Source of the DNA: Ascidia mentula
Lineage: Eukaryota; Chordata; Ascidiacea; Phlebobranchia; Ascidiidae
NCBI GenBank assembly: GCA_947561715.1
Contig: OX387202.1
Span: 3,795,001-3,859,000 of the forward strand
Direction of reading: 5' to 3'
DNA: 64,000 bases
Below are positions 1-64,000 of the stretch, piece after piece. Within the stretch, counting starts at the first letter, position 1. Every line of letters starts with the position of its first letter. The notes under the pieces were generated by a model. The model worked only from the letters and a program-made list of their open reading frames with translations, searched no databases and was not told the DNA's origin. The translations under genes and the position numbers were made by a program.

Positions 1-950
1 CTGCTGTTGCTGCTGTTGCTGCTGTTGCTGCTGTTGCTGCTGTTGCTGCTGTTGCTGCTGTTGCTGCTGTTGCTGCTGTTGCTGCTGTTGCTGCTGTTGC
101 TGCTGTTGCTGCTGTTGCTGCTGTTGCTGCTGTTGCTGCTGTTGCTGCTGTTGCTGCTGTTGCTGCTGTTGCTGCTGTTGCTGCTGTTGCTGCTGTTGCT
201 GCTGTTGCTGCTGTTGCTGCTGTTGCTGCTGTTGCTGCTGTTGCTGCTGTTGCTGCTGTTGCTGCTGTTGCTGCTGTTGCTGCTGTTGCTGCTGTTGCTG
301 CTGTTGCTGCTGTTGCTGCTGTTGCTGCTGTTGCTGCTGTTGCTGCTGTTGCTGCTGTTGCTGCTGTTGCTGCTGTTGCTGCTGTTGCTGCTGTTGCTGC
401 TGTTGCTGCTGTTGCTGCTGTTGCTGCTGTTGCTGCTGTTGCTGCTGTTGCTGCTGTTGCTGCTGTTGCTGCTGTTGCTGCTGTTGCTGCTGTTGCTGCT
501 GTTGCTGCTGTTGCTGCTGTTGCTGCTGTTGCTGCTGTTGCTGCTGTTGCTGCTGTTGCTGCTGTTGCTGCTGTTGCTGCTGTTGCTGCTGTTGCTGCTG
601 TTGCTGCTGTTGCTGCTGTGGCTGCTGTGGCTGCTGTTGCTGCTGTTGCTGCTGTTGCTGCTGTTGCTGCTGTGGCTGCTGTGGCTGCTGTTGCTGCTGT
701 TGCTGCTGTTGCTGCTGTTGCTGCTGTTGCTGCTGTGGCTGTTGTGGCTGTTGTGGCTGTTGTGGCTGTTGTGGCTGTTGTGGCTGTTGTGGCTGTTGTG
801 GCTGTTGTCGCTGTTGTCGCTGTTGTCGCTGTTGTCGCTGTTGTCGCTGTTGTCGCTGTTGTCGCTGTTGTCGCTGTTGTCGCTGTTGTCGCTGTTGTCG
901 CTGTTGTTGCTGTTGTTGCTGTTGTTGCTCTTGTTGCTGTGTGGTTTTGG
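1..950. repeat. Long 9-bp tandem repeat (CTGCTGTTG)n
   Basis: From 1 to about 617 the sequence is an almost pure 9-bp repeat. From there to 950 come variant units with TGG and then TCG triplets. On the minus strand every unit is in register with the reading frame of exon 7 of the claudin-like gene: the pure unit is Gln-Gln-Gln, TGG gives Pro (12 seen) and TCG gives Arg (11 seen). The gradient from variant units near the exon start to pure units at the window edge suggests recent expansion. The true length is unknown because the tract reaches the edge. Confidence 0.95.
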
Positions 951-3777
951 GTAGAAGTTGTTGTCTTTCGCCATCTGCAGTTAATTGGACTATATTTTGG
1001 AATATAGCCTAGCATTATGTTGACTAATAACATTGTTGGTTATGTGTTAGATATTTAAAAACTTTGTTTGCTTATACGAATGTCTGATCACTTTATATCA
1101 TTTTAACTGTTATATTACCTTCGGATAGGAGTTTAGCTTTCTTTGCACAAATACAAGTACACAAACTTGCCACCAATGCAGCAATAGCTTTGTTATAACT
1201 AATCCCCCTGTACCATTCTTGTCCAAGACCTCTCATTGGCTCTGAACTCCCAAACACAATCACAATAACAAGAGAAGTTAGACCTGCAAAACAGATAATG
1301 TTGTTGCTTAGAAATTGTGAAAATATTTTTATTTTCCAATGCCTAAATAGGATGAAGGAACATTATCCCCCTATTTTATGGCAATTAGTCAATTAAAAAC
1401 CTTGTATTACTTTGCTATATACGTTCCATCCAGAAACTGACGACACTGGTCAATACAACAAACCACAAAAGCAACACGATAGTCTGGTGGGCGCATGGAT
1501 ACTGTCTTTTAGCGGCGACCTGTATCCAGTGTGAAATTTTGTTCGTTTTTTTTTCAGTACGAGTTACGTACAACACCCTATGTGTTGACGATGTTTGTCC
1601 TTGTGCAAGAAAACGTATTCGCCTATGAAAACATTTTCGCCTAAGAAAACATAGAACAAACACACGCTAAAAGACTTGGCCACCTTAGGATATGGGACAA
1701 CTGTAATTGATGTCCCAGGCCATGCAGGCATAATGGTGGTTGGAACAGATAGATTTTGTGTATAAGCTGCAGACAGATGGCCACTGTTTCGACCTAAAAG
1801 GTCTCATCAGTGCAGCTGGTGTGACTATCAGACGACTTTGCTGACCAAACGGCCAAGCAAAGACTTCCACTTTGTGGTGACTATACAGTCACCGATATCC
1901 GTTGGGCAGCAAACAAGGTGGAAACACTACGGCCAAGCAAGCTCAACCAATAGTGCTGTCAGGCCCCGTGTCACAATAATCATATGATAAGCAATGTGGA
2001 GCCAATAATATATTTTGGTCAAGATACCACCGCACAACTTGCTAAATGAACTTCAACAGATAAGACTCCGAAGACAAGAAAGTGGCTGGGCCAGCTTGAT
2101 TGCAAGGCCTTAACTCGTATTTAAGTGAATCGTATGATCAAAACTCGATATTGCTACAGAAAGTAAATGAATGAACAAGAAGTTCTTCTTAGAATGCATT
2201 CTGCGTTACTTTGGCTGGTCGAAAACGACTGATAAAAAATGTTAACAAAGTATAAAAGTAAGTTCCTGCAGCCCTGCTTGAATTAATGCTTTTGACCCAT
2301 CTTTTTTTCGAAAAGAAATTTAGATTTAGATTCATAAACACACCTACATATGATGGCACTGGTCTAAGTTTAGATGGCCATATGTTCTCAGATCGCAAAG
2401 AGTCCAGCAAAGACTAATGAAATCACCAGCAGGTAAATAGACATTTCGAATGGTTGCACACTAATTTGACTTACTTGTTGTAGTAGCAGCGCCGATCAAA
2501 ATTTTTCTAGGCATTTTAGTTTTTCTCCGCAAGTAAACCAAGTAACAAATTATGGAAACACTTTGGGAAATGATGCCAAGAAACGAAAAAGCAGCTGTAG
2601 CTTTCCTAGCAGGATTATCCATGTCTAAAAACAGTTATCCTAGCTGCAATTGTTTGTAGTCGATTGCTGTAATAATATCATTGCAGGCTTTCAAATTACC
2701 AAGGGGTATTGGTTGACAAGTACCCTCCTTGCAGTAAGCAAATAATCCAAACAATTCAGAGGATGAGTTGCGTAGAAGCCAATAGGGTTGAGTCAAAGCC
2801 ATCATTGACAGAATAAACGAGGTCGTTAGAAATATTCCAGTGAAAATTAAGGGCAGTTCTCCCACACCTAAAATGAACACAATTTCTTGACATACGAGGA
2901 ACTGTCGTTGCATCCAAACATTATTGCCTTGCTGGGGGGATTGTGTTATAAACGACATTTCGCCAACATGCATGTGTATGCAGTATACAAGAGATACTCG
3001 TCAACGATTCTATTTGAATAAGACACTGATGATGCTTTTAAAGCGAAATATTTTTGTCCAATTCATTAAGACTGACAGATTTTAGCCTGAAACGAAACTT
3101 TTTTAGATAGTAGATATATTCGTGTGTATGTGACAATTAAAATTGTCTTACTTAATTGTCCTCTATCAGGAGCACGTGAGGATGCAATCACACTAAAGAC
3201 ACTCGCTACGAATGCAAAAACAACTTGAATATAACTTGATCCACGTCTCCAATCTTCAAAAACCCCAGATAATCCAAGATGACTCCCGAAGATTGCGACA
3301 GTAAGCAGATAAAATATACCTAAAGTTAAAGCACATCATATGCCCATGGTATAACAATAAAAAGAATCCTGGGAGCCATTGCTGGATATCTTACTTGTCA
3401 TTGTTGTCAAGGAAACTGTTATACATCCACCTTCATTCATACGAATAACGTAGCCAAAGTAGATAATATCTGAAATACTTTGAAAAAAGATTCCAATCAA
3501 TAAACAGATTATTACCGACATCCTTCCTGTTCCAAAGATGTCTAAACACAGTCCATATTTAATAAAGAAATGTCAAACGTACTTAATAAAAGTAAAAACC
3601 ACAAAAAATACCGACAGTAGGTGTCTTGACACATGTATTGTTTTCACATGTAAGAAATAACCCGATGTAATTTCCCGTCGTAGGATCCTCAGCCCAATGT
3701 GGAGAAACGACACTCGTCAACGCCAAGACCAACGAAGCCGTGAGAAGCGTTCCAACACACACCCTTTCAAACACCAT
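1..3777 (-). CDS. Double claudin-like (8-TM) protein with polyglutamine tail, partial at left edge
   Basis: Seven exons on the minus strand: 3777-3612, 3541-3395, 3319-3152, 2867-2700, 2624-2475, 1283-1119 and 974 to beyond 1. All introns are GT-AG and in phase 1. The start is the ATG at 3777, which opens directly into the first hydrophobic segment. Exons 1-3 encode one four-helix claudin/PMP22-like module and exons 4-6 a second. Each module has the first-loop pattern of a Trp after TM1 (SPHW, QPYW), then GLF, then two Cys five apart (C44 and C49 in module 1). Exon 7 continues in frame as DGERQQLLPKTTQQQEQQ and then about 300 codons of mostly Gln, with RQQ and PQQ repeats near its start. The paralogue at 56213-58883 has the same exon plan, with exon lengths 147, 168 and 150 matching exactly in exons 2, 4 and 5, and ends in a RING finger. 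Whether a RING follows here lies outside the window. Function is inferred to be a plasma or endomembrane protein; its partners are unknown. Confidence 0.8.
1763..1945. mobile_element. Degraded MITE in intron 6 of the claudin-like gene
   Basis: This segment shares the core GCTGCAGACAG, CACTGTTTCGACCT and GTCTCATCAGTGCAGCTG with the MITE copies at 3848-4033 and 30079-30258, but its right terminal repeat is not clear. It lies in the longest intron (1284-2474) of the minus-strand claudin-like gene. Boundaries are approximate. Confidence 0.4.
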
Positions 3778-3847
3778 TACTATTCTCTATCTTTGTTATG
3801 GTAAGACCTACAAAGCTCGTTTAACAATATATTGCTATATAATCACT

Positions 3848-4033
3848 GGAGAGCTGAAGACAGGGTCAGCACGCACTGTTTCGACCTGTCAGGTCTCATC
3901 AGTGCAGCTGGTGACTGTGACACTGTGCTTGCTTTTACACTAGCGGGCACACTATTTTCCACCTTGTGGTACCTTTTGGTCGACGTCGATCTGTTGGGTG
4001 CCCTGTGCGTGTACACCCTGTCTGCAGCTCTCC
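3848..4033. mobile_element. MITE, about 186 bp, family shared with 30079-30258
   Basis: The ends are inverted copies of GGAGAGCTGNAGACAGGG. The interior contains a small palindrome (GACCTGTCAGGTC) and a second one around GTCGACGTCGAT. It has no coding capacity and lies just upstream of the start codon of the minus-strand claudin-like gene. Confidence 0.7.
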
Positions 4034-5170
4034 AATATTATGGCTTTTTTTGCACACATATATAATCACTGTTATGTTGCAACTGGTTGAATTTGATGCT
4101 TGTCTTACTTATTCTGCCTGAAAAGCAACTGCCTTCTTTTGTACGTAGAACCAGACGGCAGCTTCGCCAGTCAACCGAAACCCGGTTTTCACAGTTAACA
4201 TTCCAGTGCATTGTTGCGCGAACGTTATTATGTACCGCGCTGGATTTTCTGTTACTAAATGTAACTAAAGAAATTTCTCCTAGTACATAAACTTCTTGCT
4301 AGTACATGAAGTTGAATTTGTCAGTAATTTTAACGAATCACTTTATTTTTCCAAATGATTTCCGTAGTAGGTTATCTAAGATTTGGAATATGAAATGTAC
4401 AAATACGCAATGATCCTACAACGGAAGATAAATAAACTCAATATAACTTAAACAACACTTTAAATTGTGCGACCACTTTTTCTGGTAGCTACCGAATTCC
4501 TGATAATTTCAACCGGATAAAAATCACTGTGCGTTAATGGACAGAACTAGACCTTGCGCCATTCAAGCGTGCATGGTAAAGCGTGTCACACTACAAGTCA
4601 ACCAAAACCCAGCCAAGCGGGATTTGGTGTTTCAAGATTTGCCGTTGCAACTCCTTTCCTCTGAAACACATCAAAGGCTTTCCGCTCTGCATTATTAAAA
4701 TGGGTACAAGTTTGTTTTTTTTACTAATTGCAAATACATCACGGAAAACATGTTGCAAATCTTGTCCGCGACTTTACTGCTATCTTTTAGAAGCGAGGGT
4801 TAATTAACCTAAAAAAATAACCTGTTATAAATATCACCTAAAAGAGCGAGCAGCTGCTCGCGAAAATATTTATTCATTAATTACCGAAAAACTTTCACTT
4901 GAACTGAGTTAAATGCTGGAGCATTAGATTTCCCCGTACCAGGCCAAGGGCTTGGATAAGTTGTCAGGAATATTGATAACGCATAGAGGAAGTAACTAGC
5001 AAAGTTATTCCTTACCCACGTTCCAGTTGTTTCTCACGAACCCTTGCCCAAGAATATACACAATAAAAGTTGAACATCGCTAAAATATTTGGAAGCACAA
5101 ATAACTGCAAAAACAGTCAAAAAAGAAGGTGAAGAAGTCACGTAACTGAAACAACAACTATTAAAAAGTC
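4034..5170. other. Gene-free stretch with a duplicated segment
   Basis: No exon could be supported. About 4545-4800 resembles 62698-62945 in the same orientation (both contain CTAGACCTTGCGCCATTCAA and ACAAGTCAACCAAAACCCAG), roughly 80 percent alike by eye, so it is a dispersed repeat or an old segmental duplication. The rest is AT-rich without recognised signals. Confidence 0.6.
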
Positions 5171-5576
5171 AACGCAGAAGAAATGCCATGCTTTCGCATA
5201 GCAAGGCAGGATCGCCCCACTGCGCAGGCCCTTTATATTTGGCGATCACAGCTCCAATATTTTGATCATAAGGTTCACAGGCTTGGCAGCCCTAGCATTG
5301 CAGCCAAAGCATTGCATCCATGCTGGATCAGCCATTTTCCCGACAAGTCGGAGCGAGATCTGAAAAATCAAGCTCCCGGTGAAGTTTGAACTCACGACCA
5401 TGGGCTAACCAGGCCCAACGCTCCACCAACTGAGCTACAGGAGCTCAGTGGCTTCACGGGCGAAGCCTGTGAACCTTATGATCAAAATATTAGAGTTGTG
5501 GTCGCCAAATATAAAGGGCCTGCGCAGTGGGGCGAACCTGCCTTGCTATGCGAAAGCATGGCATTACTTCTGCGTT
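5171..5576. repeat. Foldback element with a tRNA-like core
   Basis: Arms of roughly 115 bp at 5171-5286 and 5462-5576 are inverted copies of each other (AACGCAGAAG at the left end, CTTCTGCGTT at the right end). The loop holds a tRNA-like sequence. A second tRNA-like unit lies just outside the right arm. A related foldback lies at 49475-49781. Confidence 0.8.
5372..5445 (-). tRNA. tRNA-like sequence (SINE core or pseudogene)
   Basis: On the minus strand it has an A-box-like stretch TAGCTCAGTTGGTGGAGCG and a B-box-like GAGTTCAAACTTC, in a 74-nt unit whose ends GCTCC/GGGAGC can pair. The anticodon arm would read GGT, but base 37 is a pyrimidine and the acceptor stem has mismatches. A tRNA-derived repeat is more likely than a working tRNA. 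Confidence 0.55.
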
Positions 5577-5683
5577 GTCTGATTACGGTGGTGGAGATCC
5601 TCTACGCATGTGAAGGTCGCCCGACAAGTTGTGCGCTTGCGCACCAGTGTACCTTGGCCACAATATACCCCGTGAAGCCACTG

Positions 5684-5757
5684 GGATCCTGTAGGTCAGT
5701 TGGTAGAGCGTTGGGCCTGGTTAGTTCAGGGTCGTGAGTTCAAACCTCACCGGGAGC
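5684..5757 (+). tRNA. tRNA-like sequence, second copy
   Basis: This is the same unit as 5372-5445 in the opposite orientation, with an A-box region GGTCAGTTGGTAGAGCG and B-box GAGTTCAAACCTC, followed by the same tail (GGGAGCTTGATTTTTCAGAT). A mismatch in the anticodon stem argues for a pseudogene or SINE. Confidence 0.5.
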
Positions 5758-6142
5758 TTGATTTTTCAGATCTCGCTCCGACTTGTCGGAAAAATGGCTG
5801 ATCCAGCTTGGCTGCGAAGCCTGTGAACCTTATTATTAAAAAGTTGCATTAATACACAGATAAAAACGGCGATAAATTTTCTACACACGTAGGGGCACAA
5901 CTTTACTCCAGCTAGTCTCAACCCGCAATAGAACGTAATGTGGTCAACTGTTTGGGAGCCGACTTTACCAAATGCGATATCAACAATGCGACAAGTAAGT
6001 CGTGATTTGTGTTTTGCCTACTTTGGTGCCTAAAGGATCGATGTGTACTAAAAAGTAACCATAAAGTGGGAGTCTGCAACTCATCGATCATTAAAGTGCA
6101 TATGACACGGCCATGGCAACTTTGCGTAAAACGAAAGGTACA

Positions 6143-7553
6143 TGTCGGTTTACCAGTTGTCGGGGTATGTCCCCGCTGGGTGACCGTGGGGTACGACTGC
6201 GTCTCGGCCTCGCACCTTACGGATCCGACTGAGTCTCGATGGCAACTCGGCCTCGAAGGCAACTTGCCTTCTCCATCTCAAGGTTTACTGTTGGAGTTAA
6301 AGAACTCCTTTACACAAGTCTGTGCTTCTTCTAAATAGTCTAACTCCCGACTAAACACATACATCCACCAAGCTTCAAGCCAGTCCAAAGTTGTTCATAA
6401 ATCCATTTATTGATATAATCCAACGAATAAATCCAAGTACAGTACAGTACAATTGGGGCTCCTATACAGTGTACTGAAGAAGAACCAACAGCCTAGACCC
6501 TTACACAGCAACAGTTAAAACACACTGATTTGGCAGGCACTAGTTGCTCTGCTTATATAGTCTGCGGTTAGCCACACGTATTGATGCCTTATACGGAGTT
6601 GTTGCGCAACTTGAAGGTGGCCGATTACGTCAGTTATTTATATAGCTTAATTAACTAAGTGCCCTAATAGGTTATTTATGTATAGGTAGACTTTGTTTTC
6701 AGAATAACTAAAAGTAGTTATGTTTAGTTTAGCTTTATTTATCTTTTGCGAAAGAAGTACTTGTGTTTAAATTAACCTTATGTCTAATTTGCCAAAGAAA
6801 TGCCTGTAATTATTTTAACTTGATTTACGTAGTTAGTTTGGTTGCCTAAGTTACCTATACGACTTCATTGCCCAAATTACGTGTTAATAACCCAATATAA
6901 TGTAGCTGCTTCTACCGGCTACAATTTTTTCACCTGCCAGCAGGTCGGCAGGTTTTTCCTATTAAATTGTTCGGTCAGGAATTGACCTAAACCGGAAATT
7001 GGATCTTTTTTTCCCATGTCGTTTTATTGGACATCACAACTTGGACATGCGTTGAACGCGTGATTACAACGACTTTAGTTTTAACTTGCGGTCATACGAT
7101 AGTTATACGCTTTGGGCCTTTTTCGTATATACATGTGTTGTGCGGCGACATAATACCCCTCCGCTTGTCTGGTACTTGCGGTCCATATATGAACGCAAGT
7201 TGTTGGTTCTGTTAAAGAGAGCGACGTACAAAGTACAGCCACAAATATATTTTGTTGTACACCAGAAAAGTATATATATGCATAAATTTTTCCGTTGATC
7301 AAGCATAACATATGTACATGTAACAAAACAATCACGGGACACAATTGTTTAGACTCAGAGACATTCACAAAGATACAATTGTGGATCTACAGATTATTTT
7401 AGTACATTATGGAGAGCAACGAGAATACATACACACAAATTTTACATTGATATATAGGCGATGGTTGGTGTTATTAACACAGTAACAAGTGTATAATTGA
7501 TGTTAAGTAAGCGTCCGATTGTTAATCGTTGCCGCTACGTGGACTATCGATCT
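6143..7553 (-). mobile_element. LTR copy A of Ty3-like family 2 (about 1.4 kb)
   Basis: It matches the LTRs of the element at 34014-44173 over nearly their whole length, in reverse orientation. It begins TGTCGGTTTACCAGTTGTCG. A few tens of bases of internal sequence beyond its far end (to about 7580) also match the bases just before the 3' LTR at 42.8 kb, so this is probably the 3' end of a lost copy. It holds no gene. The short open frames in it recur in every LTR copy and look like chance. Confidence 0.75.
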
Positions 7554-7633
7554 CTTTAATTATTTCGCTTTGTCGCTTTGCGGAAATTCAACAAACATAT
7601 ATCCAAAGGTGCAAAATATTTGGAGTTTATAAC

Positions 7634-7797
7634 TTTGAAAATGAAAGCCAAAGCTAAAATGCTGTTATACATTAGTAATAATAAACGTTTCGAACACTAA
7701 AGTTGATTGTAGTACTGATGATGAACGCAGTTAGTGTTCGAAACGTTTACTATTACTAATGTATAACAGCATTTTAGCTTTGGCTTTCATTTTCAAA
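7634..7797. repeat. Perfect-looking foldback, arms 67 bp, loop 30 bp
   Basis: The arms 7634-7700 and 7731-7797 are inverted copies (TTTGAAAATGAAAGCC at the left end, GGCTTTCATTTTCAAA at the right end). The loop and the start of the right arm together contain a hammerhead-type core (7715-7747), which suggests a Penelope-like terminal fragment inserted as an inverted pair. Confidence 0.85.
7715..7747 (+). ncRNA. Hammerhead-type ribozyme motif (Penelope-associated type)
   Basis: The bases CTGATGA are followed by a stem GAAC...GTTC, then GAAA and the palindrome ACGT. This is the core order of a type I hammerhead with the minimal helix III known from Penelope-like elements. Called by eye; folding was not computed. 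Confidence 0.5.
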
Positions 7798-7800
7798 AAT

Positions 7801-8140
7801 ATATCCAAAGTTTTACGGTTCTACGTCAACTAAAAAAATGTAGAAAACTGCACAAAAAGTAACGGCAACCAAAAATCGTAAACATTTTGCGCTGTGGCGA
7901 AAATGACATCACACAAGGCGCTCGCGTCGAAAAATGCATTGTTTAGATAGAAGAAGGCGCCTTATATTGCAGATATCGAATAATTTCAAACATAGGAGAA
8001 TGCACAGATTACGTTACCTCAAAGGTCAGGACAAGGTTTTACATCACACAAAAATATGTCACTGTGATGTCACAAACCACAGGATTATTTGTCCCTAAGT
8101 ATCGGAAGACCAAAGGGTATAGGCCGCATCTCACAATTAA
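7801..8140. other. Gene-free stretch
   Basis: Nothing could be supported here. It is AT-rich with no good splice-bounded open frame, between the foldback and a dispersed repeat. Confidence 0.5.
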
Positions 8141-8708
8141 ATCCTAAAAATTGAGTTTTAGAAGTCATTTGTCATTGTGCACCTGGTTACAGTTTCTCTT
8201 GTTTGCCAAAAACAATTGCCGGGTCTGATGACTCATGAAGGGGGACTACTGTCGCTGAACAGAAAAAAAATTGATTGGAGCTGCATTAAGACAGCACATT
8301 GGGGGTTTTGCGAAGGCTAACTGCTAAATTGTCAGTCCCAGGGGGTGTACAAACAGCCCTGGGGGCTCCCAAAACAGTTACAAGACATCTAACAAGACAT
8401 CTTCTTAATGAATTTTGTAGAGGAGGGTTGGTGGCTTCACTTAATGGCAAATGGAGGGTTATTTCTGTGATTTATTTTTTCACAAAACAAACCCACACTT
8501 TTTTCTGCTTTTTTGGCCAAAATAATGGCCAGCAGAGGGTCAAAATGCCCCCGGGGGAGCGGTTAAAGTAGTTATCTCGAACATAATTTTGACCAGAATT
8601 CCTAGACAAGGGTGGGGACTAAAATCCCAAATTGACCATACTTTCTGTAATTCATTTTTCCACAAAATCAACCTCAATATTTGGGTAGTTTTTCAGCTAC
8701 ACCCCCAG
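8141..8708 (+). repeat. Dispersed repeat, inverted copy at 50745-51302
   Basis: The segment is nearly identical to the reverse complement of 50745-51302, including a 90-codon open frame at 8299-8571 that is kept only because the copies are similar. A shorter diverged copy lies at 16000-16290. The text is built of loosely repeated blocks (TTCATTTTTCCACAAAAT and AGGGGG runs), a style shared with the 1.885-kb tandem unit. The 50.7-kb copy follows a THAP/P-type transposase remnant, so it may be non-coding sequence of that transposon family (inference). Confidence 0.7.
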
Positions 8709-10045
8709 GGATCCGACTGAGTCTCGTTGGCAACTCGGCCTCGTAGGCAACTTGCCTTCTCTATCTCAAGGTTTACTGTTGGAGTTAAAGAACTCCTTTA
8801 CACAAGTCTGTGCGTCTTCTAAATAGTCTAACTCCCGACTAAACACATACATCCACCAAGCTTCAAGCCAGTCCAAAGTTGTTCATAAATCCATTTATTG
8901 ATATAATCCAACGAATAAATCCAAGTACAGTACAGTACAGTACAATAAGGGCTCCTATACAGTGTACTGAAGAAGAACCAACAGCCTAGACCCTTACACA
9001 GCAACAGTTAAAACACACTGATTTGGCAGGCGCTAGTTGCTCTGCTTGTATAGTCTGCGGTTAGCCACACGTATTGATGCCTTATACGGAGTTGTTGCGC
9101 AACTTGAAGGTGGCCGATTACGTCAGTTATTTATATAGCTTAATTAACTAAGTGCCCTAATAGGTTATTTATGTATAGGTAGACTTTGTTTTCAGAATAA
9201 CTAAAAGTAGTTATGTTTAGTTTAGCTTTATTTATCTTTTGCGAAAGAAGTACTTGTGTTTAAATTAACCTTATGTCTAATTTGCCAAAGAAATGCCTGT
9301 AATTATTTTAACTTGATTTACGTAGTTAGTTTGGTTGCCTAAGTTACCTATACGACTTCATTGCCCAAATTACGTGTTAATAACCCAATATAATGTAGCT
9401 GCTTCTACCGGCTACAATTTTTTCACCTGCCAGCAGGTCGGCAGGTTTTTCCTATTAAATTGTTCGGTCAGGAATTGACCTAAACCGGAAATTGGATCTT
9501 TTTTTCCCATGTCGTTTTATTGGACATCACAACTTGGACATGCGTTGAACGCGTGATTACAACGACTTTAGTTTTAACTTGCGGTCATACGATAGTTATA
9601 CGCTTTGGGCCTTTTTCGTATATACATGTGTTGTGCGGCGACATAATACCCCTCCGCTTGTCTGGTACTTGCGGTCCATATATGAACGCAAGTTGTTGGT
9701 TCTGTTAAAGAGAGCGACGTACAAAGTACAGCCACAAATATATTTTGTTGTACACCAGAAAAGTATATATATGCATAAATTTTTCCGTTGATCAAGCATA
9801 ACATATGTACATATAACAAAACAATCACGGGACACAATTGTTTAGACTCAGAGACATTTACAAAGATACAATTGTGGATCTACAGATTATTTTAGTACAT
9901 TATGGAGAGCAACGAGAATACATATACACAAATTTTACATTGATATATAGGCGATGGTTGGTGTTATTAACACAGTAACAAGTGTATAATTGATGTTAAG
10001 TAAGCGTCCGATTGTTAATCGTTGCCGCTACGTGGACTATCGATC
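8709..10045 (-). mobile_element. LTR copy B of Ty3-like family 2, partial
   Basis: Almost identical to copy A (6143-7553) over its length, in the same orientation, and beginning inside the LTR at GGATCCGACTGAGTCTCG. It is probably a solo or recombined LTR. The two copies differ at only a few bases, so they are recent. Confidence 0.75.
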
Positions 10046-10047
10046 TT

Positions 10048-10214
10048 TTTGGTTATCTTTGCAGTAATTTGCCATTGAGGTTTTTGTTTTTTTAACTGCG
10101 CTTGAATACAAATTTACCACAATAAAGAGTCTAATGTATGCCAATTATCCTTGTTGACCTGGCTCAAAGTAAAGTTTAGTTTTCAGGATGCCAGTTGTAA
10201 CAGACTGGAAGCCT
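10048..10214. repeat. Segment shared with 54617-54788
   Basis: About 165 bp starting GCAGTAATTTGCCATTGAGG and ending at GCCTTAAG is nearly identical to 54617-54788, same orientation. The 54.6-kb copy lies between the PARP-like gene and the small gene, so this is either a dispersed repeat or a piece of duplicated host DNA. Confidence 0.75.
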
Positions 10215-13200
10215 TAAGGACCTATATGGGTATTAGATAGGAGAAATCCTGTGTTCAAGCCCTCGGCTGTAATGCATCTAGCGACTGTTCCGCTTGTTTC
10301 CCAATGACCGTTGATGGGTCTTGTGACTTACATAGGGACCTGAAATTCTACAAAGTTGAAAAAAAAAATTGCTCCTGGATGAGACTGTACAGAGCAAGGA
10401 CTTTTTGGGCCTCCTGGAAGATCATATGACCAACAGGGGGGTATACCCAGCCCTTGGGGGAGGGCATTGACACTTTTTCAGCAACTAAATTTGATGCCAT
10501 CGCATAGAGAAGAGTTGGAACTTACAAAAAAATGCAAATGAGTGGGTAGTTGAACGATTCATTTTTCTGCAAAATCCAGTTCCATTTTTGGTTGCTCTTT
10601 TAACCAAAATATTGAGTAACCAGGGGGGCAAATGGCCCTAGGGGGGTGGCTAAACCATTTTTTCGGAGACTAATTTTGATCAAAATTTGTAGATATGAAA
10701 TGGATCTTTCATAAAATCACAAATGATTGGACACTTAAACGATTCATTTTGCCACAAACACAGCCTGATTTTTTTGCTCTATTTTCAGCATAAATTTCAG
10801 CAGCACCCACCAGCAAGTTACTACCTAATTGGAATAGCTCAAAACCACACTAAAACTGCCCCAAACACCTTAAAATTCGCCATGACAACAGCACGCACAT
10901 GTGCGCTCATTCAACCGTAAATTTAACTTAATTGCGTCACTGCTTTGCTTGGTGATGCATGACTTTGCATTGTGACACAGGTCTACACGGTGGGCATTTC
11001 CCAGCACCAAAACTAATTTTCATAGAAATACCAATATGCGTCCTTCAATAGGAGGTCAATGGACCAGATTCCCAATTGGCCTAAGCCGCAAAGTATATGG
11101 GACATTCACCTATCACAATGTGAAGTTTCACACCTGGTTGATCATCGATCCCAGAGTTATGGCTGTTTTACCAACACCCCCTAAACAACAGAAAATGGCC
11201 TTATCAGCAGGGCTACAAGCAGTACAGCTAATAGGCAGAAAATGATGCCACCGACCTAAGCGGTTCACATAAATTACACCGAAACATCATGCACCAGTCA
11301 TGGCAACACCCATTTGTATGCACACATGCTCAATGACACAACAAAAGTTTCAATTAATCAATAATCGAGGCTAATTAGTCACATGCATAATGGTAAGAAA
11401 TCATGGCTATCTCCAAAGCATGAAAATGACATGAAAAAAGTGCTGTTAAGTGGCCCACAAGACCTTGCAAAGTGTTTTGTATTGAAATTTAATGGCCCAA
11501 ACACAATTAGGAACTACTGTACATATCAACAAGTGCAGTACATACAGGAAATACATTGTTGGTTGCGGCAGTTTCAGCAGTGGGTTTATTGGAATCCTTT
11601 CGTATGAAGTATCACCCACCGGCATTGGACCACTTCTTTCTGTGGCAATAAATACAGTACTTAGGCCACAAAATAATTATATTTCATGTATTATGACTAA
11701 ACAAGATGAAATAGCCTTTAATTCAAGATTTTGCAAAATAGGTCAACAAAAGAATTGATGCTGTGAAAGACAGCACATGCAACAAATGCCATGACGAATG
11801 AACAATACATTGCAAAAACTATGTGTTATAAATGACTCAAAATGTGTTGCGGAATGACAATAGAGGAAACGCATGCATTTTAAGCTATATTTCAAGTTGT
11901 TTGAAAGCTGAAAGTCAAGCAACAGACCCCATACTTTATGTACATTAGGGCATTGAAAAAATTCATTTTTGTCACTAGGTGGCGACTGATGACTGGAGCT
12001 GGTTTAAAATCCTCCTATGATGTTTAACTTACATAAATAAACATATTTCAGTGTAAATTTAATGTCTATTTCACCACTTAAAAAACTTGACATTTCGCCT
12101 TAAGGACCTATATGGGTATTAGATAGGAGAAATCCTGTGTTCAAGCCCTCGGCTGTAATGCATCTAGCGACTGTTCCGCTTGTTTCCCAATGACCGTTGA
12201 TGGGTCTTGTGACTTACATAGGGACCTGAAATTCTACAAAGTTGAAAAAAAAAATTGCTCCTGGATGAGACTGTACAGAGCAAGGACTTTTTGGGCCTCC
12301 TGGAAGATCATATGACCAACAGGGGGGTATACCCAGCCCTTGGGGGAGGGCATTGACACTTTTTCAGCAACTAAATTTGATGCCATCGCATAGAGAAGAG
12401 TTGGAACTTACAAAAAAATGCAAATGAGTGGGTAGTTGAACGATTCATTTTTCTGCAAAATCCAGTTCCATTTTTGGTTGCTCTTTTAACCAAAATATTG
12501 AGTAACCAGGGGGGCAAATGGCCCTAGGGGGTGGCTAAACCATTTTTTCGGAGACTAATTTTGATCAAAATTTGTAGATATGAAATGGATCTTTCATAAA
12601 ATCACAAATGATTGGACACTTAAACGATTCATTTTGCCACAAACACAGCCTGATTTTTTTGCTCCATTTTCAACATAAATTTCAGCAGCACCCACCAGCA
12701 AGTTACTACCTAATTGGAATAGCTCAAAACCACACTAAAACTGCCCCAAACACCTCAAAATTCGCCATGACAACAGCACGCACATGTGCGCTCATTCAGC
12801 CGTAAATTTAACTTAATTGCGTCACTGCTTTGCTTGGTGATGCATGACTTTGCATTGTGACACAGGTCTACACGGTGGGCATTTCCCAGCACCAAAACTA
12901 ATTTTCATAGAAATACCAATATGCGTCCTTCAATAGGAGGTCAATGGACCAGATTCCCAATTGGCCTAAGCCGCAAAGAATATGGGACATTCACCTATCA
13001 CAATGTGAAGTTTCACACCTGGTTGATCATCGATCCCAGAGTTATGGCTGTTTTACCAACACCCCCTAAACAACAGAAAATGGCCTTATCAGCAGGGCTA
13101 CAAGCAGTACAGCTAATAGGCAGAAAATGATGCCACCGACCTAAGCGGTTCACATAAATTACACCGAAACATCATGCACCAGTCATGGCAACACCCATTT

Positions 13201-15975
13201 GTATGCACACATGCTCAATGACACAACAAAAGTTTCAATTAATCAATAATCGAGGCTAATTAGTCACATGCATAATGGTAAGAAATCATGGCTATCTCCA
13301 AAGCATGAAAATGACATGAAAAAAGTGCTGTTAAGTGGCCCACAAGACCTTGCAAAGTGTTTTGTATTGAAATTTAATGGCCCAAACACAATTAGGAACT
13401 ACTGTACATATCAACAAGTGCAGTACATACAGGAAATACATTGTTGGTTGCGGCAGTTTCAGCAGTGGGTTTATTGGAATCCTTTCGTATGAAGTATCAC
13501 CCACCGGCATTGGACCACTTCTTTCTGTGGCAATAAATACAGTACTTAGGCCACAAAATAATTATATTTCATGTATTATGACTAAACAAGATGAAATAGC
13601 CTTTAATTCAAGATTTTGCAAAATAGGTCAACAAAAGAATTGATGCTGTGAAAGACAGCACATGCAACAAATGCCATGACGAATGAACAATACATTGCAA
13701 AAACTATGTGTTATAAATGACTCAAAATGTGTTGCGGAATGACAATAGAGGAAACGCATGCATTTTAAGCTATATTTCAAGTTGTTTGAAAGCTGAAAGT
13801 CAAGCAACAGACCCCATACTTTATGTACATTAGGGCATTGAAAAAATTCATTTTTGTCACTAGGTGGCGACTGATGACTGGAGCTGGTTTAAAATCCTCC
13901 TATGATGTTTAACTTACATAAATAAACATATTTCAGTGTAAATTTAATGTCTATTTCACCACTTAAAAAACTTGACATTTCGCCTTAAGGACCTATATGG
14001 GTATTAGATAGGAGAAATCCTGTGTTCAAGCCCTCGGCTGTAATGCATCTAGCGACTGTTCCGCTTGTTTCCCAATGACCGTTGATGGGTCTTGTGACTT
14101 ACATAGGGACCTGAAATTCTACAAAGTTGAAAAAAAAAATTGCTCCTGGATGAGACTGTACAGAGCAAGGACTTTTTGGGCCTCCTGGAAGATCATATGA
14201 CCAACAGGGGGGTATACCCAGCCCTTGGGGGAGGGCATTGACACTTTTTCAGCAACTAAATTTGATGCCATCGCATAGAGAAGAGTTGGAACTTACAAAA
14301 AAATGCAAATGAGTGGGTAGTTGAACGATTCATTTTTCTGCAAAATCCAGTTCCATTTTTGGTTGCTCTTTTAACCAAAATATTGAGTAACCAGGGGGGC
14401 AAATGGCCCTAGGGGGGTGGCTAAACCATTTTTTCGGAGACTAATTTTGATCAAAATTTGTAGATATGAAATGGATCTTTCATAAAATCACAAATGATTG
14501 GACACTTAAACGATTCATTTTGCCACAAACACAGCCTGATTTTTTTGCTCCATTTTCAGCATAAATTTCAGCAGCACCCACCAGCAAGTTACTACCTAAT
14601 TGGAATAGCTCAAAACCACACTAAAACTGCCCCAAACACCTTAAAATTCGCCATGACAACAGCACGCACATGTGCGCTCATTCAACCGTAAATTTAACTT
14701 AATTGCGTCACTGCTTTGCTTGGTGATGCATGACTTTGCATTGTGACACAGGTCTACACGGTGGGCATTTCCCAGCACCAAAACTAATTTTCATAGAAAT
14801 ACCAATATGCGTCCTTCAATAGGAGGTCAATGGACCAGATTCCCAATTGGCCTAAGCCGCAAAGTATATGGGACATTCACCTATCACAATGTGAAGTTTC
14901 ACACCTGGTTGATCATCGATCCCAGAGTTATGGCTGTTTTACCAACACCCCCTAAACAACAGAAAATGGCCTTATCAGCAGGGCTACAAGCAGTACAGCT
15001 AATAGGCAGAAAATGATGCCACCGACCTAAGCGGTTCACATAAATTACACCGAAACATCATGCACCAGTCATGGCAACACCCATTTGTATGCACACATGC
15101 TCAATGACACAACAAAAGTTTCAATTAATCAATAATCGAGGCTAATTAGTCACATGCATAATGGTAAGAAATCATGGCTATCTCCAAAGCATGAAAAAAG
15201 TGCTGTTAGGTGGCCCACAAGACCTTGCAAAGTGTTTTGTATTGAAATTTAATGGCCCAAACACAATTAGGAACTACTGTACATATCAACAAGTGCAGTA
15301 CATACAGGAAATACATTGTTGGTTGCGGCAGTTTCAGCAGTGGGTTTATTGGAATCCTTTCGTATGAAGTATCACCCACCGGCATTGGACCACTTCTTTC
15401 TGTGGCAATAAATACAGTACTTAGGCCACAAAATAATTATATTGCATGTATTATGACTAAACAAGATGAAATAGCCTTTAATTCAAGATTTTGCAAAATA
15501 GGTCAACAAAAGAATTGATGCTGTGAAAGACAGCACATGCAACAAATGCCAAGCTGAAAGTCAAGCAACAGACCCCATACTTTATGTACATTAGGGACTA
15601 ATTTTGATCAAAATTTGTAGATATGAAATGGATCTTTCATAAAATCACAAATGATTGGACACTTAAACGATTCATTGTGCCACAAACACAGCCTGATTTT
15701 TTTGCTCCATTTTCAACATAAATTTCAGCAGCACCCACCAGCAAGTTACTACCTAATTGGAATAGCTCAAAACCACACTAAAACTGCCCCCAAACACCTT
15801 AAAATTCGCCATGACAACAGCACGCACATGTGCGCTCATTCAGCCGTAAATTTAACTTAATTGCGTCACTGCTTTGCTTGGTGATGCATGACTTTGCATT
15901 GTGACACAGGTCTACACGGTGGGCATTTCCCAGCACCAGAACAAATTTTCATAGAAATATCAATATGCGTCCTGA
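10211..15975. repeat. Tandem array, unit 1.885 kb, about 2.8 copies plus a partial
   Basis: Units begin at 10211, 12097 and 13982 (spacings 1886 and 1885). The copies differ by only a handful of bases. The third is shortened after about 15550 and is followed by a partial copy of the mid-unit from about 15597 to 15975. Open frames of 65, 69, 74 and 88 codons recur in every unit, but they overlap each other, show no domain, and are preserved only through recent duplication. Within the unit are looser sub-repeats (ACTAATTTTGATCAAAAT and TTCATTTTNCCACAAA blocks). No gene is called. Confidence 0.9.
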
Positions 15976-16310
15976 AGGTGGCCGATTACGTCAGTTATTT
16001 ATGTATTGCAAAGGCTAACTTCTGAATTGTCGGTCCTACAGGGGGTACAAACAGCCCCGGTGGGGCCCAAGACAGTTACAAGACATCTAATTCTTCATGA
16101 ATTGTGTAGAGGAGGGTTGGTGGCTTCACTTAATCGCAAATGGAGGTAACTTTCTGTGATTCATTTTTTCACAAAACAAACCTATACTTTTTTCTGCTTT
16201 TGTGGCCAAAATAATGGCATAAATTGACCATACTTTCTGTGATTCATTTTTCCACAAAATCTACCTCAATATTTGGGTAGTTTTTCAGCTACAATAAGAC
16301 GGGGATGGTG
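15976..16310. repeat. Mosaic of repeat fragments
   Basis: A short LTR fragment (GAAGGTGGCCGATTACGTCA, also seen inside LTR copies A and B) is joined to a diverged copy of the 8141-8708 repeat. No gene is seen. Confidence 0.6.
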
Positions 16311-16710
16311 CGTTTCTTTGCTCAGTGACATTGACGTCATTTTGGGTGTGATGTCATAACTTTAACCTCACCTTTGTGTTGACTTCAATTGATGATTCCA
16401 ACATTTCTAGTTACAACTATATTGCGAAAAATACATCAGTGGTTGTTTGTGGCGAATTAAATAAATCATTTATGACGGGGCAACGCTACTGTCGGACAAA
16501 AAGTGGAACTATGACAGAACAACAGTGTTGTATTGCATAGTCATCAAAAATCATCGAAATCCATTGAGAAACGGCAAAGTTATGTGCGTTTAAAGTTTTG
16601 TCGACTGGAAAAAAAGTTTTGCCGACTACTTGATTGAAGTGTGCTGCACAAAGGACCAGAATCTAAAAATAATGGCAATTTATAATTTCAGCCTTGTAAC
16701 GATTTTTTAC
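16311..16710. other. Downstream flank of the ZU5-UPA gene
   Basis: No confident exon. Around 16580-16610 the text AAAGTTTTGTCGACTGG resembles the repeat at 33240-33290 in reverse. An alternative last exon for the minus-strand gene would begin near 16668, where the acceptor has a good pyrimidine tract (TTATTTTTAG), but it falls partly in that repeat. Confidence 0.3.
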
Positions 16711-19700
16711 TTAACGCTGTCTAGTTTCCAAAACTTTTCCTGTTGCAAGATAACTTGAAAGTTTTGTTCAGACTACGCATACCAACCATATTCAGGAAAA
16801 AAATCGGTGTATCAAAGTAGATAAATTGTTGAAAAGAATTATATTGAACAAACACATTACAAACCTTTTGATGAACTGGACGTCGATTGTTGAGTGTTTG
16901 TTTTGTTAACTGAGCCTCCTGCTGTGATGATGTGTGGTTCAACTAATGTACAGCGAGGAAATGTAGTACCTGGATATTGCAGTGAGTGTTAGAAAATATA
17001 TAAACTTAAGCCTACTAACACATGCATACACATACTTATTACTGTAAGAAGTAATAAAACAATTAATGTGAAATCATGGTATATTACTTATGTTTTCCAT
17101 ACAATGCAGTGAGAAAAGCGAAGGTTTAAGTAGAGATAGATATAAAAATTTTGTAATTAAATAATACTAAAATTCTATAATAGTTAATAAATAATACCAT
17201 ACAAACCATTTGATGAACTGGACGTCGATTGTTGAGTGTTTGTTTTGTTAACTGAGCCTCCTGCTGTGATGATGTGTGGTTCAACTAATGTACAGCGAGG
17301 AAATGTAGTACCTGGATATTGCAGTGAGTGTTAGAAAATATATAAACTTAAGCCTACTAACACATGCATACACATACTTATTACTGTAAGAAGTAATAAA
17401 ACAATTAATGTGAAATCATGGTATATTACTTATGTTTTCCATACAATGCAGTGAGAAAAGCGAAGGTTTAAGTAGAGATAGATATAAAAATTTTGTAATT
17501 AAATAATACTAAAATTCTATAATAGTTAATAAATAATACCATACAAACCATTTGATGAACTGGACGTCGATTGTTGAGTGTTTGTTTTGTTAACTGAGCC
17601 TCCTGCTGTGATGATGTGTGGTTCAACTAATGTACAGCGAGGAAATGTAGTACCTGGATATTGCAGTGAGTGTTAGAAAATATATAAACTTAAGCCTACT
17701 AACACATGCATACACATACTATTACTGTAAGAAGGAATAAAACAATTAATGTGAAATCATGGTATTGTAGCGGCCTCTCTAACTACGTTTGCGCTCCTAC
17801 AGCGAACCGGACAAATTGCCTTTTTTCTTTTACTCTCGTCCCTCGTGGTTTATTCGCCCATTGTGTCATTCCATTAGTTTGTACCTCGAATAAACACCTC
17901 GCTACATTTGGTGACCCCGAGCGTGCAAAAACGTTTTTTTGCATTATGAATGAAACCGCAAACTCAGAGAACGCTGTAGCCATCAAGCTACCTTTGTTTT
18001 GGACAGCTCAGCCACGAGTTTGGTTTCGGCAAGCCGAGGCGCAGTTCGCTCTGAAAAACATTACAGGCGATCAGACGAAGTACTATTATGTCGTTTCGGC
18101 CTTAGATCAGGACACAGCAAAGCGTCTACTCAACCTGCTGGACAATCCGCCCAATGATGACAAGTACGAGTCAATTAAAGCACGATTGATTGACACCTTT
18201 GGTCTTACGCGTTCGCAGAGGGCCAGGCAGCTACTACACATGCCCCCTTTGGGCGATAGAATGCCATCCGCTTTAATGGATGACATGCTGGCTTTGCTTG
18301 GTGATGAAAAGGAATGTTTTGTTTTTCAAGAACTGTTCTTGGAGCGCTTGCCAGAATATGTACGGACACGACTGATAGGAGAGGAGTTTCGTGATTCGCG
18401 ACTCTTAGCACGTAAAGCTGATGCGATATGGACAGGAAGTCAGCCGTCTACGGATTTCGCACTTTCCAACGTGCGTCGCAGCAAACCTTCCAAGTCTTCA
18501 TCAGGTTTGCCACAGATAATGTCCGATCCGAAGTCGCTTTGTTTTTATCATCGTCGTTTCGGCAAAGATGCGATAAAGTGCCGCCCCCCTTGTGCACTGC
18601 AGGGAAACGACGAGGCCGGCCATCATTAGTTGCTACGATGGCCGGCGCAGTTAGTAGTCTTTTCTTTGTGTGGGATAGCTCAGCGGGTCGTAATTTTCTT
18701 GTTGACACCGGCGCCGAGAAAAGCGTCATACCTCCCACGGGACTAGAGCGCCGCACCAATCCTCCTGGAAAGGCTCTAGTCGCTGCTAATGGTACTCACA
18801 TCCGAACGTACGGTTCACGTCTAGTCACCATGAATTTTCCTCCCGGCAAATTTCAATGGAAATTTGTTCTGGCCGAAGTTTCCCGGCCGTTACTCGGCGC
18901 TGATTTCCTGCGGGCAAATTCCCTTCTGGTTGACCTCAAGCACCGACGCCTAATCAACGCCGAAACCTTCTCCAGCAGTAAACTGGGCAAAGCAGCGCAA
19001 TCGGCTCCCCACCTTAACGCCATTTCCGCAGGCACATCGGTCTATGCTCGAATGTTGGCTGAATTTCCAGGGATAGCTTCTCCCCATTTCTCGCAGTCGC
19101 TTCCTAAGCATGGAGTTCAGCATTTCATCCCCACCAGCGGACCACCCGTGCACTCTCGCGCTCGACGACTTCCTCCCGAAAAGCTCGCCCGCGCTAAGAA
19201 GGAATTTCACAACATGCTACAACTGGGAATTATTAGACGCTCATCCAGTCCATGGGCTTCGCCCCTGCACATGGTACCAAAGTCGTCCGGTGGGTGGCGC
19301 CCATGCGGCGATTACCGCCGTCTTAACTCTGCTACCCAGCCTGATCGTTACGCTATCCCCCACATCCAAGATTTTTCGGCTCGTTTGGCCGGATGTCGAG
19401 TTTTCTCCAAAATTGACCTTGTTCGCGGCTATCACCAAGTTCCTGTGGCACCGGATGATATTGCGAAAACGGCGGTTATCACGCCTTTTGGCCTTTTCGA
19501 ATTTCTTCGCATGCCCTTTGGTTTGAAAAACGCGGCACAAGCCTTTCAGCGACTTATGGACACGGTATGTCAATCCTTGGATTTTGTGTTCGTCTACCTA
19601 GATGACATACTCGTCGCAAGCAAGTCCCTCTCCGAGCACTACGACCATTTAAAACGCCTTTTTCAGCAGCTTTCAGATCATGGCCTCGTCATTAACCTCG

Positions 19701-22700
19701 GCAAATGCCAGTTTGGAGTATCCAAAATTGATTTTCTGGGACATCGGGTTGACACCAACGGTGCACGACCTCTTCCCAACAAGGTTGAAGCCATTCAGAA
19801 TTTCCCTCGCCCTACTACTATCAAAGGACTCCAAGAATTCGCAGGTATGGTAAACTTTTACCATCGTTTTATTCCTGGGGCTGCACGCATAATGTCACCA
19901 ATCTACGAATCACTTTCGGGCAATCCTACAAAGTTGATTTGGAGTGACAAGCTAAATTCGGCTTTCTCAGAGGGAAAAGTCGCCCTAGCCCGTGCCACAC
20001 TGTTGCACCACCCTTTACCCGATGCGCCGACCGCTGTAACTACCGATGCGTCACAGCATTCCATTGGAGCTGTCCTCCAACAATTTATTGACAATGCCTG
20101 GCGCCCACTGGCCTTTTTCAGCAAACGTTTACGACCACCCGAGCAGAAATACAGTGCCTTTGACAGAGAACTACTCGCCTTGCACCTTGCCATTCGTCAC
20201 TTTCGATATTTTCTGGAAGGTCGCGTGTTTACCGCTTACACGGATCACAAACCTTTGACTTTTGCTTTTACTAAAGTGTCAGCTCCATGGTCATCGCGAC
20301 AACAATGTCATTTAACCGCGATTTCAGAGTTTACCACAGACGTGCGACACATCGCAGGCAAGCAAAACCACGTTGCCGACGCTCTCTCGCGCGGTTCCAT
20401 TGATGCTGTTCGACTACCTCTGGATTTGGATTATTCGTCATTGGCAGCCGCTCAGTCCTCTCCCGAAGTTCAAGCGTATCGCACGGCTGTCACTAACCTT
20501 AAACTAGAGGACATACAGCTCGATCAATCCGGGACCACAATCCTCTGTGACGTCTCGTCCGGCTCACCCCGTCCAGTTGTTCCAACATCATGGCAACGCA
20601 AAATTTTTGACATAATACATGGTCTATCGCATCCGTCGATACGGTCTACACGCAAACTTGTCGCATCCAAGTTTGTTTGGCACGGCTTACGCCGCCAGGT
20701 CACCCTTTGGGCGAGACAGTGCATCCACTGTCAAAGGGCAAAAGTCCAGCGCCACACTCGTGCGCCTCTGGCGAACTACCCACCCTGTCGTGCACGTTTT
20801 CAACAGATCAACGTCGATATCGTCGGTCCTCTCGCACCTTCACAGGGAAACAGGTACCTTTTTACCATTGTTGACCGTTTTACCAGATGGCCGGAAGCAA
20901 TTCCTATGCCAGATGCAACCACCCTGACGTGTGCACGGGCCTTCGCGTTCCATTGGGTTTCTCGTTTCGGGATTCCTTCCGACCTCACATCGGATCGCGG
21001 CCCCCAGTTTACCTCGGAGTTATGGACGGTTTTCACCCAACTTCTGGGAATCCAACTACACCGAACAACTGCGTTTCACCCTCAGGCTAATGGCCTTGCG
21101 GAGCGATTTCATCGGCATATGAAGAGCGCCCTAATGGCACGGCTAGCAGGCCCCAACTGGGTAGACCAGCTCCCGTGGGTTATGCTTGGCATCCGGACTG
21201 CTCCCAAAGAAGACCTGCAGGCATCATCGGCCGAACTTGTTTACGGTTCTACCATAACGGTACCCGGCGATTTCTTCCGTTTCGGCCAATCCTTTCCTAC
21301 CCCTCAAGATGTCATTCCATCGTTGAGGGACACAGTGCGTCAACTGGTGCCGACATCGATGTCACGCCATGGTTCCGTTCGCACAATGCTCCCACAAGCG
21401 TTAAGCACGACCCCGTACGTTTTTGTACGCAAAGATGGACACCGACCCCCGCTTACGCCGCCATACGATGGCCCATATCGCGTCCTTGATCGCAATAGCA
21501 AGACTTTTACGCTTGCCATTGGTGGACACAATCAGGTCGTTTCCATCGACCGTGTGAAGCCTGCACATGTCGACCTCACACAACCGGTACAGGTGGCTGT
21601 GCCTCCTCGCCGCGGTCGACCCCCGACATCAACGCACCACCCACCGCCATCCGACCCGGGGCTGTCCGAGCCGGTTTCGCACACTTCGACTCCGCCTTTT
21701 CTGGTTCCACCTGAACCCTCGCATACATCACTGGGCCCACCGGAGCACCAGCCCAACTTTTCACATTCAGGCAGACACACGCGCACGCGTGGCAACATTC
21801 GTATTCCACTTCGTTTTCAGTGTTGATATATGTCCGTTTCTGGAGGGGGGTCATGTAGCGGCCTCTCTAACTACGTTTGCGCTCCTACAGCGAACCGGAC
21901 AAATTGCCTTTTTTCTTTTACTCTCGTCCCTCGTGGTTTATTCGCCCATTGTGTCATTCCATTAGTTTGTACCTCGAATAAACACCTCGCTACAGTATAT
22001 TACTTATGTTTTCCATACAATGCAGTGAGAAAAGCGAAGGTTTAAGTAGAGATAGATATAAAAATTTTGTAATTAAATAATACTAAAATTCTATAATAGT
22101 TAATAAATAATACCATACAAACCATTTGATGAACTGGACGTCGATTGTTGAGTGTTTGTTTTGTTAACTGAGCCTCCTGCTGTGATGATGTGTGGTTCAA
22201 CTAATGTACAGCGAGGAAATGTAGTACCTGGATATTGCAGTGAGTGTTAGAAAATATATAAACTTAAGCCCACTAACACATGCATACACATACTATTACT
22301 GTAAGAAGGAATAAAACAATTAATGTGAAATCATGGTATATTACTTATGTTTTCCATACAATGCAGTGAGAAAAGCGAAGGTTTAAGTAGAGATAGATAT
22401 AAAAATTTTGTAATTAAATAATACTAAAATTCTATAATAGTTAATAAATAATACCATACAAACCATTTGATGAACTGGACGTCGATTGTTGAGTGTTTGT
22501 TTTGTTAACTGAGCCTCCTGCTGTGATGACGTGTGGTTCAACTAATGTACAGCGAGGAAATGTAGTACCTGGATATTGCAGTGAGTGTTAGAAAATATAT
22601 AAACTTAAGCCTACTAACACATGCATACACATACTATTACTGTAAGAAGGAATAAAACAATTAATGTGAAATCATGGTATATTACTTATGTTTTCCATAC

Positions 22701-25700
22701 AATGCAGTGAGAAAAGCGAAGGTCTAAGTAGAGATAAATATAAAAATTTTGTAATTAAATAATACTAAAATTCTATAATAGTTAATAAATAATACCATAC
22801 AAACCATTTGATGAACTGGACGTCGATTGTTGAGTGTTTGTTTTGTTAACTGAGCCTCCTGCTGTGATGATGTGTGGTTCAACTAATGTACAGCGAGGAA
22901 ATGTAGTACCTGGATATTGCAGTGAGTGTTAGAAAATATATAAACTTAAGCCTACTAACACATGCATACACATACTATTACTGTAAGAAGGAATAAAACA
23001 ATTAATGTGAAATCATGGTATATTACTTATGTTTTCCATACAATGCAGTGAGAAAAGCGAAGGTTTAAGTAGAGATAAATATAAAAATTTTGTAATTAAA
23101 TAATACTAAAATTCTATAATAGTTAATAAATAATACCATACAAACCATTTGATGAACTGGACGTCGATTGTTGAGTGTTTGTTTTGTTAACTGAGCCTCC
23201 TGCTGTGATGATGTGTGGTTCAACTAATGTACAGCGAGGAAATGTAGTACCTGGATATTGCAGTGAGTGTTAGAAAATATATAAACTTAAGCCCACTAAC
23301 ACATGCATACACATACTATTACTGTAAGAAGTAATAAAACAATTAATGTGAAATCATGGTATATTACTCATGTTTTCCATACAATGCAGTGAGAAAAGCG
23401 AAGGTTTAAGTAGAGATAGAAAAAAAATTTTGTAATTAAATAATACTAAAATTCTATAATAGTTAATAAATAATACCATACAAACCATTTGATGAACTGG
23501 ACGTCGATTGTTGAGTGTTTGTTTTGTTAACTGAGCCTCCTGCTGTGATGATGTGTGGTTCAACTAATGTACAGCGAGGAAATGTAGTACCTGGATATTG
23601 CAGTGAGTGTTAGAAAATATATAAACTTAAGCCTACTAACACATGCATACACATACTATTACTGTAAGAAGGAATAAAACAATTAATGTGAAATCATGGT
23701 ATATTACTTATGTTTTCCATACAATGCAGTGAGAAAAGCGAAGGTTTAAGTAGAGATAGATATAAAAATTTTGTAATTAAATAATACTAAAATTCTATAA
23801 TAGTTAATAAATAATACCATACAAACCATTTGATGAACTGGACGTCGATTGTTGAGTTTTTGTTTTGTTAACTGAGCCTCCTGCTGTGATGATGTGTGGT
23901 TCAACTAATGTACAGCGAGGAAATGTAGTACCTGGATATTGCAGTGAGTGTTAGAAAATATATAAACTTAAGCCTACTAACACATGCATACACATACTAT
24001 TACTGTAAGAAGTAATAAAACAATTAATGTGAAATCATGGTATATTACTTATGTTTTCCATACAATGCAGTGAGAAAAGCGAAGGTTTAAGTAGAGATAG
24101 ATATAAAAATTTTGTAATTAAATAATACTAAAATTCTATAATAGTTAATAAATAATACCATACAAACCATTTGATGAACTGGACGTCGATTGTTGAGTGT
24201 TTGTTTTGTTAACTGAGCCTCCTGCTGTGATGATGTGTGGTTCAACTAATGTACAGCGAGGAAATGTAGTACCTGGATATTGCAGTGAGTGTTAGAAAAT
24301 ATATAAACTTAAGCCCACTAACACATGCATACACATACTATTACTGTAAGAAGTAATAAAACAATTAATGTGAAATCATGGTATATTACTTATGTTTTCC
24401 ATACAATGCAGTGAGAAAAGCGAAGGTTTAAGTAGAGATAGATATAAAAATTTTGTAATTAAATAATACTAAAATTCTATAATAGTTAATAAATAATACC
24501 ATACAAACCATTTGATGAACTGGACGTCGATTGTTGAGTGTTTGTTTTGTTAACTGAGCCTCCTGCTGTGATGATGTGTGGTTCAACTAATGTACAGCGA
24601 GGAAATGTAGTACCTGGATATTGCAGTGAGTGTTAGAAAATATATAAACTTAAGCCTACTAACACATGCATACACATACTATTACTGTAAGAAGGAATAA
24701 AACAATTAATGTGAAATCATGGTATATTACTTATGTTTTCCATACAATGCAGTGAGAAAAGCGAAGGTTTAAGTAGAGATAGATATAAAAATTTTGTAAT
24801 TAAATAATACTAAAATTCTATAATAGTTAATAAATAATACCATACAAACCTTTTGATGAACTGGACGTCGATTGTTGAGTGTTTGTTTTGTTAACTGAGC
24901 CTCCTGCTGTGATGATGTGTGATTCTTGCAATGTACAGCCAGCAAGTAAAGTACCTGAATATTGCAGTGAATGTAAGAGACTTACTGTTTTAAACTTAAG
25001 ACATGCTTTGCCATACTTGCTTGACCTAAAGGACTTTGTGTCGCATCAATTTTTGACAAAAACTTTTGCAGAATGTTCGCCTGTCAATAAACATATAATG
25101 CATCATAAGGAATATACAATTTTTATTACATCTTACTTGTATCTGTTGATCGCTTGCTGTTTCTACTTTTACACCAAAATTTGATTCACGTTGTTCTTCG
25201 CCAAATTCAAGCTTTAAATTAACTATTTCATAACCAGTTGTAGCAAATTGCAAAACAACTTCACGTTGCACTGCATTGTCAGAGTAAATATTCTTTAAGT
25301 CTATTTTTAGGATTTCATTCTCAGGAAATCTAACTCGACCACTTTGACTTGTGAGAGTCAGTGTTGCTTCGTTCTGATGAGATCTGACAAAACATATTAC
25401 AGTGTGAATTCTGTTAAATTGTAAAGATCACTCGCAATTACATAAAGCGTAATTTTTTTGACACTACTAATTTTTTCAACCAGTTGCTCAACCTGAATTT
25501 GAAAATTTATAAAAACTCCATAGTTGCCTTCATTTGTCGTTTTATTGATGGATTGGAACGGTAAATTTCCTGCTTAGGAAAGAGTTAAGGATGAAGAATG
25601 TCTGCTTCATGTCAACAATGGCTCGAGGAAATTTTAAATTCACAAAGACATGATACCTAACCCTGCCATCCACAATATCGTGGGATATTTGCTAAAATAT

Positions 25701-28700
25701 ACAAGTTATTTGTACACACCTATGCCAACCAGTCAGTGATAGTGACTGCAACTGATCGTAACTTCTTTTTATTAATTGTTACATTATAATTTATTAATGC
25801 AACGCCTAAACCTTTTACGTCAAATTTCTCGGAAGTATTGTTAGTGTAATTGAAACATGTATATTATTCCGATTACTTTGCGAATATGGCTGAATCTTAC
25901 AGATAATTTAGCTAAAATGTACTTATGGGTGAAATGAAAAAGTTATAAGGTTGTGTAAAAAATGGACTTATTTGGTATCCAAAATTTTTTAAGTCGTCTG
26001 TGCCCCCCAATAACCTTCTCCATGCAAAAATGGTCCTCAAAATGAGGTAGGGCTAGCTATCTGTTCTGCCCTTAAGTTTCCCACAAAAGAACAGATGACA
26101 TAAATTTCTTTCTGAATTTACTAATTGACACATGATGATTTTGGGCGATTTGAGTTAAAAATATGGTGTGTTTTTAATTGTGCATAATGTTTCAGCTTTT
26201 GTTGGGAGAGTCCCTTGTACACCTTTGTATTATATTCGTAACATTAATTAACTTATTACTTTAATTTGAAATCCATCAGCTGTCGAAGATTGGGGTTTTC
26301 TGCTCGGAGAGGTTCAAAATTGTGACAAATAAGAAATCTCCAAAGTTTCTGAAAACCTCTTGGGCTTTTATCGTCTGGAAATCCAGACATAAACATTTTC
26401 ATCTTCGACAATCCAAAAATATTTTCAGTTTCCACACAAAACCTAAATTGCAAGCAACTGACTTGTAGATACAGTATTATCAAACACAAAAAATGTGTTT
26501 ACCAGGCAAAGTGAGTTACTTTAAATGTTATCATCCCCTCTCCATTGTAGAATAAAGTTTGATAATGTTCCCATGTTTTGCAATCTTGGCTTGTTTCAAC
26601 CTTCATATTTTGTTAAACGTTAATATAACATCAATAAAAGTTCATCCAACTCACCTCATAAAAATGACAAATAGAGAACTTATACACTTTAATACTTACT
26701 TCCTTATCGGCTGAACAAAATATGTATATATAACACAGTCAGAAACTATATCAGCAGTTTCAGGATTTTGCTGATTTATGTGAAAGCACTTTTAAGTGAA
26801 GGCCACAAGATGAATGTTTAAACTTACTTCAACAAGTTGTGGGTGTTCACATACAAAACATGTTGGTAAAGTGATGGTGACATATTTGGTGAACTTTAAC
26901 CCACTTGGTCCACAATGCAACAGTGGAGTAATTTCCTTCTGTGGAATGAAAACCCAATAAAAAAATTAAATATTATTGTGGTTCCAGCAATGTCCTATAA
27001 CTCCCTCCAGACCAGCACAACAAACCTCCAACAAAAGTTGACTTGCCAGAATTATGGCATATGCGTAGCAGTGTGCACGCTGTGTGGAAATAAATACATG
27101 GGCCAAACTAAAAATAGTTTTGCCGTCAGGTGGGGTGGCCACAGAGCAAATTGGAGGAGCTTTTCCACTGACAAAATGGATGACAACATAGCTCTGCTAA
27201 AGCACTACGCAACCCAGCACAAATCCACTTTTGCAAATCAACCGAACATTGCGGATTGTTTTTATGTAATTTTTGTGGAACAACCACATTTTCGGGATTT
27301 AGACATGTGCGAGGCAAAGTGGCTTCACCTTACAGGTGCCACCATTAACATACAAAAAATGATATTGCCTAGGGTGCGTTGATGTTTTTTAAAATCTTTC
27401 TCTCTTTTTTATTACTTTTAATCGTTTTAATGGCTACATGTTTTTTCGTGTTTTTCGTGTGTGTTTTTAAGGTGGTTTTACGCCGTTCGACTTATCGGTG
27501 CATTCCTTATCTCCTCCCTCGTCTGATGCTGTTTCTCCACCGTGTGCGCAAATCTCTTACCTTCTCATGCAAGGCGGGTAACTCAGTGTTTTGCCTTCGC
27601 ACAGTAGCATTGCAAGAGGTCGAAGTTGTTGTTGTTTTTGATCACTAGCCCTTTCTTTAATGTTGCTGTTTTTCAGATGTTTCTAATATCATTTAATGTG
27701 TTTACTGAAGGAACTGAAGATGCCCATGGGGTGAAATATATATTCCTGATTTATAAGCCAGGCTGATCCTGTAATAAAAAGCTACTGCTCTTTTTAGTAT
27801 TATAAAATAAGTTGCAGTGAACGCTAGGCCTGCAGTTTTGGGCAGATCCCCATATTTTTGAAGTCACTTTTACAAAGCAATTTTGAGCCAGTTCAGTGAG
27901 TTGATCATTTGTTGTAGGGTGTTGTCAAAATTATTAAAAAAAGCATCAAACTGTTCAGAGGTATAACTGAATTATTCATTTGTCATTTTTGTTTTTATGT
28001 TAGGCCCGCCTCTTGTTTACGCATTCAGGTCAAAATTAGTTGCAGGGTAGTTGCTTAAAGCACCCTACCTGGACATAATTTTAGCTAAAATGGCTGGATA
28101 ATGCAGAAAAATGAATCACTAAAACCTTATATCCCATTTTCTATTCAGCGACAGCCCTAACCTTCTCTATGCAATGGCAAAAACACTTGTCACTAATAAG
28201 TTGCTTTGAGGCTCCACAAACCCTTGTTTTGTTTTGTTCACGGGCAGCTGCATCAATTATTGTTTCCTTTGAATTGTATTTATGGATATTCATGGGTGAC
28301 TAAAAAGAGATAATCCAAAATTTATGAACTAAACCACAGGAATACGTGTTTGGGAAAAAGTCAATCATATGTTGATAACGTTAATGAGCTCACAAACATC
28401 ATTTGTTTGAATGATATTGAGCCTTTTCATTTTTTTTGTTAAGGCCTCAGTCAAGAAAGTTGGTATTGACTTTTAGAAAACCACTTACATTTGGCAAAGT
28501 ATTTCCACAAAAACTTCTCAACCAAATTTTTACATTTTTATCCAGTGCATTAGGAGGAATATCAACAACACAACCCATCACTTCAAGTTTGCCACCTTCC
28601 ACACCAACAACTGATGACTTTACGACTTCATTTTCCATATGCATCTATGTAATATAGAAAATATGATTATTAGTAATGCCTAAGCTATTAGAATGTTAGT

Positions 28701-31137
28701 AGTATGATTTATGATAAGATTTTTTATTGTTGTAAATTTACTACTGACCAACAACCCTTTAATTTTCATCTAAACAACATGTTTGAGTACAAAAGTCAGT
28801 CTTGTTCAAAAGAGTGCCAAATCAAAAGAATTAAGTTCATACACATATGAGTGACTTCAGGTCAAATCACCAAATTTGAATGACACTTCTGACCTGACCC
28901 TTTTCAAGGGGCAGGGGGTTTTCCAAATTTTCCAAAAATTACTTTTTAAGATATCACACTTTGAAATTTCCACAAGATGGCGATATATATTTTGTTTTTT
29001 TGCTAATATCTTAGCCATTTCTTGATGGATTTTTACGATGTTAGGCACATTTTGAGGGTAAAGGCAAGGCCTTACAGATTATACTTGTCACTTACAGATT
29101 TAGCTAACAAAATTTTATTTACAATGCAGTAAACAAAATTTAACCTTTGAGGGTTCATAATGTAAATGTATCATCTTAAAAAAAATCTTTTCAGACAAAA
29201 TGTTGACTGTATCGTAATAATGCAATAACACCAAAATTTTTGATTTGTAGATGCCCATGGGGCGAAATATATATTCCTGATTTATAAGCCAGGCTGATCC
29301 TGTATAAAAAGCTACTGCTTTTTTTAGTATTATAAAATAAGTTGCAGTGATCGCTAGGCCTGCATCTGCAGTTTTGGGTAGATCCCAATATTTCAATTTT
29401 TGAAGTCAGACTATTGTATTTCATGCGTGAATTGTATTTGTGAATTCACTGGAAAAATAAATGGGGATTAGTCATGACATTATATAGTACATGAAAGTGA
29501 CATGGTGAAGTATAGCAAACGTACAATTTATTGTTACCACCGAAAAGCTAATTTTTACTGTAACATTTGCCCATTCAAATTTTTGGGTGCCATGCATTAT
29601 TATGATATAGACAACATTTTGTCCAAAGAGAAATTGTTTGGACATGTTACATTTACGTTATGAACCCTCAAACGTTAAAAAAAATTTTTTTGAGGGGTTG
29701 AAATATAAGGTTATAACTTGAAAGTATGGTATCTGGAAAAGTACATGGTCAATTTCAATGAAATTTAAAACAAAGTGCGAGTGTTTGGGCCTTAGCAAGT
29801 GTACCAATTTGGGGCAAAATCCAAGGCCATGCTTTATGGGTTGGATGATCTGGCATGAAATCACTCATATATAAAGACTGATACGGCACGTTTAAGAATC
29901 TAAACAGCAGTAATACACAACAAATTTTGAAACAGAATTGCCTCAGAAAATACTTTTTCATGGACAAATACTATTATGATTTATGTGCAAACAATAATTT
30001 GAAAAAACATTGGTATAAATTAAAGCCCATTTCACGACAAACAATTGACTTTTATGTGCAAAAAAAAGCCATAATAATATTGGCGAGCTGCAGACAGGGT
30101 GTGTACATGCACTGTTTTAACCTGTGGTCTCATCAGTGCAGCTGTGGCACTGTGCTAGCTTTTACACTAGCAGGCACACTACCCTAAGGGTACCCAACAG
30201 ATCGACGTCGACCGGAACGGTGCCACAAAGTGGAAACTAGTGTCTGCAGCTCGCCAATTGACTTTTGTTATTGACAATAACATTTTTAATTCACTGTAAA
30301 TAACAGTAATTTCAGATTCACATGTTTATTGTGTCGCACCACAACCGGTTCCTGTTCTTGAAACTGAACTCCCCCTATTTTATTGACAGCTTTTTTAAGA
30401 GGATCTGTGGAAATGATCAAGATTCAGGTTTTGTATTTGGGGATAGTTAAAAGTAATTTTGTACCTTGCTGTTGTGTAAAGGGTTGAAAAAAACTGTGAT
30501 CCATATTTAAATGCATGTCATTTTCTTTGCTTTTATCTTTCATTGTGTAGCAATTGGAAATCTGTCAGCAAAGTTAAAATGTTTTTGGACCCTTGTAACA
30601 CAGCTTGGTTAACACACAACACTTTGGTTTCAAAATATTTGAATTCCTATTCAGAAAATCAACCAATTTTCTAACCAATAATTGTACTTTTCCTATTCCC
30701 ACCTGTAATACTGTGCATTTAGGATAATTATGAACATCGCCGTGCACACCAACTACACTGTTTTTTATGCTGGACTGTGGTGCCTGGATGCTCTGAATTA
30801 TATCTGCTGAAATCATAGTATACAGTATTTCTGGTAATAAGTTCAATTTCGTGTGGTCCAAGCTTTTTCACAGCAAATTTATCCAACAATTGTATCCATT
30901 GCATATTTTTATTGTTGTTGATTACATATGACAATGAGCAAAACCAAAAACAAGCAAATCTTATTGCATAATAAAATTGTTTAGTGTTGATTTACTTGGC
31001 GGCCAATGAAACATTTGGACTAAATTCACTGAATAATACTTTAAAAAGGCGCCAAGAAACAAACCCTTTTATTTACCTGAAGTTGTTTGTTGTTGTGGAG
31101 TATCAGTTTCGGAAGTGGATTGCAAATCAGAAAACAT
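16711..31137 (-). CDS. ZU5-UPA domain protein with twelve amplified Ser/Thr-rich exons
   Basis: Minus-strand exons: 31137-31077 (ATG), 30806-30703, 28644-28489, 26938-26828, 26600-26503, 26442-26260, 25383-25137, 25080-25017, then twelve 105-nt exons from 24954-24850 to 16969-16865, then a tentative last exon 16739-16711. All junctions are GT-AG and the phases agree (1,0,0,0,2,2,0,1, then 1 throughout). The total is 770 residues if the last exon is right. ZU5 spans about residues 66-150, with GGKLEV, IPPNAL (84-89) and GPSGLKF (117-123). UPA follows to about 325, with FKVTHFAW (170-177) and MSGFPDD. In UPA/FIIND proteins that cleave themselves the residue after HF is Ser. Here it is Ala, so self-cleavage is unlikely (inference). 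Each 35-residue repeat contains [20 protein letters not shown]. No death domain or membrane helix was seen. UNC5, PIDD and NLRP1 carry the same domain pair, but the role here is unknown. Confidence 0.75.
17766..17906 (+). repeat. 5' LTR of the CsRn1-type element
   Basis: 141 bp, identical to 21854-21994. It contains the polyadenylation-like AATAAA near its end. Confidence 0.93.
17946..18629 (+). CDS. Gag-like frame of the CsRn1-type element
   Basis: The first ATG after the primer site is at 17946. The middle resembles the Gag of CsRn1-type elements ([20 protein letters not shown]), and the end carries the family's unusual zinc motif [18 protein letters not shown] instead of a standard CCHC knuckle. 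It overlaps the start of the pol frame. Confidence 0.85.
18428..21826 (+). CDS. Pol frame: protease, reverse transcriptase, RNase H, integrase
   Basis: Parts in order: aspartic protease ([14 protein letters not shown]), reverse transcriptase with YLDDILVAS, RNase H ([16 protein letters not shown]), integrase with HHCC zinc motif and catalytic-core region ([17 protein letters not shown]), and a Pro-rich tail. The open frame begins upstream of where the protein probably starts, because it overlaps gag. Base composition is clearly GC-richer than the surrounding host DNA. Confidence 0.9.
21854..21994 (+). repeat. 3' LTR of the CsRn1-type element
   Basis: 141 bp, identical to the 5' LTR, and followed by the duplicated GTAT and the resumed 341-bp module. 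Confidence 0.93.
26960..27850 (+). mobile_element. Penelope-like element, 3' fragment with GIY-YIG endonuclease
   Basis: The open frame to 27382 contains the endonuclease core [15 protein letters not shown] and [19 protein letters not shown], typical of the GIY-YIG domain at the C-terminus of Penelope-like proteins, and ends KMILPRVR. The same ending, with one change, occurs at 61602. No reverse transcriptase is attached. A hammerhead-type motif follows at 27714. It lies in an intron of the minus-strand ZU5-UPA gene, in the opposite orientation. Confidence 0.8.
27714..27740 (+). ncRNA. Hammerhead-type motif, second subtype
   Basis: CTGAAGA, then a stem built on GCCC...GGGG, then GAAA and the palindrome ATAT. 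This is the same order as the other hammerhead motifs here but with a different helix III. It follows the GIY-YIG frame, where Penelope-like elements carry such ribozymes. Confidence 0.45.
29230..29400 (+). mobile_element. Penelope-like 3' fragment, truncated
   Basis: About 140 bp are nearly identical to 27719-27850 (GATGCCCATGGGGCGAAATA and TGATTTATAAGCCAGGCTGA). The beginning of the hammerhead core is missing. It lies in the 28645-30702 intron of the ZU5-UPA gene. Confidence 0.7.
30079..30258. mobile_element. MITE, 180 bp, same family as 3848-4033
   Basis: Terminal inverted repeats ATTGGCGAGCTGCAGACA and TGTCTGCAGCTCGCCAAT are perfect over 18 bases. It has no coding capacity and lies in an intron of the ZU5-UPA gene. 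Confidence 0.8.
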
Positions 31138-31944
31138 TGTCTGGTGTACTTATAGCATCACACCTAATATCTCCAGTATCCCTAGGACTACAAAACTGAA
31201 ACTTCACATGAATGTTAAATGACACGTTACAAGTTACCTTGCCAAAAATGACGTCAACACCTATGACGTAACGAAACTTACAAGACTCAAAATAACTGTG
31301 CAGTTATGTAACATATTTGTCCTAGCATATCATGGATCATCGTTTTGGTAACACTCCAAGTTGATGTGTTTGTTTTGTGCCAGCTTGTCAGGAAACATTC
31401 GTTTTTTTCCCTGCTTAGACGCCATCTAACATCACACATGCTTTCAGACATCAACTTATATAAGTGATATGTGTTGAGGAAATTTGACTTAAATTGCATG
31501 ACTTTATATGTACCGTGGTTCTCACGCGACCACAGGAACTTAAGTGTATATATTCTGTGGTTTTTTTGGTGAAAATATTCTACATTTTTGGTTCGCCTTG
31601 TGGGATCAAATGCCAGTATTCCTGCATACCTTCGTTCGTATTCTTGGTGATTCTCTATACACAAACTAACCCACGTTTGGTTTGTTACCGAAAGGAGTCA
31701 AGGGTCAGGAAATAATTCAATCGCAGTTCGACACGTAATAATCGAACAACGACAATCCCCAATTTCTACAGCGTCTATTTCGCTATTTAATACCTCTACG
31801 ATAAACTTGTCATCAACAACAAAAATCAACATTTTTCTGATTAAAGTGGAATCCTCTCCGAATCAAAAAATATCACGATGTTGTGTAAGTTACTTTACTT
31901 ACACCAAAGAACACTACACAAAGGAACCTCCTTTGGTCAACACT
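31138..31944. other. Upstream region of the ZU5-UPA gene
   Basis: It probably holds the promoter and 5' untranslated region of the minus-strand gene that starts at 31137. A minus-strand open frame of 125 codons (31664-31287) has no recognisable domain and could be chance or leader sequence. No clear TATA box was identified. Confidence 0.35.
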
Positions 31945-31952
31945 AAAGAGAC

Positions 31953-33221
31953 CAGTGTTGCCAGGTAAAATTTTCAAAAACCGACGAACGCCTTGTCAAA
32001 ACTAGCCCAAAAACCGCCCAAACAAGAAATTTCTGAAACAAGCCCAAAACCAGCTCAATTTTACTCTGACTTAGCTTGAAATCGACAACTGTTTGTGAAT
32101 TGTCGCACTCGGTAGCTGTAACCTACAGCGGTTACGTTTTTTCACATTTGTTTCTGACCATGGCGCTACCTATTACGTTTTCTTTAATTGCAAGGAGCAT
32201 TACCGTATTTTACGGACCATAAGGCGCAACTTAAATCCTTTTTTTCCTCATAAATTGATCTTGCGCCTTATAAGCCGGTGCGCCTAATGTATGGATCAAG
32301 TAGTGCTTTATTGCCTACACTCAAAACCAGTCCCGAAACTATTGTAAATAAACCACCGTCTTACACAATAAACTACGGTAAAAGCAACTAGCAACTGTGA
32401 TATTCATACTGTTGTGACTTGCTTACATTTACTACGTAACAAGTTTTTTGTTTAATGAGCTTTATACGGTAACCCATACTCCTTAAAATACGTTGCGTTC
32501 TATAGCCCGGTGCGCCTTATGTATGAACAAAAAAACTAATCAAAGCAATTTATTGACAGTGCGCCTTATAATCAGGTGCGCTTTATGGTCCGTAAAATAC
32601 GGTAATACATAGCAAAAACATTGCAATATTCGATGAATTTGGGTCATAATATAACTGAAACTAACAACTTTAAAAAACGCAATCAATCAAAACATGTATT
32701 TTTACAACTACAAAATCTCGTACATCTGTATTCCGTAGTTTCGTCATACGCGTGCGTAAAGCGATCAAACGTGGAAGCTGTAAGCATTATGGCAAAAAAA
32801 TTTAAACACTACGAAAGTCCTCTTGACTGCATTGTTTCCTCAAGTAATCCTTAGTTCATTGGTTACTATATTTTTTAAATTTGTTTGCAAAAATAACATT
32901 TTCTCCGCACCATTGCTGCTTTGCAAAAACAACTCCAGTTGCATGGTTCAAGTTTCTGTCGAACCCACCCACCCACTGCGTGTTTCTCTGAACGCATTAT
33001 TACTCTCTGCGCCGTACGATTGTTTCGTTTGTCGGGAAATGAACGCATTGGTTTACTGTTGGTATGAGACATTAGTGCCAGAATGCGTGATTATAGGGGT
33101 TGAAAATGTCATTGGCGAACCCGCCCAATAAACCGCAACCCGCAACTCGTAAAAATAACCCGCAACTCGATGTTGAAAACCAGCCCAATTGGGCGGGAAT
33201 ACCGCCACCCTGGCAACCCTG
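31953..33221. mobile_element. Non-autonomous hAT-type DNA transposon
   Basis: The ends CAGTGTTGCCAGG and CCTGGCAACCCTG are inverted and flanked by a perfect 8-bp direct repeat AAAGAGAC (31945-31952 and 33222-33229). An 8-bp duplication with CAG/CTG-type ends fits the hAT superfamily. No transposase frame was recognised in the 1269 bp. Another inverted-repeat element is nested inside. Confidence 0.8.
32201..32604. mobile_element. Nested inverted-repeat element with TA target site
   Basis: The ends CCGTATTTTACGGACCATAA and its complement are inverted copies over about 28 bp, flanked by TA on each side. The interior is about 400 bp without coding capacity and contains further GCGCCTTAT blocks. 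This widespread repeat type is found in many animals; I do not assign its superfamily. Confidence 0.75.
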
Positions 33222-33229
33222 AAAGAGAC

Positions 33230-33694
33230 GCTAGCCTGAGTCGACAAAACTTTAAACGCCCATAACTTTGCCGTTTCGCAATGGAATTCAATGATATTCG
33301 CGAAAAATGCATGGAATGAAACGTAGTTTTTGAAAAAAATTTAAAAAAAATCAAACAATTCTATGGCACGATTATTAATGTACATTATCATAAATCGGTC
33401 ATAACTAGTTTTCATTAGTACAAAAACCCTTTCCAACCATACCAAACTTGTATAATTATCGCATCTTAAAGAACGCCAAACTAACCGAAATATTATTCTT
33501 AACCGTCATTTGTTTAAGTGATTTTTGAGGTTTGAACTGCTTGCTGATCCTTGTAATTTGATTCTAATCCAAAAGAAATCAATTTTTAATTAAATGCCTG
33601 TTGTACCTTGCAAAATATGGCAAATTTGCTAATTATTCTGCCAGAATGAATACCGGTGGTGTTAAATGCGATTTTGGCGTTTTTCAGTGGGGGG
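33230..33694. other. Gene-free stretch
   Basis: No exon or element ends found. The first 50 bp (TCGACAAAACTTTAAACGCC) resemble sequence near 16600 in reverse. Confidence 0.5.
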
Positions 33695-33968
33695 TGTCGG
33701 TTTACCAGTTGTCGGGGTATATCCCCGCTGGGTGACCGTGGGGTACGACTGCGTCTCGGCCTCGCACCCCCAGGGATCCGACTGAGTCTCGTTGGCAACT
33801 CGGCCTCGTAGGCAACTTGCCTTCTCTATCTCAAGGTTTACTGTTGGAGTTAAAGAACTCCTTTACACAAGTCTGTGCGTCTTCTAAATAGTCTAACTCC
33901 CGACTAAACACATACATCCACCAAGCTTCAAGCCAGTCCAAAGTTGTTCATAAATCCATTTATTGATA
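33695..33968 (-). mobile_element. LTR fragment C of Ty3-like family 2
   Basis: It matches the first 270 bp of copy A (TGTCGGTTTACCAGTTGTCG onward) and then switches abruptly, at GATATTGTCGCCGCACAACA, into plus-orientation LTR text. This is a rearranged junction between two LTR copies. Confidence 0.7.
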
Positions 33969-34867
33969 TTGTCGCCGCACAACACATGTATATACTAAAA
34001 AAGAAAAAAAAAAAAAACAATTATATCTTTGTAAATGTCTCCTCGTCTAAACAATCGTGTCCCGTGATTGCTTTGTTATATGTATATATGTTACAATCGA
34101 ACAACGGAAATTTGTGTAAATATACATATATATATTTTGGTGTACTATAAAATATATTTGTGAGTGTACTTTGTACGTCGCTCTCTTCAACAGAACCAAC
34201 AACTTGCGTTCATATATGGACCGCAAGTACCAGACAAGCGGGGGGGTATTATGTCGCCGCACAACACATGTATATACTAAAAAAGGCCCAAAGCGTATAA
34301 CTATATTATGACCGAGAGTTAAAACCAAAGTCATTGTAATCACGCGTTCAACGCATGTCCAAGTTGTGATGTCCAATAAAACGACATGGGAAAAAAGAAG
34401 AACTCATTTCCGGTTTAGGTCAATTCCTGACCGGACAATTTAATAGGAAAAACCTGCCGAGCTGGTGGCAGGTGAAAAAATTGTAGCCGGTAGAAGCAGC
34501 CACATTATAGATGTGTTATAAACCATGTAATTTGGGCAATAAAGTCAAATAGGTAACTTAGGCAACCAAACTAACTATGTAAATCAAGTTAAAATAATTA
34601 CAGACATTTCTTTGGCAAATAATAAATAAAGGTTGATTTAAACACAAGTACTTCTTTCGCAAATGATAAATAAAGCTAAAATAAACATAACTACTTTTAG
34701 TTATTCTGAAAACAAAATCTACCTATACATAAATAACCTATTAGGGCACTTAGTTAATTAAGCTATATAAATAACTGACGCAATCGACCAATGAATTATG
34801 AATCTGACGCTCTTCTGGTGGAGAACAACAAATATACACCTTTTGTTTAAAAAAGATTGTATTTTCT

Positions 34868-34903
34868 GACGTTTCGCCTGTACGTACGACTAGGCTTCTT
34901 CAG
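34868..34903 (-). ncRNA. Hammerhead-type ribozyme motif, unit 1
   Basis: Core CTGAAGA, stem II GCCT...AGGC, GAAA, then ACGTC with the cleavage-site C last. Stem I can form between TTCT before the core and AGAA after it. ACGT is a self-complementary minimal helix III, as described for Penelope-like hammerheads that act as dimers. Confidence 0.7.
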
Positions 34904-35225
34904 AGAATAAAACAAACACAGTAGCGAAGCGAACCAACAGGGCAAAGAAATTGAGCGTCGAAAAAACAAAAGGGCGTAACAGCTAAAACACAGCGGGACA
35001 TCTATGATTGAACCGTAGGTGACTGTACTCCTTTTCAATCGTGCAAATTTCTTTGATGAACCTTCGAGCCGCTAAGAGCGTCGATTTACTGTTTTCTCTT
35101 CTGATAATACTGAAAACTGAAAATAGGCTTTGACCACCTGGTATCATAATGAATTATAAATCTGACGCTCTTCTGGTGGAGAACAACAAATATACACCTT
35201 TTGTTTAAAAAAGATTGTATTTTCT

Positions 35226-35261
35226 GACGTTTCGCCTGTACGTACGACTAGGCTTCTTCAG
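35226..35261 (-). ncRNA. Hammerhead-type ribozyme motif, unit 2
   Basis: Same 36-nt core as at 34868-34903, 358 bp away. Confidence 0.7.
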
Positions 35262-35583
35262 AGAATAAAACAAACACAGTAGCGAAGCGAACCAACAGGG
35301 CAAAGAAATTGAGCGACGAAAAAACAAAAGGGCGTAACAGCTAAAACACAGCGGGACATCTATGATTGAACCGTAGGTGACTGTACTCCTTTTCAATCGT
35401 GCAAATTTCTTTGATGAACCTTCGAGCCGCTAAGAGCGTCGATTTACTGTTTTCTCTTCTGATAATACTGAAAACTGAAAATAGGCTTTGACCACCTGGT
35501 ATCATAATGAATTATGAATCTGACGCTCTTCTGGTGGAGAACAACAAATATACACCTTTTGTTTAGAAAAGATTGTATTTTCT

Positions 35584-35619
35584 GACGTTTCGCCTGTACG
35601 TACGACTAGGCTTCTTCAG
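35584..35619 (-). ncRNA. Hammerhead-type ribozyme motif, unit 3
   Basis: Same 36-nt core as the neighbouring units. Confidence 0.7.
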
Positions 35620-35934
35620 AGAATAAAACAAACACAGTAGCGAAGCGAACCAACAGGGCAAAGAAATTGAGCGACGAAAAAACAAAAGGGCGTAACAGCT
35701 AAAACACAGCGGGACATCTATGATTGAACCGTAGGTGACTGTACTCCTTTTCAATCGTGCAAATTTCTTTGATGAACCTTCGAGCCGCTAAGAGCGTCGA
35801 TTTACTGTTTTCTCTTCTGATAATACTGAAAATAGGCTTTGACCACCTGGTATCATAATGAATTATGAATCTGACGCTCTTCTGGTGGAGAACAACAAAT
35901 ATACACCTTTTGTTTAGAAAAGATTGTATTTTCT

Positions 35935-35970
35935 GACGTTTCGCCTGTACGTACGACTAGGCTTCTTCAG
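35935..35970 (-). ncRNA. Hammerhead-type ribozyme motif, unit 4
   Basis: Same 36-nt core. Its spacing from unit 3 is 351 bp because that unit is slightly shorter. Confidence 0.7.
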
Positions 35971-36293
35971 AGAATAAAACAAACACAGTAGCGAAGCGAA
36001 CCAACAGGGCAAAGAAATTGAGCGACGAAAAAACAAAAGGGCGTAACAGCTAAAACACAGCGGGACATCTATGATTGAACCGTAGGTGACTGTACTCCTT
36101 TTCAATCGTGCAAATTTCTTTGATGAACCTTCGAGCCGCTAAGAGCGTCGATTTACTGTTTTATCTTCTGATAATACTGAAAACTGAAAATAGGCTTTGA
36201 CCACCTGGTATCATAATGAATTATGAATCTGACGCTCTTCTGGTGGAGAACAACAAATATACACCTTTTGTTTAAAAAAGATTGTATTTTCTG

Positions 36294-36377
36294 AAGCCTT
36301 GGATATGATGATGTTGGTGTCGTTGGGAAGCAACTAAGAGTTTGAGGAACGACACCAACATCATCATATCCAAGGCT
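36294..36377. repeat. Hairpin at the inversion junction of the Penelope-like cassette
   Basis: AGCCTTGGATATGATGATGT on the left is the inverted copy of ACATCATCATATCCAAGGCT on the right, about 30 bp each around a 23-bp spacer. It joins the inverted terminal units to the 5' end of the reverse transcriptase frame, so the start of that frame is duplicated in inverted form. Confidence 0.85.
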
Positions 36378-37526
36378 GACAAAGGAAATTGCACTGTGGT
36401 CATGGACAGACAAGATTATGACAATAAAGTTGTTACCATGCTCTCGGAAAACGAAACTTACAAGAAACTTGCCAAATCACCTTGTACCAGACTGGAGGCT
36501 AAACTGAACAAATTTGTGTGGAAACTACGGACAGAAGACTGCATATCCCAACCGGAGTATCGAAGACTACATAGCAGCGACGGTGTGCTCCCAAAGTTCT
36601 ACGGGTTACCCAAAATCCATAAGGAAGGTATTCCATTAAGACCGATTGTTTCTTTTGTTTTTACTGTAAAAAATTCCAGTGAGTTTGTAAAGATTATTTC
36701 TGAATATAAATTACTTCCGCATGAGAGTCAAGTATCATTTGATGTCGTTAGCCTGTTTACGTCAATTCCGACAGATGTTGCGCTCAGAATATCCTTGGAC
36801 CAACTACAACAAGACACAACACTACATGAACGTACCAATCTTAAGTTAACACACATCCAAGAGGCATTACAGTTGTGCTTAGACTCGACTGTTTTCACAT
36901 ATAAACACGACATTTACCAACAAATTTTTGGCACCCCCATGGGCTCTCCCATTTCACCGGTTCTGGCCAACATTATAATGGAACAACTTGAGCAAACCGC
37001 TCTTGCTTCCTTCAAAACACCCCCGCGACTTTGGCTCCGCTATGTCGATGACACGTACGTCATCATAGCAAAAGACGAGGTCGCAGGGTTTCATAACCAC
37101 ATAAACAGCATCGAACCTTCCATTAAGTTTACCCGGGAAACACAACATGACCATAGTCTGTCATTTTTGGACGTAAACGTCACTGCAAACCCGGACGGGA
37201 AACTTACCACCTCCATTTTTTACAAGCCTACACACACTAACCGCTACTTACAATACACCTCACACCATCCGAAACATCAAAAACTCACTGTGGCCAGAAC
37301 CTTATATAACAGAACGATTACACATATTGCCGATCCACACACTCGGAGGGTTGAATGCAAACACATTCGAAACGTTCTAAAACTAAACAAATTTCCCACT
37401 AACCTAAATCTCACACCCCACACACACAACAAACCCACACAAACATACACAGCATTCACTTCCATACCATATATATACAGGGAGTTTCTGAGCGGATATC
37501 AAGAATACTCAACGCCACTGGCGTAA
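36342..37526 (+). CDS. Penelope-like reverse transcriptase, N-terminally incomplete
   Basis: A 394-codon frame with NIIISKADKGNCTVVMD at the start (a conserved early block of Penelope-like RTs), PKIHKEGIPLRPIVS, SFDVVSLFTSIPTD, GTPMGSPISPVLAN, the catalytic YVDDTYVI and FLDVNV, then FYKPTHTNRYLQYTSHHPKH. This is diagnostic for the Penelope group rather than LINE or LTR enzymes. There is no GIY-YIG domain after the RT. The true N-terminus is missing at the hairpin junction. Confidence 0.88.
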   Translation: MRNDTNIIISKADKGNCTVVMDRQDYDNKVVTMLSENETYKKLAKSPCTRLEAKLNKFVWKLRTEDCISQPEYRRLHSSDGVLPKFYGLPKIHKEGIPLRPIVSFVFTVKNSSEFVKIISEYKLLPHESQVSFDVVSLFTSIPTDVALRISLDQLQQDTTLHERTNLKLTHIQEALQLCLDSTVFTYKHDIYQQIFGTPMGSPISPVLANIIMEQLEQTALASFKTPPRLWLRYVDDTYVIIAKDEVAGFHNHINSIEPSIKFTRETQHDHSLSFLDVNVTANPDGKLTTSIFYKPTHTNRYLQYTSHHPKHQKLTVARTLYNRTITHIADPHTRRVECKHIRNVLKLNKFPTNLNLTPHTHNKPTQTYTAFTSIPYIYREFLSGYQEYSTPLA

Positions 37527-37784
37527 ACGTTGCCATGAAACCGGTATGCACTTTAGAAAACCTATTTTCAGTTTTCAGTATTATCAGAAGAGAAAACAGT
37601 AAATCGACGCTCTTAGCGGCTCGAAGGTTCATCAAAGAAATTTGCACGATTGAAAAGGAGTACAGTCACCTACGGTTCAATCATAGATGTCCCGCTGTGT
37701 TTTAGCTGTTACGCCCTTTTGTTTTTTCGTCGCTCAATTTCTTTGCCCTGTTGGTTCGCTTCGCTACTGTGTTTGTTTTATTCT

Positions 37785-37820
37785 CTGAAGAAGCCTAGTC
37801 GTACGTACAGGCGAAACGTC
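37785..37820 (+). ncRNA. Hammerhead-type ribozyme motif, right unit 1
   Basis: CTGAAGA, GCCT...AGGC, GAAA, ACGTC, identical to the left-array cores. Confidence 0.7.
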
Positions 37821-38142
37821 AGAAAATACAATCTTTTCTAAACAAAAGGTGTATATTTGTTGTTCTCCACCAGAAGAGCGTCAGATTCATAATTCATTAT
37901 GATACCAGGTGGTCAAAGCCTATTTTCAGTTTTCAGTATTATCAGAAGAGAAAACAGTAAATCGACGCTCTTAGCGGCTCGAAGGTTCATCAAAGAAATT
38001 TGCACGATTGAAAAGGAGTACAGTCACCTACGGTTCAATCATAGATGTCCCGCTGTGTTTTAGCTGTTACGCCCTTTTGTTTTTTCGTCGCTCAATTTCT
38101 TTGCCCTGTTGGTTCGCTTCGCTACTGTGTTTGTTTTATTCT

Positions 38143-38178
38143 CTGAAGAAGCCTAGTCGTACGTACAGGCGAAACGTC
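38143..38178 (+). ncRNA. Hammerhead-type ribozyme motif, right unit 2
   Basis: Same core, 358 bp downstream of the previous one. Confidence 0.7.
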
Positions 38179-38500
38179 AGAAAATACAATCTTTTTTAAA
38201 CAAAAGGTGTATATTTGTTGTTCTCCACCAGAAGAGCGTCAGATTCATAATTCATTATGATACCAGGTGGTCAAAGCCTATTTTCAGTTTTCAGTATTAT
38301 CAGAAGAGAAAACAGTAAATCGACGCTCTTAGCGGCTCGAAGGTTCATCAAAGAAATTTGCACGATTGAAAAGGAGTACAGTCACCTACGGTTCAATCAT
38401 AGATGTCCCGCTGTGTTTTAGCTGTTACGCCCTTTTGTTTTTTCGTCGCTCAATTTCTTTGCCCTGTTGGTTCGCTTCGCTACTGTGTTTGTTTTATTCT

Positions 38501-38536
38501 CTGAAGAAGCCTAGTCGTACGTACAGGCGAAACGTC
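38501..38536 (+). ncRNA. Hammerhead-type ribozyme motif, right unit 3
   Basis: Same core, 358 bp downstream of the previous one. Confidence 0.7.
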
Positions 38537-39395
38537 AGAAAATACAATCTTTTTTAAACAAAAGGTGTATATTTGTTGTTCTCCACCAGAAGAGCGTCAG
38601 ATTCATAATTCATTATGATACCAGGTGGTCAAAGCCTAAATTCAGTTTTCAGTAATCGACCAAATCGGTCAACTTCAGGTTGCATTCAAGTTGCGCAACA
38701 ACTCCAAATAAGGTATCAATACGTGTGGCCAACCGCAGACTATATAAGCAGAGCGACTAGCGCCTGCAAAATCAGTGTGTTTTAACTGTTGCTGTGTAAG
38801 GGTCTAGGTTGTTGGTTCTGCTCTAGTACACTGTATAGGAGTTACAATTATACTATACTGTACTTGGATTTATTCGTTGGATTTATTCGTTGGATTTATC
38901 AATAAATGGATTTATGAACAACTTTGGACTGGCTTGAAGCTTGGTGGATGTATGTGTTTAGTCGGGAGTTAGAATATTTAGAAGACGCACAGACTTGTGT
39001 AAAGGAGTTCTTTAACTCCAACAGTAAACCTTGAGATAGAGAAGGCAAGTTGCCTACGAGGCCGAGTTGCCAACGAGACTCAGTCGGATCCGTAAGGTGC
39101 GAGGCCGATACGCAGTCGTACCCCACGGTCACCCAGCGGGGACATACCCCGACAACGGGTAAACCGACAACTGGTGCCCAGAAGTTTGGCGAGTTCACTG
39201 CACAAGTCAGTTTCATCAAAACTTCTTCGGATATTATTCCGACTATCTCCGGATTTAGCAGCCAAATTTCCCGCCGAACGGGTTAATTCACACCCGTTCC
39301 AGTTCCAGCAGCCCACCCAGCACAGCAACAGCAAGCAGTCAACTGCACCAGTCATTAACAAACAAGAAGACAACTTCCGGCAACTGTTTGGATTA

Positions 39396-39515
39396 TTCGG
39401 ATTTATACGTATTTTACGGAATTATACGGATTTATACGGATTTATACGGATTTATACGGATTTATACGGATTTATACGGATTTATACGGATTAACGGATT
39501 TATACGGATAACGGA
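39396..39515. repeat. 10-bp minisatellite (TTTATACGGA)n
   Basis: About eleven copies, irregular at both ends, between the 5' LTR and the gag frame of the second Ty3-like element. It would lie in the transcribed leader of that element. Confidence 0.9.
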
Positions 39516-39728
39516 TTATACCCGCAACTGGTCTGCCCTCATCCTAAGAAAAGAATACCCTTATCAGGCGCCAAACGGAATTACCTTACTATTGGATTTA
39601 CTAAAGCTTGTTCCTAATTACATCCCATACGGAGAAAGAACACTGGAACTACAGGAAAGTGCCATCAGGAAGAACAGCTTATTCAACAAACATTTATTGC
39701 ATCAAAACGCTAATATACAATCATCACG

Positions 39729-41954
39729 TTGCCGCACGTGGTAAAGTCCGCAACTTTGGCTGAGAAAGGCAATAAAAAACGTAAAACTGTACCACCTGGT
39801 AACTCAATTGCATCTAGAACTAGATATCAAACTCAAATAAAAGCAAGTATGGAAACCCCGACAGACACCTTGTGGGCTGAAAATCAAGGAAACACACTGC
39901 CACCTGATAATCCCACAGTTTCAGGTCGCACTTCCCCCAGACCAAACACAAATGATGTAGAAAGTTTGGGCAGAAACCCATTTAGCATACCTCCCTCCCA
40001 AGATAAGCATGCTGACATAAGGCCATCCAACACCGACCAACATGTTTTTACAAACGCACCTTTTCCACGTCAAACGTTTAACTTCACAGCTGGAATTAAA
40101 ATTCCAAAACTATGGTCGCAACACAACTACCGCTCTTATTTTCTGTACCTCGACCGATACTTTCAAACGTATAATATAATGGACGACAGAGACAAATTTG
40201 CTCAACTTTTGTCAGGATTTTCACAAGAACAATGTGCCAGATATGAGCACGTTATTGCACAGGCAGCTATTTCACTTACCCCTTATACAACTCTGAAAAA
40301 TTCTTTAATTCGCTTGTCCACTGGAACAAGCAGCACAGCTTGGCTCTCAAAGCTGAAATCTTTGAGGTTAGACTCAGGTGAACTTCCTTCAACTTTTATG
40401 GGACGATTATGCGCAGTGTGCGCAAAAGACCCAATCTATGACGAGACAACACGCCAAATTGTGGTGGACAATTTTCTTGATAAAATGCCAAGGGACGTCA
40501 GCAATGTACTTCGCGCCCAACACCCAGACATATCTCTAGAAGAGCTGGGGTTGCTGGCTGACAGAATCATTACGCCAACTGATTATAGTGTACCGGAAGA
40601 TCAGACACAAAACAATGAAATGCAGAGAATTACCGGTCAGATACAAGAACTGTTTATTGAGTTAAAGTCTGATATAAGCAATCAAAGACAACAAAGTCGC
40701 AGAAATTTTGTTGAACAAAACAAAAGTAACAATATGACCAACCGACGAAAGTTTTCATACCGCCCGACAAGACAAGAATATGCACAACAGTGTATAAATC
40801 AAAACGGTTATTACGAGCCACAACAAGGAAATCACAGACAGCCCTTCCGACAATACCAAAGGCAAGGGCAAATAAATACTCAGACTACCCAGCACCAACA
40901 CCAGTCAACAGATGGCTTGTGTTTTTATCATGCACGCTTTGGTGACAAGGCGTTAAAATGCAACAAACCTTGCAGTTACAATCAGGTCAATAATATCAAC
41001 ATCTGTAGGCCTATGAACCGACCGAATCAGATTCCAAAAGCACCAAATCGACGGCAATATTCCGAGTCGGCATCAAACTCTTTGCCGCATGTCTACGACA
41101 AAAATAATAAAATGTCATTTCTGTTGGACACTGGATCATCCAAAAATTTCCTCCCAGTTACACAGCACCACACCCAAGAAGTTGAATCAGACTTTATTGG
41201 ACCAGGTGGAGAGCCCATACCCTACTTTGGACAAACTGTACTCAACATTGACATTGGCTTCGGCAACATGCCTGTAACTTTCTCTGTTTGCAAAGTTAAA
41301 CGACCTGTTCTCGGATACTACTTCCTTCAAAAGCACGACTTGTTTATCAGACCTGATAAAAATCTGTTGCAGTCATCACAAAACAAGAAATCAGTTCAAT
41401 TTAACATGAAAGAAAGCTCGAAGGAAATAAATACAGTCCTTGTAAAAGTTCCGCACCGAGGCAGTCATGCAAATAGCACTCTTATAAAAACAACTGCAAA
41501 GGACAAGCCTAGTATTGTTGTGGCAAACACACTTGGCTCAACAGACGTGCCCCAACATCAACAAAAAACTAAACTTCACTCTTCTTCAACTGCAGATAAA
41601 TTGCCTCAGTACAAAACCAAAAAGGCCAGGTACCCAAGCGTCAGAAAACGCCAAAGTAGCAATGCAACAATTACAGGAGGAAACAATCCTCGCTTCCCAA
41701 AGCAGTCTTTTAAACCGCAACAAAAACTGCATGTCAACTCTCCTTTTTCCGGTGATGGAAGTAGGAAATATTTTTCCAAATTCAACTGCGAACAGTTCCG
41801 TATGCATCAATCAGAAGCGACCATCATGCGGAATGATCGCCATGAAATTTCAAGGTATGACTACTCCGGTCTTGGTGAAGTCATCCATAAAGTCACAAGA
41901 CTTTTACAATTTGCAAATATAGTGAGCCGTCTGTGTTTACTGAAGGCCGCATAA
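39729..41954 (+). CDS. Gag-protease frame of Ty3-like family 2
   Basis: A 741-codon frame. About residues 100-300 resemble a Gag (TAGIKIPKLWSQHNYRSYF and a helical region ending in ELGLLADRIITPTDY). A CsRn1-type zinc motif CFYHARFGDKALKCNKPC follows, then an aspartic protease with FLLDTGSSKNFLPV and RPVLGYYFLQ. The frame is AT-rich like host DNA, unlike the GC-rich element at 17.8 kb. The remaining parts expected of a whole element are not seen downstream. Confidence 0.8.
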   Translation: MPHVVKSATLAEKGNKKRKTVPPGNSIASRTRYQTQIKASMETPTDTLWAENQGNTLPPDNPTVSGRTSPRPNTNDVESLGRNPFSIPPSQDKHADIRPSNTDQHVFTNAPFPRQTFNFTAGIKIPKLWSQHNYRSYFLYLDRYFQTYNIMDDRDKFAQLLSGFSQEQCARYEHVIAQAAISLTPYTTLKNSLIRLSTGTSSTAWLSKLKSLRLDSGELPSTFMGRLCAVCAKDPIYDETTRQIVVDNFLDKMPRDVSNVLRAQHPDISLEELGLLADRIITPTDYSVPEDQTQNNEMQRITGQIQELFIELKSDISNQRQQSRRNFVEQNKSNNMTNRRKFSYRPTRQEYAQQCINQNGYYEPQQGNHRQPFRQYQRQGQINTQTTQHQHQSTDGLCFYHARFGDKALKCNKPCSYNQVNNINICRPMNRPNQIPKAPNRRQYSESASNSLPHVYDKNNKMSFLLDTGSSKNFLPVTQHHTQEVESDFIGPGGEPIPYFGQTVLNIDIGFGNMPVTFSVCKVKRPVLGYYFLQKHDLFIRPDKNLLQSSQNKKSVQFNMKESSKEINTVLVKVPHRGSHANSTLIKTTAKDKPSIVVANTLGSTDVPQHQQKTKLHSSSTADKLPQYKTKKARYPSVRKRQSSNATITGGNNPRFPKQSFKPQQKLHVNSPFSGDGSRKYFSKFNCEQFRMHQSEATIMRNDRHEISRYDYSGLGEVIHKVTRLLQFANIVSRLCLLKAA

Positions 41955-42805
41955 AATTTCCAACATCCGGCATCTGCACAAATGTTGATAAATCAACAAA
42001 GCACACTTTTTACATAGATTCGTTACATTTTTTATGTTTGACCCACCAAAACGTTATATGTGTTTATATATGTATAAGAACCGAATCAATGCTTAACACA
42101 ATTTCACTCCGCCAATGTAATCTCATGCAACGTGCATCGCCTTTCTTTCTGCATCTCTCAAATCAGGATATAAATTCCTGAGGCAGCTATCTCATGCGAC
42201 GCGCATCCTTCAACACGTCAACATCAGCAGTGATCAACCCCACAAAACCTTATAATAACTGAATGGGGTCACTCGATCAGCGACTGTGACAGCCGACATA
42301 TTAATGCAATTGTGCTGTTCAAATAAATATAAGTCATGAGATCCCTACGTTTGGAATCTATTCGCGACAAGACTCCGTTCCACTGAACCTGATTTGGGCC
42401 CAGTCGGGTGACGTGGAATGGATCTTCTTGCAATAAATAACGTAGATCTTCACTTCATTTCGCGATTTGTATTTACCTCGAGGAATGCGAATTGCGTTTT
42501 TATCTTCAACATATAAGGCATTTTACAGCCATTTACAGCCTTGTTCATGAGGACACTTCTGTCCAATATTTCACTTTTTCTGATATCAAATGGCACTAAC
42601 GTGGAAGTAGTTGGTATCCTATGTAATCACTCTTCCACAGTTCAAAATTTTGAAGCAATTTTTCAAGCCATTCCACGATACAAACAACGAATGCGCGTGT
42701 ACCTACTTACACCTTGCTTGCAATTTCAATGGTGTAAAGCCTAATAACGCTATAAACAGTTTCGCAAAGCGACAAAGCGAAATAATAAAAGAGATATATA
42801 GTCCA
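41955..42805. other. Remaining internal region of Ty3-like element 2
   Basis: Between the gag-protease frame and the 3' LTR I see no reverse transcriptase, integrase or other recognisable domain. Confidence 0.5.
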
Positions 42806-44173
42806 CATAGTGGCAACTATTAATAATCAGACGCTTACTTAACATCAATTATACGCTTGTTACTGTGTTAATAACACCAGCTATCGCCTATGTATCAATG
42901 TAAAATTTGTGTATATGTATTCTCGTTGCTCTCCATAATGTACTAAAATAATCTACAATTATATCTTTGTAAATGTCTCCTCGTCTAAACAATCGTGTCC
43001 CGTGATTGCTTTGTTATATGTATATATGTTACAATCGAACAACGGAAATTTGTGTAAATATACATATATATATTTTGGTGTACTATAAAATATATTTGTG
43101 AGTGTACTTTGTACGTCGCTCTCTTCAACAGAACCAACAACTTGCGTTCATATATGGACCGCAAGTACCAGACAAGCGGGGGGGTATTATGTCGCCGCAC
43201 AACACACGTATATACTAAAAAAGGCCCAAAGCGTATAACTATATTATGACCGAGAGTTAAAACCAAAGTCATTGTAATCACGCGTTCAACGCATGTCCAA
43301 GTTGTGATGTCCAATAAAACGACATGGGAAAAAAGAAGAACTCATTTCCGGTTTAGGTCAATTCCTGACCGGACAATTTAATAGGAAAAACCTGCCGAGC
43401 TGGTGGCAGGTGAAAAAATTGTAGCCGGTAGAAGCAGCCACATTATAGATGTGTTATAAACCATGTAATTTGGGCAATAAAGTCAAATAGGTAACTTAGG
43501 CAACCAAACTAACTATGTAAATCAAGTTAAAATAATTACAGACATTTCTTTGGCAAATAATAAATAAAGGTTGATTTAAACACAAGTACTTCTTTCGCAA
43601 ATGATAAATAAAGCTAAAATAAACATAACTACTTTTAGTTATTCTGAAAACAAAGTCTACCTATACATAAATAACCTATTAGGGCACTTAGTTAATTAAG
43701 CTATATAAATAACTGACGTAATCGACCAAATCGGTCAACTTCAGGTTGCATTCAAGTTGCGCAACAACTCCAAATAAGGTATCAATACGTGTGGCCAACC
43801 GCAGACTATATAAGCAGAGCGACTAGCGCCTGCAAAATCAGTGTGTTTTAACTGTTGCTGTGTAAGGGTCTAGGTTGTTGGTTCTGCTCTAGTACACTGT
43901 ATAGGAGTTACAATTATACTATACTGTACTTGGATTTATTCGTTGGATTTATTCGTTGGATTTATCAATAAATGGATTTATGAACAACTTTGGACTGGCT
44001 TGAAGCTTGGTGGATGTATGTGTTTAGTCGGGAGTTGAGATAGAGAAGGCAAGTTGCCTACGAGGCCGAGTTGCCAACGAGACTCAGTCGGATCCGTAAG
44101 GTGCGAGGCCGATACGCAGTCGTACCCCACGGTCACCCAGCGGGGACATACCCCGACAACTGGTAAACCGACA
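42806..44173 (+). repeat. 3' LTR of Ty3-like family 2
   Basis: About 1.37 kb, ending TAAACCGACA. It carries TATATAAG at 43807-43814, a downstream AATAAA near 43967, and matches the 5' LTR and copies A, B, C and the fragment at 44174. Confidence 0.8.
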
Positions 44174-44876
44174 ATATAATCCAACGAATAAATCCAAGTA
44201 CAGTACAGTACAATTGGGGCTCCTATACAGTGTACTAAAGCAGAACCAACAGCCTAGACCCTTACACAGCAACAGTTAAAACACACTGATTTGGCAGGCA
44301 CTAGTTGCTCTGCTTATATAGTCTGCGGTTGTTGCGCAACTTGAATGCAACTTGAAGTTGACCGATTTGGTCGATTACGTCAGTTATTAGGTTATTTATG
44401 TATAGGTAGACTTTGTTTTCAGAATAACTAAAAGTAGTTGTGTTTATTTTAGCTTTATTTATCATTTGCGAAAGAAGTACTTGAGTTTAAATTAACCTTA
44501 TTTATTATTTGCCAAAGAAATGTCTGTAATTATTTTAACTTGATTTACATAGTTAGTTTGGTTGCCTAAGTTACCTATATGACTTTATTGCCCAAATTAC
44601 ATGGTTTATAACACATCTATAATGTGGCTGCTTCTACCGGCTACAATTTTTTCACCTGCCACCAGCTCGGCAGGTTTTTCCTATTAAATTGTCCGGTCAG
44701 GAATTGACCTAAACCGGAAATGAGTTCTTCTTTTTTCCCATGTCGTTTTATTGGACATCACAACTTGGACATGCGTTGAACGCGTGATTACAATGACTTT
44801 GGTTTTAACTCTCGGTCATAATATAGTTATACGCTTTGGGCCTTTTATAGTATATACATGTGTTGTGTGGCGACAC
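44174..44876 (-). mobile_element. LTR fragment of Ty3-like family 2, inverted
   Basis: Directly abuts the 3' LTR in the opposite orientation and covers the middle of the LTR, from ATAATCCAACGAATAAATCC to CATGTGTTGTGTGGCGACA. It is a rearranged or nested copy. Confidence 0.75.
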
Positions 44877-45575
44877 ATCCAAATTATGCTTGGTTTATAT
44901 TGGAAGCATTCCCATGCACTGCCCTTGAGTAGTTTCAAGCAATCAACATATATTTTGTTGAGGTGTAACTTTTTCAAACCCGTATTATGCACAAAACTGT
45001 TGTTTTGTGTTGGACTTCACTGGCAACATTTGCGCTCAGCAGCATGAACATGGTGTTGGCGAGGTATTTCCTGATATCAACTGATTTTAATTATTTAGTT
45101 CATCACATAGCGCCTTCTATAACAGGCCTGTACACCGGTCGCGCTCGTTTCAAAACTGGAGGCGGATGTGTTTCAACTGGTTTCTGCGGTCGTGCGAGAG
45201 TTGTAGACAGTTTTTGGTGTGTTATTGCTCGGATAATCGCATGAAATAGTTTCTGGTGTGTTATTGATAGGTTAATGCGTGTGAAACGTAGGAAAGCATA
45301 AAATTTACGCTTATTTTGAGTTAGCGAGCGTTTGCGAGACTCGTCCAGCAAGGTCAAAAAGTTGTGTTTGTGTACATTGAGGTCCCTGTTGGGCTTTTGG
45401 AAGTTGCTGGTGCTGTTTGTTTATTTTGTAAAACAGGTCAGATACCTATTTAAACTGTTTTGTTTATAGATTATTATAGCTATGGGCATTAATAACATCA
45501 TCAGACATTTAGGTTCCGTTTAGGTAAAGGATAATGGCTAAATGGGTAGATGTTCATCTATGATATTATTGATAT
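44877..45575. other. Gene-free stretch with one arm of an inverted duplication
   Basis: No exon supported. 45093-45362 is an inverted copy of 52594-52862 (see that entry). The rest shows nothing recognisable. Confidence 0.5.
45093..45362 (-). repeat. Inverted partner of 52594-52862
   Basis: About 270 bp match the reverse complement of 52594-52862, including a frame starting MTLLDESRKRSLTQNKRK in both. The two copies differ by scattered changes. Together they bracket the BEL/Pao element and the THAP/P-type remnant. Confidence 0.8.
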
Positions 45576-46003
45576 TGTTACGACGCACACTCGGGCAGCG
45601 CTTGCTAAACTGCCAGTGCCACGTACAGTTTATTCCAGAGTCGAAATACGCGCATTACGAAAAATAACTCGGTTTTCTGTAACACAAATCCAACATGACT
45701 TACCAACAAAACAGCGCCACACAGCTAAACAACAAAACTCATCGAACTGTGACGTAAAGCAAGCCTTATTAACTTCTTCTTACAAATTCAATCAACATTA
45801 ACTATGTTTAACCGCCTTAATCAAAAAGAATCTACAAAAGCAGCAGATTAAACAGAGCACATGTAACACAACAACTAACTAACGAAAAGAAAGCCCGCCA
45901 TCACATCAAGACAATGGTACTGTACCGACCAACAAAGGCACGCATTATTACGTAACTAAGCTCATAGCACCGGTAAACAAATTAATGGCGGCGAGAATCT
46001 ACA
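45576..46003 (-). repeat. 3' LTR of the BEL/Pao element
   Basis: 428 bp, ending internally at GAGAATCTACA. It pairs with 48964-49404. Confidence 0.88.
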
Positions 46004-46059
46004 TCCTCCCCCGGCAAAATGGGAGAAGCATCATAAAATGCGAATCCAATTTTTTACAT

Positions 46060-46932
46060 TCACAAAAGATTCGAGCGACGCGTGCGTTCTTCTCCATCGT
46101 GTTCATATCCGTTTGCTCGTTTGGTATCTCCGTCTGCGTGCACAATCACGCAAAGTTTGGCTATTGGTCGTCGCACAACCCCAGCCATCGTAGTCACCTC
46201 CACACTCCTGACAATCCCGTGCTTGTCATGAAACAAGCTTCGAACTCGACCCAGGGGCCATTGCCCCCGCGGAGTGTTGTGATTCATCACCAGAACAATG
46301 TCGTTTATTGAAAGGTTTTCCCTTTTGTCATGCCACTTTTGCCTCGACATGATTGAACATGGGTATTCTTGCACCCAGCGACGCCAAAACTCGTCGGCCA
46401 GAAATTGTACAGCCCTATAACGGCGGCGAATGTAACAGTCGGTTGGCGCGGTCACGGTAGGTGGCAGTCCAACGCTCGGATTGATCTTCAGCAAATGATT
46501 CGGGGTAAGGGGCAAGTCCTCTTCAGCTTCCAGTGGAACTTCGGTTAGTGGCCTCGAATTCACGATGTTTTCTACCCCTAGTAGGAGCGTATGGAGAATA
46601 TCATCATCCAAAGGCTTCTTGGGGAGGAGTGTCGCCAAAATTCTTCGAACGGAGCGTATCATCCGTTCCCAAGCCCCCCCGAAATGGCTTGCAGCCGGTG
46701 GGTTAAAGTTCCAGGAGATCGCTTTCTGTCGCAGAAAGCTGTTGATTTGTCGCTGGTTCCAGTCTTCGATAGATTCTCGAAGGACACGCTCGACGCCCAC
46801 AAAATTCGTCCCGTTATCAGAATACATATGAAAAACACGACCGCGGCGAGCGATGAAACGTCGCATGGCGTTGATAAACGCATCCGTTGAAAGATCCAGC
46901 GCAACCTCCAAGTGGATCGCGCGAGTAGTCAT
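46060..46932 (-). CDS. BEL/Pao integrase region
   Basis: The frame contains TTRAIHLEVALDLSTDAFI, MYSDNGTNFVG, PAASHFGGAWERMIRSVRR, NSRPLT and LTPNHLL, the standard blocks of Pao integrases. The end carries the C-terminal DUF5641-like block (VLVMNHNTPRGQWPLGRV). Confidence 0.9.
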   Translation of the reverse strand: MTTRAIHLEVALDLSTDAFINAMRRFIARRGRVFHMYSDNGTNFVGVERVLRESIEDWNQRQINSFLRQKAISWNFNPPAASHFGGAWERMIRSVRRILATLLPKKPLDDDILHTLLLGVENIVNSRPLTEVPLEAEEDLPLTPNHLLKINPSVGLPPTVTAPTDCYIRRRYRAVQFLADEFWRRWVQEYPCSIMSRQKWHDKRENLSINDIVLVMNHNTPRGQWPLGRVRSLFHDKHGIVRSVEVTTMAGVVRRPIAKLCVIVHADGDTKRANGYEHDGEERTRRSNLL

Positions 46933-47843
46933 GCACGTAAAAACGCAGCCGTATCGCTTGACGTCGCTATAACAGCGAATGACACTGAACCTGTATCGAC
47001 ATCCACCGGTTCATTGGTCGTCATGGTGCTCATTTTAAAGCGTACACCTGCTTCCGTTGTTGCCTGTAGCTGCTCGGCCAGCTGCCGTTCACAAAACGTT
47101 CGATTTGATCCCGAATCGAGTAGCGCATACGTTTCCACTTCACATTTCCCGTTACTGACGCGTACGGGTACAATATCGAGATAAGCGGGGGCACGTTTAA
47201 ACATTTCCGGCCCCGACGAGGAGTACATACAGTCGGCGCTCGTGCTCTGTGTAACGTTTGGTTTCTCTTCCATTTGAGACCTTTCAGTCCACTTCGAGTT
47301 GTGAAGTACCGCGTGGTGATTGATGCTACGACATCCGTCCTTGCCGCACTGCGTTGCACTTCCGCAGTCGCGAACCATGTGTTGCGATCCCAGGCATCGA
47401 TAGCACAGCCCTTGACTTCGCACGAACTTTCTTCTGTCGTCGTACGGCTTTCTTATGAAGTTGTTGCAGTCTTCAAGCTTGTGTGCTTTGTGACAGAACA
47501 AGCACTGATTTGAACTTTTCGGAAATCTTTCGGCCTTTTGGGCTTCAGTCGTGACATTGCAAACCGCCACTCGTTGCCGTTTTGTCGCAACATTAGATGG
47601 CCGGTCTGCGGTGTTCTGAAACAAACATCTTCCAAAGACTGAATTAGCTTCACGACTTCGCTCAATTACGTAGCTAGCGAAGTCTCTAAACTTTGCGACA
47701 CGACCTGTTTTGTCTTGGACGCCTATAGTGAAACGGTGTCCCACCTTTCCTGAAGCTTGCGTGGCAACTTCTTGGCGACCGAGGAGATAAAACCAACTGA
47801 ATACATCGCGCACGTTCCTACCATTTTCTCTAGGGACGAGCAA
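46929..47843 (-). CDS. BEL/Pao zinc-knuckle and protease-like region
   Basis: Contains CLFCHKAHKLEDCNNF, CYRCLGSQHMVRDC and a protease-type block ETYALLDSGSNRTFCERQL, typical of Pao polyproteins. Confidence 0.85.
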   Translation of the reverse strand: MLVPRENGRNVRDVFSWFYLLGRQEVATQASGKVGHRFTIGVQDKTGRVAKFRDFASYVIERSREANSVFGRCLFQNTADRPSNVATKRQRVAVCNVTTEAQKAERFPKSSNQCLFCHKAHKLEDCNNFIRKPYDDRRKFVRSQGLCYRCLGSQHMVRDCGSATQCGKDGCRSINHHAVLHNSKWTERSQMEEKPNVTQSTSADCMYSSSGPEMFKRAPAYLDIVPVRVSNGKCEVETYALLDSGSNRTFCERQLAEQLQATTEAGVRFKMSTMTTNEPVDVDTGSVSFAVIATSSDTAAFLRA

Positions 47844-48340
47844 CAGATGCGCAAAAGAACGGCTAGTCTTTCCAAACCCTCTGGGTCGTTGTCATTTAGC
47901 TTGGGTGTGTCCGTCAGGCGACTTTCACAGCGGCGCGCGATTATGTGAGGTTGTCCATACCTCTCATATAATTCTCGTTGAGTCATCTCATATCCCATCA
48001 TCGGATTTTGATTGGCGGCATGATGTTGTATCTTGTCATGTACGGGTTTGGTGCAGTGTTGCAACAAATATATGAGTTTTAGGTCGTACGAATCGACCCT
48101 GGCAGCTATATGAAGTTGGTAACGATTGACGAAACTCCAATAATCCATTGGATCCCCGTCGAATTTCTCGACAATAGGTTTGGGAAGAAATCGCTCACCA
48201 AGCTCCGGTTGACCACATCGGTTACGTAGAACAGGTCGTTTATCTGTTAAGTTGGGTATTCCGTTATATGGTGATTGTCCAGCCAGAGCAGGTTCATGAT
48301 ATTGGCTCGGATTCCATGGTTGTCCGACTGTATAGGCCAT
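47723..48340 (-). CDS. BEL/Pao Gag-like region
   Basis: Contains FDGDPMDYWSFVNRYQLHIA and LIYLLQHCTKPVHDKIQHH, the usual DUF1759-type block of Pao elements. Confidence 0.8.
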   Translation of the reverse strand: MAYTVGQPWNPSQYHEPALAGQSPYNGIPNLTDKRPVLRNRCGQPELGERFLPKPIVEKFDGDPMDYWSFVNRYQLHIAARVDSYDLKLIYLLQHCTKPVHDKIQHHAANQNPMMGYEMTQRELYERYGQPHIIARRCESRLTDTPKLNDNDPEGLERLAVLLRICCSSLEKMVGTCAMYSVGFISSVAKKLPRKLQERWDTVSL

Positions 48341-48963
48341 CGAAGATCACCGCAATCCACCTGAGGGTTTGTGATCGGCTGTGCTTTTACGGCTCCCTCT
48401 GGTTTGCTAGCACCAGAACTGTCTACAAGAGGTGTCGGAGATCCAGAAAAGCCAGGGTGTTGAATCCCAGGACAAGACCTCCCATCATTGGATGCTTCTT
48501 CCCAAGCCTCAAATTCGGCCTTGGCAAGTTCAAGCGGATTTTCTTTCTTCCAGCTCTCTCTTCGCTCGTAATTCTCTTTACTCGAGCTCTCGTTCTAGCT
48601 TTTTTCTCGCTTCTGCTTCATCTCTACGCTCTCGCTCTTGTCGAGCCTCGACTTGAGCGAGCTGCAGCTTCACTTTGCTCTCTTTAACTCTAAGACTGCG
48701 AAGAGAGCTCGTTGTTGAAGCAATGCTGCTGGGTCCAGATGTTCGGTGATACGAACTCGGGTCCATTACAATTGGTGCCGACGTACTACAGTGAGCAGCC
48801 TCGGATGTTTGCTCCACCCATTGATTCACTCTATCGTAAGGGTTCGGTTTGTCCTCGGCAGGATCCATGTTTCCATTCACCGAACGACCAAAGAGTTCGC
48901 AAATGTCGAGTTGCCAAAATACTCACCGTCAAGGAAGGTTCGAATACGAAGTTCGAAAACGAT

Positions 48964-49404
48964 GTTACGACGCACACTCGGGCAGCGCTTGCTAAACTGC
49001 CAGTGCCACGTACAGTTTATTCCAGAGTCGAAATACACGCATTACGAAATATAACGCGGTTTTCTGTAACACAAATCCAACATGACTTACCAACAAAATA
49101 GCGCCACACAGCTAAACAACAAAACTCACCGAAATGTGGCGTAAAGCAAGCCTTATTAACTTCTTCTTACAAATTCAATCAACATTAACTATGTTTAACC
49201 GCCTTAATCAAAAAGAATCTACAAAAGCAGCAGATTAATCAGAGCACATGTAACACAACCAAACACAACAACTAACTAACTAACGAAAAGAAAGCCCGCC
49301 ATCACATCAAGACAATGGTACTGTACCGACCAACAAAGGCACGCATTATTACGTAACTAAGCTCATAGCACCGGTAAACAAATTAATAGCGGTGAGAATC
49401 TACA
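48964..49404 (-). repeat. 5' LTR of the BEL/Pao element
   Basis: 441 bp, slightly longer than the other LTR through short repeat differences. Followed by the GATAT target duplication. Confidence 0.88.
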
Positions 49405-49474
49405 GATATTGTTTCAAAATATCATGTTGAATCATTATTCCATCAGAAACTTGCATTCATGACAAATAGTTATA

Positions 49475-49781
49475 CATGAGGTTTTCAGGCTTGGCAGCCC
49501 AGGCAATGCAGCCCAGCTGGATCAGCCACTTTTTCCTGACAAGTCGGAACAAGATTTGAAAAATCAAGCTCCCGGTGAGGTTTGAACTCACGACCCTGGG
49601 CTAACCAGGCCCAACGCTCTACCAACTGAGCTACTGGAGCTCAGTGGTTTCACGGGGTATATTGTGGCCAAGGTACACTGGTGCGCAAGCGCACAACTTG
49701 CCAGGCAACCTTCACATATACCCCTACGTATACGTATATATGGGCTGCATTGCCTGGGCTGCCAAGCCTGAAAACCTCATG
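49475..49781. repeat. Foldback element with 41-bp perfect arms and a tRNA-like core
   Basis: The arms 49475-49515 and 49741-49781 are exact inverted copies (CATGAGGTTTTCAGGCTTGG at the left end). The loop holds the same tRNA-like unit and flanks as the foldback at 5171-5576. Confidence 0.9.
49568..49641 (-). tRNA. tRNA-like sequence inside foldback
   Basis: On the minus strand: GTAGCTCAGTTGGTAGAGCG (A box), a stem TGGGC...GCCCA with loop CTGGTTA (would read GGT), and GAGTTCAAACCTC (B box), ending GGGAGC. It is better formed than the two copies near 5.4 kb, but U at position 37 and an acceptor mismatch favour a tRNA-derived repeat. Confidence 0.6.
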
Positions 49782-49933
49782 ATCGCGATACGTTAGCTGT
49801 GATCGCCAAGCAAGGACCTGCGCAGTGGGGCGATCCTGCCTATCATGCCATTGCATGAAATATTACTGCGTTAATATCAATACATGTATAACATACATGA
49901 AAATTATATGTATGCAGGATTTATTCAAAAAAC

Positions 49934-50540
49934 ATGGGTAGAAAGTGTTGTGTGACAGGTTGTAGAAGTGGATATGATGCAGGAGATAAAACTGCAGTTT
50001 TTCGTTTACCAAGAGACAGAGAAGAGAGGTTGAGATGGCTACAGATTATGAAAAAGTTTTGTCCTATGGCTGGTACCGCCCAGCATTTGCACCTTCAGTT
50101 TTTGCATGTGTCCATAAAAGTTTAATTCCATCCATCACCAGCATACCTAGAACCACAAAAAAAGCCATGTCAGACCAAAGAAATGTTGTAGTTGAAAAAC
50201 GCAATGAATTCACAAAGATCATAAGCCCCCTAGTACTAAAACGCTGACCAGAATAACATCCAAAATTGGCAACACTGATGACTTGAGGTTTTTTAATGAA
50301 ATATGCAAAACATTGGAACAAAGGCAAAGAAATGTGATTGTTATGGTGGACGAGATATACGTAAAAGCAGCTCTTTCTTATCATGGGTGAACAGTTTTCG
50401 GTAGAGCACAAAATTACCCAGATGAATTAGCTCGCACAGTTTTAGCCATTATGATAAAATGTATGTTTGGAGGACCACATTTTTTGATTAAGGCCGCATC
50501 TCTGTATTTCTATGGAAAAGACTTTCTTGGTTGGGGAATG
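49934..50540 (+). pseudogene. THAP/P-type transposase remnant
   Basis: MGRKCCVTGCRSGYDAGDKT and VFRLPRDREERLRWLQ at 49934 form the start of a THAP zinc finger (CxxxxC and the early part of the domain; the later C and H are not seen). Then at about 50249-50515 a different frame reads TSKIGNTDDLRFFNEICKTL, VIVMVDEIYVKAALSYHG and FGRAQNYPDELARTVLAIMI, resembling THAP9/P-element transposases. Frames change between these blocks and an in-frame stop (TGA) follows SYHG, so it is a dead copy. The flank after it is the repeat family of 8141-8708. Confidence 0.8.
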
Positions 50541-50744
50541 CTCTTCTCGAACTCTGTCCTGCGTAACAGAGTAAAATTATGTGTAACAATGCAATGGGTC
50601 ATGCATGGGCGCCAGTGTTTTGGTTTAGTGAGCGCAGATGAACAGGCTGTTGCCAGGGCGAATTTTCAGCGTGTTTGGGGCAGTTTTACTATGGTTTTCA
50701 GGGTTATTAGTCAGGCAGTAAATTGACACAGGGTGCTGTTGAAC

Positions 50745-51302
50745 ATGTAGCTGAAAAACTACCCAAATATTGAGGTAGATTTTGTGGAAAAATGAATTAC
50801 AGAAAGTATGGTCAATTTGTGATTTTTGTCCCCACCCTTGTCTAGGAATTCTGGTCAAAATTATGTTCGAGATAACTACTTTAACCGCTCCCCCGGGGGC
50901 ATTTTGACCCTCTGTTGGCCATTATTTTGGCCAAAAAAGCAGAAAAAAGTGTGGGTTTGTTTTGTGAAAAAATAAATCACAGAAATAACCCTCCATTTGC
51001 CATTAAGTGAAGCCACCAACCCTCCTCTACACAATTCATTAAGAAGATGTCTTGTTAGATGTCTTGTAACTGTTTTGGGAGCCCCCAGGGCTGTTTGTAC
51101 ACCCCCTGGGACTGACAATTTAGCAGTTAGCCTTCGCAAAACCCCCAATGTGCTGTCTTAATGCAGCTGCAATCAATTTTTTTTCTGTTCAGCGACAGTA
51201 GTCCCCCTTCATGAGTCATCAGACCCGGCAATTGTTTTTGGCAAATAAGAGAAACTGTAACCAGGTGCACAATGACTTCTAAAACTCAATTTTTAGGATT
51301 TA
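50745..51302 (-). repeat. Dispersed repeat, inverted copy of 8141-8708
   Basis: Nearly identical to 8141-8708 on the opposite strand. Immediately to its left, 50640-50745 resembles in reverse the segment around 10790-10880 of the 1.885-kb tandem unit (TTTTCAGCGTGTTTGGGGCA), linking the two repeat families. Confidence 0.75.
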
Positions 51303-52593
51303 TTTGTGACATGCGGCCTTTAATACTCCTGACTAAAAAGATCCTCAACCCACTTCTTAACATGACCACCACCTACCTTGACACCCCATCCAAACCATAA
51401 CATCCCCAAACTTCCACAGCCTACCACACCCTACGACTTCTAAACACATCTCTGTCCCACAACATTCGGAAAACGCGAATCCGTCATGAACCTCGCCTTA
51501 TGAACAACATTCCCCCAACACCTCATCTAGTCCCTTAAAACAGTACATAAACTTTAAGATCGCAATTCAACAGAACATATAACTTGGGTGGAGCTGGGTG
51601 AAGTAACTCCACCAAAGTGAATATTTTCCCCTACGACTCAGTCTCCCTTTTTGCATGTATACGAGCTGGTTAGGTGCTGGGTGTTAAATGGAGTCCCAAC
51701 TCAAAAGTAAAGGTTGCTGCAAGCTGAAATTGGACACCTTTGTCACAAAGGACTTGCAAAGTAGAAGGATAGACCTTCCACACGATGCATCGACCGACCC
51801 TATGGGGTTCCTAGTTTTGACGCTACGACCCATCGAATATGTGGTGCTAAAAGTACACATGCTCGGTTTCGGACTTTTTGCGTGTATACGAGCGAATTTG
51901 CTGGGGGTCTTTGATGGGCTCCCAACTCAAAAGTAAAGGTTGCTGCAAGCTGAAATTTGGTACGCTTTGTCACAGAGGACATGTCTTTTGATCGATGCTA
52001 GATTCGATTCGATTGGTAGTTTGTTTGTGACGTCACAATGTTGCGTATATCGTCCTTGTTGTAAACGACACTAGGTGTCGCACAATCGAAATATATCTTT
52101 CAACGTAACTTAGGTGTAAAGTAGAGGGTTAGACCTTTTTGATGATGCCACAATGGCCTCTATTGGACCAGTGGTTTTAGCTCTATGTTCCTGACAATTT
52201 GTCGTTGTTATAAGAGTACATGTTGTTTGTTGTGTATTTTTCGTGATAACTACGTTCTACTTTGGCGTGTTTGTTTAAGAAGGCATTTAAAAATTCAGTA
52301 AAAGTCACACGACGCAATGTAAGTTACTTGTGAAACGTGTAAATTTTCATTAAACAACATTTTGTTTTTTTGGGTGTTGTACCTTAGGGAGTATGCTATT
52401 GCAGTTCATTGACGGACGTAGCGCGTATAGAGGGGAAAACTTCGAAGTCTTGTAAATTTCGTTACGTCATAGGTGATGACGTCATTTTTAGCATGGTAAC
52501 TCGTAAGGTGTCATTTAACATTCGTGTAAAGTTTTACGTTTGTAGTGCTAGGGATAGCCGAGATATTAGGTGGGTGCTAATAGTACACCAGAC
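51303..52593. other. Gene-free stretch with a short imperfect tandem repeat
   Basis: No exon supported. Two blocks about 230 bp apart (about 51648-51750 and 51877-51980) share CCCAACTCAAAAGTAAAGGT and GTGTATACGAGC. No other element ends were recognised. Confidence 0.5.
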
Positions 52594-52862
52594 CCCACAA
52601 CTTTTTGACCTTGCTGGACGAGTCTCGCAAACGCTCGCTAACTCAAAATAAGCGTAAATTTAATGTATTCCTACGTTTCACACGCATTAACCTATCAATA
52701 ACACAGCAAAAACTATTTAATGTGATTATCCGAGCAATAACACACCAAAACTGTCTACAACTCTCGCACGACCGCAGAAACCACTTGATACACATCAGCC
52801 TCCAGTTTTGAAACGAGCGAGACCAGTGTCCAGGCCTGTTATAGAGGGCGCTATGGTTCATC
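52594..52862 (+). repeat. Inverted partner of 45093-45362
   Basis: See 45093-45362. The frame here diverges and shifts relative to its partner, which argues against a conserved protein. Confidence 0.8.
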
Positions 52863-53589
52863 ATGATATCTTTGTCTCCATCTTCATCAAGATACAGAAA
52901 TTGTAGAAAAAAGCAATCATACTATCGTTTGTCAACTATTTATGTGAAATGACCTGTTTTTGCAAAATAAATATTCCCAAACTACCGCATTACTGTGTGC
53001 AGAGATACTGTCCTAGAAAAAAACGTAACAAGCAAAGTCGTTTATTTGACATAACAAGCATAGTGGTTGGTAATATTACTCGATCTAGCCTTCCAATGCT
53101 TGCAAACAGCAAAAGCGCGCAATTTTTTGTTCATAATTAGACCCAAAAGACAGCAAATCGCCGTTAAAAATGATGCGACGCGATTCATTCAAAATCATCC
53201 ACATATTTTAAAAGACGAGGGACCAAACTTCTTGTTTCTTTAAAAATGTTTTAAATTTTGTTATATTTAATACGTTTTTTAGCCCTCCAAAAAACGCCAA
53301 AATCACATTTAACGCAAAGCAATTTTAATTTCGCGTAAAGTGTTACTCATGCGTGACGACGCACTTTCAGCGGAGTTTCCATTCCATCTTTTAGTATTCT
53401 ATGCATCAGCGCAGCACTGTTTCACCTTGTGGTGACCTGGCCAAACTTGTACTTGGTAACTTGTAACGTTATCGCCTCTGTTTTATGTATATATACACAT
53501 GTACATAAGAAGACCAAATGTGTCGAAACATTGAGCACAGTCCGCAACTCACAATTTAATACTTTGTATCAACACAGATATTTTGACAG
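52863..53589. other. Upstream of the PARP-like exons, 5' exons not found
   Basis: The PARP-like gene must have exons upstream because its first visible exon starts at an acceptor. I could not find one with matching phase and PARP-like sequence here. Confidence 0.4.
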
Positions 53590-54110
53590 ATTGAACGATT
53601 ACAAAATTCCAGATTATTTCACCAGTTCGCGGTGCAGAAACAATTTGTGAACGAACAGTTGCACCGTTACAAACTAGACCATATTGCAGTAACTAAAGAA
53701 TTGTTTCACGGAACTACCAAAAAAGCTTTAGAAAGCATTTGCAAAAATGGGTTCGACAGAAGTTACAGCGGTTGCAACGGTAATATGCAATTAAACAATT
53801 AAACAGCTATATGGCAAAAGCTTAATTTTTTTCAGGGACTCTCTATGGAAAATTAGTTTACTTCTCAACTACAGCAAATTACTCGGATAAATACGCTGAT
53901 ATGGATAAAAATGCCATTCGTAGGATGTTTTTTTCTGAAGTAATTACCGGCTATTACTGCCAAGGCAATGGAGAAATGCGATACCTTTCCACGGCCAGTT
54001 GGGGTGCACCCTATAACAGTGCAGTGGACAACAAAGCAACACCGGGTATATATGTCGTGTTTAACGATTTCAATGCGTATCCTTCCTACATTATTTCATA
54101 CAAAGACTAA
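53590..54110 (+). CDS. PARP catalytic domain, mono-ADP-ribosyltransferase type, 3' exons
   Basis: Two exons, 53590-53779 and 53836-54110, joined by a 56-bp GT-AG intron, give 154 residues to a TAA stop. The start IERLQNSRLFHQFAVQKQ matches the usual lead-in of PARP10/14-type catalytic domains. The NAD-binding His is in LFHGTT (residue 40 of this fragment), the second triad Tyr is in VYFSTTANYS (Tyr72), and the position that is Glu in PARP1 is Ile135 in PGIYVVFND. H-Y-I predicts transfer of single ADP-ribose units. The domain's first third and any macro or WWE domains are not visible. An AATAAA lies about 40 bp after the stop. A second PARP lies inverted at 63362-64000. Confidence 0.85.
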
Positions 54111-54616
54111 TCATTGTTTTTAAAAATATTACTACCATCCAAATTTAAAAATAAACTCAAGTACTGTGACGACATTGGCTACAAATCTACATTTACACTT
54201 GTATAAATTTTCTAATTATGACGTATTGTTGCGAATACTCAATACCTTGAGCGATTCAATTAGTTGGCATGCAAATTGGTTTTCAGAAGTTATTCTGCCA
54301 TAAAATCATGGTTTTACTAATGTGCAGGATTCTAAATCTAACAAAGTGAGATTAAATAGTTTATTTATACAGCTTGCTTCGTGTTTAATTTTGTGTTTGT
54401 ACAAATTATTTTAAAAAAGCAAAGCTATGCAAGTCAATCGCAATCTAAAATATTTGTTCGTGTTGCGCTTGAAGATGTCTCACAGTTTGTTATTTGCATT
54501 GTGATTCGACAGATTGTCTTGTACCCTTAACCGTCGTTGCAGCTCTTTCTATCGTCTCTGTTGAGGATCTAGGTCACAACATAGGCACTACACGCTTTCG
54601 AAGCATTGATTGCTTT

Positions 54617-54788
54617 TTTTGGTTACCTTGCAGTAATTTGCCATTGAGGTTTTTTTTTTTTTTAACTGCGCTTGAATACAAATTTACCACAATAAAGAGT
54701 CTACTATATGCCAATTATCCTTGTTGACCTGGCTCAAAGTAAAGTTTAGTTTTCAGGATGCCAGTTGTAACAGACTTGAAGCCTTAAG
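54617..54788. repeat. Segment shared with 10048-10214
   Basis: Near-identical to 10048-10214, including a T-rich run and GCCAATTATCCTTGTTGACC. At 10.2 kb the match ends where the 1.885-kb array begins. Confidence 0.75.
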
Positions 54789-54902
54789 TTAACTTGTCGT
54801 ATTTTGATTTTCCTACATATTTAATGAACATTCTACAGGCACAGCCAAGAATCTGATGTATGACTTTCAATACCACTAAATCTAAACAATTTGAGTAAGT
54901 CC

Positions 54903-55599
54903 ATGACGCACTTCCGTCACAAACGGTTAACCGGCTCTGCATTGTGGCTCAGAAGATTAGGTATTTTTTCTTAATATTTGACGACTAAAGGGTGTGTTTA
55001 TTGTTTTATCACTGATTGTGTTTTGTGCACAGCAAACAAACAGCTGCAAAAACAAATTGAAACTTGCAGACATAATTTGGTAATTATTTCCGTTGAATGT
55101 AAAACTAGTAGGCTATGTTCTCAAAAAATAGAACACTTGAAACAATCATGTTCTAGATGCATGATTGAGTTTTCAGGGCTTCGAAACATCGAAATCAAAT
55201 TGAATTTCGAGAACTTTTTCCGCCCGTGTTGTTTTCATAAACGCTTCGTTGCGCTTAAAGCGGAACTGAATGCGCGAGAAGCGATAACGTCTAAAATAGC
55301 CATGGCGAGTAGGTTCTGTGTTTGAAAATCAGCAAAGAAGTTTCAACAAAACGATTTATTTGCTCTGTATAAGTGAGTGTATATTTATTTGGATTTCAAA
55401 GATTATCAACAGGAGAGTTTAGTTCAGGTTCTGTGTTAGGCCAACACTATGCAGCATTGCAGAATGGTGGAAAAGACCCCGAACAAGAAACTTATGGTAC
55501 AAAAATTGCTACAAAACAATTAAAACTTTATAGTTTTTAACGAATAACCTTTGCTGTCATATTCTGGCAGTCCTAAATGATAAAACTTATTATGTGTAA
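54903..55599 (+). CDS. Small unknown protein, four exons
   Basis: Exons 54903-54960, 55033-55308, 55413-55496 and 55571-55599, all GT-AG with phase-1 introns, give 447 nt (148 residues) from ATG to TAA. The first donor TTAG/GTATTT and the third TATG/GTACAA are weak to fair; the acceptors are good. The protein starts MTHFRHKRLTGSALWLRRL, has a Cys-rich helical middle (CRHNLVIISVECKTSRLC and QSCSRCMIEFSGL) and a Tyr-rich end (QETYVLNDKTYYV). No signal peptide or membrane helix was seen and I recognise no family. It sits between the PARP-like and claudin-RING genes on the same strand and shares their phase-1 habit. The exon chain is inferred and the last exon is the least certain. Confidence 0.45.
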
Positions 55600-56212
55600 A
55601 TAAGGAGATGCCCAATGGAATGCTTAAATCTCAATAATTTGTCACTTTAAAGCGCCTGGATGTCAATTATTTGGCTCTTTAGTTGAGTAGTGAACATGTC
55701 AAGTCAGAGTTATGTCTCTGTGGCAAATTAAGTGCAAAGAATGATTTTCAAACTTAATTGGGCAAGCACAGTGATCTGAGTTTGTGTATGAACTGTTGAA
55801 CATATATCTAAGCAGCAATTGCTGATTTTACTGTTTGCCTTTTGACATTTATGACTGAACTGTGAAGAAAGGTTCTCACTCCGCAAACATAAATGGGGTG
55901 CAACCGACTGTTACGCAAATATTCCCCGTACAAACGATTCAAGTCACGCTTGACATGCCACGGTTAGTCTGAAATGAAACCTTAATTGACTACAAATAAA
56001 ATGTATAGGTTGTGTGGCGAGTTGCGCGCGTTCGCACCAACGTATCTTGTCCAACAAATACATGCAAACTTGAGATCGCACGAAAGAATAATTCCGCGAC
56101 GTCTAACATCGCTAATTTGGGCGAACAAGAAATTCCCATTGTTTTGTTTTTGTAGCAAAAATTTTAGCCACCTGAAAACTTATTAAAACTGTTCTTGCAT
56201 AAATCAATATTG

Positions 56213-58883
56213 ATGGATACGACAAGACGTTTAGTATGGATTGGATCTTTTCTTACTGTGTCATTAGTCCTGGCGATGACGAGCGCCATTTCTCCACACT
56301 GGGCCGAAGATAGACCAACGGGAAATTCTTTTGGATTATTTCGTTTCTGCAAAAATAACATCTGTACATGGAGTGGAGCCGGTATGAACAAGATACGAAA
56401 AGTCAATTGTTATAATTTGCCAAATATTTTTATTTCCTTTTTAGGCGTGTTAAATTCTGCAAGACGAGCTACAGCTGGCATGCTAATACTGGGCATAATG
56501 TCACATATTGTGTTGTTTATTATTTTTTTTGGGAGCATATGGAATGGTGCTGATATAGATCAAAAGATGTGTGCTTGGAGTTCAATAGTTTGTCAGTATA
56601 CTGTATTCTGTTAATATGTTGGATTTTTTTAATTAATCATTATAATAGTGATTGTATTGACCGAGTTACTGTGTTTTCTAGTTGTTTTTTACTTGATTGC
56701 TGTTTCTATATTTGGAAGTCCAGTTGGTTTATCAGGAGCACTTGAAGGCTGGAATTTCGGATCAAGTTACATTGAACTCGTTATTGCGCTTATTGCAATA
56801 TTTCTCTCCTGTTGTGAATTATGGCGCAACAATCCAATTGAACTCGGTATGAATAACTGACATTCTAATTTTGTAGATTTAAGTATTGTTTCATTACCGA
56901 CGTCTAGGGAAAGAACAAATTATTTAAGAATGAATATTGGTGTAAGTTACCTAATGACATAAAGATAGCATTTTGGTGAATCGCACAGATAAGATTTCTA
57001 TACAATCGATATAACATTTAAACTAAATTAATCCACAAAAATACTTGCTAAACATATCTATGCTCTAGATGGTTCAGAAAAAAGTTTGGTTCTAACTGGA
57101 ATTAGCCTGATCACTTCGTTTGTAATGGCGATAATCGGATTGTCTCTTCCATACTTGGCTCTCCACAAATCGACACCTCAAACACTTGGACTCTTCACCT
57201 ACTGCAACCAAAGCAATTGCAGGGGAATTCCGAACAGTGAGAATGTTGGAGAGTTTATAGTTGTTTTAGTGTATATTTGTTATTCACGAAGGTTGATTCG
57301 TGTCTGTAGATTGTAGAATGTTGACGAGTTTTATCGGTTGTTTTCACTTTGCCAGTCTATGATAACCAAATTCCTTTATTCTTTAACACAACTATGATAC
57401 TGTGCTGCTGTTGTGGACAGACATGCTATAATTTAAATAGAACTGATCTTATAGGTACCACGTTAATTTATGACAGAATATCAATTCTATTTAAATAACA
57501 ACCATGTTATTCACGAACCAACATCAACTAATGATTATTAAGGATAAATAGTACTTAAAATTATTGTCAGACTTGAAAAGCTCTGCGAGGGAGGCAACTG
57601 CTGCCTTGCTATTAATAGGCATATTTTTTCAATTGGTTTCAATCTTAAGCCTCATTGTTTATCTCTGGAAATATGGTGCAACTTCACGCAGGATTATGTG
57701 GCTCTCCATATTCATAACAGGTATTTCTAATACAAATTTGCCAACTCGGTTTGATTGAAATTTATGCATTGTATGCCATTCACCTAAAAATATGTGTTGC
57801 AAAACACTAATTCTGCATTCTACACTAATTCGTAATACAAAATGCTGCTACCTTGATTGGCTGCTAAAATCATTACTTTAGATAACAGTGTTTCTCCAAG
57901 GCTTTTGTAGTCACGAAACAATTCATGTTTAGCTGCGATTTTAATTAGTATATCGTTGTTTTTAGGTGTTTTCTACCTTATCGCGGTAGCCGTGTTTGGA
58001 AGTGCGAAAGGAATAGGAGATCTCGGTCACGACTGGAAATGGGGGACAAGTTACAACGTTGTTATCGTCGCCCTTGTTGCAAGTTTGTGTTCTTTGGCAG
58101 ATGCAAGCAACATAACAACGGAAGGTAAGGTTTACTTTATTTATATTTACAAACGTGGAGATTCACTTGTTGTCTTCATCTGTATTTGTTGAGTAAAAGT
58201 GCAAAATTATATGAAAATATCAACTCAATACAAATATCCAAGATCATAAATTGCGAAAATATCTGACAATTTCTCATTTCATATTTCAGACCTGTTTTCA
58301 CTTTTCCACTCCGTTACCTGTCCGTTAAATGCACGTTGTTGCATCAACTGTAATCATCAAGAGCTTGAAGAGGAAGAAGAAAACGCAGAACCAGAACCAG
58401 TTGAAGAAACTCGTTATCAAGCTGGTATGTTGCAAAATATATTGTTAACGTTGTTGAGTTTTCTACGTCTAAGTTTGCAATATAATGAACATTATAAAAT
58501 GCTCAATTAAAGAATACACAGTGAATGCATTACATCCTTAAGGAGACTAGAATTGTGCGAGAGGAAAAAGTTATAGGTAATTGCATTAAAACAAAATGGA
58601 ACTAAATGAAGGCCAAAAGGAACCAGCAACACTTCGTATGTCAAGCACTCTCTCGCGGTTTTATGTTTTAGACCACTGTTACTATTTTTTAGATACTCGA
58701 GTGCAAAAGAGAGATGAAAGTGATGCTCAGGACGGCAACTGTAGTGTTTGTTGGGATAGACCAGCAAACATAGCATTTGTACCCTGTGGACACCGATGTT
58801 GTTGCATGGAGTGTGCCAGCATGGTGAATAACTGTCCTGTTTGTCGGAATGAAGTGTATGACCGAATGCGTATCTATACATAG
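56213..58883 (+). CDS. Double claudin-like 8-TM protein with C-terminal RING finger
   Basis: Eight exons: 56213-56381, 56445-56591, 56682-56846, 57069-57236, 57571-57720, 57966-58124, 58290-58424, 58693-58883. All introns are GT-AG and phase 1. The sum is 1284 nt, 427 residues plus stop. Module 1 (1-160): TM1 about 7-27, loop W30, GLF41-43, C46 and C51, TM2 66-88, TM3 98-118, TM4 136-152. Module 2 (161-319) repeats this plan with GLF201-203, C206 and C211, but Leu replaces the loop Trp. Exon 7 is Cys-rich then acidic. Exon 8 holds a C3HC4 RING: C381, C384, C396, H398, C402, C405, C412, C415, of the IAP/MUL1/neuralized spacing. An even helix number puts both ends in the cytosol, so the RING could act as an E3 ligase tethered to a membrane (inference). 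The exon 2/3 junction has alternative sites; the one chosen makes VFYLIAVSIFGS align with module 2. I know no protein with this architecture. Confidence 0.85.
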
Positions 58884-58991
58884 CATGTACATAGTCTCAC
58901 CTGTACATTATTCGAATATTGTTTTTGTCTTTAATGGACTTATTCTACAATACAAAAACAACGGCACAGGAAGAACAACATCGCAGTAAAT

Positions 58992-58997
58992 AATAAA
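58992..58997 (+). promoter_or_regulatory. Polyadenylation signal AATAAA for the claudin-RING gene
   Basis: First AATAAA after the stop codon, about 110 bp downstream, followed by another about 35 bp further on. Confidence 0.5.
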
Positions 58998-60959
58998 TAG
59001 GCACATTGGCACCTGGTTGTACTTTACAATAAATAACATGCAATAACAATGTAGATATGTTTTGCAGTAACATTAAATTTAAAAAAATACATCCTTGCAA
59101 TTTTATTGTGATCCCAACTTTGATCTACACAATGAAATTAAAGATATCAGCCTGACAACTGATTTTGTTGTTGCCACATGTTTATTTCTCAAAAATGATA
59201 ATAAATTTTCTAGTTACATCCTTCGCCCCCTGTAATTATCACTGCCTCAAACAAGCAAAACAGTCGGTATGCGTAACCATATGTCCTCCAAAACATGATC
59301 TAGATTACTCATACGACCCTTAAGGATCGGGGGAGACTCACCCTATTCGGGCAAAAGTAGTTCTATGTCAAGAAGGGCTTCAAAAACACCGGGTATTTTC
59401 CCTAAACTTATACGCTTCGTTGGACTTCAAACGCAACAGGATGCGCGTGTAAGGAGAAGTGATAAAATCAATGGAAACTTCTTTCCCAAAAATTATTACT
59501 AATTTAAATAAGCACCAACATAAGAATGTTAGCGCATGTACGACTGGGTTTTACGTGTTGTCTGATCGGCGCAAACAAAAATAGATATTAGATGATGAAA
59601 AAACTCCTGGTGGACAACGTGGCACAAATTGGTCTCAATATAACTTTGAAAAGTGCGTTTTGGCATATCATGCTTTCAATTCCGTGTTGTTTAATTATTA
59701 GACGGCCTTCAGTTTCTAAACTTTGAAATGGACATTTACGGACGATTAAGCAAAACATGTGTTTGGACAGAAAGCGATTGCGCACAAGAAAACAGACAAA
59801 TGTTAGTAAGCAAAAATGGTCTGAAAAGATTGTGTTCACTGAAATGATTTGTTTGTGTCCATAATGTTTCAAACTGTTGGAAGTTGATAGCTTTAATGCT
59901 AAAGATGCTGAGCACACATTTGAAAAACATCCTATGTTCAGACTTGTGAGACTAACTGACTATGTGCATCGACTGTGACGAAAACAGCAGGCAGGTCGTA
60001 TCCGTTAAAATATTTTGCACCACTGTTCAAACGTTTGCTGCCTGCCTACAAATGGTACCACAAGAGCAAGGATTGCTCGCAATGTCTCTTTTTAAGGTGG
60101 AAAAATAGTGGAAATGGGAAGGAAATCAGCACAACAGAAAACGACACAAGAAACCAAAAAAAAAATGTTTCTAATAATATCAATGCTCATCTCATTGTAT
60201 ATAACATGATATATATTCGAAGATCAATTATTCTCATCAAGCTGAAGAAGATGCTTGTAAGTTTTTTTAAATATAATGTTTGAACAATATTAGATCCCTA
60301 TAGGAAAACTGTGGTGAGTGTGGTGGTTCTACACAAATATACGAATCAACTGCCTGATATTTCATGTGATTGTCGTGAAATTTTGTGCGTATTTTTGTGA
60401 GTTCCTTTACCATTATGCAGTAGTTTTTGTTTTTCGCGGTTTTTATTATTCGAATTTTTGTATGCGTAAATAAATCTAATTGTTTCAGAGATATTTGACC
60501 GTGTTTCATTCTGCGTTCCGCGTGAACGCGAGATGAGTCTCTTGGGTTGTAAAACCTGCTTCTACCTCGTTCTGCAAAGAAACCTGACCCTGGAAAATTC
60601 TCTAAATAATTGTAGTATTGAAATCCGTTACAAGCTTCATTGCAACGGTACATTACGAAACTCTGCAAAACGAACGTTCATTCTACCAGGCTCAGGGAGA
60701 ATAGCAGTTAATATCAGAATAGCAGTATAACAGTATTACGACAAAATAAGTAGATTGATGATTTTCAGGTACACACTGGGCTTTTTAAAGCTCACCCTAC
60801 TGAGAGCTGATTGGTCAATAACGTCACGTGATATCATGAATCGCTTGAAACAAAATAATACAAGAAGTAAGGTACAGGATACGTTTGATCTCCTGCATCA
60901 GGCGAACGATTATTTTGACGTAAAAATTACACGTTGGATAAAGAGTTCAATTGTGACTT
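58998..60959. other. Gene-free stretch
   Basis: Open frames of 60 to 130 codons exist on both strands but none has a domain, a good splice context or a paralogue elsewhere in the window. No element ends were recognised. Confidence 0.5.
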
Positions 60960-61210
60960 TCAAGAAAAACGTGGCAAGTTTTAAACGTTGTAACAACGTA
61001 CACTGGAATCGACACATTTACGTAAAATAAACGTTAAGCGCTCGTTATTTGGACGTAAACATTCAACGTTGAAAAAACGGTTTAGTAGTGACGTTGGAAA
61101 GTAACGTTACGACGACGTTCATCCAAACGTAATTTATTTCGTTTTATCTACGTAGACTGGAGTCGACACATTTACGTAAAATAACGTTTTCGGAAAACGT
61201 AACCTACACC
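60960..61210. repeat. ACGT-rich repeat with two related blocks
   Basis: GACACATTTACGTAAAATAA occurs at about 61010-61030 and again at about 61167-61186, each after ACTGGAATC or ACTGGAGTC, within sequence unusually rich in AACGT/ACGTT. Probably the end of a DNA transposon interrupted by the Penelope-like insertion that follows; similar ACGTTTTTATATGG text resumes after 62590. Confidence 0.5.
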
Positions 61211-61214
61211 AAAT

Positions 61215-62525
61215 AGTGATAACTATAGGACTGGCCTAGATTTCTACTTAATCATCCAAACAAGATGTTTTTTTTAATATATATATTTCGCCTATGCGGC
61301 ATCCTTAGTATTTTAAAAACAACAAGAGTAATCGTAGTGATTAGCATCAATAGCACACATCAAGACTATCATGTAAACACTTAACCTCCAGACCGCCATC
61401 CTGTACCAAAACAAATAAAAACACACAAGCACAGCAGCAGTTGAACGGTAGCAACGAAAAACGTTGTTGCGTCAGCGGTTTGCTCGCGGGTGCAAAGATA
61501 ACATTTACAGGCAACACACCAGATGGATTAGAACGGTTTAAAAGATTAAAATGTAAATATAAATAAAAAATTTAAATAAATAATAAAACAACAAGAAACG
61601 TTTATCGTATCCTGGGCAACACCATACGTTGAATGTTAATTGTTGCATTGGTTATGACTTGCCGTTTCGCATTGCATACGTCAAGTGTTCTGCAGCAAGG
61701 TTGTTCGACAAATGTTACGTAGTAGCATTTATCCAGGCTAGGCTTTGAGCTTAGTACCGTGTTGTGCTTGCTGACGTAATGCCCAAAAAGAGCAGCTTTA
61801 TCGTTTTTGCTTTTGCAGATCTCTGTGTGGGCTTTACCACAAAACGCTCTATGGCCACGCCACCTTGTGGAAAATGAATTTTTTGTTTGGCCGACGTAGT
61901 TGTCGCCACATATCATACATGTGCATATCATACATGTTCAAAAAGTGTGTATCATCGGGTTTTCCTGCAAAAGCCTACAAAAACATACTTCGAAGGGCGA
62001 CAGAATGGCATAGGGATTTGACCCGAAACAGCCAAAAATAGCGCGAAAACCCCTTTGGTTTGGGCAACAACTTTCCCAAAACTTGTACGCCTTACACAAA
62101 AAGAAAACAACTCAAACCCAAGGCGATGATTACATACAAAAGACCAGCAACGTTGGAAAGCACACTCCACAAGTACCGGGAGATTGCTCACGACAGTGGC
62201 AATACACGAATTGCTGGACGATCACAACCGCGCGGGCGTTGCCGTCTGTGCGGTAATAGAGGAGGCACTAAGTCTATGGTCAAGGAAACCTCGACTTTGA
62301 TAACACCAAACAGAAACCACCAACTGCCACAAGTGCTAAACTGCCGAAACTATGGCATATATGTTGCCACATGTATGATATGTGGCGACAAGTACGTCGG
62401 CCAAACAAAAAATTCATTTTCCACAAAATGGACTGGCCATTGTGGGGTAAAGAAATATATTTTTATTCAACAAAAAAATCTTGGTTGGATGATTAAGTAG
62501 AAATCTAGGCCAGTCCTAGTTATCA
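61215..62525. mobile_element. Inverted pair of Penelope-like endonuclease fragments
   Basis: The outer ends (about 61215-61255 and 62480-62525) are inverted copies around GGCCTAGATTTCTACTTAAT. Inside, a minus-strand GIY-YIG frame (61931-61602) and a plus-strand one (62060-62500) face each other and are nearly identical over CMICGDNYVGQTKNSFS. The plus copy adds an upstream zinc-type CRLCGNRGG and GIYVATC. A degenerate hammerhead-type motif lies at about 61284-61314 on the minus strand (GATGCC...GGCGAAATATA). There is no reverse transcriptase. Confidence 0.8.
61602..61931 (-). pseudogene. GIY-YIG endonuclease end of a Penelope-like element
   Basis: MICTCMICGDNYVGQTKNSF, then SKHNTVLSSKPSLDKCYYVT, ending RMVLPRIR. 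This is the C-terminal part of the domain, matching 26985-27382. The frame lacks the upstream GIY segment. Confidence 0.8.
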
Positions 62526-63358
62526 CTTTTTGAAAGAATTTTAACGCTTTAATCCCAAAACCAATCCAAGTCGTCAGTAGGAGATCAACGCTTTTTTTTA
62601 ACGTTTTTATATGGTCTACACCAAATATTGACCTAAAACCGACGTCATAAAAACGTCAAATTGTTAGCTGAGAGGTTACTCTCTGTGCAATAATATACCG
62701 AACTAGACCTTGCGCCATTCAAGCGTGCATTGTATGGCGTGTCACATTACAAGTCAACCAAAACCCAGTCAAGAGGGATTCGGTGTTTTTAAGATTTGCC
62801 GATGCAATTCCCGACTTTCCGCGCTGCATTATTAACATAGGTATAATTTTTTTTTATTATTAGTGAATACATCACAGTAAACATTTTTGCAAATCTTTCA
62901 CAAAGTCAGCGACTTCACTGCTATCTTTTGGGAGAAGCGAGTTCAGCAGCCCACTTAATCATTACATACAGGCTCTAAACATTCGAGCTTCCGTAAATCA
63001 CTGTCGGCAGTTCTTTGTCATGGTTGAATTTAGCTCATGAGTTTGAACATCTCTGGGAGAGTTTAATATCTAGCTCCAACATGTTGTGAAGAGTAGATTT
63101 GGTCCATATTGGCGGCATAGGCTGAGCCGTGATGTTGGTGGTTAATATACGCAGCTGTTGTAATACGACGTCAGTCAGAGTATATTGTTAAATAGTGAAT
63201 TTTATGGCAGTGATACAACAATACCGCCATCACGGAAAAATATACCAATCGTCAATAGTTTCAAAATGGTTGAAAGTAACGCCAAACATCATAGGGCAAT
63301 TACCGATTGTTAATAACAGTCATAACTAACATTCGCGTCGTTGGCGAGCGGCCGTTTC
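62526..63358. other. Gene-free stretch with a duplicated segment
   Basis: 62698-62945 resembles 4545-4800. The remaining sequence, 3' of the minus-strand PARP gene, shows no exon. Confidence 0.5.
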
Positions 63359-63361
63359 CTA

Positions 63362-64000
63362 ATCGTCTAACTGAAAGGTTATAATATACTTGGGATAAGC
63401 ACCAGCATCATTGAATATAATGTATTCAGTTGGATTGTCAAGTTTGTTTACAGCACTGTGAAAGGGAGGACCGTCCTCAATCATGGGAAGATGACGCATG
63501 TTTTTCTCTCCTTTGCAGTAATGACCTGTAATAACCTCAGCAAGAATCATTCGATGAATCTTTTTTACATCCCTGAAGGCAAACTTTTTTGAGAAATTTG
63601 CTGATGGTGAAAAGTAAATTCCGTCTCCATACATATGTTCTGGAGAAAAAATAAAGTTGAGGTGACGATGCAGTTACGTCTGAATGAAAAACTCATCACA
63701 GAAATATCAAAACAAACACAAAAACCTAGAAGTATATTTACAAGAGGTAGTAAAAAGTAATTGCGAAAATATTTCCAATTTTAAAAAGGTCTCCTGTATG
63801 TATACAGAAACAAAACATCTAACTCTTGGGTTAAACATACGCTTTATATTGTTGTCTTAACGATATAATTACATCACTGTTCAACATTTTATAACAGTAT
63901 GAGATTTGTGTGTATGGGAATTGTTTCATAAAAGATCTAAAAAACGATGAACACTCAACTGTCTTCGCGACAGAAACTTCTGTCGAACCCGTTTCTGGCG
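63362..64000 (-). CDS. PARP catalytic domain with H-Y-E-type Glu, partial at right edge
   Basis: Minus-strand exons: 64000-63960 (start outside the window, encoding RNGFDRSFCRED) and 63639-63362, with the stop TAG just beyond at 63361-63359. The pieces match RSYSGCNGTLYGK and following of the PARP at 53590-54110. MYGDGIYFSPSANFSKKFA holds the triad Tyr, and NPTEYIIFNDAGAYPKYI has Glu (codon at 63425-63427) at the third triad position, where the other PARP here has Ile. Glu is the residue of PARPs that can build poly-ADP-ribose chains; whether this one does is unknown. The donor at 63960 (GTTGAG) is weak. The His-bearing segment lies beyond the edge. Confidence 0.8.

Follow-up and report, generated by a model that had tools for sequence, protein, structure and literature searches.

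A predicted Ascidia mentula membrane protein with two claudin-superfamily modules and a RING finger, and its relatives with PARP tails

Claudin-superfamily proteins, RING ligases, and ADP-ribosyltransferases at the membrane

MOSMO (Atthog), a four-helix protein of the claudin superfamily that works with a RING E3 ligase at the membrane, is the described system closest to the gene considered here. According to three reports (PMC8513608, PMC13161197, and PMC5792066), MOSMO helps MEGF8 to reach the surface, MEGF8 recruits the RING ligase MGRN1, and MGRN1 ubiquitinates SMO. However, MOSMO has one module and its RING acts in trans (MGRN1 via MEGF8), whereas the gene R1, which was found in the analyzed window (a stretch of 64,000 nucleotides of Ascidia mentula DNA), would combine two modules and an IAP-type RING in one chain. 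The first loop of claudin-superfamily proteins has the pattern W...GLW...C...C, with an Arg before helix 2. LHFPL, PMP22/EMP, and the claudins share four helices and the W...GL...C...C...R loop with the family to which R1 belongs, whereas R1 is distinguished by GLF in place of GLW, by the C-x4-C spacing, by tandem modules, and by a putative enzymatic tail.

With cIAP1/2, XIAP, ML-IAP, and MYLIP, R1 has in common a C-terminal C3HC4 RING and a final aromatic residue, which in such RINGs plays a role in E2-ubiquitin activation; in contrast to these ligases, R1 contains no BIR or FERM domain, and its RING is carried by eight helices. RNF26, MUL1, and AMFR are polytopic and combine membrane helices with a C-terminal or cytosolic RING, although their helices are not known to be of the claudin type. 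The tails of most siblings of R1 match PARP15 and PARP14 of the PARP10/12/14/15 mono-ADP-ribosyltransferases. A recent review names PARP16 as the one transmembrane mono-ART among the PARPs; PARP16 has a single helix, whereas the siblings are predicted to be polytopic. In a survey, a clade-3 PARP of a sponge is reported to carry an N-terminal transmembrane domain, and the account given of it mentions no claudin-type membrane part. No published claudin-RING or claudin-PARP protein was found in searches of open-licence papers, in agreement with the earlier note on this DNA, the author of which knew of no protein with both a duplicated claudin fold and a RING.

Exon structure and twin copy of R1

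The contig that contains the window (C70) corresponds to chromosome 6 of the A. mentula assembly kaAscMent1.1 (PMC11109543). C70 positions refer to the contig and may deviate slightly from those of the public record; window positions refer to the analyzed stretch. R1 occupies positions 56213–58883 of the plus strand of the window and consists of eight exons (Table 1) separated by seven introns, all of which are GT-AG and in phase 1, with an open frame of 427 aa. The eight exons, the exclusively phase-1 introns, and the 427 residues proposed in the earlier note were thus borne out, the length depending on exon 3, which has two usable acceptors (56649 and 56682). Acceptor 56649, which adds 11 aa (438 aa), was dropped, as acceptor 56682 has a better pyrimidine tract and matches the splice position of the family. 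Hydropathy analysis predicted eight helices at a threshold of 1.5, the same count as in sibling D, and this agrees with the two four-helix modules described in the note; the GLF-x2-C-x4-C motif that it had placed in each first loop was likewise present in both modules, and the acidic linker and the C3HC4 RING were recovered, the linker in exon 7.

Table 1. Positions of the R1 exons, of neighboring genes, and of the claudin-module loci
Feature	Position	Strand	Content
R1 exon 1	window 56213..56381	+	start Met, helix 1, disulfide-type loop (GLF-x2-C-x4-C), module 1
R1 exon 2	window 56445..56591	+	conserved Arg and helix 2
R1 exon 3	window 56682..56846	+	module 1 helices 3 and 4
R1 exon 4	window 57069..57236	+	helix 5 and GLF-x2-C-x4-C loop, module 2
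R1 exon 5	window 57571..57720	+	helix 6
R1 exon 6	window 57966..58124	+	end of helix 7 and helix 8
R1 exon 7	window 58290..58424	+	Cys-rich, then acidic linker; without Met
R1 exon 8	window 58693..58883	+	C-terminal IAP-type C3HC4 RING and stop TAG
PARP catalytic exon, N-terminal half	window 53590..53781	+	LFHGT; separate neighbor gene upstream of R1; profile P at C70:3848590
PARP catalytic exon, C-terminal half	window 53829..54107	+	same upstream neighbor; a close copy ahead of R2 is over the Pfam PARP cut-off
Gene F, six claudin-module exons	window 1119..3777	-	3612-3777, 3395-3541, 3152-3319, 2700-2867, 2475-2624, 1119-1283
Claudin loci, C70 (7)	3746131+, 3757452-, 3774100+ (D), 3786668+ (R2), 3798777- (F), 3851213+ (R1), 3861781- (G)		
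Claudin loci, C1:4.35-4.42 Mb (7)	4353721-, 4359543-, 4374248-, 4377205+, 4383940-, 4390995-, 4411668+		
Claudin loci elsewhere (3)	C1:6523123-; C2: 7192433-, 7218557-		
Loci with PARP tail, C70	3746131, 3757452, 3774100 (D), 3798777 (F), 3861781 (G)		
Loci with PARP tail, C1 and C2 (7/12)	4374248, 4383940, 4390995, 4411668, 6523123, 7192433, 7218557		no W found in 6523123

The RING matched Pfam zf-C3HC4_3 with 49.1 bits (cut-off 27; score obtained with the 438-aa version of R1), and exon 8 contains eight zinc ligands in the arrangement C-x2-C-x11-C-x-H-x3-C-x2-C-x6-C-x2-C. Its matches to IAP RINGs included cIAP1, cIAP2, and ML-IAP (E = 2.2 × 10−12, 3.1 × 10−12, and 8.4 × 10−12, respectively), with XIAP also aligned, and the penultimate Tyr of R1 was aligned with the C-terminal Phe of ML-IAP; the match to MGRN1 reached an E-value of only 0.0042. 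A single frame that combines two claudin-superfamily modules with a RING is, as judged from sequence, the best-supported reading of R1, and we consider this architecture, with its predicted splicing, to be very probable.

A twin copy, R2 (C70:3786668–3789252), is located 64.5 kb upstream of R1 and has the same eight exons, splice sites, and frame, with 394 of 427 residues identical (395/428 including the stop; 92%). The exons of the two copies differ by 54 substitutions (4.2%) and 0 indels in 1284 bases, whereas 153 substitutions (11.9%) and 16 indels separate the introns over 1285 aligned bases, and this contrast in indels supports coding. The first 2 kb upstream of R1 and R2 are 97% identical, which indicates a recent duplication, so that the agreement between the copies lends no independent support to the architecture. 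Self-comparison paired the duplicated blocks 3783928–3789393 and 3848406–3854021 of C70 (92% and 88% in two pieces); unmatched sequence between the blocks makes tandem duplication likelier than a haplotype artefact.

Claudin-module loci and their tails

The family was searched for in one genome (195,842,439 bases, 79 contigs) with three exon profiles, namely, A (helix 1 and loop), B (helix 2), and C (helices 3–4). At least 17 loci with at least one A-B-C set were found on three chromosomes (Table 1), a number that is a lower bound because the scan covered regions picked by a protein search of the genome; some of the matches were weak, with B exons down to 13.5 bits. A second module was present in 12 of the 17 loci (with no second B exon in 4377205), and the remaining five contained a single module. 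A weak fragment (C1:4355737) and a lone exon 1 (C70:3869740) were left out of this count; the latter, designated H (C70:3869740–3869889), is 88% identical to R1, with no other claudin exons found nearby. The aligned-residue identity with R1 in the claudin part was 56% for D, 44% for C1b, and 39% for F, and the dN/dS between R1 and D in this part was 0.44. Sibling D (C70:3774100–3778402), which lies 16–21 kb to the left of the window, has two claudin modules, a Q/E-rich coil, and a PARP14/15-like domain in one predicted frame. The PARP exons of gene F are located beyond the window, at C70:3791.9–3791.4 kb. On the minus strand, a 9-bp CTGCTGTTG repeat (104 copies, window 1–939) separates the claudin exons of this gene from its PARP exons and translates into a very long stretch rich in Gln. 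Sibling G (C70:3861781–3858360, partly to the right of the window) is a near copy of F with a broken helix-2 exon in the second module, and judging from this sequence it may be a pseudogene.

The earlier note saw a single gene; the RING fusion that it proposed is supported, and the family context adds that, in 12 of the 17 related loci, exons P and Q of a PARP10/12/14/15-type ADP-ribosyltransferase are found on the same strand after the claudin exons, in the position of the RING. Exon W usually precedes P and Q, and the distance to the last C exon is 0.25 to 3.8 kb. A WWE domain was rejected for exon W, which had no Pfam WWE match; PARP15 structures align across it, and it is therefore taken as the start of the PARP14/15-type catalytic region. 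Neither tail was found in three loci (4353721, 4359543, and 4377205). The six-frame search of the whole genome gave 77 PARP-domain matches, many of which were clustered on C1, C70, and C73, which is a large PARP expansion; from these 77 matches, we estimated the chance of a same-strand PARP within 4 kb at about 0.0008 per locus. The 12 PARP-tailed loci, spread over three chromosomes, are paralogues and not 12 independent events. Among the 17 loci, the RING tail occurs only in R1 and R2, downstream of which no PARP exon (W, P, or Q) was found, and neither the RING exon search of the family regions nor the genome-wide PF13920 list contained another RING behind a claudin locus.

The joins were modeled in 11 of the PARP-tailed loci (4411668 was left out). 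In nine of them, the best link that joins the tail to the last claudin exon was in phase 1; in C1b it was in phase 0, and G had none. The link P>Q was in phase 1 in 11 of 11 loci, and W>P was in phase 0 in all nine loci with this link, C1a_4390 having none. The links within the claudin part were in phase 1 almost throughout (A>B, 19/20; B>C, 20/20; C>A, 8/9), the exceptions being C2b, with no C>A link, and G, with its second A>B link in phase 0; G also had no coil link. Spliced open models were obtained for D (694 aa), Cg (702 aa), C1a_4374 (533 aa), C1a_4383 (538 aa), 3746131 (444 aa), and C2a (346 aa, 5′ end open). In a Pfam scan of five spliced siblings, all five passed PARP (50 bits in D and 54.9 bits in Cg; cut-off 26.7), D and Cg passed both PMP22_Claudin and PARP, and three were below the claudin cut-offs. 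The tail of D matched PARP15 (E = 3 × 10−25) and PARP14 (about 2 × 10−24) and has Glu opposite a Leu of the PARP15 sequence, a position at which Ile, Leu, Lys, or Gln occurs in other siblings.

Alternative readings, proposed action, and origin of the RING tail

The claudin and RING exons could belong to two neighboring genes, for example, in a trans-spliced operon, so that the fusion would be only apparent: such operons occur in ascidians, and read-through past exon 6 reaches a stop in intron 6, so that exon 6 could be the last exon of a protein with claudin modules only. However, neither R1 nor R2 has a Met between residue 259, a Met in the seventh-helix region, and the RING; thus, the RING exon is not a separate ORF started in exons 6–8, and exons 7–8, with no Met of their own, would yield no standalone protein unless there were further exons. 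Moreover, exon 7 is in phase 1 on both sides and has good splice sites, and exons 7 and 8 contain 0 indels between the two copies, so that two separate genes appear very unlikely; the same reading is less firmly excluded for the PARP siblings, because some of them have a Met near the join. R1 could also be a decaying or non-functional duplicate, that is, a former claudin-PARP gene whose enzyme part was lost and which picked up a RING exon by chance. The dN/dS between R1 and R2, which is based on small counts, was 0.68 overall and 0.55 in module 2 and was above 1 in module 1 (1.46) and in the linker (1.27), which is in line with decay, as are the broken second-module exon of G and the lone exon 1 of H. 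Against this, R1 and R2 are fully open, have no exonic indel, and keep all eight zinc ligands intact, and the dN/dS of the RING was 0.27 (on 12 changes only); accidental capture by a decaying gene is accordingly rated as unlikely.

A further question is whether the modules fall outside the claudin superfamily, in a different small family of four-helix proteins whose loop is similar. In the alignment of 19 modules, G39, L40, C44, C49, and R61 were invariant and W28 was found in at least 90%, so that the pattern W...GL-x3-C-x4-C...R is kept, with F or I, not W, as the third letter of GLW and, in module 2 of R1, with L at the place of the first W. Per-module Pfam scores were low: module 1 of R1 scanned alone had no claudin match, module 2 was below the cut-off (E = 0.088–0.11), and an exon-wise genome search with PF00822 gave seven matches, six of them over the cut-off and none in this family, which is expected if each exon carries only a third of the domain and which counts against easy recognition of the modules. 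PMP22_Claudin nevertheless matched 12 of the 19 modules at E-values up to 1 (best, 4 × 10−9), one of ten further modules scanned singly passed its cut-off (29.1 bits), and siblings D and Cg exceeded it with 31.1 and 37.8 bits, respectively (cut-off 26.7), D also exceeding that of L_HMGIC_fpl (29.1 versus 25.2 bits). A claudin-superfamily match, which the earlier note had proposed to look for in Pfam, was thus obtained through these siblings and not with the R1 modules alone. The search of PDB with the family profile (25 matches, E up to 10) gave MOSMO (9.7 × 10−5) and LHFPL5 (0.011), with the unrelated chains SWEET2b (0.023) and ribosomal eL32 (0.03–0.2) close to LHFPL and no classical claudin among the 25; other weak Pfam families also matched single members. 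However, the MOSMO match covers the whole module, including the W, GL, and Cys positions, and an origin outside the superfamily seems highly improbable. The claudin-like character assigned to the modules in the note therefore holds at the level of the superfamily, through the Pfam passes of the siblings, the nearest solved relatives being MOSMO and LHFPL and not classical claudins; by sequence, the modules are best filed under the claudin superfamily and not among claudins proper. With MOSMO as the best PDB match, and given the MOSMO–MEGF8–MGRN1 chain that leads to the ubiquitination of SMO, R1 might be a single-chain counterpart of this system that down-regulates a Smoothened-like or another receptor. 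The IAP-like RING, with its weak match to MGRN1, argues against this, as do the presence of PARP and not RING in most siblings and the result with Pfam Atthog (MOSMO), which matched 1 of 19 modules below the cut-off (E = 0.012) and neither R1 module. We regard such a counterpart as quite unlikely and make no claim for an action of R1 on SMO.

On balance, we favor the view that R1 is an eight-helix membrane-anchored RING E3 ligase, the claudin part of which picks the partner and the tail of which was swapped within a claudin-PARP family. The membrane and extracellular part would be made up of the two tandem modules. With an even number of helices, both ends lie on the same side, and claudin homology makes this the cytosolic side, so both ends of R1 are predicted to be cytosolic, with the IAP-type RING beside the membrane; the loop charges of R1 do not settle the orientation. 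The claudin modules most likely bind a membrane partner on the same or a neighboring cell, and the RING, probably dimeric, would ubiquitinate this partner or its neighbors and drive them into endocytosis or degradation. If this is true, R1 would unite in one natural chain the joint action of MOSMO, MEGF8, and MGRN1 and would be of use in testing how a ligase is steered by a claudin-type protein. The claudin-PARP siblings would be polytopic membrane ADP-ribosyltransferases, beside PARP16, the only transmembrane mono-ART of the PARP family named in the review, and one membrane part with two enzyme tails at one intron phase would be a clear case of effector exchange.

The family appears to be lineage-expanded, with a PARP14/15-like ADP-ribosyltransferase as its usual tail; R1 and R2 would have replaced this tail with a RING at the phase-1 intron that follows their last claudin exon. 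Most simply, a D-like ancestor would have lost its PARP tail and acquired exons 7–8 at this intron; that the swap went from PARP to RING is inferred from PARP being the majority tail. The source of the RING was sought among 44 RING stretches (40 of the 103 genome matches and four stretches of the C70 cluster, R1 and R2 among them). After R2, the closest to R1 were C70:3479072 (54%) and C70:3764466 (49%), followed by copies on C52 (41%), with C70:3744022 in seventh place. The tree of RING sequences (38 of 43 rows) did not resolve the placement of R1 and R2 (support 57/75), and the phase of the neighbors' RING exons was ambiguous, so capture from a neighbor on the same chromosome is only suggestive. 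More broadly, the A. mentula family may consist of tandem-claudin membrane proteins with interchangeable cytosolic tails, PARP14/15-like in most members and an IAP-type RING in two, attached at one phase-1 join, and may form a modular sensor system writing ADP-ribose or ubiquitin, perhaps in immune or self recognition; the chances of this reading as a whole seem to us evenly balanced.

Near the claudin-PARP cluster, ORFs with WWE domains precede IAP-like RING exons (C70:3742688–3744174, 3763170–3764645, and 3476997–3479221). Three of four WWE-type ORFs ahead of these RING exons (3744022, 3764466, and 3479072) passed Pfam WWE, and these loci may encode WWE-RING ligases. Other repeats in the window include a tandem array with a 341–342-bp unit at 16858–17765 and 21995–24978, the related copies of which are 98–99% alike, and tandem arrays with a 358-bp period at 34790–36294 (4.2 copies) and 37557–38654 (3.1 copies).
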